A stretch of 64,000 nt of DNA from Rhabdaerophilum sp. SD176 (GTDB lineage Bacteria; Pseudomonadota; Alphaproteobacteria; Rhizobiales; Beijerinckiaceae). The DNA lies in assembly GCF_030143245.1 (NCBI RefSeq), contig NZ_JARJNS010000003.1, positions 310,001 to 374,000 on the forward strand. Direction: 5' to 3'. The notes beneath the pieces are model-generated. The model saw nothing but the letters and a program-made list of their open reading frames with translations, was not told the DNA's origin and did no database searches. Made by a program: the position numbers and the translations under genes. Below, in pieces: positions 1 to 64,000 of the stretch (positions are counted from its first letter, which is position 1; every line of letters begins with the position of its first letter).

Positions 1-1048
1 TGTAATCGGCGATCCGCCCGGTCGCCCCGAAGGCGCTCTTCCGGCCCTTCCAGATCGCGGCCGTCTCCATGGCCGATTTCGACTCACGCACGGTCTTCAC
101 GCCATGCGCGCGGGCGATGGCGACGATGCGCGCCAGCGTGGCATCCATCTCGCTATCGGAACCCTCGACCTCGATGATCAGCAGCGCCTCGACATCCATC
201 GGATAGCCGGCCTTGGCGAAAGCCTCGCAGATCTCGATGGCCGGCTTGTCCATGAATTCCATCGCAACCGGCACGATGCCTGCCGCGATGATCGCGGCCA
301 CCGCCTCGCCGGCCTGTTCGCTGGTCGGGAAGCCGAACAGTACAGGGCGCGCGCCCTCGGCCATCCGCAGGATGCGCACGGTTGCCTCGGTGATGATGCC
401 GAGCTGGCCTTCCGAGCCACAGACCAGGCCGAGCAGGTCATAGCCCGGCGCATCCATCGCCGGGCCACCGATCTCGACCACGGTGCCATCGACCAGCACC
501 AGCGTCACGCCGAGGATGTTGTTGGTCGTCACCCCGTATTTCAGGCAATGCGCCCCGCCGGAATTCATGCCGATATTGCCGCCGATCGTGCAGGCGAGCT
601 GGCTCGACGGGTCAGGCGCGTAGAAGAAGCCCTCGGCCGAAACCGTATTGGTGATCGCAAGGTTGGTCACGCCGGCCTCGACCCGGGCGAAGCGGTTCGC
701 ATAATCGATCTCGAGGATGCGGTTCATCTTCGAGACGCCGATCACCACCGCGTCTTCCTGGGGGATCGCCCCGCCGGCCAGGCTGGTCCCCGCCCCGCGC
801 GGAACCACCGGAACGCCCTGCTCGTGGCAATAGGCGAGAACTGCCGAGACCTCCGCCGTGTTGCGCGGCAGGGCCACAGCCATCGGCACACGGCGATAGG
901 CGGTGAACGCATCCGTCTCGTAGGCGCGACGCTCGTCCTCGCTGGTGATCAGGCATTCCGGCGGCAACAGGGCTGCGAGGCCGGCGAGAAGGCTCTCGCG
1001 GCGGGCGAGAATTTCTGCCTGCGGCGTCGGAAAGGCGATGGCACCCAT
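1..1048 (-). CDS. glcD: Glycolate oxidase FAD-binding subunit GlcD (partial, C-terminus off the window)
   Basis: FAD-linked oxidase of the VAO/PCMH family that oxidises glycolate (or D-lactate) and passes electrons to the membrane chain, normally with GlcE and GlcF. The frame is open from an ATG at 1048 to the window edge, about 349 residues. Visible are the FAD pyrophosphate-binding motif PRGAGTSLAGGA (residues 83-94), the APDPSSQ stretch near 144-150 and GGNIGMNSGGAHCLKYG near 156-172, all close to E. coli GlcD. A GGAGAG ribosome-binding site lies just upstream of the ATG. GlcD is preferred over D-lactate dehydrogenase because of these blocks, but the substrate is not certain. It is transcribed divergently from a LysR regulator. 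Confidence 0.85.
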   Translation of the reverse strand, partial: MGAIAFPTPQAEILARRESLLAGLAALLPPECLITSEDERRAYETDAFTAYRRVPMAVALPRNTAEVSAVLAYCHEQGVPVVPRGAGTSLAGGAIPQEDAVVIGVSKMNRILEIDYANRFARVEAGVTNLAITNTVSAEGFFYAPDPSSQLACTIGGNIGMNSGGAHCLKYGVTTNNILGVTLVLVDGTVVEIGGPAMDAPGYDLLGLVCGSEGQLGIITEATVRILRMAEGARPVLFGFPTSEQAGEAVAAIIAAGIVPVAMEFMDKPAIEICEAFAKAGYPMDVEALLIIEVEGSDSEMDATLARIVAIARAHGVKTVRESKSAMETAAIWKGRKSAFGATGRIADY

Positions 1049-1222
1049 GCTTTCTCTCCCCGGAACAATGGCCGGTCTCCGGCTCCATTTCCTTGATAAG
1101 GCTCTTCTATCAGACCCTTTGGAACGATCCTAATGCTAGCGCAGCCGCAGGCCGGGAACAGCACCCTTGATTCTGCATGGCATCTGTTCCGGAATCGAAT
1201 GGATCGCGCTATTTGTTTCCGC

Positions 1223-2134
1223 ATGGACAGGTTGGGTGATCTCGATATCTTCGCGCGCGTCGCTGCCACCGGCTCGATGTCGCAGGCCGCGCGCGATCTC
1301 GGCCTGTCGCCGCCGGTTATCTCGAAGCGCATCAAGCGGCTTGAGGAGCGACTCGGCACGCGTCTGCTCCAGCGCACCACGCGGCAGATCGCGTTGACCG
1401 AGGCCGGTCGTGGCTTCCATGAGCGCGTCCTCGCCATCCTCGCCTCGGTCGAAGAGGCGGAGAACTGGGTCTCCCAGCGTGCCATGCTGGCCCGTGGCCC
1501 GCTGCGTGTTTCGGCGCCGACCACCTTCGGCCGGCTGCATGTCGCCCCGCATCTCGTGCGGTTTCTTGAACGTTATCCCGAAATCTCGCTTGATCTCTCG
1601 CTCACCGATACCTTTGTCGATGTGGTGGGTGACGGGTTCGATGTCGCCATCCGCATCGCCGACCTGCAGGATACGAGTCTCGTCGCGCGGAAGCTCGCGC
1701 CGAACCACCGGGTGCTCTGCGCCGCACCATCCTATTTGGCCCGGCAGGGCTGCCCGGATACGCTGGCCGATCTCACCCGGCATGCCCTGCTCGTCCACAA
1801 TGCCGATCACTGGCGGCTGGAAGGGCCGGAAGGGGCGGTCTCGGTGCCGGTGGCCAGCCGAGTCGCCACCAATTCCAGCGAGGTGATTCGCGAGGCGGTG
1901 ATCGCCGGCATGGGCATCGCCCTGCGGTCAACATGGGATGTCGGGCCGGAACTGCGCGCCGGCCACCTGGTCCAGGTGCTGCCGCGCTACCGGGCGAGCC
2001 ATCGTGTGGCGATCCATGCGGTCTATCCTTCGCGCCGCCACCTGCCGCAGCGGACGCGTGTCTTCATCGATTTCCTGCTGGAACTCTACGGCCCTGTGCC
2101 CAGCTGGGATCAGGGGCTGGTTCTCTCCGCCTGA
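1223..2134 (+). CDS. LysR-family transcriptional regulator
   Basis: DNA-binding regulator with an N-terminal winged helix-turn-helix (about residues 1-60: FARVAATGSMSQAARDLGLS, then SKRIKRLEERLG) and a C-terminal effector-binding domain. It is of the type with an AxxHRVLCAAPSYL segment, similar to the DsdC/AaeR-like group. The start at 1223 gives 303 residues, the normal family length; an in-frame ATG at 1199 with GGAAT just upstream is an alternative. It is divergent from glcD across about 170 bp, the usual arrangement for a LysR protein controlling its neighbour, so regulation of glycolate oxidation is inferred. Confidence 0.88.
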   Translation: MDRLGDLDIFARVAATGSMSQAARDLGLSPPVISKRIKRLEERLGTRLLQRTTRQIALTEAGRGFHERVLAILASVEEAENWVSQRAMLARGPLRVSAPTTFGRLHVAPHLVRFLERYPEISLDLSLTDTFVDVVGDGFDVAIRIADLQDTSLVARKLAPNHRVLCAAPSYLARQGCPDTLADLTRHALLVHNADHWRLEGPEGAVSVPVASRVATNSSEVIREAVIAGMGIALRSTWDVGPELRAGHLVQVLPRYRASHRVAIHAVYPSRRHLPQRTRVFIDFLLELYGPVPSWDQGLVLSA

Positions 2135-2218
2135 CGCCAATCTGACGCGCCAGTTCAGCTTGCGCTCAGATCGGTTTTGTCATATTGCCGTTCTCAAACA
2201 TTCAAAAAGGGGAATGCA

Positions 2219-2602
2219 ATGAAACGCTCGATCGCCATCCTGGCCCTGACCCTCGCCAGCCTTGCTCCGGCCATGGCCCAGGATGCCGAAGCCGGCAAGT
2301 CGGTCTTCGGCCAGTGCCGCGCCTGCCATGCCGTTGGCGAGACCGCCAAGAACGGTGTTGGCCCGCAACTCAACGGCCTGATCGGTCGCAAGGCGGGCAC
2401 TGTCGCTGGGTACAATTATTCCGACGCGAACAAGAATTCCGGCAAGGTCTGGGACGAGGCCACCTTCACGGCCTATATCAAGGATCCGAAGGGCCAGATG
2501 CCGGGCACCAAGATGGTTTATGCCGGCCTCAAGGACGAGACCCGGATCGCCAATCTCATCGCATACCTCAAGACCTTCGGTCCGGACGGCAAGGCGAAGT
2601 AA
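2219..2602 (+). CDS. Class I cytochrome c (soluble, periplasmic)
   Basis: Small periplasmic electron carrier of 127 residues. It has a signal peptide (residues 1-20, cleavage after AMA), the haem motif CRACH at 33-37, and a distal MPGTKM segment (94-99) supplying the axial methionine, as in cytochrome c550/c2-like CycA proteins. The start is set by a strong AAAAGGGG ribosome-binding site 5-6 bases upstream. It stands alone between the LysR gene and a shared terminator. It probably carries electrons between the bc1 complex or dehydrogenases and an oxidase; the partner cannot be told from the sequence. Confidence 0.93.
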   Translation: MKRSIAILALTLASLAPAMAQDAEAGKSVFGQCRACHAVGETAKNGVGPQLNGLIGRKAGTVAGYNYSDANKNSGKVWDEATFTAYIKDPKGQMPGTKMVYAGLKDETRIANLIAYLKTFGPDGKAK

Positions 2603-2635
2603 GGCGGAAGACGGCCATTACCATCGGCCGAGAGG

Positions 2636-2661
2636 AAAAGGGCGCTTCGGGCGCCCTTTTT
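2636..2661. terminator. Intrinsic bidirectional terminator
   Basis: Perfect six-base stem GGGCGC/GCGCCC (2640-2645 and 2651-2656) with a TTCGG loop, preceded by AAAA and followed by TTTTT. The flanking A and T tracts extend the stem and let it serve both the cytochrome c gene on + and the convergent amidohydrolase gene on -, whose ends lie either side. Confidence 0.85.
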
Positions 2662-2672
2662 GCTGGCCGCTC

Positions 2673-3923
2673 TCAGCCCGACAGGGCCGCGGGATCAAGC
2701 GTGCGGACGAAAGCAAGCATGGCCGCCAGCGCGGTATCCGCATCCGCCTCGGTGATGGATTCCAGCGGATTATGGCTGATCCCGCCTTTGCAGCGCAGGA
2801 ACAGCATGCCCATCGGGCAGAGTTTCTCGAAGGCCATGGCGTCATGGCCGGCGCCGGAGAGCAGGCGGAGCGGCTTGTGGCCGAGCGATTCGATCGCCGT
2901 TGCCAGCGCCGACTGGATCGCCGGGTGGCAGGGCGTGGCCTGCTCCTCGTAACCCGCCTCAAGCGCGAGCGTCACGCCCCGCCGCGCGGCAACCTCCTCC
3001 AGTGCCGCCAGCACCCGCGCCACCAGCGCATGGCGGGCGGCATCGTCCGGCGCCCGGAGATCGAGCGTGAAGGTCACACTGCCGGGAATGACGTTGATTG
3101 CACCCGGCGCAGCCTCGATCCGCCCGACCGTGCCGACAAGCCCTGGCGCATGCCGTGCCTCGCGCTCGACCGCCAGCACCATCTCGGCCACCGCGGCCAG
3201 GGCATCCTTGCGGTAGGCCATCGGCACCGTGCCGGCATGACCGGCCTCGCCGGTGACAATGGCCGTAAAGCGCTGGATCGAGGCAATGGAGGTGACGATG
3301 CCGAGTGGCTCGTCCGCCGCTTCCAGCACCGGGCCCTGCTCGATATGCAATTCGAGATAGCCGACCACCGAGCCGGGCTGGCGGGCGACGGACGGGATCG
3401 AATCCGGATCAAGCCCGAAGGCGGCAAGTGCATCGCGCATCGAGACACCATCGCGGTCGCGGCCATCCAGCGCCGAGGGGTCGAACCGGCCGGCAATCGC
3501 GCGCGAACCGGTCAGCGTGTCGGGGAAGCGAACGCCTTCCTCGTCACCGAAGGCGATGACCTCGACGGCGAAGGGCAGCCTTTCATTGAGCCGGGCCAGC
3601 TCCTCGACCACAGCGAGGCCGGCCAGGACGCCGAGATTGCCATCATATTTCCCCGCATCCCGCACCGAATCGATATGCGAGGCGATGATCAGGGCCGGCA
3701 GGCCGGGTTCGCGCCCCTCGAACCGCGCATGGATGTTCCCCGCCGCATCGACGGCCGGGTTGAGCCCGGCTTCGCGGAACCAGCCGGAGACGAGATCGAT
3801 CGCCCGGCGATGGGCATCCGACAGGTAGAGCCGGGTAATCTTCCCCGGCTCGTCGGTGACGAGGGCGAGCGCATCGAGCCGCTCCATCATCCGGGTCGTG
3901 GCGGGCAGGTTGGGGCGGGTCAT
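2673..3923 (-). CDS. allC: Allantoate amidohydrolase / M20-family N-carbamoyl hydrolase
   Basis: Dinuclear metal amidase of the hydantoinase/carbamoylase branch of peptidase family M20, 416 residues. Predicted ligands are H83 (ASHIDSV), D94 (KYDGNLG), E128-E129 (GDEEG), H193 (LHIEQGP) and H384 (ISHNP); the lid domain lies at about 210-330. The gene lies 28 bases downstream of a urate hydroxylase gene on the same strand, so hydrolysis of allantoate in purine breakdown (to ureidoglycine or ureidoglycolate, ammonia and CO2) is the likeliest job. A beta-ureidopropionase or N-carbamoyl-amino-acid hydrolase cannot be excluded from sequence alone. Confidence 0.82.
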   Translation of the reverse strand: MTRPNLPATTRMMERLDALALVTDEPGKITRLYLSDAHRRAIDLVSGWFREAGLNPAVDAAGNIHARFEGREPGLPALIIASHIDSVRDAGKYDGNLGVLAGLAVVEELARLNERLPFAVEVIAFGDEEGVRFPDTLTGSRAIAGRFDPSALDGRDRDGVSMRDALAAFGLDPDSIPSVARQPGSVVGYLELHIEQGPVLEAADEPLGIVTSIASIQRFTAIVTGEAGHAGTVPMAYRKDALAAVAEMVLAVEREARHAPGLVGTVGRIEAAPGAINVIPGSVTFTLDLRAPDDAARHALVARVLAALEEVAARRGVTLALEAGYEEQATPCHPAIQSALATAIESLGHKPLRLLSGAGHDAMAFEKLCPMGMLFLRCKGGISHNPLESITEADADTALAAMLAFVRTLDPAALSG

Positions 3924-3951
3924 GGCGGAATTCCGTGACAGGGAGGCCGGA

Positions 3952-5163
3952 TTACCGGCGGGTCAGCCAGAGTGCGAGCGTCGCGCGCTCCTCGGCTGTG
4001 ATTTCGGTGATGTTGTTCGGCGGCATCGCATGGGTCAGTACGGCATGCAAGCCGATCGCCTTCGCCTCCCGCAGGATATCCGCCTCCTCGGCCAGCTTCA
4101 CCCCTTTCGGCGGCGCGGAAATGCCATCCCAGACCGGCTGGCTGGCATGGCACATCGAACAGCGCCCCTGCACGATCTGGATTGCCTGCTCGGTCATGGC
4201 CGGGTTCGCTGCGGCGATCTGACGTTCGGCCGCCAGCCAGGATTGGCGGCCCGGTGCCGCCTGCCACGACAGGGCCATGGCTGCGCCGAATGCCAGCGCT
4301 GCGGCAATCCAGCACCACCACGGTGCCTTGGAATGATCGGCATGCCAGCCGTTGAAGAAATGGCGGATGACAGCCCCGGCAAAGGTGATCAGCGCGACCA
4401 GCAGCGGCAGCACCGCCCCGGTATGGGCGAGCGGATAATGGTTCGAGATCATCAGGAAGACGACGGGCAGCGTCAGGTAATTGTTGTGTATCGAACGCTG
4501 CTTGGCCTGCTTGCCGAGGGCCGGATCCGGCGCCTCGCCAGCGAGAAGCGCGGCGATCACCTTCTTCTGGTTGGGAATGATGATCCGGAACACATTGCCG
4601 CTCATCACGGTCGCCATCAGCGCGCCGGTATGGATCAGCGCGCCGCGTCCGGAGAAGACCTGCGCGTAGAAGGCGCTCATCGCCACCACGAAGCCGAAGC
4701 CCAGCACGGCAAGCAGGGTCTCGTTCCGGCCGAGCGGGGATTTGCACAGGAGATCATAGACGATCCAGCCCGCCAGCAGCGAGCCAATGCCGATCCCCGC
4801 CGCGGCGGCGGGGCTCAGCACCCGGACGGCCGGGTCGATCAGGTACAGCGAGCTTTGCGCGTAATAGATCCAGCCCAGCAGGAAAAAGCCGGAGAGCCAG
4901 GTCATGTAGCTCTGCCATTTGTGCCAGGTCAGCTCGGCCGGCAGGCTGGCCGGCGCGACGAGATGTTTCTTCATCTCGTAGAAGCCGCCGCCATGGACCT
5001 GCCAGGCCGCGCCGCCCTTGCCGGCGGGAATCTCCGGATGCGGGCGCAGCCCCGCATCCAGATGCATGAAGAAGAACGAGGAGCCGATCCATGCCATGGC
5101 GGCAATGACATGCAGCCAGCGCAGGGCTGCGCTCCCCCATTCCATGATCACGTAGTCAACCAT
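3952..5163 (-). CDS. puuD: Urate hydroxylase PuuD (membrane urate oxidase with C-terminal cytochrome c domain)
   Basis: Integral membrane enzyme that oxidises urate to 5-hydroxyisourate using a cytochrome c domain rather than oxygen (DUF989 family), 403 residues. The first ~310 residues hold about eight hydrophobic helices and open with WLHVIAAMAWIGSSFFFMHLD. The C-terminal haem motif CSMCH is at 335-339 with a likely axial Met at 380 (HAMPPNN). The start at 5163 is chosen over one 19 codons upstream because GGCGGGA sits just before it. It precedes the amidohydrolase gene and probably forms one transcript with it. The soluble cytochrome c encoded nearby is a possible electron acceptor. Confidence 0.9.
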   Translation of the reverse strand: MVDYVIMEWGSAALRWLHVIAAMAWIGSSFFFMHLDAGLRPHPEIPAGKGGAAWQVHGGGFYEMKKHLVAPASLPAELTWHKWQSYMTWLSGFFLLGWIYYAQSSLYLIDPAVRVLSPAAAAGIGIGSLLAGWIVYDLLCKSPLGRNETLLAVLGFGFVVAMSAFYAQVFSGRGALIHTGALMATVMSGNVFRIIIPNQKKVIAALLAGEAPDPALGKQAKQRSIHNNYLTLPVVFLMISNHYPLAHTGAVLPLLVALITFAGAVIRHFFNGWHADHSKAPWWCWIAAALAFGAAMALSWQAAPGRQSWLAAERQIAAANPAMTEQAIQIVQGRCSMCHASQPVWDGISAPPKGVKLAEEADILREAKAIGLHAVLTHAMPPNNITEITAEERATLALWLTRR

Positions 5164-5265
5164 CGTCCCGCCTGCCTTCTTTCGTGCCTCAACGCTGGCT
5201 TGCGGCGCATGATTCCGCAAGGGCGTTCTGGGGAGGCAGGAAACAGTTCGCGTGCCAGCCCGGGT

Positions 5266-5670
5266 TCAGGCGGCCTGGTCGGCCGGAAGATGGCACGCGC
5301 AGCACAGCTTGTTGCCGTCGAGGTCGCGCACATAGGCGCCGTAGTAATCCGGGTGATAATGCGGGCGCAGCCCCGGTTCCCCCTCGCAGGTGCCGCCGGC
5401 CGCCAGCGCCGCCTGATGGAACCGGTCGACGAGGGCGCGTTTTGTCACGACGAAGCCGATCGTGGTGCCGTTGCCGAAGGTTGCAGCCTGACGATTGATT
5501 GGCCGCAGGATCCAGAAGCTCGGCGCGCCGGGCATGTCCGGCCCGTAGCCATAGGTTTCATGCGCGCTCTCGTCATGGATCATCGGATAGCCGATCGGGC
5601 CGAGAACGGCATCGTAAAAGGCTTTGGCGCGGGCGAGATCATTGGTTCCAAGTGTGACATGGCTGAACAT
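5266..5670 (-). CDS. VOC (glyoxalase/bleomycin resistance) superfamily protein
   Basis: Single-domain vicinal-oxygen-chelate protein of 134 residues with the two beta-alpha-beta-beta-beta modules. It begins FSHVTLGTNDLARAKAFYD and ends GAYVRDLDGNKLCCACH; His4 and the late Asp/Glu positions are candidate metal ligands. This subgroup is usually annotated glyoxalase-like or dioxygenase-like without a known substrate. The ATG at 5670 is preceded by AAAGGA. It is 102 bases upstream of puuD on the same strand, so co-transcription is possible, but a role in purine breakdown is only a guess. Confidence 0.85.
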   Translation of the reverse strand: MFSHVTLGTNDLARAKAFYDAVLGPIGYPMIHDESAHETYGYGPDMPGAPSFWILRPINRQAATFGNGTTIGFVVTKRALVDRFHQAALAAGGTCEGEPGLRPHYHPDYYGAYVRDLDGNKLCCACHLPADQAA

Positions 5671-5830
5671 GGGATGTCCTTTTCTGGAAGGGAGTTGACG
5701 GCACCGGGCTTGCCGCATCCTCCCGCCAGTTTCTGTCAGGATAAACCGGGCCGTCCTGCGAAAGACGATGACGGTCGTCGCTTGACGCGATGCCCGCCGC
5801 CGCCTTTCATGCGCACCGGAGGAACCTGCC

Positions 5831-6337
5831 ATGGACATGAGTGACAACCGGCGCATCGAGGCCCCGCGCGAGGTGGTCTGGGCCGCGCTGAACGATCCGG
5901 ATGTGCTGAAAGCCTGCATTCCCGGCTGCGAAAGCGTCGAGAAGACCGGCGAGAACGAGCTCGAGGCGAAGGTCACGCTCAAGATCGGGCCGGTCAAAGC
6001 CTCCTTCACCGGCAAGGTGACCCTGTCGAATATCGACCCGCCGAACGGTTACACCATCTCCGGCGAAGGGCAGGGTGGCGTGGCCGGCCATGCGCGCGGC
6101 GGCGCCGATGTCCGCCTCGAGGCCGATGGCGATGCCACGATCCTGCATTATACCGTCCGGGCCGAAGTCGGCGGCAAGATTGCACAGCTCGGCTCGCGGC
6201 TGATTGATTCGACAGCCAAGAAACTGGCCGGCGAGTTCTTCGAGAATTTCGGGGAGGCCGTCGCGCCGTCGGCCGAGGAGGCCGGGGAAGAGGGCGAGAA
6301 GCCCAAGGGCAAATGGTGGAAACTCGGCCGCGCCTGA
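5831..6337 (+). CDS. CoxG-family SRPBCC protein (carbon monoxide dehydrogenase subunit G-like)
   Basis: A 168-residue START/SRPBCC-fold protein of the CoxG family. It shows the typical opening IEAPREVVWAALNDPDVLKACIPGCE, then KVTLKIGPVKASFTGKV and GQGGVAGHARGGADV. CoxG anchors CO dehydrogenase to the membrane in carboxydotrophs, but most family members lie outside cox operons, as here where no coxMSL genes are nearby, so its partner is unknown. The C-terminus is an acidic then basic tail (EEAGEEGEKPKGKWWKLG). GGAGGAA precedes the ATG. Confidence 0.88.
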   Translation: MDMSDNRRIEAPREVVWAALNDPDVLKACIPGCESVEKTGENELEAKVTLKIGPVKASFTGKVTLSNIDPPNGYTISGEGQGGVAGHARGGADVRLEADGDATILHYTVRAEVGGKIAQLGSRLIDSTAKKLAGEFFENFGEAVAPSAEEAGEEGEKPKGKWWKLGRA

Positions 6338-6346
6338 CCGGCCCGT

Positions 6347-6928
6347 TCACGGCCGGACAAGGCCCGCCTCGGTGAGGATCGCTGCCAGCGGCAGGTCATG
6401 CGCCTCGACCGGCACCACCGGCACTTCCTGCACGGAGAAGGCGAGCCCGATCCGGACAGCCTCCGGATGAGCGGCGAAGGCACGGTCGTAAAAGCCCTTG
6501 CCATAGCCGAGGCGGTTGCCGCGCCGGTCGAAGGCGACGAGTGGCGCGAGGATCACGTCCGGCGCCACGATTGCCGCTCGGGCCGGTGGTTCGGCAACGC
6601 CGAATGCGCCCTTTTCGAGCGGGCCGCCCATTTCATAGGCATGGAAGGCGAGGCCGCTCGCCGTCATCCGCGGAAGGGCCAGCGACAGGCCCGCAGCCGC
6701 AAGCGCTGCCAGCAGCGGCGCGGGGTCCAGTTCGTCGCGCAGGGCGACGTAACCGGCGATGATCCGTGCGGCGGGCGCCAGCCCGGTGACGGCGGCCAGA
6801 CCGGCCTGGGCCATGCGCGCTCCGGCTTCCTGCCTGGCTTCAGCGGTTATCCTCGCCCGCCGAGCGAGTGCGGCCTTGCGAAGCCCGGCCTTGCCGGTCG
6901 CAGGAGGAGGAGAGGATTTGGCCATCAT
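6347..6928 (-). CDS. 5-formyltetrahydrofolate cyclo-ligase
   Basis: Converts 5-formyl-THF to 5,10-methenyl-THF with ATP (MTHFS/YgfA family). From the ATG pair at 6928/6925 the protein is 193 residues, the family size; longer upstream frames are rejected. Visible are the N-terminal KAGLRKAALARRARI, a central substrate-binding GGPLEKGAFGVAEP, and the family hallmark LVAFDRRGNRLGYGKGFYD. GGAG sits six bases upstream of the first ATG. It is divergent from hsp20 and converges on the coxG-like gene, with about 10 bp between their stop codons. Confidence 0.92.
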   Translation of the reverse strand: MMAKSSPPPATGKAGLRKAALARRARITAEARQEAGARMAQAGLAAVTGLAPAARIIAGYVALRDELDPAPLLAALAAAGLSLALPRMTASGLAFHAYEMGGPLEKGAFGVAEPPARAAIVAPDVILAPLVAFDRRGNRLGYGKGFYDRAFAAHPEAVRIGLAFSVQEVPVVPVEAHDLPLAAILTEAGLVRP

Positions 6929-7025
6929 GGCTGTCTCCGGATCAGACAGGATACTGTCCCATGCATCCGACAAGCGCTCCGGCATCGCCGCCCTGCGGAA
7001 GTCCGCCTTTCCGCAACGGCCTCCT

Positions 7026-7054
7026 CTTGCGCCCGGCCGGGGCACTGTCCATAT
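7026..7054 (+). promoter_or_regulatory. Putative RpoH (sigma-32) heat-shock promoter of hsp20
   Basis: CTTGCG at 7026-7031 is separated by 15 bases from GTCCATAT at 7047-7054. This resembles the CTTGAA / CCCCATNT heat-shock consensus in both boxes and in spacing. A start about 7 bases downstream would give a 5' leader of some 55 bases that contains the two hairpins described next. Identified by eye only. Confidence 0.5.
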
Positions 7055-7061
7055 TCGTCGT

Positions 7062-7117
7062 GTCACGCCCTTGCGGGTGACGCAACCAGAGCCGCTTCTT
7101 CAGGAGGGCTTTTCGCC
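7062..7117 (+). promoter_or_regulatory. ROSE-like RNA thermometer in the hsp20 leader
   Basis: Two hairpins fill the leader. The first pairs GTCAC with GTGAC (7062-7066 / 7077-7081), extended by CC/GG with G7067 bulged. The second buries the ribosome-binding site: AGCC (7090-7093) pairs with GGCT (7107-7110) and CTTC (7095-7098) pairs with GGAG (7103-7106), leaving a single bulged G at 7094 and a UUCA loop. A lone G opposite the AGGAGG is the hallmark of ROSE elements that melt on heating and free the site. The ATG follows at 7118. Confidence 0.65.
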
Positions 7118-7546
7118 ATGTCCCGCGTTCCATCCCTGTCCTCGCCCTTCATGCTGGGCTTCGACGATATCGAGCGTGCACTCGACCGCGTCGCCAAGGC
7201 GGCCTCGGACGGGTATCCGCCCTACAATATCGAGCGCCTTCCGCGCACCGAGAACCTGCCGGATCGCCTCCGCATCACCCTGGCTGTCGCCGGGTTCACC
7301 CGCGACGAACTCGAGATCACGCTTGAGGAAAGCCAGCTTGTGATCCGCGGTCGCCAGCTGGATGACAAGACCCGCCAGTTCCTGCATCGCGGCATCGCCG
7401 CGCGGCAGTTTCAGCGGGCTTTTCTTCTCGCTGACGGGATGGAGGTTCTCGGCGCCGAACTGATGCATGGTCTGCTCTCGGTCGATCTCGCCCGGCCCGA
7501 ACCGGAGCGGATCATCCGCAAGATCGACATCCACGCTCGCGACTAG
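7118..7546 (+). CDS. Small heat shock protein, Hsp20 family
   Basis: ATP-independent holdase chaperone of 142 residues. The alpha-crystallin domain spans about residues 35-130: YPPYNIERLPRTENLPDRLR, VAGFTRDELEIT, then the dimer-loop and FQRAFLLADGMEVLGAELMHG segment, with the conserved late glycine position and a short C-terminal IRKIDIHARD tail. It resembles the class A/B sHsps found in multiple copies in rhizobia. The ATG at 7118 lies 10 bases after AGGAGG, which is itself buried in the leader hairpin. A DUF1150 gene follows. Confidence 0.92.
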   Translation: MSRVPSLSSPFMLGFDDIERALDRVAKAASDGYPPYNIERLPRTENLPDRLRITLAVAGFTRDELEITLEESQLVIRGRQLDDKTRQFLHRGIAARQFQRAFLLADGMEVLGAELMHGLLSVDLARPEPERIIRKIDIHARD

Positions 7547-7759
7547 ACAAACCTGAAAAGCCCTGCCGCCTGCCGCGCCGACCCCCGGCCGGACCGGGAA
7601 TGCCGTCGCGTGTCTGGTCCGGTTTGTGCTTCACCGCATCGCTGGTGGTGGCACAGAGCGCGAGGATCAACCGTAAAGCAGGACCTTTTCGACGCCTTTT
7701 ATGGATTGCAACACTTCGTCAACGCCTTGGTGCGTTCAATAGGTGAACTGGAGGCTCCC

Positions 7760-8083
7760 ATGGCCGAAATGAAGAGGACGACCCCCCCGAAGAAGAATGC
7801 CAGTCCGGCGCGTCCGCCGCTGGCTCTGAAGCCGCAGGCGCCCGAACCGGCCCGCACGCCGGAAGCCCTGGCGGCGATGGGTGATGGCGAACTGGCCTAT
7901 ATGCGCGCCTTCCGCGCCGCCGAGCTTCGCCACCTGTTTCCGCAGACCGAGAAAGTCCATCCGTCAGTGCAGCTTTTCGCGCTGTTCGCGGCCGATGGCT
8001 CCCCGCTCATGCTGGCCGACAGCCGGGAGCTGGTCATTTCCGGCGCCTGGCAGAACGATCTCGACATGGCGACGGTCCACTGA
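7760..8083 (+). CDS. DUF1150 family protein
   Basis: Small protein of 107 residues of the alphaproteobacterial DUF1150 family, which is commonly encoded next to Hsp20 genes, as here. The N-terminal 30 residues are basic and proline-rich (KKNASPARPPL). The conserved core runs from DGELAYMRAFRAAELRHLFP to LFALFAADGSPLMLADSRE and ends ISGAWQNDLDMATVH. The start at 7760 follows ACTGGAGG. Function is unknown; heat-shock association is inferred from position. The 210 bp before it hold a 7-bp inverted repeat (CCGGACC at 7589, GGTCCGG at 7616) but no clear terminator. Confidence 0.85.
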   Translation: MAEMKRTTPPKKNASPARPPLALKPQAPEPARTPEALAAMGDGELAYMRAFRAAELRHLFPQTEKVHPSVQLFALFAADGSPLMLADSRELVISGAWQNDLDMATVH

Positions 8084-8090
8084 ACCTCGG

Positions 8091-8888
8091 CTACCGCGCG
8101 CCAGCCAGCGCGCGGGCCATGTCCAGCGTGATCCGCTGGAGCGCGGCGATATCCTCATCGCGCGAGAGGCGATGATTCCCGTCGGGGATCACCGCCATCC
8201 GCACCTCCTCCTCGACCAGTTCCGCCATGAAGCGGCGGACATGCGCCAGCGGCACATCCGGGTCTTCGGCGCCCTGCAAGATATGGATCGGCACGCCGAA
8301 ACGCGCGCCCTTGCCGAGCAGCAGGTGGCGCCGTCCATCCTCGATCAGCGCCCGCGTGATCGGATAGGGCTCCGGCGAATAGGCCGAGGGCCGGTACCAC
8401 ACGCCCTCTTCCTCGATCTGCCGACGGATGGCCGGCGGGAACTGCGCCCACATCAGTGCTTCGGTGAAATCCACCGCCGGGGCGATCAGCACCAGCCCGC
8501 CGGGCGGACGACCTTCGGCCCCGAGGATCTCCGTTGCGCGGAGGGCGAGCCAGCCGCCCATGGACGAGCCCACAAGGATCGGCCGCTCGCCGCCGAATTG
8601 CCGGATCATCTGCAGGGAATCATCCAGCCAGAGCGAAAGCGTCGCCGAAGCGAAGTCCCCGCTGGATTCGCCATGCGCGGTATAGTCGAAGCGCAGCATG
8701 CCGAAACCCTCGGCCGCGGCGGCCTCTTCGAGCTTTTCCGCCTTGGTGGAGGTCATGTCCGAGCGGAAACCGCCCATCCAGATCAGGGTCGGCCGTCTTC
8801 CGGGCCGGAGGCGATAGGCCAGCCGGCGCGCCGGGAAGCCCGCTTCCGGGTTGCCCTCGACCTCGAACGATTGCACCGGCTGCTGCAT
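8091..8888 (-). CDS. Alpha/beta hydrolase (ABHD10-like serine esterase/thioesterase)
   Basis: Single-domain alpha/beta hydrolase of 265 residues. It has the nucleophile elbow GSSMGG with Ser109, a likely acid Asp209 (GAEDPDVP) and catalytic His239 (GNHRLS). The oxyanion strand reads IWMGGFRSDMTSTKA, and the overall pattern matches bacterial relatives of ABHD10, a mitochondrial acyl-protein thioesterase. It is convergent with the DUF1150 gene and divergent from the glycosyltransferase gene. Substrate unknown. Confidence 0.85.
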   Translation of the reverse strand: MQQPVQSFEVEGNPEAGFPARRLAYRLRPGRRPTLIWMGGFRSDMTSTKAEKLEEAAAAEGFGMLRFDYTAHGESSGDFASATLSLWLDDSLQMIRQFGGERPILVGSSMGGWLALRATEILGAEGRPPGGLVLIAPAVDFTEALMWAQFPPAIRRQIEEEGVWYRPSAYSPEPYPITRALIEDGRRHLLLGKGARFGVPIHILQGAEDPDVPLAHVRRFMAELVEEEVRMAVIPDGNHRLSRDEDIAALQRITLDMARALAGAR

Positions 8889-8998
8889 GTCTCTATGTCT
8901 CCCATGGCCGGTTTGCGCCGGCGCGATTCCCGGATGTTTGCGCAGATCCCGGCGCAGCAGTAAACATCCCCAGCCGGTTCCGAAAGCCCCGTTCCCCG

Positions 8999-10219
8999 AT
9001 GGTCTTTTCTGCCTCCCCCGCGAAGCCGCTTCTCGGCAGGACGATCCTCCAGATCATCCCCGATCTGAATGCCGGCGGTGCCGAACGCACGACGGTGGAT
9101 ATCGCCGAAGGCCTCTCGCAGGCCGGCGCGCGCGCGCTCGTCGCTACCGAGGGCGGCCGCCTGATTGGCGAATTGCAGACCAAGGGCGGCATCTGGGTGC
9201 CGTTTCCGGCCTCGACCAAGAACCCGCTCTCGATGGCGATGAATGTCGGCAAACTGGTGCGCCTCCTGCGCGAGGAGCGGGTGGAACTGGTCCATGCCCG
9301 GTCCCGCGCGCCGGCCTGGGTGGCCTATGCCGCCACGCGGGCGATGAAGATCGGTTTTGTCACGACGTATCATGGTGCCTATAACGGCAAGTCGGCGCCC
9401 AAGATCCTCTACAATTCCGTCATGGCCCGCGGCGACGTGGTGATTGCCAATTCGCATTTCACCGCCGAACTGATCCAGAAAACCCACCGGATCGAACCGC
9501 AAAGACTGCGTGTCATTCCGCGCGGCACGAATTTCGAGGCCTTCTCGCCTGACAGGATCGGCCCCGACCGTGTCGAGCGGATCCGGCGCGGATGGCTGGC
9601 CTCGCCGGATGACCGGATCGTCCTGCTGGCCGGCCGCCTCACTTCGTGGAAGGGGCAGAAGCTGCTGGTCGAGGCGGCGTCCCTGCTGCGCGAACGCGGC
9701 TATCGCGACGTGGTCTTCATTCTCGCCGGTGATCCGCAAGGCCGGGAGGGCTATGTCGCCGAGCTGGACGGCGAGATCGCGGGGCGGAATCTCGGCTCTG
9801 TCGTCCGCCGCGTCGGCCATGTCACCGACATGCCGGCCGCGCTCGCGGCCTCGGCTGTCGTCACCGTGCCCTCGACGGAGCCCGAAGCCTTCGGCCGTGT
9901 GGCGGTGGAGGCCCAGGCCATGGGCGTGCCGGTGGTTGTCTCCGATCTCGGCGCCGTACCGGAAACCGTGCTCGCCCCGCCGCAGGTACGGCCCGAACAG
10001 CGGACCGGATGGCGCGTGCCCGCCGGCGATGCTCCCGCTCTCGCCGAGGCGCTTGCGCTTGCGCTCGATCTCAAGCCCAGCGCCCGCGATGCGCTGGCCA
10101 CCCGCGCGCGCCGCCATGTCGAGCGGAATTTCTCGCTCGACCAGATGGTGGCGCAGACGCTCGACTGTTACATCGCGCTTCTTGAGGGCACGGTGGGCAA
10201 GGCCCTTCCTTCCCGTTGA
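8999..10219 (+). CDS. Glycosyltransferase family 4 (GT-B fold)
   Basis: Cytoplasmic GT-B glycosyltransferase of 406 residues, probably acting on surface polysaccharide or lipopolysaccharide. The N-terminal domain opens ILQIIPDLNAGGAERTTVDIA, as in GT4 enzymes; the C-terminal donor-sugar domain includes LLAGRLTSWKGQKLLVEAA and the EX7E-type segment EPEAFGRVAVEAQAMG near residue 305. There are no sugar-biosynthesis genes around it, so donor and acceptor are unknown. The ribosome-binding site at the chosen ATG is weak; the frame is open far upstream but the homology begins here. Confidence 0.88.
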   Translation: MVFSASPAKPLLGRTILQIIPDLNAGGAERTTVDIAEGLSQAGARALVATEGGRLIGELQTKGGIWVPFPASTKNPLSMAMNVGKLVRLLREERVELVHARSRAPAWVAYAATRAMKIGFVTTYHGAYNGKSAPKILYNSVMARGDVVIANSHFTAELIQKTHRIEPQRLRVIPRGTNFEAFSPDRIGPDRVERIRRGWLASPDDRIVLLAGRLTSWKGQKLLVEAASLLRERGYRDVVFILAGDPQGREGYVAELDGEIAGRNLGSVVRRVGHVTDMPAALAASAVVTVPSTEPEAFGRVAVEAQAMGVPVVVSDLGAVPETVLAPPQVRPEQRTGWRVPAGDAPALAEALALALDLKPSARDALATRARRHVERNFSLDQMVAQTLDCYIALLEGTVGKALPSR

Positions 10220-10308
10220 CTTTGTCCGCGAATGCGCTGATTTTCAGGCCGGTTTCGCGGATGGGGACATCCGGCGGCCACCATCCGCAATAGCCAAGGA
10301 GAAAGACC

Positions 10309-10848
10309 ATTCGCAGGCCTATGAGAAACGTTCCCCTTCCGGTGAAGGAAGGTCCGCGCATCAACCGGGATATCCGCATCCGGGAAGTCCAGGTGATCGA
10401 CGCCGATGGGTCCAACAAGGGGGTGCTCGCCGTGTTCGACGCGATCAAGCTCGCCGAGGACCAGGGGCTTGATCTCGTCGAGGTTTCGCCGAACGCGACG
10501 CCGCCGGTCTGCAAGATCATGGATTACGGCCGTTTCCGCTTCGCCGAGCAGAAGAAGGCCGCCGAGGCGCGCAAGAAGCAGAAGACCATTGAAATCAAGG
10601 AAATCAAGCTTCGCCCGGCCATCGATGATCATGATTACACCGTCAAGATGAAGGCGATGAAGGGCTTCTTCGAGGAAGGCAACAAGGTGAAGATCACCCT
10701 GCGCTTCCGCGGCCGTGAAATGGCGCATCAGGATATCGGCATGCGCGTGCTCGACCGGGTGAAGGCCGATACGGTCGATATCGCCAAGGTCGAGAACGAG
10801 CCGAGCTTCGAGGGTCGCCAGGTCGTCATGGTGCTGGCGCCGAAATAA
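10309..10848 (+). CDS. infC: Translation initiation factor IF-3, predicted ATT start codon
   Basis: IF-3 binds the 30S subunit, prevents 50S joining and proofreads the start codon. The 179-residue protein shows the N-domain ([20 protein letters not shown]), the lysine-rich linker ([24 protein letters not shown]) and the C-domain. I place the start at ATT 10309-10311 rather than the ATG at 10321, because AAGGAG ends seven bases before the ATT and the extra residues RRP match the usual alphaproteobacterial N-terminus. infC in many bacteria starts with a non-canonical codon that IF-3 itself discriminates against, giving autoregulation. It is the first gene of infC-rpmI-rplT-pheS-pheT. Confidence 0.93.
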
Positions 10849-10865
10849 GGCGCCGGTCGGCTGGC

Positions 10866-10882
10866 AGGGGGCAGGGCCCCCT
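10866..10882 (+). terminator. Hairpin after infC (weak terminator or attenuator)
   Basis: Seven-base perfect stem AGGGGGC/GCCCCCT with an AGG loop, 18 bases after the infC stop. The following TTGCACTTTTC is only a poor T tract, so partial termination or message protection is as likely as full termination. Confidence 0.5.
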
Positions 10883-10923
10883 TGCACTTTTCTCCGTCCT
10901 GGCGTATCAGCGCGCCTTCGTTC

Positions 10924-10959
10924 GAACCGCCCGGCTGATAAGGGCTGCCGTGGCGGTTC
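10924..10959 (+). promoter_or_regulatory. Strong hairpin in the infC-rpmI gap
   Basis: GAACCGCC (10924-10931) pairs perfectly with GGCGGTTC (10952-10959), and the stem continues as CGGC (10932-10935) with GCCG (10947-10950), leaving one unpaired T at 10951 and an 11-base loop. TTTCG follows. It may be an attenuator, an RNase processing site or a ribosomal-protein binding site controlling rpmI-rplT; sequence alone does not say which. Confidence 0.5.
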
Positions 10960-11038
10960 TTTCGCGTCGAGGATTTTCTCGGAAATCCGGTGACGTGCCG
11001 CGGCCCCCCGGGGTCGCTTCCTTCCTAAGGAGAGGCAA

Positions 11039-11239
11039 ATGCCCAAGCTGAAGACCAAATCCGGCGCCAAGAAGCGCTTCAAGATTACCGGAACGGGCAA
11101 GGTCAAGCACGCCCAGTCCGGCAAGCGCCACGGCATGATCAAGCGCACCAACAAGCAGATCCGCGATCATCGCGGCATGCGGGTGCTGTTCAAGACCGAC
11201 GGCGACAACATCAAGAAGTATTTCCTCCCGAACGGCTGA
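11039..11239 (+). CDS. rpmI: 50S ribosomal protein L35
   Basis: Highly basic 66-residue ribosomal protein L35 with the family pattern [20 protein letters not shown] and [12 protein letters not shown]. The start follows AAGGAGAGG. It lies in the standard infC-rpmI-rplT order; the 190-base gap from infC holds two hairpins described separately. Confidence 0.97.
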
Positions 11240-11245
11240 TCGGGA

Positions 11246-11289
11246 GCGTTTTCAAGCGAAGTGGACCCCGGTTCGCGTGAAGAAAACGC
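11246..11289. repeat. Rhizobiales-type dispersed palindromic repeat between rpmI and rplT
   Basis: GCGTTTTC (11246-11253) and GAAAACGC (11282-11289) form perfect outer arms, with inner GCGAA/TTCGC pairing (11256-11260 / 11272-11276), enclosing GTGGACCCCGG. I recognise the general form of this element (arms around a GAAGTGGA..CCGGTTCGCGTGAA core) from many Hyphomicrobiales intergenic regions. I saw only this one copy in the window. In the transcript it would be a stable hairpin between the two ribosomal protein genes. Confidence 0.65.
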
Positions 11290-11361
11290 GACCAGACTGA
11301 AACGATCCGAGCGCGACGCGCTCTCGCTGGCAAAAGCGATCAGCAAATCAGGAGTTGAACA

Positions 11362-11727
11362 ATGTCTCGTGTGAAGAGGGGCGTGACATCTCACGCCAAG
11401 CACAAGAAAGTCTTCAAGGCTGCCAAGGGCTTCTATGGCCGCCGCAAGAACACCATCCGCACCGCGAAGGCCGCCGTCGATCGCGCGATGCAATATGCGA
11501 CGCGTGACCGCCGCGCCAAGAAGCGTACGTTCCGCGCGCTCTGGATCCAGCGCATCAACGCCGCCGTGCGGGAATACGGCCTGACCTACAGCCGCTTCAT
11601 CGATGGCCTGGCGCGCGCCAACATCGTGATCGACCGCAAGGTCCTCTCCGACCTCGCCATCCGCGAGCCGGAATCCTTCAAGGCCATCGTCGACCAGGCC
11701 AAGGGTGCCCTGCCGGCCACCGCCTGA
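11362..11727 (+). CDS. rplT: 50S ribosomal protein L20
   Basis: Primary 23S rRNA-binding assembly protein of 121 residues. It has the basic extended N-terminus ([20 protein letters not shown], then [15 protein letters not shown]) and the globular C-domain ([32 protein letters not shown]). It follows AGGAG at a normal distance. In other bacteria L20 represses this operon by binding the message; no known leader pseudoknot is recognisable here. A strong terminator follows, so pheS is probably transcribed separately. Confidence 0.97.
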
Positions 11728-11754
11728 ATTGTCCGGCCACGGCCAGGCCTTCAC

Positions 11755-11782
11755 AACCGGCGCCCGCAGGCGCCGGTTTTTT
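11755..11782 (+). terminator. Intrinsic terminator after rplT
   Basis: Ten-base perfect stem AACCGGCGCC/GGCGCCGGTT (11755-11764 and 11769-11778) with a CGCA loop, followed by a T run to 11782. It marks the end of the infC-rpmI-rplT transcript before pheS. Confidence 0.9.
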
Positions 11783-11888
11783 GTTGCTGCCTTGCCGCGC
11801 CACCGGATTTTTGCCCTGTGCGTATCAGGATGCTTGACGCGCTTCCCCGCCGCATGACAAGCGAGGCGCGCAACAAGGGGTTCTCGGA

Positions 11889-12971
11889 ATGTCGGATCTG
11901 ACCTCACTGGAAAAGTCCCTCTCGGCGGAGATCGCCGCCGCCGCCTCGGAAGAGGCGCTGGAGGCCGTGCGGGTCTCCGCGCTTGGCAAGAAGGGCTCTG
12001 TTTCCGCGCTGCTGGCCACGTTGGGCTCGATGGCGCCGGAAGCCCGCAAGGAGGCCGGCGCCGCCATCAACGCCCTGAAGGACCGGGTGACCGAGGCCCT
12101 TGCTGCCCGCAAGGCCGTGCTGAAAGATGCCGCGCTTGATGCGCGCCTCGCCGCGGAGCGGGTCGATGTCACGTTGCCGGTGCTCGAAGCCGGGCTGGAA
12201 ACCGGCCGCATCCATCCGATCAGCCAGGTGCTGGACGAACTGACCGCGATTTTCGCCGATCTCGGTTTCGCCGTGGCGGAAGGGCCGGATGTCGAGAGCG
12301 ACGATTACAACTTCACGAAGCTCAACTTCCCGCCGCATCACCCCGCGCGGGAAATGCACGACACGTTCTTTTTCAACCCCGGCGAGAACGGCGAGCGCAA
12401 GCTTCTGCGCACCCATACCTCACCGGTTCAGGTCCGGACGATGCTGGCCCAGAAGCCGCCGATCCGCGTCATTTGCCCGGGCCGCACCTATCGCTGCGAT
12501 TCCGACCAGACCCATACCCCGATGTTCCATCAGGTCGAGGGGCTGGTCATCGACAAGTCGGCCAATCTCGGCCAGCTGAAATGGGTGCTCGAGGAATTCT
12601 GCAAGGCCTTCTTCGAGGTGCCGAGCGTCAAGATGCGCTTCCGCCCCTCCTTCTTCCCCTTCACCGAACCCTCGATGGAGGTGGATATCCAATGCTCGCG
12701 CAAGGGCGGCGAGATCCGCTTCGGCGAGGGCGAGGACTGGCTCGAGATCCTCGGCTGCGGCATGGTCCACCCGAATGTGCTGCGCAATTGCGGCCTCGAT
12801 CCGGATGCCGTGCAGGGCTATGCCTGGGGCATGGGAATCGACCGCATCGCCATGCTGAAATACGGCATGCCGGATTTGCGCCCCTTCTTCGAGGCCGATA
12901 TCCGCTGGCTCAGGCATTACGGCTTCCGCCCGCTCGACCTGCCGACTCTGGCCGGAGGGTTGAGCGCGTGA
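11889..12971 (+). CDS. pheS: Phenylalanine--tRNA ligase alpha subunit
   Basis: Catalytic subunit of the alpha2beta2 PheRS, a class II synthetase, 360 residues. The N-terminal coiled-coil tRNA-binding region covers about 1-90. The catalytic domain includes [46 protein letters not shown] (motif 2 region), the Phe-pocket segment [17 protein letters not shown] and the motif 3 stretch [16 protein letters not shown]. Its TGA stop overlaps the GTG start of the next gene (GTGA), which is an unknown gene rather than pheT. Confidence 0.97.
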
Positions 12972-13501
12972 GCCTCCAGGTCCTCATTGCATCACTTGCG
13001 GGTGTGGCGACGATCATTTCAGCGTTTTTCGCGTGGAAGAAATTTTCGTCCGATCGCTCAAGTCCAAAATTGTATTATAATGTAAAAAAGCACTCACACT
13101 ATCATAATCCAATCGACTTTGCGGATGTTTATATTTGGAGCAATTCTTTTAAGGTTGCAAGATTTTCATTAGAGGTGAATAGCAAGAGTGAAATTTCAGA
13201 ATTTTCAGTCCGTGTGCCAGAGGGTGTTTCTGTTACAAAAAAAGATGCATTGAGAGTCGAGTTTTCAATAAATCCAAATGCCAGTGGAGTGATAAATTTG
13301 TCGGGATTCAAAAATGATATTACTTTCGGAGGTTTTGGATCGGAGGAAATTCACGAATCATATCCAAAACATATATTCTATGGACAAGCAAAAAACATAA
13401 GGAATGCTGCCTTTAAAGAAGCTCTTGGCTGGGTATTTTTTATAGTTTTTGGTCTGTCCCTATACATCGCTGCTGCAATCTGGCCGAGTGCAAAACCATG
13501 A
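12968..13501 (+). CDS. Unknown AT-rich gene inserted between pheS and pheT; two-helix membrane protein
   Basis: I do not recognise this 177-residue protein. It starts at GTG 12968, overlapping the pheS stop as GTGA, and its stop overlaps the pheT start as ATGA. It has hydrophobic segments at about 4-22 ([18 protein letters not shown]) and 153-171 ([19 protein letters not shown]). Lysines or arginines at 24-25 and 142-150 suggest the ~120-residue middle faces the cytoplasm; that part is rich in alternating beta-type residues ([20 protein letters not shown]). Base use is foreign: 13081-13140 has 21 G/C in 60, against roughly 65% in the neighbours, with many AAA, ATA, TTA and AAT codons. Probably recently acquired. 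Confidence 0.8.
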
Positions 13502-15933
13502 AATTCACCCTGTCCTGGCTCAAGGAGCATCTCGAAACCGACGCGACGCTCGACCAGATCGTCGAGACCCTGACCCGCATCGGGCTGGAAGTGGAAAGCG
13601 TCGATGATCCGGGCAAGAAGCTCTCGGGCTTCACCATTGCCTATGTCATCTCGGCCGAGCAGCATCCGAATGCTGATCGCCTGCGCGTCTGCATGGTCGA
13701 GACAGGGCTCGGTGGCGGGCCGGTCCAGGTGGTCTGCGGCGCGCCGAATGCCCGCACCGGCATGAAGAGCGTCTTCTCGCCGCCCGGCACCTATATTCCC
13801 GGCAAGGACATCACGATCGGCAAGGGCGTGATCCGCGGGGTTGAATCCTCCGGCATGCTCTGCTCGGGCCGCGAACTCGAGATTTCCGAGGATCATGACG
13901 GCATTCTCGACCTGCCGGCCGATGCGCCGGTCGGGACCCGCTATGCCGAATGGGCCGGCCTGTCCGACCCGGTCATCGAGATCAACCTGACGCCCAACCG
14001 CCCCGATGCCACCGGCATCCACGGCATCGCGCGCGATCTCGCCGCCGCTGGCCTCGGCAAGCTCAGGGATGCCGGCATTCCCGCCATCAAGGGCGATGCC
14101 GCCTGCACCGTGCCGGTGACGCTGGATTTCGCCGGCGAGGATCGCGCCCTCTGCCCGGCTTTCGCCTTGCGCCTCGTACGCGGCGTGAAGAACGGCCCCT
14201 CGCCGGAATGGATGCAGAAGCGCCTGCGCGCCATCGGCCTCCGCCCGATCAACGCGCTGGTCGATATCACCAATTACATCACCTATGACCGCGGCCGCCC
14301 GCTGCACGTTTTCGATGCGGCCAAGGTCAAGGGCGCGCTGACCGTACGCCATGCCCGCGCCGGCGAGAGCATTCTCGCGCTCGATGGCAGGACCTATGCG
14401 CTCGAGCCTGGCATGGTTGTCATCGCCGATGATAACGGCCCCGAATCCATCGGCGGCATCATGGGCGGCGAACATTCCGGCTGCGATGATGCCACCACCG
14501 ATGTGCTGATCGAATCGGCGCTCTGGTCGCCGCTCAACATCGCACAAACCGGCCGCAAGCTCGGCATCAACACCGATGCCCGCTACCGGTTCGAGCGTGG
14601 GGTTGACCCCGCCTTCACCGTGCCGGGCCTTGAACTGGCGACAAAGCTGGTGGTCGATCTCTGCGGCGGTACGCCAAGCCAGATCAGCCTGACCGGTGCC
14701 GTGCCGGAAACCGAGCGGATCGTCGATTTCCCGGTCTCCGAAGTGAAGCGGCTCACCGGGCTCGACGTGCCCGTCTCCGAGATGAAGGCGATCCTTTCCG
14801 CACTTGGCTTCTGGTGCTCGGGGCAGGGTCCGGTGCTCAAAGTGGCCGTGCCCTCCTTCCGCCCGGATATCGAGGGCAAGACCGATCTCGTCGAGGAAAT
14901 CGTCCGCATCGTCGGTGTGGATTCGGTGCCGCTGGTCCCGATCCAGCGCGTCCATGAGGTGCACAAGCCCGTTTTGACCCCCCTTCAGGGCCGTGTGCGG
15001 CAGGCCAAGCGTGCGCTCGCCGTGCGCGGGCTTGTCGAGGCCGTGACCTGGTCCTTCGTGTCGAAGAAGGCGGCCACGCTTTTCGGCGGCGGCCAGCCGG
15101 CGCTGGCGCTTGCCAACCCGATTGCGGCCGATCTCTCCGACATGCGGCCCAGCCTGATGCCGGGCCTTGTAGCAGCAGCGCAGCGTAATGCCGATCAGGG
15201 CTATCCCGATGTCGCCCTGTTCGAGGTCGGCCAGATTTTCAGGGGCGATGGCGAGAAGGACCAGCGCTTCGCGGCAGCCGGCATCCGGCGCGGCCTCGCC
15301 CGGGCGGCCGGCGCGGGCCGGCACTGGACCGGCAGCAGCGAAGCGGATCTCTTCGACGTCAAGGGCGATGTGATGGCCCTGCTGGCGACACTCGGCGTGC
15401 CGACCGGCGGGCTGCAGGTCGTGGCGGCCGGGCAGGTCAATCCGGCACCGGACCATCTGCATCCCGGCCGTGCGGCGATCCTGCGCTTTGGGCCGAAAGA
15501 TGTTGTCGGCTGGTTCGGCGAGTTGCATCCGCGCCTTGTCGAGGCTTTGGGCGCGGAAGGCCGGCTGCAGGCTTTCGAGATCATCCTTGACGGGCTGCCC
15601 TATCCGAAAAAGAAGCCGACCAAGGTCAAGGCCAAGCTCGACCTGTCGGATCTCCAGCCGGTCAGCCGTGATTTTGCCTTCCTTGTGGATCAAAGCGTCG
15701 AGGCCGAGACGCTGCTCCGGCTCGCCCGTGGCATCGACAAGCCCTTGACGGAAAACGTCACGGTCTTCGATGTCTATGCCGGAAAGGGAATCGAGCCGGG
15801 CAAGGTCTCGATCGGCCTCAACGTGACGCTCCAGCCGCGCGAGAAAACGCTGACGGATGCGGAGATCGAGGCCTTTTCGAAGAAACTGGTGGCGGAAATC
15901 ACCGGAAAGACAGGCGCGACCTTGCGCGGGTGA
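13498..15933 (+). CDS. pheT: Phenylalanine--tRNA ligase beta subunit
   Basis: Beta subunit of PheRS, 811 residues, with tRNA-binding and Phe-tRNA editing functions. Domains in order: EMAP/Trbp-like OB fold (about 40-155, [16 protein letters not shown]), B3/B4 editing domain (about 210-390, [18 protein letters not shown] and [18 protein letters not shown]), B5 (about 400-475), the inactive synthetase-like fold (about 480-700) and a ferredoxin-like anticodon-binding domain (about 715-808, [15 protein letters not shown]). The ATG at 13498 overlaps the stop of the AT-rich upstream gene, so its translation is likely coupled to that gene. Confidence 0.97.
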
Positions 15934-15962
15934 GGTTTCGCCCGCGTTGAAGAGGTTCAAGA

Positions 15963-16322
15963 ATGGCAAGACGCCACGCTGCGTGTCCTATCCTGTTGGC
16001 AGGATGGGTCTTTCTGGGGGTCGGGTTCTTCGCCCGGCCGGCCCTTGCGGCCTGCGAGGGAATCTCCAATGCCTTCGCCTACAACGAATGCCTCGCCAAG
16101 CAGGCGCCGCAGCGCGGCCAGAGAGCGCCGCGTGTCACCTCCGGGGATCCGGAGGCCTCCGTCATCCACCGTCGGGGCCGCAATTCCCGGCGCGCGAACC
16201 CCGATGCCGGGCTGTCGGGCATCGGCGGCATTGAGATGACCCGGCGCAACGGCCGGACCAGCGCCGTCATCGATCCGTGGAGCGGCGTCCGCCCGGCCAC
16301 CCGCGGGAAGCGCCGGCGCTAG
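15963..16322 (+). CDS. Hypothetical secreted protein
   Basis: A 119-residue protein with a signal peptide (about 1-29, ending RPALA). The mature part begins ACEGISNAFAYNECLAKQ, containing two cysteines that could form a disulphide, and ends in a very basic tail (RPATRGKRRR). Similar short proteins with an AFAYN.CLAKQ segment occur in other Hyphomicrobiales without known function. GAAGAGG precedes the ATG. The last four bases overlap the convergent E1-like gene. Confidence 0.7.
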   Translation: MARRHAACPILLAGWVFLGVGFFARPALAACEGISNAFAYNECLAKQAPQRGQRAPRVTSGDPEASVIHRRGRNSRRANPDAGLSGIGGIEMTRRNGRTSAVIDPWSGVRPATRGKRRR

Positions 16323-17065
16323 GCCGCCCGCCCGTATTCGATCGTCTCGAACCGCATGTCGAGCGCATCGATCAGCAGCAGCTTGCCGACGAGCGGCGTT
16401 CCGAACGGCGTGATCTGCCGGATGACCTCGATCGCCTGGAGCGAGCCCACCATGCCGACCAGCGCGCCGAGCACGCCGGCTTCCGAGCAGGTGGGAATGC
16501 TGCCTGCCGGCGGCTTTTCGGGAAAGAGATCCGTGTAGCGCGGATTGAGAACCCCGTCCGGCCCGGCCTCCCAGGGGCGCAGAACCGTGATCGAGCCATG
16601 CATCTCGTTGACGGCGGCATGGACCAGCGGCTTCCGCGCCGCCTCGCAGGCCGAGGCGAGCAGGTAGCGCGTGTCGAAATTGTCCGATCCATCGGCGATC
16701 ACGTCATAGCCGGCGATGAGAGCCGCCGCGTTGCCGGAATCGAGCCGGTCCCTGTGCAGGTCGAGCATGACGCCGGGGTCCAGCCGATGAAGCGCGTCGG
16801 CCGCACTCTCGACCTTGGGCCGGCCGAGATCCGGCGTGCCATGGATCACCTGTCGCTGCAGGTTCGAGAGCGAGACGACATCGTCATCCACGATCCCGAT
16901 CCGGCCCACGCCCGCTGCGGCGAGATAGAGCAGCAGTGGCGTGCCCAGCCCGCCGGCCCCGACCACCAGAACGCTGGCGCGACGCAGGCGCTGCTGGCCC
17001 GGCCCGCCGATAGGGCGCAGCACGATATGGCGGGCGAAACGGGTCAGGTCGTCGGTGGAGAGCAT
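16319..17065 (-). CDS. ThiF/MoeB/HesA-family E1-like adenylyltransferase
   Basis: ATP-dependent enzyme that adenylates the C-terminal glycine of a small sulphur-carrier protein (MoaD- or ThiS-like), 248 residues. It has the nucleotide motif GAGGLG (36-41), the conserved NLQRQVIHGTPDLGRPK segment, the Mg-binding DGSDNFDTRYL and the later PTCSEAGVLGALVGMVGSLQA. The usual CxxC pairs that bind zinc in MoeB and ThiF are absent: the first site reads NPRYTDLFPE and the protein ends without a CPVCG-like motif. Whether it serves molybdopterin or thiamine synthesis cannot be told; no moa or thi genes are nearby. Confidence 0.85.
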   Translation of the reverse strand: MLSTDDLTRFARHIVLRPIGGPGQQRLRRASVLVVGAGGLGTPLLLYLAAAGVGRIGIVDDDVVSLSNLQRQVIHGTPDLGRPKVESAADALHRLDPGVMLDLHRDRLDSGNAAALIAGYDVIADGSDNFDTRYLLASACEAARKPLVHAAVNEMHGSITVLRPWEAGPDGVLNPRYTDLFPEKPPAGSIPTCSEAGVLGALVGMVGSLQAIEVIRQITPFGTPLVGKLLLIDALDMRFETIEYGRAA

Positions 17066-17227
17066 CTTTGGCGTTCTCGCGGGAGTGGCTTGCGTGCCGT
17101 CGGGTTCCGGTTATAGGACCTCTCCAGCGCCTTTTCGAGCCGGTGTCGATGCCGCGCGTGAAAATTGGGCCGGTGAGGGGAATGGAGTTCCGGGCTCGCA
17201 GGGTCCGGACGTTTGGAAGAAGAACCG

Positions 17228-18457
17228 ATGGCGAAATCCGATATCAAGCGCGTTGTCCTGGCCTATTCCGGAGGCCTCGACACCTCCGTGATCCTGAAAT
17301 GGCTCCAGACCACCTATGGCTGCGAGGTGGTGACCTTCACGGCCGATCTCGGCCAGGGCGAGGAGCTGGACCCGGCGCGCAAGAAGGCCGAATTGCTGGG
17401 CATCAAGCCCGAGCATATCTTCATCGATGACCTCCGCGAGGAATTCACCCGCGACTTCGTTTTCCCGATGTTCCGCATGAACGCGCTCTACGAGGGCCAG
17501 TACCTTCTCGGGACCTCGATCGCGCGGCCGCTCATCGCCAAGCGCCAGATCGAGATCGCCCGCCAGGTCGGCGCCGACGCCGTCTGCCACGGCGCCACCG
17601 GCAAAGGCAACGATCAGGTCCGCTTCGAGCTGACCTATTACGCACTCGAGCCGAACATCAAGATCATCGCCCCCTGGCGTGAATGGGACCTGGCCAGCCG
17701 CACCCGGCTGATCGCCTTTGCCGAGCAGCACCAGATCCCGATCGCCAAGGACAAGTATGGCGAGGCACCGTTCTCGGTCGATGCGAACCTGCTGCATTCT
17801 TCCTCGGAAGGGAAAGTGCTCGAGGATCCGGCCATCGAGGCGCCGGAAATGGTCTATATGCGCACCATCGCGCCCGAGGCCGCGCCGGACAAGGCGACGA
17901 TCATCACCATCGATTTCGAGAAGGGCGATGCCGTGGCCATTGACGGCGTGGCCATGTCGCCCGCGACGCTGCTGACGCGCCTGAACGAACTCGGCAAGGA
18001 GAACGGCATCGGCCGGCTCGACCTCGTCGAGAACCGCTTCGTCGGCATGAAGTCGCGCGGGGTCTACGAGACGCCCGGCGGCACGATCCTCCATGCCGCT
18101 CATCGCGGCATCGAATCGATCACGCTCGACCGCGAGGCGATGCATCTCAAGGAATCGCTGATGCCGCGCTATGCGGAGCTGGTCTATTACGGCTTCTGGT
18201 TCACGCCCGAGCGCGAGATGATCCAGGCCCTGTGCGACAGGAGCCAGGAAAACGTCACCGGCCGCGTCACGATGAAGCTCTACAAGGGCAATGCGACGGT
18301 GATTGGTCGCGAAAGCCCGTATTCCCTGTATGATCAGGAACTCGTGACTTTCGAGGAAGGCGCGGTGGCCTATGATCATCGGGATGCGCAGGGCTTCATC
18401 AAGCTCAACGCTTTGCGGCTGCGGACCCTGGCGATGCGCAAGGCCCGCACCAGCTGA
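17228..18457 (+). CDS. argG: Argininosuccinate synthase
   Basis: Joins citrulline and aspartate with ATP in arginine biosynthesis; 409 residues. The PP-loop [14 protein letters not shown] lies at the N-terminus (about 12-25), followed by [20 protein letters not shown], the citrulline-binding [17 protein letters not shown], and [18 protein letters not shown]. The start at 17228 is five codons inside the longest frame; GAAGAAGAA precedes it and the family starts here. No other arginine gene is adjacent. Confidence 0.97.
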
Positions 18458-18514
18458 GGCCCGGCGGGGCGGCGTGTTTTCCCGCTGGCACGGCACGGAC
18501 CGGAGGGCGGATCG

Positions 18515-19864
18515 ATGCGCATGCGGCTGAAAGTTCTGGCCATCGTTTTTGTCGGCGTGGCGATCGCGGCGGCAGCAGCCTACGGGCTGTTCGCGCCGCG
18601 CCTCCTCCGGATTGCGGTGGGGCCGCTCGGCGGGCAGGATATCCGCATCGTTGTGGCCTTCCTGCAATCGCTCCAGCGTGAGAAGGCCTCGCTGCGCCTC
18701 AAGCTCGTGCTGACGGAAGGCGCTTCCGCCAGCGGTGCGCTGCTGGAGAGCGGCAAGGCGGACCTGGCGGTGATCCGCTCGGATATCACCGTGCCGGAAA
18801 AGGCGGCGACGGTGGCGATCTTCCGGCGCGAAGCGGTCTATTTCGTCACCAAGCCCGGCTCGAAGATCACCAAGATCGGCGATCTCAAGGGCAAGGCAAT
18901 CGGCTCCATTGCACCACGCCCGGCCAATGACCGGATGCTTGAGAGCATCCTCACATATTACGGAATCGCCGCTTCCGAGGTCGATGTCATCCGCGGAAGC
19001 CAGGCCGAGATCACCCAGGCCATGCAGGCCGGCAAGCTCGATGCGTTCTTCTCGGTCGCGCCGGTCGCCGACCGGATGAGCCGCGCGGCCTTCCTCGCTT
19101 TTCCGAAGGTCGACGGCGAGGCGCCCGGGTTTCTGCCGATCGCCGGGGCCGAGGCGATTGCGGAGCAGGTCCCGGCCTATGACACGGTCGAACTGGTGCG
19201 CGGGGTCTTCGGCGGCGATCCCGCACAGCCGGCGGAGGAAACCACCACGCTCGCGGCGACCCATCGCCTCGTGGCCCGCCGCACACTGGATGAATCGGTC
19301 GTCAGCGAATTGACCCGCCTTCTCTTCGCGCTCCGGCTGTCCATCGCCGCCGAGGCCCCCGCCGCCAACCAGATCGAGTTGCCTTCCGCCGAGGACCGGG
19401 GCGCCAAGCTTCCCGTCCATCCCGGCACGATTGCCTATATCGAAGGCGAGACGAAGACCTTCTTCGAGCGTTATGGCGACTGGTTCTATCTCGGCGTGAT
19501 GGGGTTCTCGCTGGTCGGGTCGGTCGCCGCGGCGCTCTTCTCCCGGGTCACCAACAACCGCACCGGCGTCCACCCGGTGACGGATGACGAGTTGCACCGC
19601 ATGGTCGTGCTGATCGACCAGCTTCGCCAGGCCGTCACGGCCGAGGCGCTTCCCGCCCTCGAAGCCGAGGCCCGCACGCTCCATCACATGCTGCTGCATT
19701 CCGTCGCGGAAGCCGCGCAGGATTCGGACCGGATCGCCACGATCCGCTTTCTCGTCGACGAGTTGCGCCTGGCCTTGGCGGATGCCCAGCAGCGGATCCG
19801 CGAGGCGCCGGGCGAGCGCAGCGAGCCGCGCCGGCCACCCGGTCTGACGGCAATTTCGACCTGA
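18515..19864 (+). CDS. TAXI-type TRAP transporter substrate-binding protein, membrane-anchored at both ends
   Basis: Substrate-binding protein of the TAXI family, 449 residues. Residues 8-28 form an uncleaved-looking signal anchor, then the binding domain ([20 protein letters not shown] through about residue 300, with [17 protein letters not shown] and [20 protein letters not shown]). A second membrane helix lies at about 325-345 ([20 protein letters not shown]), followed by about 100 residues of predicted helical cytoplasmic tail. No TRAP permease gene is adjacent, so it may work with a distant permease or as a sensor. It is 57 bases downstream of argG. Confidence 0.8.
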
Positions 19865-19954
19865 ACCGGTGGAATCGCCGCGCGCCGGCTTGCTCTTGCA
19901 GCGCAAAAAGGATACTGCGCTGCAACACCGTAGACTGCAACGCCCTGCCGCCAC

Positions 19955-19974
19955 CGTCCGGGACCCACCGGACG
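19955..19974. terminator. Possible hairpin terminator upstream of typA
   Basis: CGTCCGG (19955-19961) and CCGGACG (19968-19974) are perfect arms around GACCCA; CCGGGCGCTTTTT follows ten bases later. It could end the TAXI-protein transcript or act in the typA leader. The T run is offset from the stem, so the call is weak. Confidence 0.35.
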
Positions 19975-19999
19975 TCCGGGCGCTTTTTGGAACAAACCC

Positions 20000-21826
<1,827 letters not shown>

Positions 21827-21875
21827 CCGGGCATTCCCATGGGTGCCGGCTCCGCGAGCGATCAGGGAGGCCGGC

Positions 21876-22409
21876 ATGTCATGGTGGATGATCCTGCTTG
21901 TGGTTCTGGCCGGCGCGGTTCTCGCGCTGGTCCTCCTGGCCTCGCGAAAGCCTGACACATTCCGCATCGAACGGCGGATCATTCTGGCGGCGCCGCCGGA
22001 TGTGATCTTCCCCTATCTCGACAGTCTGGAATCCTGGCAGCTCTGGTCGCCCTGGGCCCGCAAGGACCCGGCCATGCGCACCACCTATGGCCCCGGCCGG
22101 GCCGGGCTTGGCGCCAGCATGGGCTGGGACGGGAACAGCCAGGTCGGCAAGGGCAATATGAGCATCGTCGAGAGCCGCCCGCACGAAGCCGTCGCCTACC
22201 GGCTCGAGTTCGAGAAGCCCTTCCGCGCCACCAACCGTGCCAGCTTCACGCTTAAACCGGTGGTTGGCGGGACCGAACTGGTCTGGGCGATGGAGGGCCC
22301 GGCGCCGCTTCCCAGCAAGATCATGGATCTGCTGATGAACATGGATCGCATGGTCGGCCGTGACTTCGAGGCTGGCCTCGCTAATCTCCGCGGTCTTGTC
22401 GAGAAATAG
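21876..22409 (+). CDS. SRPBCC (polyketide cyclase-like) membrane-anchored protein
   Basis: A 177-residue protein with one N-terminal helix (about 4-24) followed by a START-like SRPBCC domain: RIERRIILAAPPDVIFPYLDS, WSPWARKDPAMRTTYGPG, and FTLKPVVGGTELVWAMEG. Such proteins bind hydrophobic ligands; no substrate is known. AGGGAGG precedes the ATG at 21876. It lies between typA and mutL without overlap. Confidence 0.85.
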   Translation: MSWWMILLVVLAGAVLALVLLASRKPDTFRIERRIILAAPPDVIFPYLDSLESWQLWSPWARKDPAMRTTYGPGRAGLGASMGWDGNSQVGKGNMSIVESRPHEAVAYRLEFEKPFRATNRASFTLKPVVGGTELVWAMEGPAPLPSKIMDLLMNMDRMVGRDFEAGLANLRGLVEK

Positions 22410-22489
22410 ATTGCCAGGATCAGCCCGGTTCCCCACAGGCCTGATGTCGACAAATCCGGGCAGGGCCGCGAATCACGCCATAAGCAAGC

Positions 22490-24307
22490 ATGCCCGTCCG
22501 CCAGCTTGACCCCGTCCTGATCGATCAGATCGCCGCCGGCGAGGTGATCGAGCGTCCGGCTGCCGCCGTGAAGGAGCTGGTCGAGAACGCTATCGATGCC
22601 GGCGCGCGCCGCATCGAGATCCGGCTGGAGCAGGGCGGCCGCCGGCTGATCCGCGTCTCGGATGATGGCGCCGGCATGCCGCCGGAGGATCTCGCCCTCG
22701 CCATCCGCCGCCATGCAACGTCCAAACTGCCCGAAGGCCAGCTCGACCGTATCCTCACCCTCGGCTTCCGGGGCGAGGCCCTGCCCTCGATCGGCGCTGT
22801 CGCGCGGCTGCAGATCACCACGCGCGCGGCGGGCGGCGAGGGCCATGCCATCCTCGTCGATGCCGGGCAGGTCGGGCCGATCCGCCCTGCGGCCATGGCG
22901 CAAGGCACGCGGGTGGAGGTGAGCGATCTCTTTTATGCCACCCCGGCGCGGCTGAAATTCCTGAAGGGCGACCGCGCCGAGGCCCAGGCGGCGGCGCTCG
23001 TTATCCGCCGCCTCGCCATGGCCCATCCCGGCATCGCCTTCACGCTTTCCGGCGATCACCTCTCCGGTTTTGACCTGCCCGCCGAGGCTCCGGGCGAGGA
23101 AGGCCTGCGCCGCCGGATCTCCCGGCTCATCGGCGAGGATTTCACTGGCAATGCCGCCACCCTTTCGGCCGAGCGAAACGGCTTCCGCCTCTCGGGGCTG
23201 GCCTCGCTGCCGACCTATCACCGCGCCAGCGCGCTGGACCAGTATCTCTTCGTCAATGGCCGCCCCGTGCGCGACCGCCTGCTGATCGGCGCGCTGAAGG
23301 CTGCCTATGCCGACAGCCTGATGGCTGGCCGCTACCCGGTCGTGGCCTTGTTCCTCGAACTGGATCCTGCCGGCGTCGATGTGAATGTCCATCCGGCCAA
23401 GCTCGAGGTGCGCTTCCGTGATGCCGAGGGCATTCGCGGCCTGATGATCGCCGGCATCCGCGATGCGCTGGCCGGCATGGGGCATCAGGCCTCGAGCCGG
23501 GGTGGTGAGGCCATGCTGCAGCGCCTGCGCGCGCAGGGCATCACCCATCTCGGCACAGGCAACCCGCCACCGCCGCGCCCGCTCAGCTTCGTTTTCCCGG
23601 ACCAGCGCCTGCCGGAACGGCCCGTGCCGGCTATGCCGCATGCCGGCTTTGGCGAGCCCGCCCGGGTTTCGGAGAGCGTGCCGTTTGCCGATTCGCGGCA
23701 GGCGGATGCCGGCGACGATGCCGCTTTCCCGCCGCTCGGCTATGCCCGCGCGCAATTTCACGAGACCTATATCCTCGCCCAGACCGGCGAGGGCGTGGTT
23801 ATTGTCGACCAGCACGCCGCGCATGAAAGGCTGGTCTACGAGCGGCTGAAAAAGGCCCGTGCCGAGGGGGCGGTTCCCCGCCAGCCTCTCCTTATTCCGG
23901 CGATTGTCGACCTGCCCGAGCCCGCCATCATTTCCCTGCTCGACCAGTCCGGGGCCCTGGCGGAGGCGGGGCTGGTCATCGAACCGTTCGGCCCCGGCGC
24001 TGTGGCCGTCCAGGAAGTGCCGGCGGCTCTGGCCGGCTCGGATATCGTGGCGCTGCTGCGCGATCTTGCCGATCAGGTCAGCGAATGGGGCGGCAGCGAA
24101 AGCCTTGCCGCGCGACAGGATCACGTCCTGAAGACCTTTGCCTGCCACCATTCGGTGCGGGCCGGGCGGCGCTTGCGGCTCGAGGAAATGGACGCCCTGC
24201 TGCGCGAGATGGAGGCAACGCCCGGCTCCGGCCAGTGCAACCATGGCCGGCCGACCTATGTCTCGCTTAGCCTGAAGGATCTGGAGCGGCTGTTCGGCCG
24301 TTCCTGA
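22490..24307 (+). CDS. mutL: DNA mismatch repair protein MutL
   Basis: Mismatch-repair ATPase of 605 residues. The N-terminal GHKL ATPase has IAAGEVIERPAAAVKELVEN and ISDDG-type, GFRGEALPSI and ATPARLKFLK motifs; YLFVNGRPVRDR and VDVNVHPAKLEVRF mark the transducer domain; a variable linker covers about 330-410. The C-terminal domain carries DQHAAHERLVYE, which fits the DQHA(X)2E(X)4E endonuclease motif, with CHHSVRAGRRL and CNHGRP. The protein is therefore predicted to nick DNA itself, as in bacteria without MutH. Confidence 0.96.
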   Translation: MPVRQLDPVLIDQIAAGEVIERPAAAVKELVENAIDAGARRIEIRLEQGGRRLIRVSDDGAGMPPEDLALAIRRHATSKLPEGQLDRILTLGFRGEALPSIGAVARLQITTRAAGGEGHAILVDAGQVGPIRPAAMAQGTRVEVSDLFYATPARLKFLKGDRAEAQAAALVIRRLAMAHPGIAFTLSGDHLSGFDLPAEAPGEEGLRRRISRLIGEDFTGNAATLSAERNGFRLSGLASLPTYHRASALDQYLFVNGRPVRDRLLIGALKAAYADSLMAGRYPVVALFLELDPAGVDVNVHPAKLEVRFRDAEGIRGLMIAGIRDALAGMGHQASSRGGEAMLQRLRAQGITHLGTGNPPPPRPLSFVFPDQRLPERPVPAMPHAGFGEPARVSESVPFADSRQADAGDDAAFPPLGYARAQFHETYILAQTGEGVVIVDQHAAHERLVYERLKKARAEGAVPRQPLLIPAIVDLPEPAIISLLDQSGALAEAGLVIEPFGPGAVAVQEVPAALAGSDIVALLRDLADQVSEWGGSESLAARQDHVLKTFACHHSVRAGRRLRLEEMDALLREMEATPGSGQCNHGRPTYVSLSLKDLERLFGRS

Positions 24308-24314
24308 CGCCGTT

Positions 24315-24872
24315 TCAGTTCGGCATCCGGCCGAAGATGAGCTGGGTTTCGCCGGCCTTGCGGCGGTCGATCTCGACCAGCGGCGCGGGCAGGGCGACAT
24401 CGGCGCTCGCGCGCTCTTCCAGCACCACCAGAGCGTCCGGCGCGATCCAGCCGCCGCGGAGGGCCGAAGCCAGCGCAGCCTCGCCCAGCCCCTTGCCATA
24501 GGGCGGATCACAGAAGACGAGGCCGAAAGGCTCGAAGGGCGCAACCTCGCCGAGCCGGGTCGCGTCGCGGCGGAGGATGCGCGTCACCCCGCCCAGCCCG
24601 AGCGCTTCGACATTCTCGCGTTGCAGCCCGCGCGCCTCGGCGCCGATATCCACCATCACGGCGAAGCCGGCACCGTGCGACAGCGCCTCCGCCGAAAGCG
24701 CACCTGTGCCGGCAAAGAGATCCAGCACACGGGCGTCGTCGAACGGGAACGCGTTGGCATGGATCAGGATATTGAACAGCGCTTGCCGCATCCGGTCGGT
24801 TGTCGGCCGGATGCTGTCGCCCTGCGGCCCCCGGAGGGTCCGCCCGCCAAGCCGCCCGCCGACGATCCGCAT
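24315..24872 (-). CDS. rsmD: 16S rRNA (guanine-966-N2)-methyltransferase
   Basis: S-adenosylmethionine-dependent methyltransferase of 185 residues acting on G966 of 16S rRNA. Visible are the N-terminal MRIVGGRLGGRTLRGP, the SAM-binding VLDLFAGTGALSAEALSHGA and the catalytic DPPYGKGLGE motif (the family (D/N)PPY). It starts three bases after the stop of the upstream pseudouridine synthase gene, so the two rRNA-modification genes form one transcript; it converges on mutL. Confidence 0.94.
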   Translation of the reverse strand: MRIVGGRLGGRTLRGPQGDSIRPTTDRMRQALFNILIHANAFPFDDARVLDLFAGTGALSAEALSHGAGFAVMVDIGAEARGLQRENVEALGLGGVTRILRRDATRLGEVAPFEPFGLVFCDPPYGKGLGEAALASALRGGWIAPDALVVLEERASADVALPAPLVEIDRRKAGETQLIFGRMPN

Positions 24873-24875
24873 GGA

Positions 24876-27233
24876 TCAGCCCCGGTCGCGCGGCGGCCGT
24901 TTGCCACCCGGGCGCGGGCCGCCCGGCTTCGGGCCGCCCGGTCGCTTGAAATCGCCGCGCGGCTTGAACGGGCGGTCGCCGCCCGGCGCACCATCCCGCG
25001 GCGGGCGGGGCCGGAAGCTGCGCTCCTCGCCGCCTTGGTCATCCCGGCGCGGGGCACGCGGCTTGAACGGGCGGTCGCCGCCCGGCGCACCATCCCGCGG
25101 CGGGCGGGGCCGGAAGCTGCGCTCCTCGCCGCCTTGGTCATCCCGGCGCGGGGCACGCGGCTTGAACGGGCGGTCGCCGCCCGGCGCACCATCCCGCGGC
25201 GGGCGGGGCCGGAAGCTGCGCTCCTCGCCGCCTTGGTCATCCCGCCGCGGGGCACGCGGCTTGAACGGCCGATCGCCATTCGGCGCACCATCCCTCGGGG
25301 GGCGGGGGCGGAAGCTGCGTTCCTCGCCGCCTTGGTCATCCCGCCGCGGGGCACGCGGCTTGAAGGGGCGGTCGCCGCCCGGCGCACCATCGCGCGACCG
25401 GAAGGGACGATCACCGAAATCCCGGCGCGGACGCCGTTCCTCCCGCTCCTCGCGGATGATGCGCGGCGGTTCTTCCGGCGGCAGATCCTTCTTGACGATC
25501 CGCTCGACCTTGACGGTCCGGCCCCGCCGGTCCTCGACACGCTCGCGCTCCAGCTTGAGATCCTTTGCTGCGCCGGAAAGGGCCAGCTCGCGTTTCTCTC
25601 CGGGCTTGCGCTTGTCGAAACGCTTGCGGACGGGCTCGTCCTGCAGTGTCGCCTCGCGGTCGGCGAGGCTCTCGCGGCGGGGGCCGTCGAAATAGGCGCC
25701 GGCTTCAGCCGTCAGGCGGTCGCCAAGCTGATCGCGCAGGGTCTTGGTCCGCACTTCCTCGATGGCCCCCTCGCCGAGATCCTCGAGCTGGAACGGCCCG
25801 AACGAGACGCGGATCAGCCGGTTGACCTGCAGGTTGAAATGCTCGAGCACCCGCTTGATCTCGCGGTTCTTCCCCTCGCGCAGATCCATCACCAGCCAGG
25901 CATTGTCGCCGACCTCGCGTTCCAGCGTGGCGACGATGGGGCCATAATCGATGCCGTCGAGCGAGATCCCCTCACGCAGCGTATCCAGCATCGCCTGGTC
26001 GACGCCGCCATGCACCCGCACACGGTAGCGGCGCAGCCAGCCGGTCTCCGGCAGGGCCAGAACGCGGGCAAGACCCCCATCATTGGTGAGCAGCATCAGC
26101 CCTTCGGTATTGATGTCGAGGCGGCCGACAGAGATCACGCGCGGCAATTCTGCCGGCAGGTTGTCGAAAACGGTGGGCCGCCCTTCCGGATCGCTGGCCG
26201 TGGTTACGAGGCCGCGCGGCTTGTTGTAGAGCCAGAGCCGCGTGCGTTCGCGCTCCGGCAGGGGTTTCCCGTCCACGAGGATACGGTCGCGGTCGGTCAC
26301 GTCCAAAGCCGGGCTGTCGATGACCCGGCCGTTGACGGCGACCCGGCCTTCCTCGATCCAGGTTTCGGCATCACGGCGCGAGCAGAGGCCTGCCCGTGCC
26401 ATCACGCGGGCGATGCGTTCGCCTTCCGGAGCAAAGCCACTCGGCGCATTCGGATCCTCGTCCCGGCGCGGGGCCCGTGGCTTGAACGGGCGGTCGCCGC
26501 TCGGGGCACCATCCCTTAGCGGGCGCGGGCGGAAACTGCGCTCCTCGCCGCCCTGCTCGTCGCGGCGCGGGGCACGCGGCTTGAACGGGCGGTCGCCGCT
26601 CGGGGCGCCATCCCTCGGCGGGCGCGGGCGGAAACTGCGTTCTTCACCGGCCTGATCGTCCCGGCGCGGGGCACGCGGCTTGAACGGACGGTCGCCACTC
26701 GGGGCGCCATCGCGCGGCGCGCGGGGGCGGAAACTGCGTTCTTCACCGGCCTGATCGTCCCGGCGCGGGGCGCGCGGCTTGAAGGGGCGGTCGCCACTCG
26801 GGGCGCCATCCCTCGGCGGGCGCGGGCGGAAACTGCGTTCTTCACCGGCCTGATCGTCCCGGCGCGGGGCGCGCGGCTTGAAGGGGCGGTCGCCACTCGG
26901 GGCGCCATCCCTCGGCGGGCGCGGGCGGAAACTGCGTTCTTCACCGGCCTGATCGTCCCGGCGCGGGGCCCGCGGCTTGAAGGGGCGGTCGCCACTCGGG
27001 GCGCCATCTCTCGGCGGGCGCGGACGGAAGCTGCGCTCCTCGCCAGCCTGCTCGTCACGCGGCCGGAAAGAACGCTTGGGGCGGCTGTCACCGGCCGGCG
27101 CGTCGCGGTCCTGCCGCGGGCGGAACTCGCCCTTGGGGCGCGGGGAACGCGGGGCATCGCCGGAACGATCGGCGCGCGGGCGGGAGTCGCGGGGCTTGCC
27201 ACCGCGACGTTTCTCATTATCGCTGTCAGACAT
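24876..27233 (-). CDS. RluB-type 23S rRNA pseudouridine synthase with long arginine-rich repeat tails
   Basis: RsuA/RluB-family enzyme of 785 residues, about three times the size of E. coli RluB. The core is ordinary: an S4 RNA-binding domain (about 272-320), the synthase domain with catalytic Asp373 in GRLDINTEGL, and REGKNREIKRVLEHF. It is flanked on both sides by tandem 33-residue repeats built on RSFRPRPPRDGAPSGDRPFK: six units at residues 67-260 and four and a half at 614-759. The tails are disordered, rich in R, P, D and G, and resemble RNA-binding extensions seen on this enzyme in other rhizobia, where lengths vary. First gene of the rluB-rsmD pair. Confidence 0.93.
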   Translation of the reverse strand: MSDSDNEKRRGGKPRDSRPRADRSGDAPRSPRPKGEFRPRQDRDAPAGDSRPKRSFRPRDEQAGEERSFRPRPPRDGAPSGDRPFKPRAPRRDDQAGEERSFRPRPPRDGAPSGDRPFKPRAPRRDDQAGEERSFRPRPPRDGAPSGDRPFKPRAPRRDDQAGEERSFRPRAPRDGAPSGDRPFKPRAPRRDDQAGEERSFRPRPPRDGAPSGDRPFKPRAPRRDEQGGEERSFRPRPLRDGAPSGDRPFKPRAPRRDEDPNAPSGFAPEGERIARVMARAGLCSRRDAETWIEEGRVAVNGRVIDSPALDVTDRDRILVDGKPLPERERTRLWLYNKPRGLVTTASDPEGRPTVFDNLPAELPRVISVGRLDINTEGLMLLTNDGGLARVLALPETGWLRRYRVRVHGGVDQAMLDTLREGISLDGIDYGPIVATLEREVGDNAWLVMDLREGKNREIKRVLEHFNLQVNRLIRVSFGPFQLEDLGEGAIEEVRTKTLRDQLGDRLTAEAGAYFDGPRRESLADREATLQDEPVRKRFDKRKPGEKRELALSGAAKDLKLERERVEDRRGRTVKVERIVKKDLPPEEPPRIIREEREERRPRRDFGDRPFRSRDGAPGGDRPFKPRAPRRDDQGGEERSFRPRPPRDGAPNGDRPFKPRAPRRDDQGGEERSFRPRPPRDGAPGGDRPFKPRAPRRDDQGGEERSFRPRPPRDGAPGGDRPFKPRAPRRDDQGGEERSFRPRPPRDGAPGGDRPFKPRGDFKRPGGPKPGGPRPGGKRPPRDRG
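24957..25394. repeat. Tandem 99-bp coding repeats, C-terminal tail of the pseudouridine synthase
   Basis: Four nearly identical 99-bp units and a partial fifth, in frame, encoding a 33-residue unit containing DRPFKPRAPRRDDQGGEERS. Units differ by single substitutions (for example one GAPNG for GAPGG). The near identity at the DNA level suggests recent duplication or gene conversion, and the block will vary in length through slippage. Confidence 0.95.
26448..27035. repeat. Tandem 99-bp coding repeats, N-terminal tail of the pseudouridine synthase
   Basis: Six 99-bp units in frame encoding the same 33-residue module, but mostly with DDQAGEE and GAPSG where the C-terminal block has DDQGGEE and GAPGG. 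The shared consensus shows the two blocks have one origin; the block-specific variants show each block is homogenised internally. Confidence 0.95.
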
Positions 27234-27326
27234 GTCGCGCTCATATCAGGATAGACCGCCTGTTGCGAGGGCCAGCCGCAACTTTATTCGCAAAGCGCAG
27301 GACAGGACGCGGAAGGCAACCCCGCC

Positions 27327-27782
27327 ATGAGCAAGGAGCAGGGCCTGAACGGCTTCGACATCGCCTTCGAGGAGGCGCGGGCTGCGGCTGGGCGGGGCGA
27401 GGTCCCGATCGGCGCCGCGATCCTGCGCGAGGGCGAGCTTCTGGCCCGGGCCGGCAACCGGATGCGGGAATGCCATGATCCGACAGCCCATGCCGAGATG
27501 CTCGCCATCCGCGAGGCCTGTGCCCGGATCGGCAGCGAGCGGCTGGTCGGCGCCGATCTCTATGTGACGCTCGAACCCTGCCCGATGTGCGCCACGGCCA
27601 TCTCCTTCGCGCGGATCCGCCGGCTCTACTACGCGGCGGGAGATCCGAAGGGCGGGGCGGTGGAGAACGGGCCGCGGCTCTATGCCCAGCCGAGTTGCCA
27701 CCACGCGCCGGAACTTTATTCCGGCATTCGCGAGCAGGAAGCGGCGGAGATGCTCCGCGCCTTCTTCCGGGAGCGGAGATAG
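27327..27782 (+). CDS. tadA: tRNA-specific adenosine deaminase (A34 to inosine)
   Basis: Zinc deaminase of 151 residues that makes inosine at the wobble position of tRNA-Arg(ACG). The zinc site and catalytic residues are H55-A56-E57 (PTAHAEML) and P84-C85..C88 (EPCPMC). The C-terminal LYSGIREQEAAEMLRAFFRE is typical of TadA rather than cytosine deaminase. It is divergent from the pseudouridine synthase gene across about 90 bp, so both RNA-modification genes share a regulatory region. Confidence 0.94.
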   Translation: MSKEQGLNGFDIAFEEARAAAGRGEVPIGAAILREGELLARAGNRMRECHDPTAHAEMLAIREACARIGSERLVGADLYVTLEPCPMCATAISFARIRRLYYAAGDPKGGAVENGPRLYAQPSCHHAPELYSGIREQEAAEMLRAFFRERR

Positions 27783-27787
27783 GGCCG

Positions 27788-28636
27788 CTACGTCGCGGAG
27801 GCCTGCGCAATGATGGCCTCGACCGCGCCGGCCAGCCCGTCGGATGCGGCAAGAATGCCCTTGGCTGAGAAGAAATCGAGGGCATTGAAGCCCTCGACGG
27901 GCGCCTTGAGCCGGTAGATCGGCCGGCTGTTCTCGCTCGCCTGTGCGTCGGCCAGGGCTGCCTGCATGAGGTCGAAAACGCGAAACCCGGTCTCGACCGC
28001 ATTGGGGATGCGCTCGCTTTCCTCCCGGGCGGCCGCCCGGGAAACATCCACTGCGATGATGAGATCGGCCTCGCCGGAAATCGCCCGGACGGGCAGCGGG
28101 TCTACGGCGCCGCCATCGACCATCACGCGATCACGATACACCACCGGCCGAACGAGCCCGGGGATCGCCATCGACGCCGCAACGGCCGGTCGAAGCGCGC
28201 CCTCGGTGAAGACCACACGGTCGAGCCGGTGAAAATCTGCCGCGATGATCGAAAGCGGGATCGACAGTTCCGCGAAGGTCTCCGGCAAAGGGCGTGGCAG
28301 GAAGCGCTCCAGAATGCCTTCGCCATCCACCAGAACCGGGTTGGCCAGCCCCTGCTGGAACATGTCGACGAAGCGGCCAACCCGCGTCTGGAACAGGCGC
28401 GTCATCACATCGGTGCGGTTCCTGAAGTCTCGGATCGCATGGGCGCGCAATTCCGCGCCGCTGACCCCCGAGGCATAGGCCGCGCCGAGAATGGCGCCGA
28501 TCGAGGTGCCGGCCATCTCGACCGGTCTGATCTTCAGCCGGTCGAGGGTTTCCAGCACGACGATATGCGCGAGACCGCGTGCCCCGCCGGAGCCGAGCAC
28601 CAGCCCGATCTTCGGCTTGCGTTTGCGGCCCTTCAT
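27788..28636 (-). CDS. Patatin-like phospholipase (RssA/NTE-type)
   Basis: Serine lipase with a Ser-Asp dyad, 282 residues. The glycine-rich oxyanion motif GSGGARG is at 15-21, the nucleophile Ser45 in GTSIG, and the Asp in VMVDGGAVDPLPV near residue 190. No signal peptide, so cytoplasmic or membrane-associated. The start at 28636 overlaps the stop of the upstream dehalogenase-like gene (ATGA), so the two are translationally coupled. Longer upstream frames are overlap artefacts. Substrate unknown. Confidence 0.9.
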   Translation of the reverse strand: MKGRKRKPKIGLVLGSGGARGLAHIVVLETLDRLKIRPVEMAGTSIGAILGAAYASGVSGAELRAHAIRDFRNRTDVMTRLFQTRVGRFVDMFQQGLANPVLVDGEGILERFLPRPLPETFAELSIPLSIIAADFHRLDRVVFTEGALRPAVAASMAIPGLVRPVVYRDRVMVDGGAVDPLPVRAISGEADLIIAVDVSRAAAREESERIPNAVETGFRVFDLMQAALADAQASENSRPIYRLKAPVEGFNALDFFSAKGILAASDGLAGAVEAIIAQASAT

Positions 28637-29532
28637 CCGAGAAACACCTTGAGCGCGGCCAGCGTATCCGTCGGGTTCTCCTCTGGCAGGAAGTGGCCGG
28701 CCCGGACCGGCGCGCCCGTCGCCCTCGGCGCGAAGGCTTTCCACGCGTCGAGCGGCGAGGATCCGGCGGCGGGAATGCCGACCTCGCCCCAGAGCACGAG
28801 GACGGGGCAATCGATCTGAGCGCCAGCCTGCCGGCTTGCCTCGTCATGGTCGACATCGATCGTCGCCCCGGCGCGGTAATCCTCGCAGCAGGCATGGATC
28901 CGCGACGGGTCGTTGAAGAAGGCGCGGTAATGACGCAGCGCCCGGCTGTCGAAGGCGGAAAGGTCCTTCGCGGCCGTCCAGCTCGCGAGCGTATGCTCCA
29001 GCCATTCTGTCGGTGCCTTGGCGATCAGGGTTTCCGGCATCGGTTCGGGCTGGGCGAGGAAGCTCCAGTGGTAGACCTGCATGGCCCGGCGGGCATCCAT
29101 CCGCTCCCACATGGCGAGCGTGGGGATGATGTCGAGCAGCGCGAGATGCGTCAGCCGGCCCGGATGATCGAGAGCCAGCCGATAGCTGACCCGCGCGCCG
29201 CGATCATGCCCGACCAGTGCGAAACGCGTATGGCCAAGCTGGTCGATCACCGCCAGGACATCCTCGGCCATGGCCCGCTTGGAATAGGCCTCGTGCGGCG
29301 GGCCACCGCGCGGGGCGGTCGACCAGCCATAGCCCCGCAGATCCATCGCGATGACCTGATGCGTCTTCGCGAGTTCCGGCGCCATCCGGTGCCAGATCAC
29401 ATGCGTCTGCGGAAAGCCGTGCAGCAGCACAAGCGGCGGGCCCTTGCCGCCGACCCGGGCGAAGACCTGTCCTTCGCGGGTGGGGAAATAACGGCTTTCG
29501 AAGCCGGGAAACAGATCCGCCGGATCGCTCAT
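28633..29532 (-). CDS. Fluoroacetate/haloacetate dehalogenase-like alpha/beta hydrolase
   Basis: Alpha/beta hydrolase of 299 residues with an aspartate nucleophile, closely resembling the Rhodopseudomonas palustris fluoroacetate dehalogenase RPA1163. Every residue known to matter there is present at the same number: nucleophile D110 (GHDRGAR), R111 and R114 that hold the carboxylate, D134 (LLDIIP), H155-W156 (YHWSFLAQP) and Y219 (EDYRAG) that cradle the halide, and H280 (AGHFLPEE). This predicts hydrolysis of a C-F or C-Cl bond in 2-haloacids. It is not an epoxide hydrolase, which would need two lid tyrosines. Coupled to a patatin gene. Confidence 0.88.
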   Translation of the reverse strand: MSDPADLFPGFESRYFPTREGQVFARVGGKGPPLVLLHGFPQTHVIWHRMAPELAKTHQVIAMDLRGYGWSTAPRGGPPHEAYSKRAMAEDVLAVIDQLGHTRFALVGHDRGARVSYRLALDHPGRLTHLALLDIIPTLAMWERMDARRAMQVYHWSFLAQPEPMPETLIAKAPTEWLEHTLASWTAAKDLSAFDSRALRHYRAFFNDPSRIHACCEDYRAGATIDVDHDEASRQAGAQIDCPVLVLWGEVGIPAAGSSPLDAWKAFAPRATGAPVRAGHFLPEENPTDTLAALKVFLG

Positions 29533-29544
29533 GCTGCTGCTCCC

Positions 29545-30819
29545 TCAGCCCTGCCCGAGCCGCGCCAGCCCGCGGGCGGCGATATCGCGCCGGCAGAAGC
29601 CTTCTGGCCAGTCGATTGCATCCACCGCCGCATAGGCACGGTCGCGCGCTTCCCGGAGCGTGGTTCCTGTTGCAGCCACGGTCAAGACCCGGCCGCCATG
29701 GCTGGTCACCTCGCCACCGACCGCCTTCGTCCCGGCATGGAAAATCGTGACGCCGGGCAGGGTGCCGGCCTTGTCGAGGCCCCGGATCACGCTGCCTTTC
29801 GCATAATCGCCCGGATAACCCCTGGCTGCCATGACAACGCCGACAGCATGGCTGGCGGCGAGCGTCACGCTCACCCGGTCCAGAGCGCCGGTCGCAGCGG
29901 CATGCAGCACCTGCACGAGGTCGCCCTCGAAGCGGAGCATCAGCGCCTGGCATTCGGGATCGCCGAAGCGGCAATTATACTCGATGAGCTTGGGGCCCTC
30001 GCTCGTCAGCATCAGCCCGGCGAAGAGCACGCCGCGATAGGGCATGCCCCGCCGCACCATTTCCCGGGCGGTCGGGAGGATGATCCGCGCGAGCGTCTCG
30101 GCTTCCAGAGCCCCGGTGAAGACCGGCGCGGGCGAATAGGCACCCATGCCGCCGGTATTCGGGCCCTTGTCGCCATCGAAGACGCGCTTGTGGTCCTGCG
30201 CCGAGCCGAAGGGCACTACGGTCTCGCCATCGATCAGGCAGAAGAAGCTCGCTTCCTCGCCTTCCATCATCTCCTCGATCACCACCTTGGCGGCCGGCTC
30301 GTTGGCATAGAGCGCTGCGATGGCCTCTTCTGCTTCGGCAAGGCTGGCGGCGACGGTGACACCCTTGCCGGCCATCAGCCCGTCATATTTCACCACGATT
30401 GGCGCGCCTTTTTCGCGGAGATAGGCGAGAGCGCCGGCATGGTCGGTGAAGGTCGCATAGGCGGCGGTCGGGATGCCGGCCGCAACGCAGACCGATTTGG
30501 TGAAGTCCTTCGAGCCCTCGAGCTGCGCTGCTGCTTTCGAGGGTCCGAACACCGCGAAACCTGCAGCGGCGAGATCATCTGCCAGGCCGGCCACCAGAGG
30601 CGCTTCCGGGCCCACCACGACGAGGTCGATCGCTTCCGTGCGGCAGAGGTCGAGAATCGCGGCGTGATCGGCGAGGGCAATGCCGGAAACGAGCTGCCCC
30701 TCGCGGGCCATGCCGTCATTCCCCGGCAGGATGAAGAGCTGCGTCAGCGATGCGGATCGCGAAAGCGCCAGCGCGAGGGCATGCTCGCGGCCACCGCTGC
30801 CGAGAAGAAGAACCTTCAT
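29545..30819 (-). CDS. purD: Phosphoribosylamine--glycine ligase
   Basis: GARS of de novo purine synthesis, ATP-grasp fold, 424 residues. It begins [20 protein letters not shown], has the ATP-grasp region ([20 protein letters not shown], then [18 protein letters not shown]), the [13 protein letters not shown] loop, and the C-terminal [16 protein letters not shown]. The start at 30819 is fixed by the family N-terminus; AGAGGG lies upstream. It is divergent from xseA. The dehalogenase-like gene starts 13 bases after its stop. Confidence 0.96.
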
Positions 30820-30912
30820 GATAACCCTCTGACTATGTGAGTTGCGGAAAACCGGGTCCCGCAACGCAACAGGGCTGTAGCATCCCTCGCCGCCGATCTC
30901 TACACTCGGCGC

Positions 30913-32478
30913 ATGGATCAGCCGGTCACCAATACTCCCGAATTGTCGGTCTCCGAACTGGCCGGCGCCCTGAAGCGCACCATCGAGGATGCGTTCGGGC
31001 AGGTGCGCCTGCGCGGCGAGATTTCCGGCTATCGCGGGCCGCATTCCTCCGGCCATGTCTATTTCTCGCTGAAGGACCAGAACGCGAAGATCGACGCCGT
31101 GATCTGGAAGGGCGTGTTCTCGCGAATCAAGTTCCGCCCGGAGGACGGGCTGGAAGTCGTGGCGATCGGCCGGATCACCACCTTCCCGGGCAAATCGAGC
31201 TACCAGATCATCATCGAGCAGATGGAGCCGGCCGGCGTGGGCGCGCTGATGGCGCTGCTGGAGGAACGCCGCCGCAAGCTGCAGGGCGAGGGGCTGTTCG
31301 ATTCTGCCCGGAAACGGGCCTTGCCCTATCTGCCGCAGGTGATCGGCATCGTCACCTCGCCAACCGGCGCCGTGATCCGCGACATGATCCACCGCCTGTC
31401 GGACCGTTTCCCTTGCACGGTGCTGGTCTGGCCGGTGCGCGTTCAGGGCGAGGGCAGTGCGGCCGAGGTGGCCGCTGGCATTCGCGGCTTCAACGCCATC
31501 GGCGAGGAGGATGAACTGCCTCGCCCCGATGTGCTGGTTGTTGCACGCGGCGGCGGCTCGCTGGAAGATCTCTGGAGCTTCAACGAGGAAATCGTCGTCC
31601 GCGCCGGAGCCGAAAGCACCATCCCGCTGGTTTCCGCCATCGGCCATGAGACGGACTGGACCCTGCTCGATCTCGTTGCAGATATCCGCGCCCCGACGCC
31701 GACAGCGGCGGCCGAGATGGTTGTCCCCGTCCGGGCTGACCTACTGGCCGATCTGCGGGATCGCGCCGCCCGGCTGGCCGGCTCGATGGCGCGGGGGCAG
31801 GACCGCCGCCGACGTGACCTCGCCAACCTCGCCCGGGCCATGGGCTCCGCCGAACGCCTGCTCGAAAACCCGGCGCAGCGGCTCGACCGCGCGATCCTCC
31901 GGCTCGACAATGCGCTCCGCGCCGCGCGGGACCGCCGTTCTGTCCTGCTGGCCAATCTCGCCCGCAGGCTCGGCGCCCAGAAACCCGAGGCGCGGCTTGC
32001 CCGCTTCCGCGAACGGATCGCCGGCCTCGGCGAGCGGCTGCGCGGCATCGGGCAGCGCCAGCCGGCGGAACGGCTGCAGCGGCTCGACCAGCTGGAAAAG
32101 CGGCTCCGTCAGGCCATGCTGACGACGCATCAGCGCGAAACGCGTGAAATCGTCCGGCGGAAGGAGATCCTGGCTTCGCTGGCCCGGCGCCTTCCCCATG
32201 CCATGGAGGCCCGGGGGAAGGTGCGGAAAGCCGCCCTTGAGGCGCAGGCCAAGCTGCTGGACTCGTTGGCCTACAAGAATGTCCTCGCGCGCGGCTATGC
32301 CGTGATCCGGCAGGAGGACCGCATTCTCAGCCGCCGCGAGGGGCTGGAAGCCGGGCAGGCTGTCTCGATCGAGTTCGCCGATGGCCGGATCGAGGCCGTC
32401 ACAGGCGCCGGCGGTGCCCCAGCGCCCCGGCCCGCCCGGAAGCCAGCGCCCGGCGGCGGGCAGGGCTCGCTGTTTTGA
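30913..32478 (+). CDS. xseA: Exodeoxyribonuclease VII large subunit
   Basis: Large subunit of the bidirectional single-strand exonuclease, 521 residues. It has the N-terminal OB fold (LRGEISGYRGPHSSGHVYFS), the catalytic core (LPQVIGIVTSPTGAVIRDM, DVLVVARGGGSLEDLWSFNE, SAIGHETDWTLLDLVADIRA), a long arginine-rich coiled-coil region (about 280-450) and a C-terminal segment with YAVIRQEDRILSR. A proline-rich tail ends the protein. The small subunit gene is not in the window. Confidence 0.96.
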   Translation: MDQPVTNTPELSVSELAGALKRTIEDAFGQVRLRGEISGYRGPHSSGHVYFSLKDQNAKIDAVIWKGVFSRIKFRPEDGLEVVAIGRITTFPGKSSYQIIIEQMEPAGVGALMALLEERRRKLQGEGLFDSARKRALPYLPQVIGIVTSPTGAVIRDMIHRLSDRFPCTVLVWPVRVQGEGSAAEVAAGIRGFNAIGEEDELPRPDVLVVARGGGSLEDLWSFNEEIVVRAGAESTIPLVSAIGHETDWTLLDLVADIRAPTPTAAAEMVVPVRADLLADLRDRAARLAGSMARGQDRRRRDLANLARAMGSAERLLENPAQRLDRAILRLDNALRAARDRRSVLLANLARRLGAQKPEARLARFRERIAGLGERLRGIGQRQPAERLQRLDQLEKRLRQAMLTTHQRETREIVRRKEILASLARRLPHAMEARGKVRKAALEAQAKLLDSLAYKNVLARGYAVIRQEDRILSRREGLEAGQAVSIEFADGRIEAVTGAGGAPAPRPARKPAPGGGQGSLF

Positions 32479-32544
32479 CGGATCGCGGAGGTTGAAGGGG
32501 ATGCCGCCAGACATTATGACCTCCGCATCAACGGAGAGTGCCTG

Positions 32545-32778
32545 ATGGTCAAACTTGCATCCGGATCTGCTGGCCCGGCCCTCGGCACGGAAGCCCTTCT
32601 GGAATATTCCGACAGTGACTACCGCATCCTGCGGCAGGGCACCTTCGTGCGGTGCGGGGTCACCGGCGCGCCGATCCCGCTGGAGGATTTGCGCTACTGG
32701 AGCGCCGAACGGCAGGAGGCCTATGCCGGGCCGGAAGCGGTGCTCACCCGGCTGCGGGCCGAATCGAAGGCCCGGTAA
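32545..32778 (+). CDS. DUF2093 family protein
   Basis: Small alphaproteobacterial protein of 77 residues of the DUF2093 family: LEYSDSDYRILRQGTFVRCGVTGAPIPLEDLRYWS, with one conserved cysteine. It commonly sits beside xseA and lpxK in this order, as here. Its last 58 bases overlap the end of lpxK on the opposite strand. Function unknown. Confidence 0.88.
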   Translation: MVKLASGSAGPALGTEALLEYSDSDYRILRQGTFVRCGVTGAPIPLEDLRYWSAERQEAYAGPEAVLTRLRAESKAR

Positions 32779-33737
32779 AACCAGTCGAAAAAGGCCGGTT
32801 CGGGTTCAAGCCGCACCGCCACCACATGGCTTGCCGCAGCCAGCGCCCGCAGGGCCGGGTCGCCCGTCAGGCGCGCCGCATCCTTCTCTGTCGTGACGAG
32901 AACGAGGCCGGCTTCCGCCGCCTCGGCGATCAGCCGCCCGGCCTCGGCAGGCGTGAAGGCATGATGGTCCGGGAAATCGGCCACCGCGGCCACCATGATC
33001 CCGGCAGCTTCGAGTGTCGCATGGAATTTGCCGGGGCGCGCCAGCCCGCAATAGGCCAGCACTTTTCGGCCGACCAAAGCGGTCAGGTCGTCGGCAGGAA
33101 CGATCTGCGCCCGGAAGAGCGGAAGGCCCGGCGGCACCGCATCAGGGATCGGCCCTTCGCCGACCAGCAGCGCCGCATGGACCGACTTCGCCATGGCCGC
33201 AACGGGAGCCCGCAGCGGGCCGGCCGGCAGGCAGGCGCCATTGCCGAACCCGAAGCCGGCATCGATCACCGCGAGCGAGATATCCTTCACCAGCGCCGGG
33301 TTCTGCAAGGCATCGTCCAGCAGCAGGCAACCCGCCCCGGCGCCGAGCGCAGCCTCCGCGCCGGCGCGCCGGTCCCGGGCGACGATGGTCGGCGCAGCCC
33401 GCGCCAGAAGCAAAGGCTCGTCGCCCACATCCCGCGCGGCATGCTGCCCCGGCTCGACGAGGGCCGGCCCCGCCATCTGCCCGCCATAGCCGCGTGTCAG
33501 AAGGAACGGGCGCTCCCCCCTGTTGGTCAGCGCTTCCGCAAGCGCGAGTGTCGTCGGCGTCTTGCCGCCACCACCGACGGTGAAATTGCCGATCGAAACA
33601 ACCGGCACCGGCGCCCGCCAGCCTGGTCGGCGGAGGCGGTGGAGCGTCAGCCGCCCATAAAGCCAGCCGAGAGGCGCCAGCATCACCCGCCACAGCCGGT
33701 TTCCGTCTCGCGACCAGAAACGCGGCTGGCGCATCAT
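32721..33737 (-). CDS. lpxK: Tetraacyldisaccharide 4'-kinase
   Basis: Membrane-associated P-loop kinase that phosphorylates the lipid A disaccharide at position 4', 338 residues. It has an N-terminal amphipathic/hydrophobic segment, the Walker A motif NFTVGGGGKTPT (about 51-62), LLTRGYGG, and the DDALQNPAL segment that replaces the common DDG(F/M)Q(H/N) motif. The start overlaps the waaA stop by four bases. The C-terminus overlaps the convergent DUF2093 gene by 58 bp, which may mean the last residues are dispensable. Part of a lipid A/Kdo operon. Confidence 0.94.
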   Translation of the reverse strand: MMRQPRFWSRDGNRLWRVMLAPLGWLYGRLTLHRLRRPGWRAPVPVVSIGNFTVGGGGKTPTTLALAEALTNRGERPFLLTRGYGGQMAGPALVEPGQHAARDVGDEPLLLARAAPTIVARDRRAGAEAALGAGAGCLLLDDALQNPALVKDISLAVIDAGFGFGNGACLPAGPLRAPVAAMAKSVHAALLVGEGPIPDAVPPGLPLFRAQIVPADDLTALVGRKVLAYCGLARPGKFHATLEAAGIMVAAVADFPDHHAFTPAEAGRLIAEAAEAGLVLVTTEKDAARLTGDPALRALAAASHVVAVRLEPEPAFFDWFYRAFDSARSRVSTASGPA

Positions 33738-35059
33738 GGGGCGCGGTCCTTCGCGGCAATCAGCGGCATGATCGCCGCCCAGCAGCGATCCAGCGCGCCC
33801 TCATGCGCGGCGACAAAAGCGCGGGCCTGCCGCCCCAGCGCCTCGCGCGCCTCGGCATCGCGCATCAGCCGCGAGGCAGCCCGGCCCAGAGCACGCGCAT
33901 CCTCCACCGCAATGGCGGCACCCTTCTCGTCCAGTTCCGAATAGATCTCGATGAAATTGGAGAAGAGCGGTCCGTGCAGGATCGGCACACCGAACTTGGC
34001 CGGCTCGATCGGATTGTGGCCGCCGACCGGCACAAAGGTTCCGCCGACGAAAACCACCCGCGCCAGCGCATAGAACAGCCCGAGTTCGCCGAGGGTATCG
34101 GCGATATAGACGGTCGTCATGTCGTCAGGCTGTTGTCCGGCGCTGCGCAGGAGCGAGCGCATACCGCCCCGCGCTGCCATCTCGGCGATTTCCGCACCGC
34201 GCTCGGGATGGCGCGGCACGAGAATGGTCAGAAGCTCGGGTACCTGATCGCGGATGACGGCCGAGGCCTCGAGAACCGTCATCTCCTCGTCCGGATGGGT
34301 GGAAGCGGCCAGCAGCACCGGCCGGTTGTCGATGCGCTGGCGCAGGGTCTCGAGATCATCTTGATCGAGCGGCAGCGGAGGCACGTCGAATTTCAGGTTG
34401 CCACCCATCTCTGCCGGCGCACCGAGGGCGGCAAAGCGTTCTGCATCGGCGGCGCTCTGCGCGAAGCAGAAGGCCAGCCCGCCCAGCAGGGCCCGCACGG
34501 CGCCGGGCATGCGCTGCCAGCGCGCGAAGGAGCGTGCCGACATCCGGGCATTCACCCAGCCCATCGGAATGCCGCGGGAACGGGTTTCCATGATGAGGTT
34601 GGGCCAGATTTCGCTCTCGCAGATCACGGCCAGATCCGGCTTCCAGTGGTCGAGGAAGCGCCGCGCCGCACCGGGTCCATCCATCGGCACAAACTGATGG
34701 ATGCTGCCCTGAGGCAGGCGTTCCGCCGCCAGTTGCGCCGAGGTCAGCGTGCCGGTCGTCACCAGAGCCGTGACTCCCTCGGCTTCGAGGCGGGCAACGA
34801 GCGGCAGGATCGCCATCGTCTCGCCGACGCTGGCCGCATGGATCCAGACCAGGCGACCCGGCGGGCGTGGCGTTACGGGCCGGCCGAGCCGCTCGTTGAG
34901 GCGGGCGGGATCTTCCTTGCCCTGAGCGAGCCGGCGGCGCAGCAACAAGGGCAGGGCGGGGGAGGCGAGGGCAGAGACCGCCCGGTACGCCAGCAGCGAG
35001 AACGGCCTGCGCCAAGCGCCGGAAGCCGGAGAGACCACTCGGGACATGTTCTGCCTCAA
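33734..35059 (-). CDS. waaA: 3-deoxy-D-manno-octulosonic acid (Kdo) transferase
   Basis: Inner-membrane GT30 enzyme adding Kdo to lipid A precursors, 441 residues. It shows an N-terminal hydrophobic anchor, RLGRPVTPRPPGRLVWIHAASVGE (acceptor-side motif with the catalytic Glu), NWARMSARS-like VNARMSARSFARW, the donor-site FVGGTFVPVGGHNPIEPAKFG, and VLLAASTHPDEE. Start and stop both overlap neighbouring genes by four bases (ATGA), so translation is coupled from the acyltransferase gene through waaA to lpxK. Confidence 0.95.
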   Translation of the reverse strand: MRQNMSRVVSPASGAWRRPFSLLAYRAVSALASPALPLLLRRRLAQGKEDPARLNERLGRPVTPRPPGRLVWIHAASVGETMAILPLVARLEAEGVTALVTTGTLTSAQLAAERLPQGSIHQFVPMDGPGAARRFLDHWKPDLAVICESEIWPNLIMETRSRGIPMGWVNARMSARSFARWQRMPGAVRALLGGLAFCFAQSAADAERFAALGAPAEMGGNLKFDVPPLPLDQDDLETLRQRIDNRPVLLAASTHPDEEMTVLEASAVIRDQVPELLTILVPRHPERGAEIAEMAARGGMRSLLRSAGQQPDDMTTVYIADTLGELGLFYALARVVFVGGTFVPVGGHNPIEPAKFGVPILHGPLFSNFIEIYSELDEKGAAIAVEDARALGRAASRLMRDAEAREALGRQARAFVAAHEGALDRCWAAIMPLIAAKDRAP

Positions 35060-35829
35060 CCGCGCTCGACAGGGTTACTCGCGGCCAGCCTGCGCCGTTC
35101 GGCCCGCGCAGCAAGGATATCCGCGCGGTCCGCTCCCGGATCACGCGAGCCGAGCGTAGCGTAACCGAGCGCATAGATACGGTCGAGTTCCTCCTCCAGC
35201 GCCTGGCGGCGTTGTTCACGGGTCTTCGCATCGGCGTCCTTCGGAACCTCGATCCGCTCGCCGGTGACGATGGCGGTCCGACCGAACGGAAGGCCCAGCG
35301 AGGCTGAATCCCATGACCGGAAATCGATGCGGCGCGAGCAGACAACAGCGATCGGCACGATCGGCCGGGCGGAAAGCTGCGCCAGCGTGATGATGCCTTC
35401 GCCAGCCACGCGCGAGACCTTCGGCACGTCGGCCGTCATCGAGACATGGTCTCCCGCCGCGAGGAGGGAAAGCATCTGCCGGAGCGCCTGGATGCCGCCG
35501 CGCTTGCGCACCTGGTCCTTGCGCTGTGCCCCGGACCCCCGGACAACCAGCATGCCAAGCTTTTCCACGGCCACCGCATTGATCTCGCCATCGCCATGGC
35601 GCGAGATCATCACGTAGCAACGGTCATGCGGGCGCCGGAAGAAGGTCTGCATCAGGTGCTGGCCATGCCAGAACGTGATGATGGTCGGGCTGTGCGCATC
35701 CACTGTGCGCACGGCCTCGTCCGGCAGGAAGATCAGCCGGTTGGTCCGCTTCACGAAGGTCAGGTAGGCGGCCATCAGCGAGCCGATGGTCACCTGGAAG
35801 GCGCGGGAACGCCCGATTGCCCGGAACAT
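35056..35829 (-). CDS. DUF374 lysophospholipid acyltransferase-like protein
   Basis: Protein of 257 residues of the DUF374/LPLAT-like family that lies beside waaA in rhizobia. It has one N-terminal helix (VTIGSLMAAYLTFVKRTNRL), ITFWHGQHLMQTFF with the HxxxxD-like region, and SMTADVPKVSRVAGEGIITLAQ. Suggested roles are acyl transfer to lipid A or lipids, not proven for most members. Stop codon overlaps the waaA start; start codon shares one base with the DUF4170 stop. Confidence 0.88.
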   Translation of the reverse strand: MFRAIGRSRAFQVTIGSLMAAYLTFVKRTNRLIFLPDEAVRTVDAHSPTIITFWHGQHLMQTFFRRPHDRCYVMISRHGDGEINAVAVEKLGMLVVRGSGAQRKDQVRKRGGIQALRQMLSLLAAGDHVSMTADVPKVSRVAGEGIITLAQLSARPIVPIAVVCSRRIDFRSWDSASLGLPFGRTAIVTGERIEVPKDADAKTREQRRQALEEELDRIYALGYATLGSRDPGADRADILAARAERRRLAASNPVERG

Positions 35830-36068
35830 CAGGCAGCGGAATCGGGGTCGAGCAGGCGGTGCATATGGACGATGAAATAGCGCATCTGCGCATTGTCGAC
35901 CGTTGCCTGGGCCTTGGCCTTCCAGGCAACATGCGCGCTCTTGTAGTCGGGAAAGATCCCGACAATATCGAGTTTGGTGAGATCGCGGAATGTCGTGCTG
36001 TCGATGGCTTCCAGCTCCCCGCCAAAGACGAGGTGAAGGAGCTGCTTGCCGCCATTGTCATGGGCCAT
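35829..36068 (-). CDS. DUF4170 family protein
   Basis: Small alphaproteobacterial protein of 79 residues. It starts at 36068 (MAHDNGGKQLLHLVFGGELE) preceded by CAGGAA; the frame extends 11 codons further upstream but the family starts here. It contains KLDIVGIFPDYKSAHVAWKA and ends DNAQMRYFIVHMHRLLDP. Found in this lipid A neighbourhood in related genomes; function unknown. It overlaps the acyltransferase start by one base. Confidence 0.88.
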   Translation of the reverse strand: MAHDNGGKQLLHLVFGGELEAIDSTTFRDLTKLDIVGIFPDYKSAHVAWKAKAQATVDNAQMRYFIVHMHRLLDPDSAA

Positions 36069-36150
36069 GATGTGTTCCTGCCTGAAGCTGCCAGCGGGCA
36101 CATGAAGGGCCGGCGCGGCAGCGAAGAATCCTGCCGCCTTCGATCCTCAA

Positions 36151-36957
36151 TCAGGCGGAGTCAGTCAAGAGTGTCGACCGGATTTTGTCGATCAGTCCGG
36201 TTTCGCCCGCCATCAGTGGCGGCAATGTGCGCCCTGCCAGTTCATAGGTGAGGGGTTGCCCGTCGATCCGTTCAAGGCTGCCGCCGCATTCGGCGAGGAT
36301 CGCGTGGGCGGCGGCGATGTCCCAGTCATGCCCGCCGGCCCGCGCCAGCGCGAGATCGGCCTGCCCCTTGACCGGCGCAAGCAGGCGATGGGCCAGTGCC
36401 GGCACGGCGGCTGCCTGTTCGAGCGGCTGGCCGATGCGGCCGGCGAGGAAATCCAGCGCGCCGCGCGGCCCGGTTGCCCGCAGGGGCCCCGCGGGCGAAG
36501 GAATCGCACCCAGAGGCTCGCCGTTGAGCCAGGCCCCGCCACCGCGCCAGGCCGAGAAAACCTGCTGCCGCGCCGGCACGGCCAGAACCCCCGCCACAGG
36601 AACACCGCCGGCAACCACCCCGATGACGACGCACCAGGCCTCGCCGCCTTCCAGGAAATCCCGCGTGCCATCGATCGGATCGACCACATAGGCCGCCTCC
36701 CGGGTGCCCTGCCAGCTCTCCGGCTGCTCCTCGGAATGGTAGGCCAGCGGCACGCCGCGCGGCAGCCTTTCGGCGAGGAAGGCATCCACGGCCAGATCTG
36801 CGCCGGTCACCGGTGAACCGCCCTCCTTCCAGCTGATCTCGGCGGAAGTGCGCCGGCCTGGCCTGTAATCGGCCATTGCGATCGCGGACGCTTCCGCGAT
36901 CACCGCCAGGAGGTGCCGATGCAGGGCGGCGAGGTCGGTCGAAGCGGGGCCAGCCAT
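36151..36957 (-). CDS. 3'(2'),5'-bisphosphate nucleotidase / inositol monophosphatase family (CysQ-type)
   Basis: Mg-dependent, lithium-sensitive-type phosphatase of 268 residues. Metal ligands are in YHSEEQPES (Glu), VDPIDGTRDFLEG (Asp-Pro-Ile-Asp-Gly-Thr) and GHDWDIAAAHAILAECGG (late Asp). Candidates are CysQ (PAP to AMP in sulphate assimilation) or inositol monophosphatase; CysQ is favoured by the short form and context, as in other rhizobia. Separated by 5 bases from a MAPEG gene upstream and by about 80 bp from DUF4170. Confidence 0.87.
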   Translation of the reverse strand: MAGPASTDLAALHRHLLAVIAEASAIAMADYRPGRRTSAEISWKEGGSPVTGADLAVDAFLAERLPRGVPLAYHSEEQPESWQGTREAAYVVDPIDGTRDFLEGGEAWCVVIGVVAGGVPVAGVLAVPARQQVFSAWRGGGAWLNGEPLGAIPSPAGPLRATGPRGALDFLAGRIGQPLEQAAAVPALAHRLLAPVKGQADLALARAGGHDWDIAAAHAILAECGGSLERIDGQPLTYELAGRTLPPLMAGETGLIDKIRSTLLTDSA

Positions 36958-36962
36958 CCGCG

Positions 36963-37382
36963 TCAGGCCCAGGCGAGCCAGAGCAGGGCCAGCGCCCCGA
37001 GAATGAGTGTGGTGAAGGTGATGATCATCCCGGCCATGCGGCCGAAACTGACGCCGGAGCTCTGGCTCAGCCCGATGGCATGCAGCGTTCGGCCGGTCAC
37101 CGAGGCAACCCCGGCCACATGGATCATCCAGTCCTTCGCGCCCAGCAGCGGCAGCAGGATCAGGATCGCGATCAGCAGCGGCGCGTACTCGCTGAAATTC
37201 CCGTGGCAGCGAATGCGCTTCATCAATTGCCGGTCGTTGCCGTCGCCAATGCCGATCTTCTGCGAGCGCCTGACAAGGATGACGCGGACCGCCAGCACGA
37301 AGCCGAGCAGGATCAGCAGGGCGACGTAAGTCGCGGCGACGCCGATTTCCCGGCCTTCGCCAATTTTCATCAGGGATTCCAT
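36963..37382 (-). CDS. MAPEG family membrane protein
   Basis: Four-helix membrane protein of 139 residues of the MAPEG superfamily (membrane-associated eicosanoid/glutathione metabolism). It has VAATYVALLILLGFVLAVRVILVRR, then the family signature around RIRCHGNFSEYAPLLIAILI, then two more helices. The RxxxNxxE-like RCHGNFSEY region is the likely glutathione-binding part. Start at 37382, or four codons later. Divergent from the KefB-type antiporter gene; gshA is encoded elsewhere in the window. Confidence 0.85.
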   Translation of the reverse strand: MESLMKIGEGREIGVAATYVALLILLGFVLAVRVILVRRSQKIGIGDGNDRQLMKRIRCHGNFSEYAPLLIAILILLPLLGAKDWMIHVAGVASVTGRTLHAIGLSQSSGVSFGRMAGMIITFTTLILGALALLWLAWA

Positions 37383-37418
37383 GGTGCGCTGGACCTTCTT
37401 TGGTTTCGCATCGATCTC

Positions 37419-37434
37419 ATCAAGGAAACTTGAT
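37419..37434. promoter_or_regulatory. Inverted repeat between the MAPEG and antiporter genes
   Basis: ATCAAG (37419-37424) and CTTGAT (37429-37434) are perfect arms around GAAA in the 165-bp divergent gap. It is a candidate operator for either gene; the regulator is unknown. Confidence 0.3.
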
Positions 37435-37547
37435 TGATGCTTGGGATAGAGCCTTCCTCGGTGTATCGCAATTCCGGAACGCACCCTTACATTGGGGAAA
37501 CCATCCAGATCGGCCAAGGCCGATGATTCTCCCGGAGTCCCGCGCCC

Positions 37548-39407
37548 ATGGCCGATCCCAGCGCAGCCAGCGCCACGACCTCGACGCTTGTCTTTCTCGG
37601 TGCGGCCGTGGCGGCCGTGCCGCTGCTGCGGTTTGCCGGTCTTTCCGCCGTGCTCGGCTATCTGCTGGCCGGAATTGTCATCGGCCCGTCCGGTCTCGGG
37701 CTGTTCCGCTCGCCTGATGCGCTGCGCACGGTCGCCGAACTGGGCATCGTGATGTTCCTGTTCGTGATCGGGCTGGAACTGAAGCCCTCGAAGCTCGTCT
37801 CGATGCGGCGCGACATTCTCGGCCTCGGGCTGATGCAGGTGCTGGTGACTGGCATCGTGCTGGCTGTGTGCCTCTACCTGCTGGGCCTGCGGGACGCCGG
37901 CCTGCTGGCCATGGCCTTCGCTTTTGCACTCTCGGCCACGGCCATCGCCTTGCAGGTGCTCAACGAGCGCGGTGCCCTTGCCACGGCCTATGGCCAGAAA
38001 TCCTTCGCGGTCCTGCTCTTCCAGGATATGGCGATCGTACCTTTCATCGCGTTGATGCCGCTGCTGGCTGGCCTGCCCGGTGGCGGCGGGATGAGCCAGC
38101 ACCTTCCGGATATCGCGCTTGCCTTCGGTGCGCTCACAGCCCTGATCCTCGCCGGGCGCTACCTGCTCAATCCGTTTTTCCGGCTGCTTGCCCGCGCCGA
38201 TGCGCGCGAAGTCATGACCGCGGCCGCCCTGCTCGTCGTGCTGGGCGCGGCAGAGGCGATGCATGCGGTGGGCCTTTCGGCAGCGCTCGGCGCTTTCGTT
38301 GCCGGGCTGATGCTGGCCGAGAGCAACTTCCGCCACCAGCTGGAGGCGGATATCGAGCCCTTCCGGGGCCTGCTGCTCGGGCTCTTCTTCATGAGCGTGG
38401 GCATGAGCATCGACGGCAAGGTCGTGATGGGCAGCCTCGCCTTCGTCCTCGGAACGGCGGTGCTGGTCATGAGCCTCAAGGCCGCGCTGACCTATGCCCT
38501 TTTGCGCATCTATCGCCAGCCGGTCGCCGATGCTGTCCGCGCCTCGGTCCTGCTCTCGACGATCGGGGAGTTTTCCTTCGTCATCATCCCGCTGGCGGGA
38601 ACGCTGGGCTTCATCGCTCCGCGCGAGGCGACACTTTATGCTGCAATCGCCGCGATCACGATGTTCCTCGGGCCTGTCCTTGTGAAGCTGGCCGAACCGG
38701 CTCTGGCGCGGTTTGCCGAAAGGCAGAAGCCGGACGAGACCTTGACCGAGGATTTCGACGGAGCCGGCGGCGAGGTTCTTGTTATCGGCTTCGGCCGGTT
38801 CGGGCAGGTCGCCAACCAGATGCTGCTGGCGGCCGAGCGCAATGTCACGGTCATTGACCGGAATATTGACCGGATCCGCGCGGCGGGCCGGTTCGGATTC
38901 AAGGTCTATTATGGAGATGGCCGGCGGCTCGATGTGCTCCGTGCCGCCGGAGCCGAGAAGGCTGCTGTGATCGCGATCTGCATCGACGACCGCGAGGCCG
39001 CCTCCACCATCGCGGAAATGGCAGTCCGGGCCTTCCCGCAGGCGAAGCTGGTTGTCCGCGCCTATGACCGTGTCCACGCTCTCGACCTGATGGAGCGGGG
39101 CGTCCGCAACCCGATCCGCGAGACCTTCGAGGGCGCGCTGAGCTTCGGGCGCACCGCGCTGATGGCGCTCGGCCTGTCCGAGGATGAATCCGAGGCGATC
39201 CGCGAGGATATCCGCCGGCGGGATGTCCAGCGCCTGCTGCGCCAGCGTGACGAAGGCATTCTCGGCGGCACCGACCTGCTGATCGGCGCGACACTCGCGC
39301 CCGAACCGCTTTCCGAACCGAAGCGCAAGGGCCGCGACCTGACGGCCCGGCCCAAGCCGGCCACGCCGGCAGCCCTCGGCGAGGGCGTGACTGGAGAATC
39401 CTCGTGA
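37548..39407 (+). CDS. KefB/CPA2-family potassium or sodium/proton antiporter with TrkA-N domain
   Basis: Inner-membrane antiporter of 619 residues. About 12 helices span residues 15-395 (LAGIVIGPSGLGLF, AFALSATAIALQVLNERGAL, LSAALGAFVAGLMLAES), followed by a TrkA-N/RCK Rossmann domain at about 405-530 (EVLVIGFGRFGQVANQML, and KVYYGDGRRLDVLRAAGAEK) and a short cytoplasmic tail. KefB/KefC efflux systems are gated by glutathione adducts, and the GFGRFG nucleotide motif is intact; a KefG/F partner is not adjacent. The TGA stop overlaps the GTG start of the MATE gene. Confidence 0.92.
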   Translation: MADPSAASATTSTLVFLGAAVAAVPLLRFAGLSAVLGYLLAGIVIGPSGLGLFRSPDALRTVAELGIVMFLFVIGLELKPSKLVSMRRDILGLGLMQVLVTGIVLAVCLYLLGLRDAGLLAMAFAFALSATAIALQVLNERGALATAYGQKSFAVLLFQDMAIVPFIALMPLLAGLPGGGGMSQHLPDIALAFGALTALILAGRYLLNPFFRLLARADAREVMTAAALLVVLGAAEAMHAVGLSAALGAFVAGLMLAESNFRHQLEADIEPFRGLLLGLFFMSVGMSIDGKVVMGSLAFVLGTAVLVMSLKAALTYALLRIYRQPVADAVRASVLLSTIGEFSFVIIPLAGTLGFIAPREATLYAAIAAITMFLGPVLVKLAEPALARFAERQKPDETLTEDFDGAGGEVLVIGFGRFGQVANQMLLAAERNVTVIDRNIDRIRAAGRFGFKVYYGDGRRLDVLRAAGAEKAAVIAICIDDREAASTIAEMAVRAFPQAKLVVRAYDRVHALDLMERGVRNPIRETFEGALSFGRTALMALGLSEDESEAIREDIRRRDVQRLLRQRDEGILGGTDLLIGATLAPEPLSEPKRKGRDLTARPKPATPAALGEGVTGESS

Positions 39408-40771
39408 ACGCACCGGCTGGAGGCGCCCCGCAGGCGCGGTTCACGCAAGGCTCGACCATGCGCCACGTCATCGAGATGACGGTGACCGGCGCGATCGGGC
39501 TGATGGCCATTTTCCTCGTCGATTTCCTGTCGCTCTTTTACGTGTCACGGCTGGATAACGACGAACTGACTGCCGGTGTCGGCTATGCGACGACCGTCCT
39601 CTTTGTCGCCATTTCCGTCAATATCGGCTCGATGATCGCCGGCACCGCGCTTGTTTCCCGCGCCATCGGTGCCGGCGATCCGGCCGTCTCGCGGCGAGTG
39701 GCGACCAATGCGCTCGTTCTGGCGAACCTCGTCGGCATTGCCATATCGCTGCTCCTGCTGGCCATCCTGCCGCAGGTGCTCGATCTGCTGGGCGCGAAGG
39801 GCGTTCCGCGTGATGTTGCGCATCGCTACCTCGTGATCACCCTGCCGGCGAATATCCTGATGGCGACGGGCATGATGCTGTCGGGCCTGCTCCGTGCTGT
39901 CGGCGATGCCCGGCGGGCGATGCAGGTGACCTTGTTCGGTGGCCTCGTGACGGCTGTCACCGATCCGCTGCTGATCTTCGTGGCGGGGCTGGGCACCGAT
40001 GGCGCCGCCTGGGCCACCGTCATTTCCCGCGTGGTCTTTACCCTTGTCGGCCTGCAGGGAGTTGTGCGCGTGCACCGGATGCTCGACCGGCCAACTTGGT
40101 CCGGCCTCCGGCGGGACTGGGACGGCTTTTTCGGCATTGCCGTTCCAGCCATCCTGACGAATGTCGCCACCCCGATCGGCGGCCTGCTCTATCTCCGCAT
40201 CCTCGCTCCGTTCGGTGCCGAGGCGGTTGCCGCCAACGCGATCCTCGACCGGCTGGTTCCGGTCGCGTTCGGCGCGGTCTTCGCGTTGTCGGGCTCCGTC
40301 GGGCCGATCCTCGGCCAGAATCTCGGCGCCAGCCGGTTCGACCGGCTGCGCATGGCCATGCGGGATGCATTTCTCTTCTGCGGGCTCTACACGCTCTGCG
40401 CGTGGTTCCTGCTGATCCTGCTGCGCAACCAGATTCCCCTCTTCTTCGGCGTCGACGGCGCGACGGCTCGGTATGTCGCCTATTTCTGCCTGGTCGGCGG
40501 GCTCGCATGGGTGTTTATCGGGCTGGTCCTCGTCGCCAATGCTGCGTTCAACAATCTCGGCTTCCCGCTCTATTCCACGGCCTTCAACTGGGGCCGTGCC
40601 ACGCTCGGCACGGTGCCACTGGCCTGGCTCGGTGCGCAATGGGGCGGGGTCGAGGGGGCGATGGTCGGTCTCGTCGCCGGTTCTCTTGTCTTCGGGATTG
40701 CCGCAGTCTGGGTCGTCTTCCGGGCGGTCGCCGGAATCGAGCGACGGGCAACCGGGACAAATTCCGCCTGA
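39404..40771 (+). CDS. MATE-family multidrug/toxin exporter
   Basis: Twelve-helix cation-antiporting exporter of 455 residues. Duplicated six-helix halves are visible, for example VDFLSLFYVSRLDNDELTAG near the start and AAWATVISRVVFTLVG and GPILGQNLGASRFDRLR in the middle. The GTG at 39404 overlaps the antiporter stop (GTGA), so the two transporters are co-translated; an internal ATG at 39458 is an alternative start. Substrate not predictable. Confidence 0.9.
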   Translation: MNAPAGGAPQARFTQGSTMRHVIEMTVTGAIGLMAIFLVDFLSLFYVSRLDNDELTAGVGYATTVLFVAISVNIGSMIAGTALVSRAIGAGDPAVSRRVATNALVLANLVGIAISLLLLAILPQVLDLLGAKGVPRDVAHRYLVITLPANILMATGMMLSGLLRAVGDARRAMQVTLFGGLVTAVTDPLLIFVAGLGTDGAAWATVISRVVFTLVGLQGVVRVHRMLDRPTWSGLRRDWDGFFGIAVPAILTNVATPIGGLLYLRILAPFGAEAVAANAILDRLVPVAFGAVFALSGSVGPILGQNLGASRFDRLRMAMRDAFLFCGLYTLCAWFLLILLRNQIPLFFGVDGATARYVAYFCLVGGLAWVFIGLVLVANAAFNNLGFPLYSTAFNWGRATLGTVPLAWLGAQWGGVEGAMVGLVAGSLVFGIAAVWVVFRAVAGIERRATGTNSA

Positions 40772-40841
40772 CAGCCCTGCCGCATTGCGGGGCCGCGCCT
40801 GACAGGTTAGGCTTGGGTCAGGCCGGGCAAGGGGAAGAGCC

Positions 40842-41651
40842 ATGATCAATCTGTTTGATATCATGCAGGGTGCGCAGGGCGGCAACGCCTACCAGAATCT
40901 GGCCAGCCAGTTCGGAATCGGCCCGCAGCAGGCCCAGCAGGCGGTCGAGGCCGTGCTGCCGGCCATTTCGCTCGGGCTGCAGCAGCAGGCCCAGACCATC
41001 GAGGGCTGGCAGAACATCCTCTCCACCCTCGGCCAGTCGCAGAACAGCGCCCAGTTCTACGATTCGGATGGCGACGGTATTCCCGATCATCTGGAAAAGG
41101 AGGGCACGAACGCGCTGGGCTCGATGTTCGGCGGCCCGGAAATGACGCAGGCCATCGCGCAGCAGGCGGCGCAATTCGCCGGTCTTCCCGCCACGATCAT
41201 GCAGCAGATGCTGCCCGTCATCACCGCGATGGTCATGGGTGGCCTGTTCAAGGGCGCGGCAAATTCGGGCCTCGGCGGCATCCTCGGCCAGATGATGCAG
41301 GGCGGCGCCGCACAAGGCGGGCTGGGTGGCATGCTCGGCGGTATGTTCGGCCAGGGCATGAACCAGAACAATCCGGGCAATGTCTTCGGCAACATGATGG
41401 GTGGAATGTTCGGCGGCCAGCAGCCCCAGCAGCCGGGCGGCCTTGGCGACATGTTCGGCAATATCCTCAACACGATGATGACGGGCGGACGCCCGCCTGA
41501 ACCGCCGCCCCAGGCCGATCCGCTCGGAGCCGGGCTGGACATGCTCAAGGGCATGTTCGAGACGGGCAAGCACGTGCAGTCAACGCAGATGGATGCGTGG
41601 CAGGAGATGTTCAGCCAGTTCTCCCGCCCAAGGGATGGTCAGTCTGGCTGA
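40842..41651 (+). CDS. DUF937 (YidB-like) protein with a calcium-binding-type motif
   Basis: A 269-residue protein. The N-terminal helical domain (FDIMQGAQGGNAYQNLASQF, then GIGPQQAQQAVEAVLPAISL) fits DUF937. Residues 74-85 read DSDGDGIPDHLE, the D-x-D-x-D-G pattern of thrombospondin type 3/EF-hand-like calcium sites. The middle is glycine- and methionine-rich (LGGMLGGMFGQGMNQN), the end proline-rich then helical. No signal peptide. GGGGAAGAG precedes the ATG. Function unknown. Confidence 0.85.
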   Translation: MINLFDIMQGAQGGNAYQNLASQFGIGPQQAQQAVEAVLPAISLGLQQQAQTIEGWQNILSTLGQSQNSAQFYDSDGDGIPDHLEKEGTNALGSMFGGPEMTQAIAQQAAQFAGLPATIMQQMLPVITAMVMGGLFKGAANSGLGGILGQMMQGGAAQGGLGGMLGGMFGQGMNQNNPGNVFGNMMGGMFGGQQPQQPGGLGDMFGNILNTMMTGGRPPEPPPQADPLGAGLDMLKGMFETGKHVQSTQMDAWQEMFSQFSRPRDGQSG

Positions 41652-41718
41652 TCCATCGCATTTTCAATAAATCCGACGGGCCATCTTCACGCGCTGTTGG
41701 CCTCGAAATCGTGGTGTT

Positions 41719-41735
41719 TTTTGCATCCTGCAAAA
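41719..41735. promoter_or_regulatory. Palindrome upstream of the four-repeat protein gene
   Basis: TTTTGCA (41719-41725) and TGCAAAA (41729-41735) are perfect seven-base arms three bases apart, and the half-site TTTTGCA recurs at 41768-41774. The 185-bp gap is markedly AT-rich for this genome. It looks like a regulator-binding region for the gene starting at 41838. Confidence 0.4.
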
Positions 41736-41837
41736 TTCCGCCTTTCGCTAAAATTGTGCGCTTCGCATTTTGCATTGATGCTTATGTTCTAAACTAATCA
41801 GGTTCCCGCAAGCAGGACGCTTGGACAGGGGAAACTG

Positions 41838-43637
41838 ATGATCCAGAATATCTCGTCAAATGCGGCCGTGAATCCGGCTGCGGCTCTGGCTGCCTCGGGG
41901 CAGCAGAACAACGCCGGCGGCAATGCCGCGGCGAAGCAGGAAAAAACCGTTACCAAGAAGGCTGTTCCCGCCCTTTCGGAACTGGACGCCAAGGCCTGGA
42001 TGCTGCGTCAGCAGGTCGGCGCCGCCTTGTATGACCGGTCCTTCACCCTTCGCGAGGGCGAGCGGGCACTCAAGCGCATGGAAGCCATCGAGGCCTATGC
42101 CAACGAGATCTTCGCGAAGGAAGGTGGTCCGACCGACCGTGATCTCCGCCGTCTCGCGAACAAGCTCAACAACGCCGACAAGCTGCTGGACCGCCTGTCA
42201 ACCAACGACCGCGGGATCAACCTGTCGAGCCTCGAAGGGATCGACGGGCGCGATATCGATGTCGTCCAGGCCAACCTGGCCGATCGCATCCGTCATGGCT
42301 TGAAGGATGGTTCGCTGACCGAGGACGAGGCCAAGGTTCTTGTTGCCCAGCAGGACCAGCTCGCCGAGCTCGAGACGAAGTTTCGCGAATCGGATGGGAA
42401 GCTGACGGCCGGCGAGATGAAGCAGGTGATGGATCAGCTGCGCAAATCGGCCGATGCGCTGAATCAGGCCCGGAACAACGGTGTCGGCGTCAATCTCGGG
42501 ACCTATTCCTATGCCGATGCTGTCAATGACCGTCAGGCCCAGCTCGACAAGATGCTGGCTGATGGCCTCAAGGCCGGCAGCCTGACCGAGACCGAAGCGG
42601 AAACGGTGCGCAACCAGTTCGCTGTCGTGAACGAGGAAGAAGCCGCTGCGCTGAAGAACGGCAAGGTCGACTGGCGCGAATGGGTCAACCTTTCGACCAG
42701 CATGAACGATGCCGAGATCCTGATCTACGATCTCCAGCGCAATGATGACGGCAAGCGGCTGGCCGACAGCTATGTCGATGTCGTCCACGTCGACAAGCGT
42801 CAGGCCCAGCAGCTCGAGGGCCTGACCCGCGGGATCGATAACGGCGCCCTGACCAACGAGGAGGCGATCAGCCTGCTCGACCTGCAGCAGGATATCCAGC
42901 GTTCGGAGAACAAGCTGGTCCGCGATGGGCTGACCCGTTCGGAATTCCTGCGCCTGCAGAACGAGATGAACGATTACTCGCTCGTCGCTGCCGATCTCCA
43001 GTCGAACAGCGACCGCTATGACGGCGTGACGCCGCGCATCACGGTGCCGCCGGTCCTGCCGCCCGTCACCGATCCGGTGACGCCGCCGGCCGGTCCGGCG
43101 CCGGTCGAGCCGGCTGCCCCGGCTGTCGTGGCGGTAGACCCGGCCCCGGAAGCGCCCGTGGCCCCGCCGGTGATCCCGAACGAGGCGCCGCCGGCGACGG
43201 GCAACACCGACACGGCCGCCCCGGAAACGGATGAAGCCGAGGCCTCCGCAACGCCGGCTGCGACGAAGGGCGATGAGTCCCTGCTTTCAGCCGGTGCCCA
43301 GGAAGCCCTGAAGCGCGCCGCCAGCTCGTATGGCGAGATCCGCGACCGCTTCGCGGAGTTCATGACCAAGGCCATGGCGGACTCCGATCGGCGGGTGATT
43401 GACCGTGTCTCCGAGTACCTGGACAAGGCAGCGGAGCGCCGCAAGGAAGAAGGTGAGCGCGTTGAAAACGCGTCCGATGACCGGAAGGTCGGGGTGTTCG
43501 GCAAGTCCATGCCGGACAGCGACACCGCATTCGGGCCTGGCGAGCGTGGTCGTGACGTGGCTGCCGAAGCCAAGGTCGGTGCCTATCTTGCCGGCGTGAA
43601 GCCGACGGTCGTTACGGTCCAGGACAAGATCGTCTGA
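41838..43637 (+). CDS. Hypothetical protein with four ~70-residue helical repeats and a proline-rich hinge
   Basis: A 599-residue protein with no signal peptide or membrane helix. Four related modules, about 90 residues apart, occur at roughly 54-124, 144-214, 235-304 and 322-392. Each follows a pattern like G-x-L-T-x-x-E-A, a helix, then a second (D)G-x-L-T/D-x-x-E-x-x-x-L helix ending in N-x-A/S-x-x-I/L. Examples are LKDGSLTEDEAKVL with SDGKLTAGEMKQV, and IDNGALTNEEAISL with VRDGLTRSEFLRL. A proline/alanine hinge (about 400-470) leads to a charged helical end. The modules resemble short paired helix units in unnamed proteobacterial proteins. Function unknown. Confidence 0.85.
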   Translation: MIQNISSNAAVNPAAALAASGQQNNAGGNAAAKQEKTVTKKAVPALSELDAKAWMLRQQVGAALYDRSFTLREGERALKRMEAIEAYANEIFAKEGGPTDRDLRRLANKLNNADKLLDRLSTNDRGINLSSLEGIDGRDIDVVQANLADRIRHGLKDGSLTEDEAKVLVAQQDQLAELETKFRESDGKLTAGEMKQVMDQLRKSADALNQARNNGVGVNLGTYSYADAVNDRQAQLDKMLADGLKAGSLTETEAETVRNQFAVVNEEEAAALKNGKVDWREWVNLSTSMNDAEILIYDLQRNDDGKRLADSYVDVVHVDKRQAQQLEGLTRGIDNGALTNEEAISLLDLQQDIQRSENKLVRDGLTRSEFLRLQNEMNDYSLVAADLQSNSDRYDGVTPRITVPPVLPPVTDPVTPPAGPAPVEPAAPAVVAVDPAPEAPVAPPVIPNEAPPATGNTDTAAPETDEAEASATPAATKGDESLLSAGAQEALKRAASSYGEIRDRFAEFMTKAMADSDRRVIDRVSEYLDKAAERRKEEGERVENASDDRKVGVFGKSMPDSDTAFGPGERGRDVAAEAKVGAYLAGVKPTVVTVQDKIV

Positions 43638-43676
43638 TCAGGCCTTTGCCCGTTCGGCGAGGCTGACAACAAAATG

Positions 43677-43712
43677 AAACCGCCCGGTTGCGCTGCAACC
43701 GGGCGGTTTTTT
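43677..43712 (+). terminator. Strong intrinsic terminator
   Basis: Fifteen-base perfect stem from AAACCGCCCGGTTGC (43677-43691) to its complement (43695-43709) with a GCT loop and a T run to 43712. It ends the four-repeat gene. Confidence 0.95.
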
Positions 43713-43763
43713 CGTTCCGGCCTGTGGAGGGGAGAAACGGCCGGAGGCGAAGGGAAAGAGAGG

Positions 43764-43801
43764 GGGCCTGCCAAGGAACGGGGGAGAACGCCGGCAGGCC
43801 C
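43764..43801 (-). terminator. Probable terminator of the DUF1127 gene
   Basis: GGGCCTGCC (43764-43772) and GGCAGGCCC (43793-43801) are perfect nine-base arms around a 20-base loop, just past the stop of the DUF1127 gene on the minus strand. The tract that follows on that strand (CCTCTCTTTCCC) is pyrimidine-rich rather than pure T, so strength is uncertain. Confidence 0.45.
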
Positions 43802-43820
43802 AGTCGATCGCTTCAGGGCG

Positions 43821-44162
43821 TCAGGCGCAAAGCGCCGGCTCGGCGGAGGGGAGATTGCCGAGCCGGTCTTTGCTGACCGCCGTCGCCTTGGCAGGCGAAG
43901 GGCGGACCGCGCCATCCCGCCGGGTTGTGACATCACGCCCGGCTGCGATCAGGGAAAGGGAAACGGTGGGATCCGCGGCAAGCGATTCGGCAAGCGCTCC
44001 TCGAACATCGCCTCGTGTCAGGCCGATGTCTTTCAGCGCCCGCGCATCCCAGTTGAGAAGTTCCTTGGCCGCGCGACGGTTGGCCATGGCCGTGTGGAGT
44101 TGAACCACACCCTTGACCGCAGCGAGCAGCAGAGCCGTGATAAAACCCGGGACGATGGCCAT
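43821..44162 (-). CDS. DUF1127 (YjiS-like) protein
   Basis: A 113-residue protein with the DUF1127 core NRRAAKELLNWDARALKDIGLTRGDVRGAL at about residues 28-58, after a hydrophobic N-terminus (FITALLLAAVKGVVQL). The C-terminal half is an unconserved basic, alanine-rich extension. AAAGGAAC precedes the ATG at 44162. DUF1127 proteins are small arginine-rich proteins linked to RNA turnover, phosphate or stress responses. It is divergent from a LysR gene, a pairing seen with the VtlR/LsrB group. Confidence 0.88.
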   Translation of the reverse strand: MAIVPGFITALLLAAVKGVVQLHTAMANRRAAKELLNWDARALKDIGLTRGDVRGALAESLAADPTVSLSLIAAGRDVTTRRDGAVRPSPAKATAVSKDRLGNLPSAEPALCA

Positions 44163-44258
44163 GACATGTTCCTTTCGCGTTTGGCATCTTCTCGATGCAG
44201 GAGAGTTGGCCGGGTTTCCGAGGGGCCGGAAACCGTCTCTCCGATTGACAGGAATTTT

Positions 44259-44277
44259 ATACAAGACTCCCTTGTAT
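44259..44277. promoter_or_regulatory. Palindromic operator candidate in the DUF1127/LysR gap
   Basis: ATACAAG (44259-44265) and CTTGTAT (44271-44277) are perfect arms five bases apart. On the minus strand the right place for a DUF1127 promoter overlaps it (GTATAAAAT). Likely a regulator site. Confidence 0.5.
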
Positions 44278-44302
44278 TTCAGAAGCGAATGTTTTTTATC
44301 TA

Positions 44303-44323
44303 ATCATCAAGAATTCGAATGAT
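44303..44323. promoter_or_regulatory. T-N11-A LysR-box candidate
   Basis: ATCAT (44303-44307) and ATGAT (44319-44323) are separated by exactly 11 bases, the T-N11-A form typical of LysR-family binding sites. It lies between the divergent DUF1127 and LysR genes. Confidence 0.5.
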
Positions 44324-44426
44324 AACCGAGGAAGGGGCGCGGGCCAGCCGGCTGGCTCCCCGACCTCCGGAGACAGCCGCCCCCGGCGAGGGATCGCCGA
44401 CCGGATAATGCCGAAGGGAGATCCCG

Positions 44427-45320
44427 ATGCTGCCCGTGCTTGACAATGACCATCTCCGCACCCTGATCGCCATCGCCGAGACGGGCTCCTTCACCCGCGC
44501 GGCGGATATCGTCCACAAGACGCAGAGTGCGGTATCGATGCAGATCCGCCGGCTCGAGGAGCGCATCGGCCGCGACCTTTTCGAGAAGGAGGGGCGGGCC
44601 GCCCGGCTGACCGAAGATGGCGAGCGCCTGCTCGATTATGCCTACCGGATGATCCGCCTCAACGACGAGGCCGTGGCCTCGTTCCGCGGCGAGCGCCTCA
44701 CCGGCCGCGTGAAGCTCGGCGTGCCGGATGATTATGCGGAACGCTATCTGCCGCAGATTCTGGCACGCTTCACCGCCTCCAATCCCGGCATCGAGGTGCT
44801 CGTCGTCTGCGAACCCACGCCCTGCCTGATCGCCAATCTCCAGTCGATGGAGCTGGACATGGCCATCATCACTCATTCCGACAAGCGCGCCGTCGGCGAG
44901 ATCATCCGCGAGGAGCGTCTCCTCTGGGTCACATCGCAGCGGCACTGCACGCATGAAGCGCGGCCGGTGCCACTGGCGCTTGGCCGCGACACCTGCAACT
45001 GGCGCGAGGCGGCAGTCACCCGGCTCAAGCGCCGCAACGTGCCGCACCGCATCCTCTATACAAGCTGGAATTCGGCGGCGGTCGGCGCGGTCGTGCTGGC
45101 GGGCCTCTCGGTCAGTGTCCTGCCGGAAAGCGCCGTCCGTGCCGGCATGCGCGTGCTGACGGAGGCCGACGGTTTCCCCGATCTGCCGAGCGTGCAGATC
45201 GCGCTCGTCCGCAATGCTGCCTCGCGCGATCACGTCTCGAATGCGCTGGCTGACCATATCATGCAGAGCCTCGACAACCTCTCCATCGAGGGCAAGAACG
45301 CGATGCTCGCGGCCGAGTAA
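44427..45320 (+). CDS. LysR-family regulator (LrhA/VtlR-like)
   Basis: Regulator of 297 residues. The helix-turn-helix covers about 8-62 (LRTLIAIAETGSFTRAADIV, QSAVSMQIRRLEERIG). The effector domain includes LGVPDDYAERYLPQILARF and CEPTPCLIANLQSMELDMAI, a pattern of the LrhA/VtlR/LsrB group. Known VtlR of Brucella activates DUF1127 genes and a small RNA, which agrees with the divergent DUF1127 gene here. The ATG at 44427 follows AAGGGAG. The gap holds two palindromes described separately. Confidence 0.9.
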   Translation: MLPVLDNDHLRTLIAIAETGSFTRAADIVHKTQSAVSMQIRRLEERIGRDLFEKEGRAARLTEDGERLLDYAYRMIRLNDEAVASFRGERLTGRVKLGVPDDYAERYLPQILARFTASNPGIEVLVVCEPTPCLIANLQSMELDMAIITHSDKRAVGEIIREERLLWVTSQRHCTHEARPVPLALGRDTCNWREAAVTRLKRRNVPHRILYTSWNSAAVGAVVLAGLSVSVLPESAVRAGMRVLTEADGFPDLPSVQIALVRNAASRDHVSNALADHIMQSLDNLSIEGKNAMLAAE

Positions 45321-45365
45321 GGCTGGCATCGCTCTTGCTCGCCTTCCTGCCGGGGAGGGACTGTC

Positions 45366-45920
45366 ATGACCGCACCGCTGACCGTTGAATTCATCGCCGG
45401 CGGGCAGGGCGTCTGGGCCATAGACCGGGTCGTCCCAGTCCTTGGTGAGACCCTGCCGCCCGCCGCCTCCCTGTCGATCGTGCCCGCCGGCCAAACAGCA
45501 TCCGAGGCGGTCGCGTGGCGGCTCAAGGGCACCGTGTCGAATGCGCGTTATTCCCATCGCAGTGAACTGGCCGAACTCGCCATCCGCCAGGAAGGACTGG
45601 GCCGGTCCGCCTCGCGCCAGGCTGTGCTGATTCCCATCCGCAAATCAGCGGCCTGGTGGGCGCTGGCGCAGGATGAGCGCCGCGCGATCTTCGAGGAACA
45701 ATCGCGCCATATCCGGATTGGGATGGACTACTTGCCGGGCATCGCCCGCCGGCTGCATCACAGCCGGGATCTCGGCGAACCCTTTGATTTCCTCACGTGG
45801 TTCGAATTCGCCCCCGAGGAGGAAGAGGCCTTCGATACCATGCTCTCCCGCCTCCGGGAGACGGCGGAATGGGGCTTTGTCGAGCGGGAAGTCGAGATCC
45901 GCGTCAGCCGGGTTCAGTAG
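45366..45920 (+). CDS. cld: Chlorite dismutase family haem protein (short, dimeric type)
   Basis: A 184-residue cytoplasmic haem b protein of the short-subunit (dimeric) chlorite dismutase lineage known from Nitrobacter. The predicted proximal haem ligand is His115 (SRHIRIGMDYLP) and the distal catalytic Arg is Arg128 (GIARRLHH), with the 13-residue spacing of the Nitrobacter enzyme (H114/R127). AWWALAQDERRAIFEEQS and LGEPFDFLTWFEFAPEEE are family blocks. Chlorite breakdown to chloride and O2 is predicted; a peroxidase or detoxifying role is the alternative. No signal peptide. Its end overlaps the convergent gshA by seven bases. Confidence 0.88.
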   Translation: MTAPLTVEFIAGGQGVWAIDRVVPVLGETLPPAASLSIVPAGQTASEAVAWRLKGTVSNARYSHRSELAELAIRQEGLGRSASRQAVLIPIRKSAAWWALAQDERRAIFEEQSRHIRIGMDYLPGIARRLHHSRDLGEPFDFLTWFEFAPEEEEAFDTMLSRLRETAEWGFVEREVEIRVSRVQ

Positions 45921-47284
45921 GCATTCGAGGAGAAGACCGGCAGGACCGAGCCATTCCACTCGCCATGGAAGCGTTCCAGCAGGATCTCGGCCTGATTCTT
46001 CCCGCGGGCGAGAAGCTCTTCCAGCGGCGCGAGATGGATCGTCTCGTCGCGGCCCTCGCGGTCAAGGCGCGCGCGCCGTGCCAGCCCGGCCCGTGACAGG
46101 GCGACGACCTCGCGGGCAATGTCGAGCACTGTCCGGCCACCAATCGATGCGCCGAGCCCCGCCTTCGGAACAGCATCCCGCAGGGCCTGACGTTCTGCGG
46201 CATTCCAGACCCGAACGAGATCCCATGCAGCATCAAGGCTCGCCCGGTCATAGAACAGGCCGACCCAGAAAGCGGAAAGGGCCGTGATGACCGGCAGGCC
46301 GCCCACATCGGCGCCCCGCATTTCGAGATAGCGCTTGAGCCGGACTTCAGGGAAGATCGTCGAGAGATGGTTTGCCCAGTCCGAGGTCGTGGCACGTACG
46401 CCCGGCAGGCCCGGCAGCCGGCCTTCCAGCAGATCGCGGAAGGACTGGCCGGTCACATCGTGATAGGTATCGCCGCGCTTGACGAAATACATCGGCACGT
46501 CGAGCGCGTAATCGACATAGCGCTCGAAGCCGAACCCGTCTTCGAAGGCGAAGGGCAGCATGCCGGCACGGGCATTGTCGGTATCACGCCAGATCTCCGA
46601 TCGCATCGACTGGAAGCCGTTGGGGCGTCCCTCCGTAAAGGGGGAATTGGCGAACAGGGCAGTGGCAACGGGCTGCAGCGCAAGGCTGACCCGCAGCTTG
46701 CGGACCATGTCCGCTTCCGAGGCGAAATCGAGATTGACCTGCACGGTCGAGGTCCGGAACATCATGTCGAGGCCGAGCGAACCGACCTTCGGCATGTAGT
46801 TCCGCATGATCGTATAGCGCGCCTTGGGCATGACGGGCGTTTCCGCCCGGCTCCAGAGCGGCGACATGCCGAGCGCGAGGAAGCGGATGCCGAATGGATC
46901 GGCGATTTCCTTCAACTGAGCCAGATGGGCGGCGGTCTCGCTGGCAGTCTGGTGCAAGGTTTCAAGCGGCGCGCCGGACAGTTCGAACTGCCCGCCCGGT
47001 TCGAGGCTGATCGCCCCGCCGCCGGTGACGTCGAACAGGCCGATCGGATGGTCGCCCTCCAGAATCGGCTCCCAGCCGAGCAGGCCCTGCATGCCCTCCA
47101 GCAGGGCACGGATGCCCTTCCCGCCCTCATAGGGAACAGGAGACAGGTCTTTGGCATAGAAGGGGAATTTCTCGTGTTCCGTACCGATCCGGAAGGCCGA
47201 TTCAGGCTTGTTGCCCTGTTCGAACCAGGCGACAAGCGCATCGCGCCCTTCGACAGGGGTCAAGTCCACGGTATCGCGCGCCAT
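45914..47284 (-). CDS. gshA: Glutamate--cysteine ligase, plant/alphaproteobacterial type (GCS2)
   Basis: First enzyme of glutathione synthesis, 456 residues, of the plastid/alphaproteobacterial class rather than the E. coli class. It has EHEKFPFYAKDLSPVPYEG, the glutamate/ATP-site stretch GGAISLEPGGQFELSGAP, MPKARYTIMRNYMPKVG and TSTVQVNLDFASEADM. The start at 47284 precedes ARDTVDLTPVEGRDALV, usual for the family. It lies after rsmE on the same strand, with about 100 bases between them. Confidence 0.95.
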   Translation of the reverse strand: MARDTVDLTPVEGRDALVAWFEQGNKPESAFRIGTEHEKFPFYAKDLSPVPYEGGKGIRALLEGMQGLLGWEPILEGDHPIGLFDVTGGGAISLEPGGQFELSGAPLETLHQTASETAAHLAQLKEIADPFGIRFLALGMSPLWSRAETPVMPKARYTIMRNYMPKVGSLGLDMMFRTSTVQVNLDFASEADMVRKLRVSLALQPVATALFANSPFTEGRPNGFQSMRSEIWRDTDNARAGMLPFAFEDGFGFERYVDYALDVPMYFVKRGDTYHDVTGQSFRDLLEGRLPGLPGVRATTSDWANHLSTIFPEVRLKRYLEMRGADVGGLPVITALSAFWVGLFYDRASLDAAWDLVRVWNAAERQALRDAVPKAGLGASIGGRTVLDIAREVVALSRAGLARRARLDREGRDETIHLAPLEELLARGKNQAEILLERFHGEWNGSVLPVFSSNAY

Positions 47285-47388
47285 ACAAACCTCGGAAGCC
47301 GTTCAAGTCGGAGCGCCATGACGCCCATGTTGCGCTCTGTATAGGCATCGCCGGACGGTCCGACAATGGCGGCGCGATGACGGGACCG

Positions 47389-48153
47389 TCACATTTCATT
47401 GACGGTCGAACCGGTCCAGTCGCCATACACGCTCTGGACCAGCGCCAGAACCGCCACCGCTGCCGTGTCGGCGCGGAGGATCCGCGGCCCGAGCGAAAGC
47501 CGCAACAGCCCCGGATGGGCGAGGGCGCGCGCGCGTTCCTCATCGGTGAACCCGCCTTCCGGCCCGACCAGCACGGTGATTCCTGCCAAAGGCTGCCGCT
47601 GGCGCAGGGCGATCACCGGATCGGTGATGTCGGCATCCTCGTCGCAAAAGACCAGCATCTCCTCCGGTGGCAGCACTGCAAGGAACCGCTCCAGCCGGAT
47701 CTCCGGCTCGAGGGCGGGCAGGGCGAGGACACCGCATTGCTCGGCCGCTTCGACAATGTTCGCCTGCAGGCGCTCGTCCTTGAGGCGATGCACCTGCGTC
47801 CGCTGCGTCAGAACAGGCGTGAGTCGCGCAACACCCATTTCCACCGCTTTCTGGACGAGATAATCGAGACGTGCCGATTTGAGCGGCGCGAATGCATAGC
47901 GGATTCGCCCGGTGGCTTCCTGCGGCCGCGTCTGCCGTTGCAGCACCAGAACGGCGGTCTTGCGGGTCGGCTTGCGCAAGGTGGCTTCCCACTCGCCGTC
48001 GCGCCCGTTGAAAACGAGCAGCCTTGATCCCTCATCCATGCGCAGGACATTCAACAGGTAGTTGAGCGCACCCGGCTCCAGCGGCACCACGGCATCAGGG
48101 GAGAGATCTGCTGGGACATAAAGGCGATGAGTCGCGAAATCGTAACGGGCCAT
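47389..48153 (-). CDS. rsmE: 16S rRNA (uracil-1498-N3)-methyltransferase
   Basis: SPOUT-class methyltransferase of 254 residues with a PUA-like N-terminus. Motifs: KSARLDYLVQKAVEMGVARL, TQRTQVHRLKDERLQANIVE, AAEQCG, and the SAM-knot LVGPEGGFTDEER near residue 205, ending ILRADTAAVAVLALVQ. Upstream of gshA on the same strand, as in other Hyphomicrobiales (often with ubiA nearby, as here). Confidence 0.95.
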   Translation of the reverse strand: MARYDFATHRLYVPADLSPDAVVPLEPGALNYLLNVLRMDEGSRLLVFNGRDGEWEATLRKPTRKTAVLVLQRQTRPQEATGRIRYAFAPLKSARLDYLVQKAVEMGVARLTPVLTQRTQVHRLKDERLQANIVEAAEQCGVLALPALEPEIRLERFLAVLPPEEMLVFCDEDADITDPVIALRQRQPLAGITVLVGPEGGFTDEERARALAHPGLLRLSLGPRILRADTAAVAVLALVQSVYGDWTGSTVNEM

Positions 48154-48303
48154 TCGGGACTCTTGCAGGCAAAAATAGGTCTGAAATCAAGTCCTAAGCG
48201 TAAGAGTTCCAAAAATCGCCTTGATTTTTTGCCCAAGATGACCATCGATCATCCGCCAAAAACAGGCCTTTGGTTCTTTGCCGGGGGCGAGGGGTAGTCT
48301 GAA

Positions 48304-48729
48304 ATGAAGCATTTTCTGCAAGGTATCGCCTTGGCCTCCGCGCTTGCGGTTCTCTCGGCCCCGGCGGCGGCCCTGACGCCGAGCTGCCAGGCTGAAATGG
48401 ACAAGCACGGCTTGGTCCGTCTTGAGGTAATCAACAAGATCAACGGTTTCCAGAAGAAGCGCCCCACCGCGCAGCAGGCCTGTGCTGTCTTTGGCCAGCT
48501 CGTCAAGGCGGAAGCTGACATGATGAAATGGATGGAAGACAACCAGCAATGGTGTCAGCTGCCGGAGCCTTTCGTCGAGGATTTCCGCAAGAACATCCAG
48601 CAGGGCGTAAAGGCGCGCGGGCAGGTCTGCACGGCAGCGAAGAAGGAAGCTCAGGCCCGCGCGCAGGGCGGCGCACCGCGCGGTCCGGCCCCCGGTAGCG
48701 GCGTCCAGTTGCCAAAGGGCGCGCTGTGA
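48304..48729 (+). CDS. Hypothetical secreted protein with conserved cysteines
   Basis: A 141-residue protein with a signal peptide (about 1-23, ending PAAA). The mature part is helical with four cysteines (PSCQAEMDK, QQACAVFGQL, QQWCQLPE, GQVCTAAKK) that could form two disulphides, and a low-complexity Gly/Pro/Ala tail. Related short proteins are found in other Hyphomicrobiales; function unknown. The stop overlaps the ubiA GTG start by four bases. Confidence 0.75.
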   Translation: MKHFLQGIALASALAVLSAPAAALTPSCQAEMDKHGLVRLEVINKINGFQKKRPTAQQACAVFGQLVKAEADMMKWMEDNQQWCQLPEPFVEDFRKNIQQGVKARGQVCTAAKKEAQARAQGGAPRGPAPGSGVQLPKGAL

Positions 48730-49661
48730 GCGGCCCTGCGCCCGGTGCAACGCCGGACGCGGTTCCCCGGAGCCTTGTCGAGCGACTGCCCGGACGGGCG
48801 CGCCCTTTCGCGCGCATGGCGCGGCTGGACCGACCGATTGGCTGGTGGCTCCTGCTGCTGCCCTGCTGGTGGAGCGAAGCCCTGGCGGCGCGCCTTTCCG
48901 GTGGCTGGCCCAATCTCCTGACCCTGCTCCTCTTCCTGATCGGGGCTGTCGCGATGCGCGGTGCCGGCTCCACATGGAATGACATCACCGACCGCGATCT
49001 TGATGCCCGCGTCGCCCGCACCCGGGATCGCCCGCTGCCATCCGGCCAGGTCACGGTGCGAGAGGCCTTTGCCTTCCTCGTCCTGCAGGCGCTGGTCGGC
49101 CTCGCTGTCCTGCTGCAGTTCAATGCCTTCGCCATCGCGATGGGAATCCTCTCGCTGGCACCGGTCGTGGTTTACCCCTTCATGAAGCGCTTCACCAACC
49201 ACCCGCAGCTGGTGCTTGGCCTCGCCTTCGCCTGGGGTGCGCTGATGGGGTTTTCCGCCCATCTCGGCACATTGCCGATGGCAGCCCTCTGGCTCTATGC
49301 CGGGGCGATTGCCTGGGTTGTCGGCTACGACACGATCTATGCGCTGCAGGATATCGAGGATGACGCGATCGTCGGGATCGGCTCGACCGCCCGGGCCTAT
49401 GGCGCCCGGGTTCGGCTTTTCATTGCGGCGATGTTCGTATTGACGTTGCTGCTGGTCGGTATCGCGATGCTGGAGATCGGGTCCGGCCCGCTGGGTTGGC
49501 TCGGGCTAGCCGCTTTTGCCGGTCATTTGGGCTGGCAGGTCGCCATCCTGAAACGGGATGACCCGGTTCAGGCGCTACGCCTGTTCCGCGCCAACCGCGA
49601 TGCCGGCCTGCTGCTGTCGGGTGGCCTCCTGCTGGATGCCGTCCTCGGTCGCGTGCTCTGA
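48726..49661 (+). CDS. ubiA: 4-hydroxybenzoate polyprenyltransferase
   Basis: Ubiquinone-pathway membrane prenyltransferase of 311 residues with eight or nine helices. The two Asp-rich Mg-diphosphate motifs are present: NDITDRDLDARVARTRDRPL (about 78-97) and YALQDIEDDAIVGIGSTA (about 203-220). RLDRPIGWWLLLLPCWW is the family N-terminal signature. GTG start at 48726 overlaps the preceding secreted-protein gene. Convergent with the next gene. Confidence 0.95.
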   Translation: MSGPAPGATPDAVPRSLVERLPGRARPFARMARLDRPIGWWLLLLPCWWSEALAARLSGGWPNLLTLLLFLIGAVAMRGAGSTWNDITDRDLDARVARTRDRPLPSGQVTVREAFAFLVLQALVGLAVLLQFNAFAIAMGILSLAPVVVYPFMKRFTNHPQLVLGLAFAWGALMGFSAHLGTLPMAALWLYAGAIAWVVGYDTIYALQDIEDDAIVGIGSTARAYGARVRLFIAAMFVLTLLLVGIAMLEIGSGPLGWLGLAAFAGHLGWQVAILKRDDPVQALRLFRANRDAGLLLSGGLLLDAVLGRVL

Positions 49662-49663
49662 AT

Positions 49664-50140
49664 TCAGCACTTCCCGTCGGTCTGGCGCGAACCCGATCCG
49701 CCCGTTTCCGGCAAGCGGGCCAACGGCATCTGCCGCCTCTGCGCGGTGCGGGTCCGGCGGCCGGAAAGCGGCGATCCGGCGCGCCTGGCATAGCTGATCT
49801 CGCCCGGCCTCTGGGTAACCTGGTACAGACCGTGCTCTCCGTCGAACAGGTAGAGCGGCAGTCCCAGGTCGCGGCCCAGCCCGCGCCAGAGCGCGATCAG
49901 GTCCGGATCGTCATGGGCCAGCAGCAGCGAATTGGTGCGTTCCCCGTGCCGGTCCAGCATCTGCAGGGCCGCATGGGGCTCGTTGCCCGGGCCGTGCAGC
50001 AGGGCCAGCACGAGGCCGATGGCCTCGCCTGGCGCCGGCGCTGCCGGAGCCAGGTTGTCATTGGCCACGAAAGTGGGGCGGGCGTCGGGACCGGACAGCA
50101 CAAGGCTGCCCGGTCCATCGACGTGATGGCTCGTTCTCAT
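49664..50140 (-). CDS. DUF6101-like hypothetical protein
   Basis: A 158-residue cytoplasmic protein. The central block DDPDLIALWRGLGRDLGLPL resembles rhizobial DUF6101 proteins (which show ADDLIAEWRTWGRVLGLPL-like segments and also lie near ubiA). Here the N-terminus is shorter than usual and the tail is basic (GRRTRTAQRRQMPLARLP). It converges on ubiA with two bases between the ends. Function unknown; family assignment is from memory. Confidence 0.6.
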   Translation of the reverse strand: MRTSHHVDGPGSLVLSGPDARPTFVANDNLAPAAPAPGEAIGLVLALLHGPGNEPHAALQMLDRHGERTNSLLLAHDDPDLIALWRGLGRDLGLPLYLFDGEHGLYQVTQRPGEISYARRAGSPLSGRRTRTAQRRQMPLARLPETGGSGSRQTDGKC

Positions 50141-50364
50141 GGTTGACGCGGTCCCTGTCGGAGAATTCTTGTGCCTCCGATCATGAATGCAGACTAAGCG
50201 AGGGGCTGCGCAAAACCCCTAAAAAGGGTGGTTAAACCGCGATAACCATCGGAAATCAGGGCGCTTTGCCGAATCGTCCTTCATGAAAGGTAACTTCGGA
50301 AGCTTGACCTTGTCGGGCTTGCGCGCCAGAACCGGAGATGTTGCCGTTCCGGGAAACCTGCCGC

Positions 50365-51330
50365 ATGGCCCCTGCCGAGAAGCCCGCCCTCCTGATCCGC
50401 CTCTGCGCGCCGCGTGGCTTCTGCGCCGGTGTCGTCCGCGCGATCGATGCGGTCGAGGAAGCTCTGCGGAAATTCGGGGCGCCGGTCTATGTGCGGCACG
50501 AGATCGTCCATAATCGGTATGTCGTCGAGGGCCTGAAGCGCAAGGGCGCGATCTTCGTCGACGAATTGTCCGAGATCCCCGATACCGAGGCGCCGGTGAT
50601 CTTCTCCGCCCATGGCGTCCCGAAAGCCGTGCCCGCCGAGGCCGAAAGCCGCAAGTTCTTCGCGATTGACGCAACATGCCCGCTGGTGACGAAAGTTCAT
50701 CGCGAGGCGGAGATCCATTTCAAGCGCGGCCGTCGCGTCATCCTCGTAGGCCATGCCGGCCATCCCGAAGTCGTCGGCACGATGGGCCAGTTGCCGGACG
50801 GCGCTGTCGTGCTGGTCGAGACCGTTGATGATGTGGCGCGCCTTGTCCTGCTGGATGACCAGCCGCTGGCCTTCGTGACGCAGACCACCCTGTCTGTCGA
50901 TGATACCGCAGCCGTTGTGGCCGCGCTCAAGGCGCGCTTCCCCGGCATTGCCGCGCCGCACAAGGAAGATATCTGCTACGCCACCACCAACCGGCAGGAA
51001 GCGGTCAAGCGCGTCGCGCCTGAGGTGGATGCGATGATCGTCGTCGGCTCGCCCAATTCCTCGAATTCCCAGCGGCTGCGCGAAGTGGCGGAGCGGGCCG
51101 GCTGCCCGCTCGCCCGGCTGGTTCTGAGGGCGGAGGATATCGACTGGTCGCTTTTCGGCCAGCTCCGCACGCTGGGCATCACGGCGGGTGCCTCGGCGCC
51201 GGAAGTGCTGGTCGAGGAAATCATCGACGCCTTTGCCGAGCGCTATGCGATCGAGGTGGAAACCGTCTCGACCGCCGACGAGAGCGTGTTCTTCCCGCTG
51301 CCGAAGGTGCTTCGGCCGGATGCCGCCTGA
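50365..51330 (+). CDS. ispH: 4-hydroxy-3-methylbut-2-enyl diphosphate reductase
   Basis: Last enzyme of the MEP isoprenoid pathway, a [4Fe-4S] protein of 321 residues. Cluster cysteines are C20 (APRGFCAGV), C105 ([11 protein letters not shown]) and C204 (DICYATTN). Other signatures are [25 protein letters not shown] and [15 protein letters not shown]. The frame opens nine codons earlier, but the later ATG matches the family start. Followed on the opposite strand by an EamA transporter gene, then thrB-rnhA on this strand. Confidence 0.96.
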
Positions 51331-51342
51331 CCGCGATTCACG

Positions 51343-52230
51343 CTAGCGCGACAGGCTGAGCAGCAAGGCCACGCCGGCCACGATCAGCACCAGGCCAAGC
51401 CCTTCCCGCCGCGAGGGGACTTCCGAGAACATCTTGCCGGAAACCAGCCGCGCGAAGAAAACCTCGACGAGCGCGAGGGTGCGCACCTGTGCCGCGCTGG
51501 CCAGCGCGAAGCCGAGAAACCAGAATTGCGAGGCGAAAGCGCCCATGAAGCCGGCAAGCAGCGAGGGGCGCCAGAGCCGGAGGATTGCCACAAGGGCGGC
51601 CCGGTTGGTGATGGCCAGCCAGGCCGAGAGCACCAGCGCCTGGAAGACCAGCCCCAGCGCGAGGATGGTCGAAGCGCGGATGCCGAACCCGCCGGAGGGC
51701 AGGGCATGGATCGCCGCCCGGAAGGCAATGGCCGAAATCGCGAACATCGCCGCCGAGAACAGCCCGAGCGCCAGCGCACCCCAGGAGCCCTGCACCCGGC
51801 CATCCTTTGGCCAGGCCGTAAGAACGACGCCGGCCGTGGCCACCCCGATGGCGATCGCGATGCCGGGCGAGAGCCTTTCGCCGAGGAAGACCAGCCCGAA
51901 AATCGCCACCAGCACCGGCTCGGTCTTTGTATAGGCGGTGGTGACGACAAAGGATTTCGAGGTCATCGCCGCCAGCATCAGCCCCGTTGCGCCGATCTGG
52001 GCCAGCGCGGCGATGGCCACGGCCGGCAGCGCGGTTACCGGAACTGCAGGAACGGCATCGCCGGTCCCCCATGTCATCAGGGCGAGGAACACCAGCGCGA
52101 AAGGCGCGCCGAACAGGAACCGCACATGCGTCGCACCGACAACGCCGAGCGCCTGCGTCAGATCACGCTGCAGGGCATTGCGAAGCGTCTGGGAGGCGGC
52201 GGCAAGCACCGTGAAGATTGCCCACAGCAT
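51343..52230 (-). CDS. EamA/DMT-superfamily transporter
   Basis: Ten-helix drug/metabolite transporter of 295 residues built from two EamA halves (about 5-140 and 150-290). Blocks include LIGATGLMLAAMTSKSF-like IGATGLMLAAMTSKSFVVTT and YTKTEPVLVAIFGLVFLGER near the end of the first half. Start at 52230 (MLWAIFTVLAAASQ); a longer frame would add a charged, unlikely N-terminus. Lies between ispH and thrB but in the opposite direction. Substrate unknown. Confidence 0.87.
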   Translation of the reverse strand: MLWAIFTVLAAASQTLRNALQRDLTQALGVVGATHVRFLFGAPFALVFLALMTWGTGDAVPAVPVTALPAVAIAALAQIGATGLMLAAMTSKSFVVTTAYTKTEPVLVAIFGLVFLGERLSPGIAIAIGVATAGVVLTAWPKDGRVQGSWGALALGLFSAAMFAISAIAFRAAIHALPSGGFGIRASTILALGLVFQALVLSAWLAITNRAALVAILRLWRPSLLAGFMGAFASQFWFLGFALASAAQVRTLALVEVFFARLVSGKMFSEVPSRREGLGLVLIVAGVALLLSLSR

Positions 52231-52356
52231 GGTGGTGGTCAGGCCCTTGTTGCTGTCGGGATGGATTTGACGGCGGCGGAGGGGGAGGCGTATCACCGGC
52301 CCGTGGCTTCGTCACGCGCAAAAGCAGCGGCGGGCCGGCAGGGGAGGCGCGGGGCC

Positions 52357-53322
52357 ATGGCCGTCTACACCGATGTCAGCGCGGAGGAACTCACGGAGTT
52401 CCTTGCTGCCTATGATCTTGGTCCCTTGCTCAGCTTCAAGGGGATTGCCGAAGGTGTCGAGAATTCGAACTTCCTGATCGAGACCGGCCGCGGTCGCTTC
52501 ATCCTGACGCTGTACGAGAAGCGTGTGAAGGAGGAAGACCTGCCCTTCTTCCTGGGCCTGATGGGGCATCTCGCGGATCGCGGCATCAATTGCCCGCTCC
52601 CGGTCAAGGCGCATGACGGCAAGGCCCTGCGCGTGCTGGCGGGCAAGCCGGCTGCCATCGTCACCTTCCTCGAGGGCGTGTCCTACCGGCGGCCAAGCGT
52701 CGCCCATTGCCAGGCGCTGGGAACGACGCTGGCTGCCTTGCACGAGGCGGCGCGGGGCTTCACGCCGTACCGCGAGAATGCCCTCTCGGTCTCCGGCTGG
52801 CGCCCGCTGCTGGAACAGGCCGGCGCCCGAGCCGACGAGGTGGCCAGCGGGCTGGCGGTCGCCATCCGGAACGAGCTGGATTTTCTCGAGACGCATTGGC
52901 CGCGCACGCTCGAAACCGGCATCATCCATGCCGATCTCTTCCCCAACAACGTGCTCTTCGTGGGGGACCAGCTCTCCGGCGTGATCGACTTCTATTTCGC
53001 CGCGCGGGACGCGCTGGCTTATGACCTCGCCATCTGCCTGAACTCCTGGTGTTTCGAGCCGGATTTCTCGTTCAATCTCACCAAGGGCAGGGCGATGATC
53101 GCCGGCTATCGCAGCCGGCGCGCGCTGAACCGGGTCGAGATCGATGCCCTGCCGATCCTTTGCCGTGGCTCCGCCCTGCGCTTCCTGCTGACGCGCCTTG
53201 TCGACTGGCTGAACGTGCCACCCGGCGCGCTGGTCCGCCCGCTGGATCCGATGGAATACTGGAAGAAGCTGCGATTCCATCAGGGCGTGCATGCCGCCTC
53301 CGCCTATGGGTTGATGGAATGA
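52357..53322 (+). CDS. thrB: Homoserine kinase (APH-fold ThrB)
   Basis: Phosphorylates homoserine in threonine synthesis, 321 residues, of the aminoglycoside-phosphotransferase-like ThrB class common in alpha- and gammaproteobacteria. It begins [20 protein letters not shown] and has [20 protein letters not shown], the catalytic loop [13 protein letters not shown] and [19 protein letters not shown]. The ATG at 52357 follows GGGGAGGCG. Its stop overlaps the rnhA start (ATGA). The partner threonine synthase gene is also in the window, on the other strand. Confidence 0.95.
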
Positions 53323-53786
53323 GCACAGACGGGGAAGGCGGCGCGCTCGTCGAGATCTGGACCGACGGCGCCTGTTCCGGCAATCCCGGCCCGGGCGGCT
53401 GGGGCGCAATCCTGCGCTATGGCGACACCTTGCGTGAGTTATCCGGCGCTGCGCCGGACACCACCAACAACCGGATGGAGCTTCAGGCCGCTATTTCGGC
53501 TCTGGAGGCGCTCAAGCGCCCGTGCCGCGTCGTCCTGACAACGGACAGCCAGTATGTGAAGGGCGGCATCACCGGCTGGATCTTCGGCTGGAAGCGCAAT
53601 GGCTGGAAGACGGCGGACAAGAAGCCGGTCAAGAATGTCGATCTCTGGCAGCAGCTGGATTCTGCCATCCAACGCCACAAGGTCGAATGGCGCTGGGTCA
53701 AGGGCCATGCCGGCCACGAAATGAACGAACGGGCGGATGAACTCGCCCGTGCCGCCATTGCCGCGATGCGGGCGCAGGCCTCCTGA
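53319..53786 (+). CDS. rnhA: Ribonuclease HI
   Basis: Degrades RNA in RNA-DNA hybrids, 155 residues. The catalytic DEDD residues are in [20 protein letters not shown] (Asp), [13 protein letters not shown] (Glu), [13 protein letters not shown] (Asp) and [11 protein letters not shown] (Asp). The basic handle [15 protein letters not shown] is present. Starts inside the thrB stop (ATGA); the thrB-rnhA-peroxiredoxin order is usual in Hyphomicrobiales. Confidence 0.96.
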
Positions 53787-53804
53787 CCCGCGCCCTTCCG
53801 GCGT

Positions 53805-54290
53805 TCAGAGCTGGCAGATCAGCGTTTCGGCCGAGCTCAGCTCGGCCTTGCCGGGCGATTCCTCGATATTGATTTTCGAGACGACGCCATCCTCGACCAG
53901 CATCGAGAAACGGCGGCAGCGCACGCCGAGGCCGGCTACCGAAAGATCGACATCCAGCCCGGTCGACTTGGCGAATTCGGCATTGCCGTCGGCCAGGAAG
54001 GTGATCACGCCTTCCCCACCGGTTTCCTTGGCCCACATGGCCATGACGAACGGATCATTGACCGAGACAACGGCAATGCCCGCCACGCCCTTGGCCTTGA
54101 AGGCTTCCGCTTCCTTGAGGAAGCCGGGCAGATGCGTCTTGTGGCAGGTGGGCGTGAAGGCACCCGGAACGCCGAACAGCACTATCGTCTTGCCGCTGAA
54201 CACATCGGCAGTCGTCACCGGCTTCGGGCCGGTCTCGGTCATCGTACGCAGGGTTACATCCGGAAGGCGGTCTCCGACGGCGATAGGCAT
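53805..54290 (-). CDS. Peroxiredoxin (Prx5/thiol peroxidase type)
   Basis: Cytoplasmic thiol peroxidase of 161 residues reducing peroxides, Prx5 family. The peroxidatic Cys lies in VPGAFTPTCHKTHLPGF, with the usual PxxxT/SxxC environment and a later VRCRRFSMLVEDGVV segment. The start at 54290 is preferred over one ten codons upstream, because AGGAT precedes it. Convergent with rnhA. Confidence 0.94.
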   Translation of the reverse strand: MPIAVGDRLPDVTLRTMTETGPKPVTTADVFSGKTIVLFGVPGAFTPTCHKTHLPGFLKEAEAFKAKGVAGIAVVSVNDPFVMAMWAKETGGEGVITFLADGNAEFAKSTGLDVDLSVAGLGVRCRRFSMLVEDGVVSKINIEESPGKAELSSAETLICQL

Positions 54291-54349
54291 GGCGATATCC
54301 TGAAACTGAGTGACGGGCATGCAGCCCGGCGCCGGGCAGCCCTGCCTAC

Positions 54350-55183
54350 TTAAGGCTGAACCGGGCCGGCGTCGAGGTTCAGCGTGATCTCGCGTGGAAC
54401 TTCCCGTGTGCCGAAGGTCAGCCGCACCGGTCCGAACTTCCCGCCTTTGCCCGCCGCCGGCTGTCCGGCCAGCGTGACGGCGACGCGGCCGGGCGTATGG
54501 GCGGTGACGGATTTCGTCTCGAGGAAGCCGTCAGCCTCGGCAAAGGCCGAAATCGCGCCCGGTTCACCGGGATGTGCGACACTCACGGTAAAGACCGGCG
54601 TTTCCGCCGTGCCGCCTTTCGAAAGCAGCGCCGCCGGCTCGGTGGCCGGTACCGGAACCATGCGAAGAAATGCCGCCATCCGGTCGAGATCGGCCGCTTC
54701 GAGCGGCTGAGCACTCCCCGCGTCGAGCACCAGTTCGCCTTGAAGCGGGATGCACATCGTGCCGCAGACCGCAAAATCCAGTTTCAGGGCCAGCCGGGCC
54801 GGGTTGCCGGAAAGGTTGCCGCGGATCGGCAGCATCACCTCGCGGACATAGCCCCAGGCCTTGCCACCGGCCCCGTCATCGAAGGCCTTGGGAAACGGGA
54901 AGTCGAGTGCGAGCCCGGAATAGCCCTGGCTCACCGAAAAATCGGCCTGTGGCGGCACCCCCGAATCGCCGACATTGCGCCAGTAGGTCTTGTAATCCGG
55001 CGCGAGGCGGATCTCGATTGCCGCGACAACACCCGGCGCCGGCGGCTTGGCCGGCACGACAAGCCGCACCCGGGCTTCGCGGAAATCAAGCCACGGCGAA
55101 GCCTTGCCGCCCGCCGCATGCACCAGAACGGGCAGGGCGAGCAGGAAAACAAGGCCGAAACAGAAACCGAGCAGGCGTGTCAT
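54350..55183 (-). CDS. Secreted protein with DsbD-like N-terminal domain (thiol:disulphide interchange family)
   Basis: Periplasmic protein of 277 residues with a signal peptide (about 1-23, ending VHA). It matches the DsbC-binding (DsbD alpha/DUF4198-like) domain: [20 protein letters not shown] and [19 protein letters not shown] with a CGTMC pair. There is no membrane or thioredoxin part, so it is a stand-alone relative of the DsbD N-domain. AAGGG precedes the ATG at 55183. It is divergent from yqgE. Role probably in redox or copper handling; unproven. Confidence 0.82.
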
Positions 55184-55298
55184 GCCGCCCTTATGCCTCA
55201 TGAGGCCTTCAAGACCCATGAACAATCCCGTGATGCCTTGGGTGGTGCGACAGAAAATCCCCCTTGGCAATCCGGGCAAGGCTTGCAAATCTTGGGGC

Positions 55299-55910
55299 AT
55301 GAACCTGGAAAAGCTTCGCCGAAATCCCGCGCCCGGCTTTCTCGATGGCCAGATGCTGATCGCGATGCCGGGCATGCCGGACGAGCGTTTCGCCCGCTCG
55401 GTCATCTATCTTTGCGCCCATTCGAGCGAGGGCGCGATGGGAATCGTGGTGAACCGGCAGGCGCGCAATATCGGCTTTCCGGATCTTCTGGTGCAGCTCG
55501 ACATCATCGCGCGGGACCAGGCGATCCGCCTGCCGCGTCGGGCCGAGCGCGTCGCCGTGCTGGCGGGCGGGCCGGTCGAGACGACCCGTGGCTTCGTCCT
55601 GCATTCGACTGATTGTGTGATCGAGGATTCCACCCTGCCGATTGCCGACAATATCGGCCTGACCATCACGGTCGACATGCTGCGCATGATCGCGCGCGGC
55701 GAGGGGCCGGAAAGTGCGATTCTCGCCCTCGGCTATGCCAGCTGGGGGGCAGGCCAGCTCGAACGCGAGATCCAGCAGAACACCTGGCTGCATGGACCGA
55801 CCGATTTCGATCTCGTCTTCGGTGCGGATCACGAGGCAAAGTATGATCGCGCCCTGCGCCATCTCGGGATCGACCCCGCCTTCCTCTCCGCCGATGCTGG
55901 CCATGCCTGA
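55299..55910 (+). CDS. YqgE/AlgH family protein (DUF179)
   Basis: A 203-residue protein of the UPF0301 family: [58 protein letters not shown] and [20 protein letters not shown] with the final NTWLHGP stretch. The family has a conserved fold but no settled function. Divergent from the DsbD-like gene and convergent with the GGDEF/EAL gene. Confidence 0.95.
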
Positions 55911-55928
55911 GCGCGGGCTTTGGCCCGT

Positions 55929-58841
55929 TCAGGCATTGATGCCGATCAGCCGCCGTGTCTGCTCGAGATTGATCGCGGGGCCGAACACATAACCCTGCGC
56001 GAATTCGCAGCCGAGCTGGAACAGCTCCACCGTGTCGGCTTCGGTTTCTGCCCCCTCGGCGACGATGGTCATGCCGAGATCATGGGCGAGGCTGACGATG
56101 GAGCGGAGGATCAGCGGGCGCTTGCCGGTATCATCATGCCGCACGAAGCTCTGGTCGATCTTCAGCGTGTCGAAGGGGAATCGCTGCAGGTAGGACAGCG
56201 AGGAGAAGCCGGTGCCGAAATCATCGAGCGCCAAGCCTGCCCCCAGCTCCTTGATCTTCTGCAGCATCTGCGAGGCGTATTCGGGGTTCTCCATCACCAG
56301 CGTCTCGGTGATCTCTAGCTTCAGCGAACCCGGCTGAACCGGATAGCGGATCAGGACGTTGCGCACATCCTGCAGCAGGTCATTGCGGATGAGCTGTCGG
56401 CTCGACACATTGACGCTGGCGAAGATCGGCGGATCGACGACGAGGTTCTGCTGCCAGAGCATCAACTCGCGCGCAGTGGTCTCCAGCACGAACAGACCCA
56501 ACTCGATGATCGTGCCGGTTTCCTCGGCAATCGCGATGAATTCCGAGGGGGGCAGCCGCCCGAGGCGCGGATGGTTCCAGCGGACGAGGGCCTCGAAACC
56601 GGCAATGGCCCGGTCCTCCAGCCGCACGATCGGCTGGAATTGCACCTCGAGTTCCTTGCGCTCGATGGCGCGGCGGAGATCCGCCGCCAGGGTCAGCTTG
56701 TCCTGCGGGGTCGAGCGCATCGAGGCGCGATAGACCTCGATCCGGTCCCGGCCGGTCCGCTTGGCATGGATCGCCGCGAGTTCCGCGTTGCGGACAAAGG
56801 CCTCGCGATCGACCATCGTGGCATCATCGACAAAAGCGATGCCGACCGAGCCGGTGAGATAGATCTGCCGCTCGCCATGGGTGATCGGGGTGGAGACGGC
56901 CCGCCGCACCAGATCCGCCAGGGCCATGATCCGTTGCGGATCCTGCTCGGACACGACGACGAGGCCAAAACTGTCGCCGGCGAGCCGGGCCAGCGTATCG
57001 CCGGCCTTGACCACCCGGGCGAGGCGTCGGGCAATGGTCAGCAGCACCATATCGCCCGCATTGAAGCCGATCTGCTCGTTGATCTGTTTGAAACGGTCGA
57101 CATCGACGATGATCATGCTCGGCTTGATCATGGCGGTCCCGGCGGAGCGCATCGCCACGAGGGCGGATTCCAGCCGGTCAAGCAGCAGCCGGCGATTGGG
57201 CAGGCCGGTCAGGTGATCGTGGATCGCATCATGGAGCAGGCGCTCCTGTGCGAGATGGATCGAGGTCACGTCGGTCAGGGTGCCGACGACGCGCACCACT
57301 TCGCCCTCCCGGTTGACCACCGGCCGTGCCTTCAGCCGGTACCAGAGCACCGAGCCATCGCGCGAAACGAGGCGGAGATCCTGGGCAATCCGGCCACGGC
57401 GTTGTTCGATGAGGGCATTGAGGATCGTGCGGTAGCGGTCCCGGTCGACATGATGGATCACATCCAGCATCGCGGAGGCCCGGCCCTCCAGCTCGCCGCG
57501 TTCGAGGCCGAGATGCGCCTCGAGATCGGGACTGACATGGAGGTGGTCATCGCTCACGTCCCAGTCAAAGACGAGATCACCGCCGCCCACGAAGGCCAGC
57601 GCCTTGCGCTCGGCATCCGGCACTGCGCCGGTGGCGACAGCGCTGGAGGTGAAGACATTCTGCATCACGGTAAAGCCGATCAGCAGCACGATGAGGACGA
57701 GGCCACCCAGCAGGGCCGGTGTCGCGATGTCGTTGACGATCTGGCCGTTCACGACAAGGCCGGCCGCGATTACCCAGACGAGCAGCAGGAACCAGGTCGG
57801 CACCAGCATCGTGGCCCGGTCATAGCGCTGGAGCGCGAGGAAAAGCACCAGCACGAAGCCGATGATCGCGATCGCCGCGATGGAAATGCGCGCGATACCG
57901 GCTGCGACCGCCGGATCAATGCTGGCCAGCGCGATCAGCGCCCCGATCAGCACCAGCCAGACGACGGTGATATGGGCGTAGCGCGCATGCCAGCGGTTGA
58001 GGTTGAGATACGCGAACAGGAAGACCAGCAGCGTCCCGCCCAGCACCGCTTCCGCGCCGGCGCGGTAGATATTCTCGATTTCCGGCCGCACGCCGAAGAA
58101 CCGGCCGACAAAGCCGAAATCAATGCCGAGATAGACGAGGACTGACCAGGCAAGGGCAGCGGCAGCCGGGAAGATCAGCGCGGCACGCAGCGCCAGCACG
58201 ATCGTCAGGAAGATCGCCAGCAGGGCCGCGATGCCGGTGACGATCCCGCGATAGAGAGTCAGCGAATTGAGCTTGTCCTTGTAGGAATCCGGATCCCACA
58301 GCGTGAGTTCCGGCAGGCGGTTACCGCGCAACTCGGCCACGAAGGTGACAACCGAGCCGGGATCCAGCGTGATCAGGAAGAGGTCGGCCTCGGTCGCCTC
58401 CTCGCGCTCGGGCCGGTAGCCATGGCTGGCGGTGATCGCCTCGATGCGCGAGGCGGCGAGATCGGGCCAGAAGACGCCCGAACCGGCCATCTTGAAGCGC
58501 GGCGCCACCAGCAGGCGCTCGATCTGTTCGTTGGTCTCGTTGGCGAGCGCGAAGGCGATCCAGCGCGGGCGCGAGCCCGGTTCGCGGGCCTGCACCTCGA
58601 TGCGCCGGACGATGCCATTGGCGTCCCGCGCGGTCTGGATCTCGATCCGGTCATCACGCGATTCCTGCGCCTGCACCGCCGGCAGCAGGTCGATCGCCTC
58701 GGCCTGCGGCACAACACGGATCGCCTCCAGCGCCCGGGCGCCGCTGGCTGAGGCCAGAACCAGCCCGGCCAGCAGCACGAGGCGAAGCCAGAGGCTAGAG
58801 CCTCGTGCCAAGCGCGACGCAGGAGGAACCCGCGCGGTCAT
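55929..58841 (-). CDS. 7TMR-DISM, PAS, degenerate GGDEF and EAL domain protein (probable c-di-GMP phosphodiesterase)
   Basis: Membrane signalling protein of 970 residues. It has a signal peptide (about 12-37), a periplasmic sensor domain (about 40-195), seven helices (about 200-410), a PAS domain (about 445-555), a GGDEF domain (about 560-710) whose active-site motif reads AGDSF instead of GGDEF/GGEEF, and an EAL domain (about 720-965) with intact EALVRW, NVSSRQL, LEITET and LDDFGTGFSSL motifs. It should break down c-di-GMP and not make it. The start at 58841 has a GCGGG site six bases upstream; a longer frame starts at a poor TTG. Confidence 0.9.
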   Translation of the reverse strand: MTARVPPASRLARGSSLWLRLVLLAGLVLASASGARALEAIRVVPQAEAIDLLPAVQAQESRDDRIEIQTARDANGIVRRIEVQAREPGSRPRWIAFALANETNEQIERLLVAPRFKMAGSGVFWPDLAASRIEAITASHGYRPEREEATEADLFLITLDPGSVVTFVAELRGNRLPELTLWDPDSYKDKLNSLTLYRGIVTGIAALLAIFLTIVLALRAALIFPAAAALAWSVLVYLGIDFGFVGRFFGVRPEIENIYRAGAEAVLGGTLLVFLFAYLNLNRWHARYAHITVVWLVLIGALIALASIDPAVAAGIARISIAAIAIIGFVLVLFLALQRYDRATMLVPTWFLLLVWVIAAGLVVNGQIVNDIATPALLGGLVLIVLLIGFTVMQNVFTSSAVATGAVPDAERKALAFVGGGDLVFDWDVSDDHLHVSPDLEAHLGLERGELEGRASAMLDVIHHVDRDRYRTILNALIEQRRGRIAQDLRLVSRDGSVLWYRLKARPVVNREGEVVRVVGTLTDVTSIHLAQERLLHDAIHDHLTGLPNRRLLLDRLESALVAMRSAGTAMIKPSMIIVDVDRFKQINEQIGFNAGDMVLLTIARRLARVVKAGDTLARLAGDSFGLVVVSEQDPQRIMALADLVRRAVSTPITHGERQIYLTGSVGIAFVDDATMVDREAFVRNAELAAIHAKRTGRDRIEVYRASMRSTPQDKLTLAADLRRAIERKELEVQFQPIVRLEDRAIAGFEALVRWNHPRLGRLPPSEFIAIAEETGTIIELGLFVLETTARELMLWQQNLVVDPPIFASVNVSSRQLIRNDLLQDVRNVLIRYPVQPGSLKLEITETLVMENPEYASQMLQKIKELGAGLALDDFGTGFSSLSYLQRFPFDTLKIDQSFVRHDDTGKRPLILRSIVSLAHDLGMTIVAEGAETEADTVELFQLGCEFAQGYVFGPAINLEQTRRLIGINA

Positions 58842-59016
58842 CGGCATCCCGCAAAGGCGGAAACGGCCTGCCGGCCAGGCCGGAGCGAGGACGGCAGCAG
58901 GGTTGGGATGACGGTGCGGATCACCTGAGGCAAGCCCTTCAATCGTTTCCCTGTTCAAACATCATCGCCTGCCGGGGGGCAAGCGACGAGCGCAAACGGA
59001 TATGCGGATTCCCCGG

Positions 59017-59616
59017 TTATTCTGGGATCGGATCTGATTTCAGCCGGGCGAACAGCACATGGTCGCGCCGCGCCCCCGCGATGGAAAGGTATCCACGCGC
59101 GTAGCCCTCGCGGCGAAATCCGGCTTTTTCAAGAACACGTACCGAGGCGGCATTGTCCGGCAGGCACGCCGCCTCGATCCGTTCAAGCCCGAGCCGGAGG
59201 AAAGCATGCCGGCTGAGCGCTTTCACGGCTTCGGTCATATGGCCTTTTCCGGCATGCGGAGCCCCCATCCAGTAGCCGAGCGTCGCGGATTGTGCGGCCC
59301 GCCTGCGGACATTGGCGAGGGTAATCCCGCCGAGAATGGCCTCGCTGTGCCGGTCCACGAGGAAGAACGGGTAGGCGCTGTCCGAGCGGATCTCCTGCCG
59401 ATAGCGGGCAAGGCGACGGCGGAAGGCGGCCTGGCTGAGGTCATCGGCCGGCCAGGCCGGCTCCCAGGGCTGAAGGAACGGCCGCGACGCCTGCCGCAAT
59501 TCGGCCCAGGGGGCGTAATCCGCAATCTGCGGCGGGCGCAGGCGCAGCGCGCCGAATTCCAGCGTCAGGGTCTCGTGCGGTACGCCGCCAGTCAGGCTGG
59601 CAAGAAATCCGATCAC
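59017..59616 (-). CDS. GNAT-family N-acetyltransferase (RimJ-like)
   Basis: Acetyl-CoA-dependent N-acetyltransferase of 199 residues. The GNAT core includes ATLGYWMGAPHAGKGHMTEA (the Q/RxxGxG/A-type acetyl-CoA motif is HAGKGHM), AVKALSRHAFLRLGLERIEA and NAASVRVLEKAGFRREGYARG. It fits RimJ/RimL, which acetylate ribosomal protein N-termini; the exact target is unknown. It begins two bases after the thrC stop. Confidence 0.87.
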   Translation of the reverse strand: MIGFLASLTGGVPHETLTLEFGALRLRPPQIADYAPWAELRQASRPFLQPWEPAWPADDLSQAAFRRRLARYRQEIRSDSAYPFFLVDRHSEAILGGITLANVRRRAAQSATLGYWMGAPHAGKGHMTEAVKALSRHAFLRLGLERIEAACLPDNAASVRVLEKAGFRREGYARGYLSIAGARRDHVLFARLKSDPIPE

Positions 59617-59618
59617 GG

Positions 59619-61016
59619 TCAGGAATCCCGTCGATGGCTCCGGATGAAGGCTTCAAGCGCCGCGCTGTCATTGGCCACCGGCGAAATCCGCTCCGGATCG
59701 GTCATCAGCCGGCCAAGCCGCGCCGGCAGCGGCGCCTCGATCGCTGCGACGCTGCGCATGGTATCGGGGAATTTTGCCGGGGCGGCCGTCGCCAGGACCA
59801 CCATCGGCACGGCCGGGTCAAGCCCGGCCTTGTCCGCCGCGACAACGCCCGTTGCCGTATGCGGATCGACGACATAGCCCGCCTTGTCCCGCGTGGTCCG
59901 GATCGCCGCTGACACTTCGGCCTCGTCGGCCCGGAAAGCCGAGAAATCCGCCCGGATCGCGGCCAGCACGTCCGGGGGCAGGGTGAAGGAACCGCTCTGC
60001 TTCAGGCCGGCCATCATCAGCCGCACCGCAGCGGCATCCCGCCCCGACGCCTCGAAAAGCAGGCGCTCGAAATTCGAGGAGATCTGGATGTCCATTGACG
60101 GCGAAGAGGTCGCTGCCACGCCGGCCATCTCGTAGCGGCCCGTTTCGAGCGTCCGGGCGAGGATGTCGTTGATGTTGGTGGCGATGACCAGTTGCTCGAT
60201 CGGCAAGCCCATCTTCCGCGCAACGAACCCGGCAAAGATATCACCGAAATTTCCCGTCGGCACGGTGAAGGCGACCTTGCGGTGCGGCGCGCCCAGCGCA
60301 ACCGCCGCGACGAAATAATAGGTGACCTGCGCCACCACGCGCGCCCAGTTGATCGAATTCACGCCCGAGAGCTGCACCGAATCCCGGAAGGCGTGATGGT
60401 TGAACAACGCCTTCACAAGGTCTTGGCAATCATCGAACGTGCCGGGAATGGTGATCGCGTGGAGATGCGGTTCGGTCGGCGTCGTCATCATCCGCCGTTG
60501 TACATCCGAGACCCGGCCCTCCGGAAAGAGCACGAAGACATCCGCGCGCTTTGAGCTCCGGAAGGCTTCGATGGCGGCCCCTCCGGTATCGCCCGATGTG
60601 GCGCCGACAATCGTCGCCCGCTTGCCGGTTCCGGTCAGCGCATGGTCCATCAGCCGCGCCAGCAGCTGCATCGCCACATCCTTGAAGGCGAGGGTTGGCC
60701 CGTGGAACAGCTCGAGCACGAAACGGTTCGGCCCGATCTGCGCCAGCGGTGTCACGGCCGGATGGGCGAAGGTGGCATAGGCCTCGCGCGTGGCCTGCCG
60801 CAGCACCGGATCGGGGATGGTGCCGCCCGTGAACCGGCGGATCACGTCATAGGCGACGGCATCGAAGGTCTGGCCGGCATAGGCGGCAATCTCGTCAGCG
60901 GTGAGGCTCGGCCAGGTTTCCGGCAGGTAGAGGCCGCCATCGCGCGCAAGCCCCGCCAGCAGGCAATCAGCGAAGGTGAGGGCAGGGGCCTCGCCCCGGG
61001 TGGAGATGTAGCGCAT
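59619..61016 (-). CDS. thrC: Threonine synthase
   Basis: PLP enzyme converting O-phosphohomoserine to threonine, 465 residues. The N-terminal YISTRGEAPALTFADCLLAG is the ThrC signature; PLP-binding K112 is in HGPTLAFKDVAMQ, followed by ATSGDTGGAA and VPTGNFGDIFAGF. The start at 61016 matches the family; the frame extends 36 codons upstream without homology. It follows SURF1 on the same strand. The homoserine kinase gene is 7 kb away on the other strand. Confidence 0.95.
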   Translation of the reverse strand: MRYISTRGEAPALTFADCLLAGLARDGGLYLPETWPSLTADEIAAYAGQTFDAVAYDVIRRFTGGTIPDPVLRQATREAYATFAHPAVTPLAQIGPNRFVLELFHGPTLAFKDVAMQLLARLMDHALTGTGKRATIVGATSGDTGGAAIEAFRSSKRADVFVLFPEGRVSDVQRRMMTTPTEPHLHAITIPGTFDDCQDLVKALFNHHAFRDSVQLSGVNSINWARVVAQVTYYFVAAVALGAPHRKVAFTVPTGNFGDIFAGFVARKMGLPIEQLVIATNINDILARTLETGRYEMAGVAATSSPSMDIQISSNFERLLFEASGRDAAAVRLMMAGLKQSGSFTLPPDVLAAIRADFSAFRADEAEVSAAIRTTRDKAGYVVDPHTATGVVAADKAGLDPAVPMVVLATAAPAKFPDTMRSVAAIEAPLPARLGRLMTDPERISPVANDSAALEAFIRSHRRDS

Positions 61017-61042
61017 GGCAGGCTGTCCGCAGGGGAAGAAAC

Positions 61043-61834
61043 TCAGACCGCACTTGTGCCGCGCCGGCGGCGCGATGCAAGGAAAAATGTCAGGACGACG
61101 ACATTGGTCAGCGCGAGACCCCACCAGGTCAGCGCATACTGGAAATGGTTGTTGGGGATCGCCGCGAGAAAGGCCTCGACCTCGACGCCATAGGGCGGAT
61201 CGACGGCATCCGGCGCGGCCTGCAGGTCAATGAAGCGGCTGTATTGTACGCGGGCCTGCTCAAGAGTTTCGGCGCCCGGCAGGCCGGTCAGCCGGGCCAT
61301 CTCGTCCGTGCTCCGGAAGAACCAGACCTGCCGCTGCGGGTCATTATGCGGCGGAAAGAACCCGGCGGATTCGGTCGGCCGCAGGAAGCCGGTCAGAGTC
61401 ACCGGCTCGGTCGGCCGGTCGAAGGGCGGCAGACGACCATCGGCGCGGGTCGGCAGGAACCCCCGATTGACGTAGATATTGATCAGCGCGCACTTCCCGT
61501 CCGCGCCGCAGAGCCGGGTGATGAAGGGCGTCATGACGAAGACGCCGAAGCCGCTGCCCAGCAGGGTGCGGCCCGCCTGGACGCCGGGCTTCGGCTCGGG
61601 CCGGGACGTGCGGACATAGCTGGACCGTTCATGGACGAAACGCCCCGTGACCGTCACCCGGTCCCAGAGGCGCGCTTCCCCGAGCGGCCGTGGCGGTGCC
61701 TTGGCTGCTGCCGCAATGCCGGCCAGGAAGGCCTCTTTCTCGCCCATGCGCTGCCATTGCCAGAAGCCGAGCCCGGCCTGGAACAAGGTGATCGCCGCGA
61801 TGAAGAACAGGAACCCCTTGACGCGCAGGCTCAT
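61043..61834 (-). CDS. SURF1 family cytochrome oxidase assembly protein
   Basis: Inner-membrane assembly factor of 263 residues that assists haem a insertion into cytochrome oxidase. Two helices bracket a periplasmic domain: residues 7-25 (FLFFIAAITLFQAGLGFWQW) and about 235-253 (HFQYALTWWGLALTNVVVLT). Inside are the SURF1 blocks GRFVHERSSYV, INIYVNRGFLP and PYGVEVEAF. The ATG at 61834 overlaps the DUF983 stop by four bases, so it is translated from the cox operon. Confidence 0.93.
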   Translation of the reverse strand: MSLRVKGFLFFIAAITLFQAGLGFWQWQRMGEKEAFLAGIAAAAKAPPRPLGEARLWDRVTVTGRFVHERSSYVRTSRPEPKPGVQAGRTLLGSGFGVFVMTPFITRLCGADGKCALINIYVNRGFLPTRADGRLPPFDRPTEPVTLTGFLRPTESAGFFPPHNDPQRQVWFFRSTDEMARLTGLPGAETLEQARVQYSRFIDLQAAPDAVDPPYGVEVEAFLAAIPNNHFQYALTWWGLALTNVVVLTFFLASRRRRGTSAV

Positions 61835-62208
61835 GGCTTGTCGGAGAGCCGCCCCTCTTCGGCACGATTGCGATATTGCAGGGCGATCATCACGCCCTTG
61901 AGCGGACGCAACATGCCGAGGCACAGGATCAAGGTCATGGGCAGGAAGATCACGAGATGGACCCAGATTGGCGGTTCGTAGCGGATCTCCGTCCAGAGCA
62001 GCAGTCCGACCACAAGGAAACCGGAAATCAGGATCACGAAGACGGCGGGCCCATCGCCCGAATCCGCGAAGCGGTAATCGAGCCCGCAGGAGCGGCAGGA
62101 CGGGGCGACACGGAGGAACCCGTCGAACAGGCGCCCCTCGCCGCAGCGGGGGCAACGTCCGGCCAGACCGGCTGAAACCGGGTCGGCTTCCGGGCCGTGA
62201 TACTGCAT
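61831..62208 (-). CDS. DUF983 family protein
   Basis: A 125-residue membrane protein. The N-terminus has a zinc-ribbon-like CPRCGEGRLFDGFLRVAPSC with CRSCG, followed by two helices (GPAVFVILISGFLVVGLLLW; WVHLVIFLPMTLILCLGMLR). DUF983 is always found with cytochrome oxidase assembly genes in alphaproteobacteria, here between ctaE and SURF1. Function unknown. Confidence 0.92.
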   Translation of the reverse strand: MQYHGPEADPVSAGLAGRCPRCGEGRLFDGFLRVAPSCRSCGLDYRFADSGDGPAVFVILISGFLVVGLLLWTEIRYEPPIWVHLVIFLPMTLILCLGMLRPLKGVMIALQYRNRAEEGRLSDKP

Positions 62209-62228
62209 GGGCTTCCCCTCGAATCGGA

Positions 62229-62251
62229 AAGGGCGGCCCGGGGCCGCCCTT
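62229..62251 (-). terminator. Hairpin after ctaE (partial terminator)
   Basis: AAGGGCGGCC (62229-62238) and GGCCGCCCTT (62242-62251) form a perfect ten-base stem with a CGG loop, nine bases past the ctaE stop; on the minus strand it is followed by TTTCC. DUF983 and SURF1 follow, so it may reduce rather than stop their transcription. Confidence 0.6.
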
Positions 62252-62260
62252 CGCAGGTCC

Positions 62261-63127
62261 TCAATGGGCGGCGGCTGCCGCTGCGCCCCAGTTCGACCCC
62301 CAGACATAGATGGCCGCGAAGAGGAACAGCCAGACCACGTCCACGAAATGCCAGTACCAGGCCGCGAATTCGAAACCGAGATGCTGCTTCGGCGTGAAAT
62401 GCCCCTTGTAGACACGGATCAGGCAGACCGCGAGGAAGATGGTGCCGACGAGAACATGGAAGCCGTGGAACCCGGTCGCCATGAAGAAGGTCGCGCCATA
62501 GATATGGCCCGAGAACTTGAAGGCGGCATGGCTGTACTCATAGGCCTGGACCAGCGTGAAGAATGCGCCGAGCAGAACCGTAAGCCACAGGCCCTGGCGC
62601 AGCCCCTGCCGGTCGCCATGCACGATCGCATGATGCGCCCAGGTCACGGTCGTGCCCGAGGTCAGCAGGATCAGCGTGTTGAAGAGCGGCAATTCCCACG
62701 GGTTGAAGACCGCGATGCCCTTCGGCGGCCATTGCCCGCCGGTCAGCTCGGTCCGCTGGTACTGGATGGCCTCATTGGTGAAGAAAGCCACGTCGAAATA
62801 GGCCCAGAACCACGCCACGAAGAACATCACCTCGGAGGCGATGAACATGATCATGCCGTAGCGGTGATGCATCTGCACGACGCGGGTATGATCACCCGTC
62901 TCGGCCTCGTTCACGACATCGCGCCACCAGCCGAACATCGTGTAGAGAACGCCGATAAAGCCGGCGAAGAAGAGCAGGCTGCCGGCCTGGAGGCCCCCGA
63001 TCGGCATCTTCTTCATCCACATCACGGCACCGACCGCGCAGATGAAGGCCGAGACCGACCCGATGAAGGGCCAGGGGCTCGGCGGAAGAATGTGGTAATC
63101 GTGGTTCTTGGCGTGTGCGTCGGCCAT
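62261..63127 (-). CDS. ctaE: Cytochrome c oxidase subunit III
   Basis: Seven-helix subunit of the aa3-type oxidase, 288 residues. It begins [20 protein letters not shown] and has [51 protein letters not shown] and [19 protein letters not shown], ending in [28 protein letters not shown] precedes the ATG at 63127. Part of a coxF-ctaG-ctaE-DUF983-SURF1 operon. Confidence 0.97.
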
Positions 63128-63144
63128 GGAAACGGGCCCCCCTT

Positions 63145-63777
63145 CTATTTCGACACGGTGCCGCCCGCGGGCGCGGGTGGTGCCGTCAGCTGTCCAGCAT
63201 CGGCCACAGGCTTGACCGGGTTCTTGGACGGAAAAAACGTGTAAGACAAGGTGATCGTTCGGATATTGTCGAGTTCGCGGTTCTTCGCGATGTCGGGATC
63301 CACGAAAAACACCACTTCCTCGGTCCGGGCCTCGCCCGGCTGCAGCGTCTGTTCGGTGAAGCAGAAGCAGGCGATCTTGTTGAAATAGGCGCCCGTCTGG
63401 TCCGGCGTGACATTGTAGCTGGCAATGCCCGTCGTCGGCTGCGTGCCGGGATTGCGCAGGGTGTAGCTGACAGTCTTGACCTCGCCGGCCCGGATCGTGA
63501 TCTCCGGCACTTCCGGCTCGAAGCGCCAGTTCAGCCCGGACGCGACATTCGCATCGAACCGGATCGTGAACACGCGTTCGGTCACGCGGTCCGGCGCACG
63601 GCTCGCGACCATCGTGGTGCCGCCATACCCGGTGACACGGCAGAACAGGTCATAGAGCGGCACCGCCGCGAAGGAGGCGCCGAGCATCACGCAGAAACCG
63701 GTCACGACATAGGCCGCAACCCGGCGGTTGCGGGCGGGATCGATCACGACAGGGGCGGGAAGCGGACGTTCGGTCAT
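63145..63777 (-). CDS. ctaG: Cytochrome oxidase copper chaperone CtaG/Cox11
   Basis: Inner-membrane, periplasm-facing copper chaperone of 210 residues that delivers copper to the CuB site. It has one helix (about 17-38) and the periplasmic Cox11 domain with the copper-binding [13 protein letters not shown] motif near residue 105 and [11 protein letters not shown]. Located between the small coxF-like gene and ctaE, the usual order. Confidence 0.95.
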
Positions 63778-63778
63778 G

Positions 63779-63946
63779 TCACATTGGCCGGGAAAGGATG
63801 GCAGGTCCCATCTTGAAGACGGTGATCACGTAGAAGAGGAGGCACAGGCCGGCCACGCCGAAGCCGATCGCCTTGTTCCGCCGCGCCCGGCGGGCCTTTT
63901 CCTCGTCGGTCAGACGCAAACCTTCGGTCTCCTGCGGTGCGCTCAT
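63779..63946 (-). CDS. CoxF-like small membrane protein
   Basis: Short protein of 55 residues with a charged N-terminus (LTDEEKARRARRNKA) and one helix (IGFGVAGLCLLFYVITVFK). Such proteins, annotated CoxF or hypothetical, lie between ctaB and ctaG in Hyphomicrobiales. ATG at 63946 overlaps the stop of the preceding frame (ATGA). Probably an assembly accessory; unproven. Confidence 0.7.
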   Translation of the reverse strand: MSAPQETEGLRLTDEEKARRARRNKAIGFGVAGLCLLFYVITVFKMGPAILSRPM

Positions 63947-64000
63947 GCCAGGCTCCCGCGGAGAAGAGCCCAGGCAAAGCCGCCGGCCCATTCGAGCAAC
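63943..64000 (-). CDS. C-terminal end of an upstream gene, probably ctaB (haem O synthase)
   Basis: The last 18 codons of a frame that enters from beyond the window and stops at TGA 63943-63945, overlapping the coxF ATG as ATGA. It reads LLEWAGGFAWALLRGSLA, a hydrophobic tail fitting a membrane protein. By operon order (coxA, ctaB, coxF, ctaG, ctaE) it would be ctaB; the residues alone do not prove it. Confidence 0.4.
   Translation of the reverse strand, partial: LLEWAGGFAWALLRGSLA

Follow-up and report, generated by a model that had tools for sequence, protein, structure and literature searches.

The essential two-gene operon pheS-pheT of Rhabdaerophilum sp. SD176 is interrupted, in the 64,000-nt stretch of DNA analysed here (the window), by an AT-rich gene that begins within the stop codon of pheS and ends within the start codon of pheT. 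The question raised by this locus is how such a gene came to stand between two core genes and how it is translated there. New genes need transcription and translation signals to survive, and a junction with a core-gene ribosome site on its 5' side and a stop on its 3' side, occupied by different genes in many species, would be a natural experiment on the expression and retention of orphan genes.

The orphan gene and its surroundings

The complete 177-codon gene described in the sequence-only reading was found on the sequence with the same coordinates, the same frame and the same GTGA and ATGA overlaps (Table 1), and is referred to here as the orphan gene. Its strong AT-richness between GC-rich neighbours was likewise confirmed. 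By hand count 21 of the 60 bases in 13081-13140 are G or C, and the gene as a whole has 39% G+C, compared with a window mean of 65.9% and third-position values (GC3) of 0.84 for pheS and 0.82 for pheT. Sliding composition over the whole window gave 10 of 1274 300-nt segments below 50% G+C, all 10 of them overlapping the orphan gene. The G+C of its three codon positions is 0.44, 0.39 and 0.34, an order typical for a real gene from an AT-rich genome. A chance reading frame is unlikely, the frame being fully open over 177 codons in 2 of 20000 sequences simulated with the same composition (first-order Markov); the longest open run in the remaining five frames across the gene is at most 73 codons. 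Some frames in GC-rich DNA that overlap both neighbours can be spurious, but this is hardly so for the AT-rich orphan.

A mobile element as carrier was set aside, since repeats were found at neither orphan junction: the only repeats in 12850-13650 are an imperfect direct repeat of 13 nt (13416/13615) and a palindrome (12858-12877), both away from the junctions. No Rfam family matched at the gathering score in 10000-16500, and no integrase or transposase was recognised by eye in the list of open reading frames of 8000-20000.

Table 1. Features of the pheS-pheT region, in window coordinates. The infC-like, rpmI and rplT genes are presumed identities, recognised by eye from the sequence.
Feature	Position	Strand	Basis or remark
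infC-like ORF (translation initiation factor IF-3), 5' neighbour	10321..10848	+	ORF list
rpmI (ribosomal protein L35), control junction	11039..11239	+	translation
rplT (ribosomal protein L20), control junction	11362..11727	+	ORF list
pheS, 360 aa, C-terminus ...LAGGLSA	11889..12971	+	ORF list; PheS matches in 17/17 genus genomes
GGAGGG from the codons of the PheS C-terminal Gly-Gly, likely Shine-Dalgarno site of the orphan	12954..12959	+	8 nt 5' of GTG; -10.0 kcal/mol
orphan gene, 177 aa, predicted two-helix membrane protein, middle domain predicted to face the cytoplasm	12968..13501	+	ORF list, structure model, hydropathy
GTGA overlap, orphan start (GTG 12968-12970) within pheS stop (TGA 12969-12971)	12968..12971	+	sequence
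predicted first membrane helix, residues 3-28	12974..13051	+	structure model and hydropathy
AT-rich core, 36% G+C	13010..13470	.	sliding composition
predicted second membrane helix, residues 145-171	13400..13480	+	structure model and hydropathy
ATGA overlap, orphan stop (TGA 13499-13501) within pheT start (ATG at 13498)	13498..13501	+	no good Shine-Dalgarno site 5' of pheT
pheT, 811 aa	13498..15933	+	ORF list; PheT matches in 17/17 genus genomes

Searches for relatives and predicted protein

The middle domain had not been recognised in the sequence-only reading, and the searches agree: the orphan protein matched no family in Pfam, PADLOC (0 families) or NCBIfam, and nothing in PHROGs below E 0.2 (best E 0.2 and 0.26). 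The best sequence match in the PDB (E 0.08) was taken as chance. The possibility, named in the sequence-only reading, that the same gene occurs in all close relatives was pursued, and no counterpart of the orphan was found in any of the 16 other genomes of the genus, two of which are less than 85% complete. Sixty further genomes drawn from genus, family and order yielded no convincing relative; 12 of them gave matches (best E 0.059-0.67). None of 77 pattern matches in genome contigs and none of 6 in viral contigs was confirmed, and plasmids and phages yielded no relative. In a class-wide sample of 384 other genomes four matches at E <= 0.02 were all rejected: L120 contains five stops, the best alignment of L121 lies on the opposite strand with a stop in the first frame, that of L122 spans 7 residues only, and L123 falls within a 975-codon frame that encodes a different protein. 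A phylum-wide sample of 397 other genomes gave one match at E <= 0.01 (E 0.001, within a 4161-codon frame) and no convincing relative; the samples of these searches overlap one another. Proteins from the gaps of other loci (one set of gap ORFs) did not match the orphan either, the best value being E 0.63. Composition and absence from relatives together point to a horizontal origin of the gene; no donor was found in the searched collections.

Hydropathy revealed one clear hydrophobic segment at each end of the orphan protein, and inspection of charges found basic residues (KK..R and K..R..K) flanking the middle domain on its side. This charge distribution predicts that the middle domain faces the cytoplasm. 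The most likely product is a small protein of the inner membrane that has its two ends outside and the middle domain inside the cell, a topology and location that we infer from sequence. AlphaFold2 run on the single sequence gave a mean pLDDT of 48 for the whole protein and 43 for residues 28-146 alone, both too poor for a fold search. The two helices proposed earlier are thus predicted by both hydropathy and the model, whereas the beta-rich character of the domain between them is predicted weakly, strands being drawn at low confidence in residues 31-140 (block means of pLDDT 27-42).

The pheS-pheT junction in the genus

PheS and PheT were matched in all 17 genomes of the genus and the genes are linked in 10, with gaps of 10 to 1490 bp. 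The gap is 526 bp in the SD176 genome and 16 (G012), 16 (G015), 15 (G001) and 10 bp (G009) in four others, and the remaining five carry other inserts with gaps of 991 (G013), 1003 (G011), 1490 (G014), 1031 (G005) and 940 bp (G008). The junction of G005 contains a DUF6173 gene and a second reading frame without a Pfam match; that of G008 contains DUF4160, DUF2442 and a 143-aa frame without a match. In 5 of the 15 decidable genomes the two genes are apart, G010 and G016 being left out because their contigs are broken at the junction. They lie about 46 kb apart in G002, about 319 kb apart on opposite strands in G007, and on different contigs in G003, G004 and G006, where 7.0-7.6 kb 3' of pheS are without pheT. 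These five genomes belong to one subclade of the genus (L029-L038) that has lost the adjacency of pheS and pheT; pheS is followed by a glycosyltransferase-like gene in G003 and G007 and elsewhere in the subclade by other genes.

The SD176 genome forms one strongly supported clade with G012, G015, G013 and G011 in both the pheS and the pheT tree. The pheS and pheT stretches of these four sisters are 91-94% identical to the window, and the PheS and PheT proteins of the closest genomes of the genus are about 98% identical to those of SD176. The junction holds the orphan in SD176, is empty (16 bp) in G012 and G015, and holds a glycosyltransferase-like gene of 306 and 315 aa in G013 and G011; thus three states occur among five close species. 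The glycosyltransferase-like gene, named by eye, overlaps the pheS stop in G013 and G011, and its product in G013 has no Pfam match. It also adjoins pheS in G003 and G007 and follows an ASCH gene in G014; it was not found in SD176 or in 11 other genomes of the genus. As a look for a recombination tract in the flanks, identity to the sisters was taken in 100-nt bins along pheS and pheT; it varies from bin to bin, with no clear step towards any single sister. The orphan may have displaced the glycosyltransferase-like gene or entered an empty junction; the five species form an unresolved fork in both trees, which fits either order of events.

The junction across the order and outside it

A joined PheS-PheT query was run against even samples of the order Hyphomicrobiales (75 genomes searched) and of the class (70 searched); genomes without any match (1/75 and 1/70) are outside the denominators. 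One partial second PheS match (G712, contig 160) was left out of the order rows, as were G000 and G017 (own family) and the partial second matches of G477 and G389 from the class rows. Among 74 genomes of the order the gap was below 150 bp in 39 and 150-5000 bp in 29, SD176 included, and in the remaining 6 the genes were distant from each other or split between strands or contigs. Among 67 genomes of the class outside the order the corresponding numbers were 61 and 2, with one pair far apart, two on different contigs and one incomplete. Excluding SD176, inserts were present in 28/73 genomes of the order vs 2/67 outside it (Fisher p 1.7e-7), a difference to which the abundance of small genomes in the outside sample is a possible contributor. 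At least one sense-strand reading frame was taken for a gene in 25 of these 28 inserts (by longest ORFs); by the same measure no gene was seen in the gaps of G711 (162 bp), G749 (174 bp) and G046 (628 bp).

The set of 80 named loci comprised 79 with a pheS stop and 71 with pheT in reach, the gap being below 150 bp in 32 and larger in 39. For the counts of inserts and translation signals over pooled loci, duplicates (L016-L019, L022) and two loci outside the order (L153, L154) were dropped; L052 and L039, in which pheS runs off the contig, were also left out. Single frames of at least 80 aa overlap both neighbours in 15 of 72 inserts, the orphan included. The G+C of the 71 other inserts differs from that of their flanks by -0.012 on average (SD 0.039), and the orphan with -0.24 is the extreme, which bears out the foreign composition ascribed to it. 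The proposal that the junction is a landing site for variable, unrelated genes of low G+C held in its first part, with inserts in 29/74 genomes of the order vs 2/67 outside, and failed in its second, most inserts being close to their flanks in composition.

Pfam families found in 40 tested cargo proteins, one of them (L047) from a locus whose pheS has no pheT within reach, are DUF4160, DUF2442, DUF6173, SH3_3, Glyco_transf_21, DUF559, Phd/YefM antitoxin, ParE toxin, GFA, HEPN, GIY-YIG, ASCH, YetF, Cation_efflux, LysE, cytochrome c', Protoglobin with MCP, methyltransferase, AraC and cupin. No Pfam match up to E 0.01 was found for 14 of the 40, and the matches of L055 and L134 stayed under the curated threshold. 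ASCH and DUF559 genes at further loci (L072, L125, L140, L083, L127, L132 and others) were named by eye. The recurrence of cargo families in distant genera could reflect shared descent or repeated entry.

Several cargo genes recur in recognisable arrangements. A DUF4160-DUF2442 pair lies directly 3' of pheS in two families of the order (L026 2246-3187, L128 770-1280), trailed both times by a small frame with a similar-looking start (by eye), and looks like a co-moving unit. Proteins of about 95-109 and 153-156 aa lie between pheS and pheT in three genera (L105 1815-2574, L126 501-1285, L135 526-1271), with a HEPN match in L126 and HEPN-like by eye in L105 and L135, a pairing that suggests a two-gene system. 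ASCH genes recur at the junction in distant genera, by Pfam in L024 and L133 and by eye in L140, L125, L072 and L115; that of L133 is fused to an exonuclease-like domain, and ASCH may be an old junction resident or a repeated guest. Similar-looking membrane proteins of about 180 aa are found at the junction in three genomes of the order (L143 513-1067, L147, L152 610-1155), those of L143 and L152 without a Pfam match. Outside the order, the insert of L153 (507-1223, G324) encodes a protein of 239 aa that is hydrophobic over an N-terminal segment and matches nothing in Pfam; it ends in the pheT start.

Control junctions

The gap at the rpmI-rplT junction, about 1.7 kb upstream, does not exceed 151 bp in any of the 68 measurable named loci, a different sample from the order sample. 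The genes rplT and pheS lie no more than 220 bp apart in 42 of 72 named loci and 467-4702 bp apart in the other 30, and the spacing between infC and rpmI varies from 199 to 3729 bp (47 loci). The glyQ-glyS pair (2/75 genomes of the order without any match; second partial matches of G017 and G733 left out) had 150-5000 bp between its genes in 30 of 73 genomes and was adjacent in 23, apart in 19 and incomplete in one. Of the 19 pairs that are apart, 5 are separated by more than 5 kb, 9 are split between contigs, 4 lie on different strands and one, that of G058, is in reverse order. Interruption of pheST (29/74) and of glyQ-glyS (30/73) does not differ (Fisher p 0.87). The pheS-pheT junction is variable, but it is not unique in the order, since glyQ-glyS is interrupted as often; the earlier suggestion of a landing site therefore stands as far as variability is concerned and falls as regards a peculiarity of pheST. 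The glyQ-glyS pair of SD176 is itself split by two small reading frames (L155 1731-2549 = G000:C18:411230-412048), by eye one with a signal-peptide-like start and one resembling a CDGSH iron-sulphur protein.

Translation signals

The PheS C-terminus is AGGLS followed by one residue, or a close variant, in most loci displayed. Its Gly-Gly codons read GGAGGG in SD176 (-10.0 kcal/mol) vs GGCGGC in the empty sisters G012 and G015 (-5.0 and -5.8), a synonymous difference. Where a gene overlaps the pheS stop, G011 has GGGGGG (-10.1) and G013 only GGTGGG (-5.6), and the duplex is weak in G003 and G007 (-3.8 and -2.8). A strong Shine-Dalgarno core, defined as GGAG, GAGG or GGGGG, was scored in 120 loci after L041, on the same contig as L036, was dropped; the order sample contributed its insert-bearing genomes only, so that these counts and those for the pheT site are enriched for inserts. 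The core was present at the PheS C-terminal codons in 12 of 12 loci in which pheT starts in the pheS stop, in 22 of 27 in which another gene (at least 80 aa) starts there, and in 24 of 81 without any start in the pheS stop. Duplex energies differed from those of the loci without overlap with p 6e-6 for pheT starts and p 2e-5 for other genes (Mann-Whitney), values that ignore kinship in a set where Bradyrhizobium is heavily represented. The Gly-Gly codons are thus associated with overlapping starts; G013, G003 and G007 are among the 5 of 27 overlapping-gene loci that lack the core.

At the other end of the orphan, the ribosome site of pheT has -2.5 kcal/mol vs -10.3 in both empty sisters. Median values (36 loci each) were -8.3 for empty junctions, -4.1 for overlapping inserts and -2.95 for non-overlapping inserts. 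Because non-overlapping inserts have weak sites too, the weak pheT site is compatible with coupling and is no proof of it. The pheT start reads [A/G]TGAA[A/G] in 108 of 108 loci examined, and therefore an upstream frame can end there without design. The neat junctions that had been read as pointing to a landing site accordingly exist as described and come partly free. The two overlaps and the weak pheT site suggest that the orphan is coupled with pheS and pheT, and pheT may depend on translation of the orphan.

Discussion

The explanation that we consider reasonably probable is that a horizontally acquired, AT-rich orphan gene docked by way of translation signals at a pheS-pheT junction that exchanges genes, with pheT reached by re-initiation. 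The orphan would have arrived horizontally and settled between pheS and pheT, at a junction where in the Hyphomicrobiales one gene or a small group at a time would repeatedly be gained, lost or swapped. The PheS C-terminal AGGLS would, through its codons, supply the Shine-Dalgarno site, GGAGGG here, 8 nt before the start in the pheS stop, and because pheT begins with ATGAA an incoming frame could end in the pheT start. The orphan would then be translated together with pheS, and pheT, which has no good ribosome site of its own here, would be reached by re-initiation after the orphan.

A docking-site reading that goes further is tentative and rather doubtful. According to it, the Gly-Gly codons of a conserved AGGLS peptide toggle synonymously between GGAGG (on) and GGCGG (off) with the presence of a gene start in the pheS stop, and a docked gene ending in the pheT start makes pheT need its frame, so that selection on pheT would shield even a useless or costly passenger from loss by frameshift or nonsense mutation. 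If true, such a lock would keep orphan genes in operons even when they do nothing for the host. A simple prediction is that pheT translation depends on the passenger gene. The junction would also be a catalogue of small genes, many of them uncharacterised, at one address.

The main competitor, to which we give a little less than an even chance, is a loose operon boundary, where selection for adjacency is weak in the Hyphomicrobiales and genes drift in and out of a site without special property. The interruption of glyQ-glyS in 30 of 73 genomes, with the genes further apart or rearranged in 19 more, the separation of pheS and pheT in 5/15 decidable genomes of the genus and in 6/74 of the order, and the wide rplT-pheS spacing in 30/72 named loci are all consistent with it. 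The intact rpmI-rplT junction close by (68/68), the start overlaps with matching Gly-Gly codons and the double overlaps in 15/72 inserts argue for something more than looseness. Both explanations are compatible, and the loose boundary may be the larger part of the favoured one. Artefact of assembly or contamination, which a gene known from one genome only might suggest, is extremely improbable, given that the orphan lies within a 604768-bp contig (G000:C18) of a 3.96-Mb assembly that is 99.29% complete and 0% contaminated, and overlaps both neighbours to the base.

As to function, the guess of a membrane-bound effector of stress response, immunity or phage defence, carried as defence cargo and expressed constitutively with translation genes, is quite unlikely to be right. 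A helix-domain-helix architecture resembles membrane effectors in general, and the junction does receive cargo of toxin-antitoxin or nuclease type (Phd/YefM with ParE in L109, HEPN in L126, GIY-YIG in L130, DUF559 in L077) and DUF4160-DUF2442 pairs (L026, L128). The guess nevertheless gained no support from the orphan itself, which has no partner gene beside it and no significant match in PADLOC or the other libraries. Other cargo is metabolic or concerned with transport (glycosyltransferase, GFA, LysE, cation efflux, cytochrome c', YetF), and 10 cargo proteins of other loci gave one weak match of 50 residues in PADLOC (DpdF, E 0.0031). An accessory of phenylalanyl-tRNA synthetase (PheRS) specific to this lineage, tethering the synthetase or phenylalanyl-tRNA to the membrane, would fit the operon position and the predicted cytoplasmic domain, and is very improbable: the gene was found in none of the 16 further genus genomes, with PheS and PheT still about 98% identical in the nearest ones, and other species hold unrelated genes in its place. 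The orphan is accordingly not conserved with PheRS, and the earlier thought that it might prove a known accessory of the enzyme was not borne out.

The favoured explanation, acquisition and docking at an exchanging junction, touches on several known phenomena. Literature searches on insertion at pheS/pheT and on intervening genes of pheST returned no description of the junction in the titles and abstract openings among the matches listed, most subscription literature lying outside their scope. Mosaic operons with displacement of genes in situ were reportedly described by Omelchenko et al. in 2003, the displaced gene generally being an orthologue. Such operons share with pheS-pheT a foreign gene inside an otherwise vertically inherited operon, whereas here unrelated genes alternate at one position. 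The life-cycle of operons set out by Price et al. in 2006 is said to include the insertion of orphan genes. New or orphan genes entering existing operons are common to that account and to this locus, which differs in that one junction is used repeatedly and the signals would come from core genes. Close parallels are the loci of Bradyrhizobium, Bosea, Mesorhizobium and others in which a gene X occupies the same place, at several of them overlapping both neighbours in the same way; X encodes a DUF559 protein, an ASCH protein (by eye in Bradyrhizobium), a family 21 glycosyltransferase or a GFA enzyme. Those genes have a G+C near that of their flanks and belong to known families, whereas the orphan is AT-rich and without a known family.

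Hotspots of horizontal transfer without mobile elements have been described between core genes (Oliveira et al. 2017, PMC5635113); like pheS-pheT, they show accessory genes turning over fast while the two core genes on either side stay fixed. The accessory content of pheS-pheT differs among relatives (three states in five sister species), and neither integrase, transposase, tRNA nor terminal repeats were found at the site by eye, with Rfam or by repeat search. Two control junctions served for comparison with the genome at large, rpmI-rplT with 0/68 gaps above 151 bp and glyQ-glyS with 30/73 interrupted. The pheS-pheT junction differs from those hotspots in lying inside an essential two-gene operon, in receiving mostly inserts of one or two genes and in allowing overlap of the frames on both sides.
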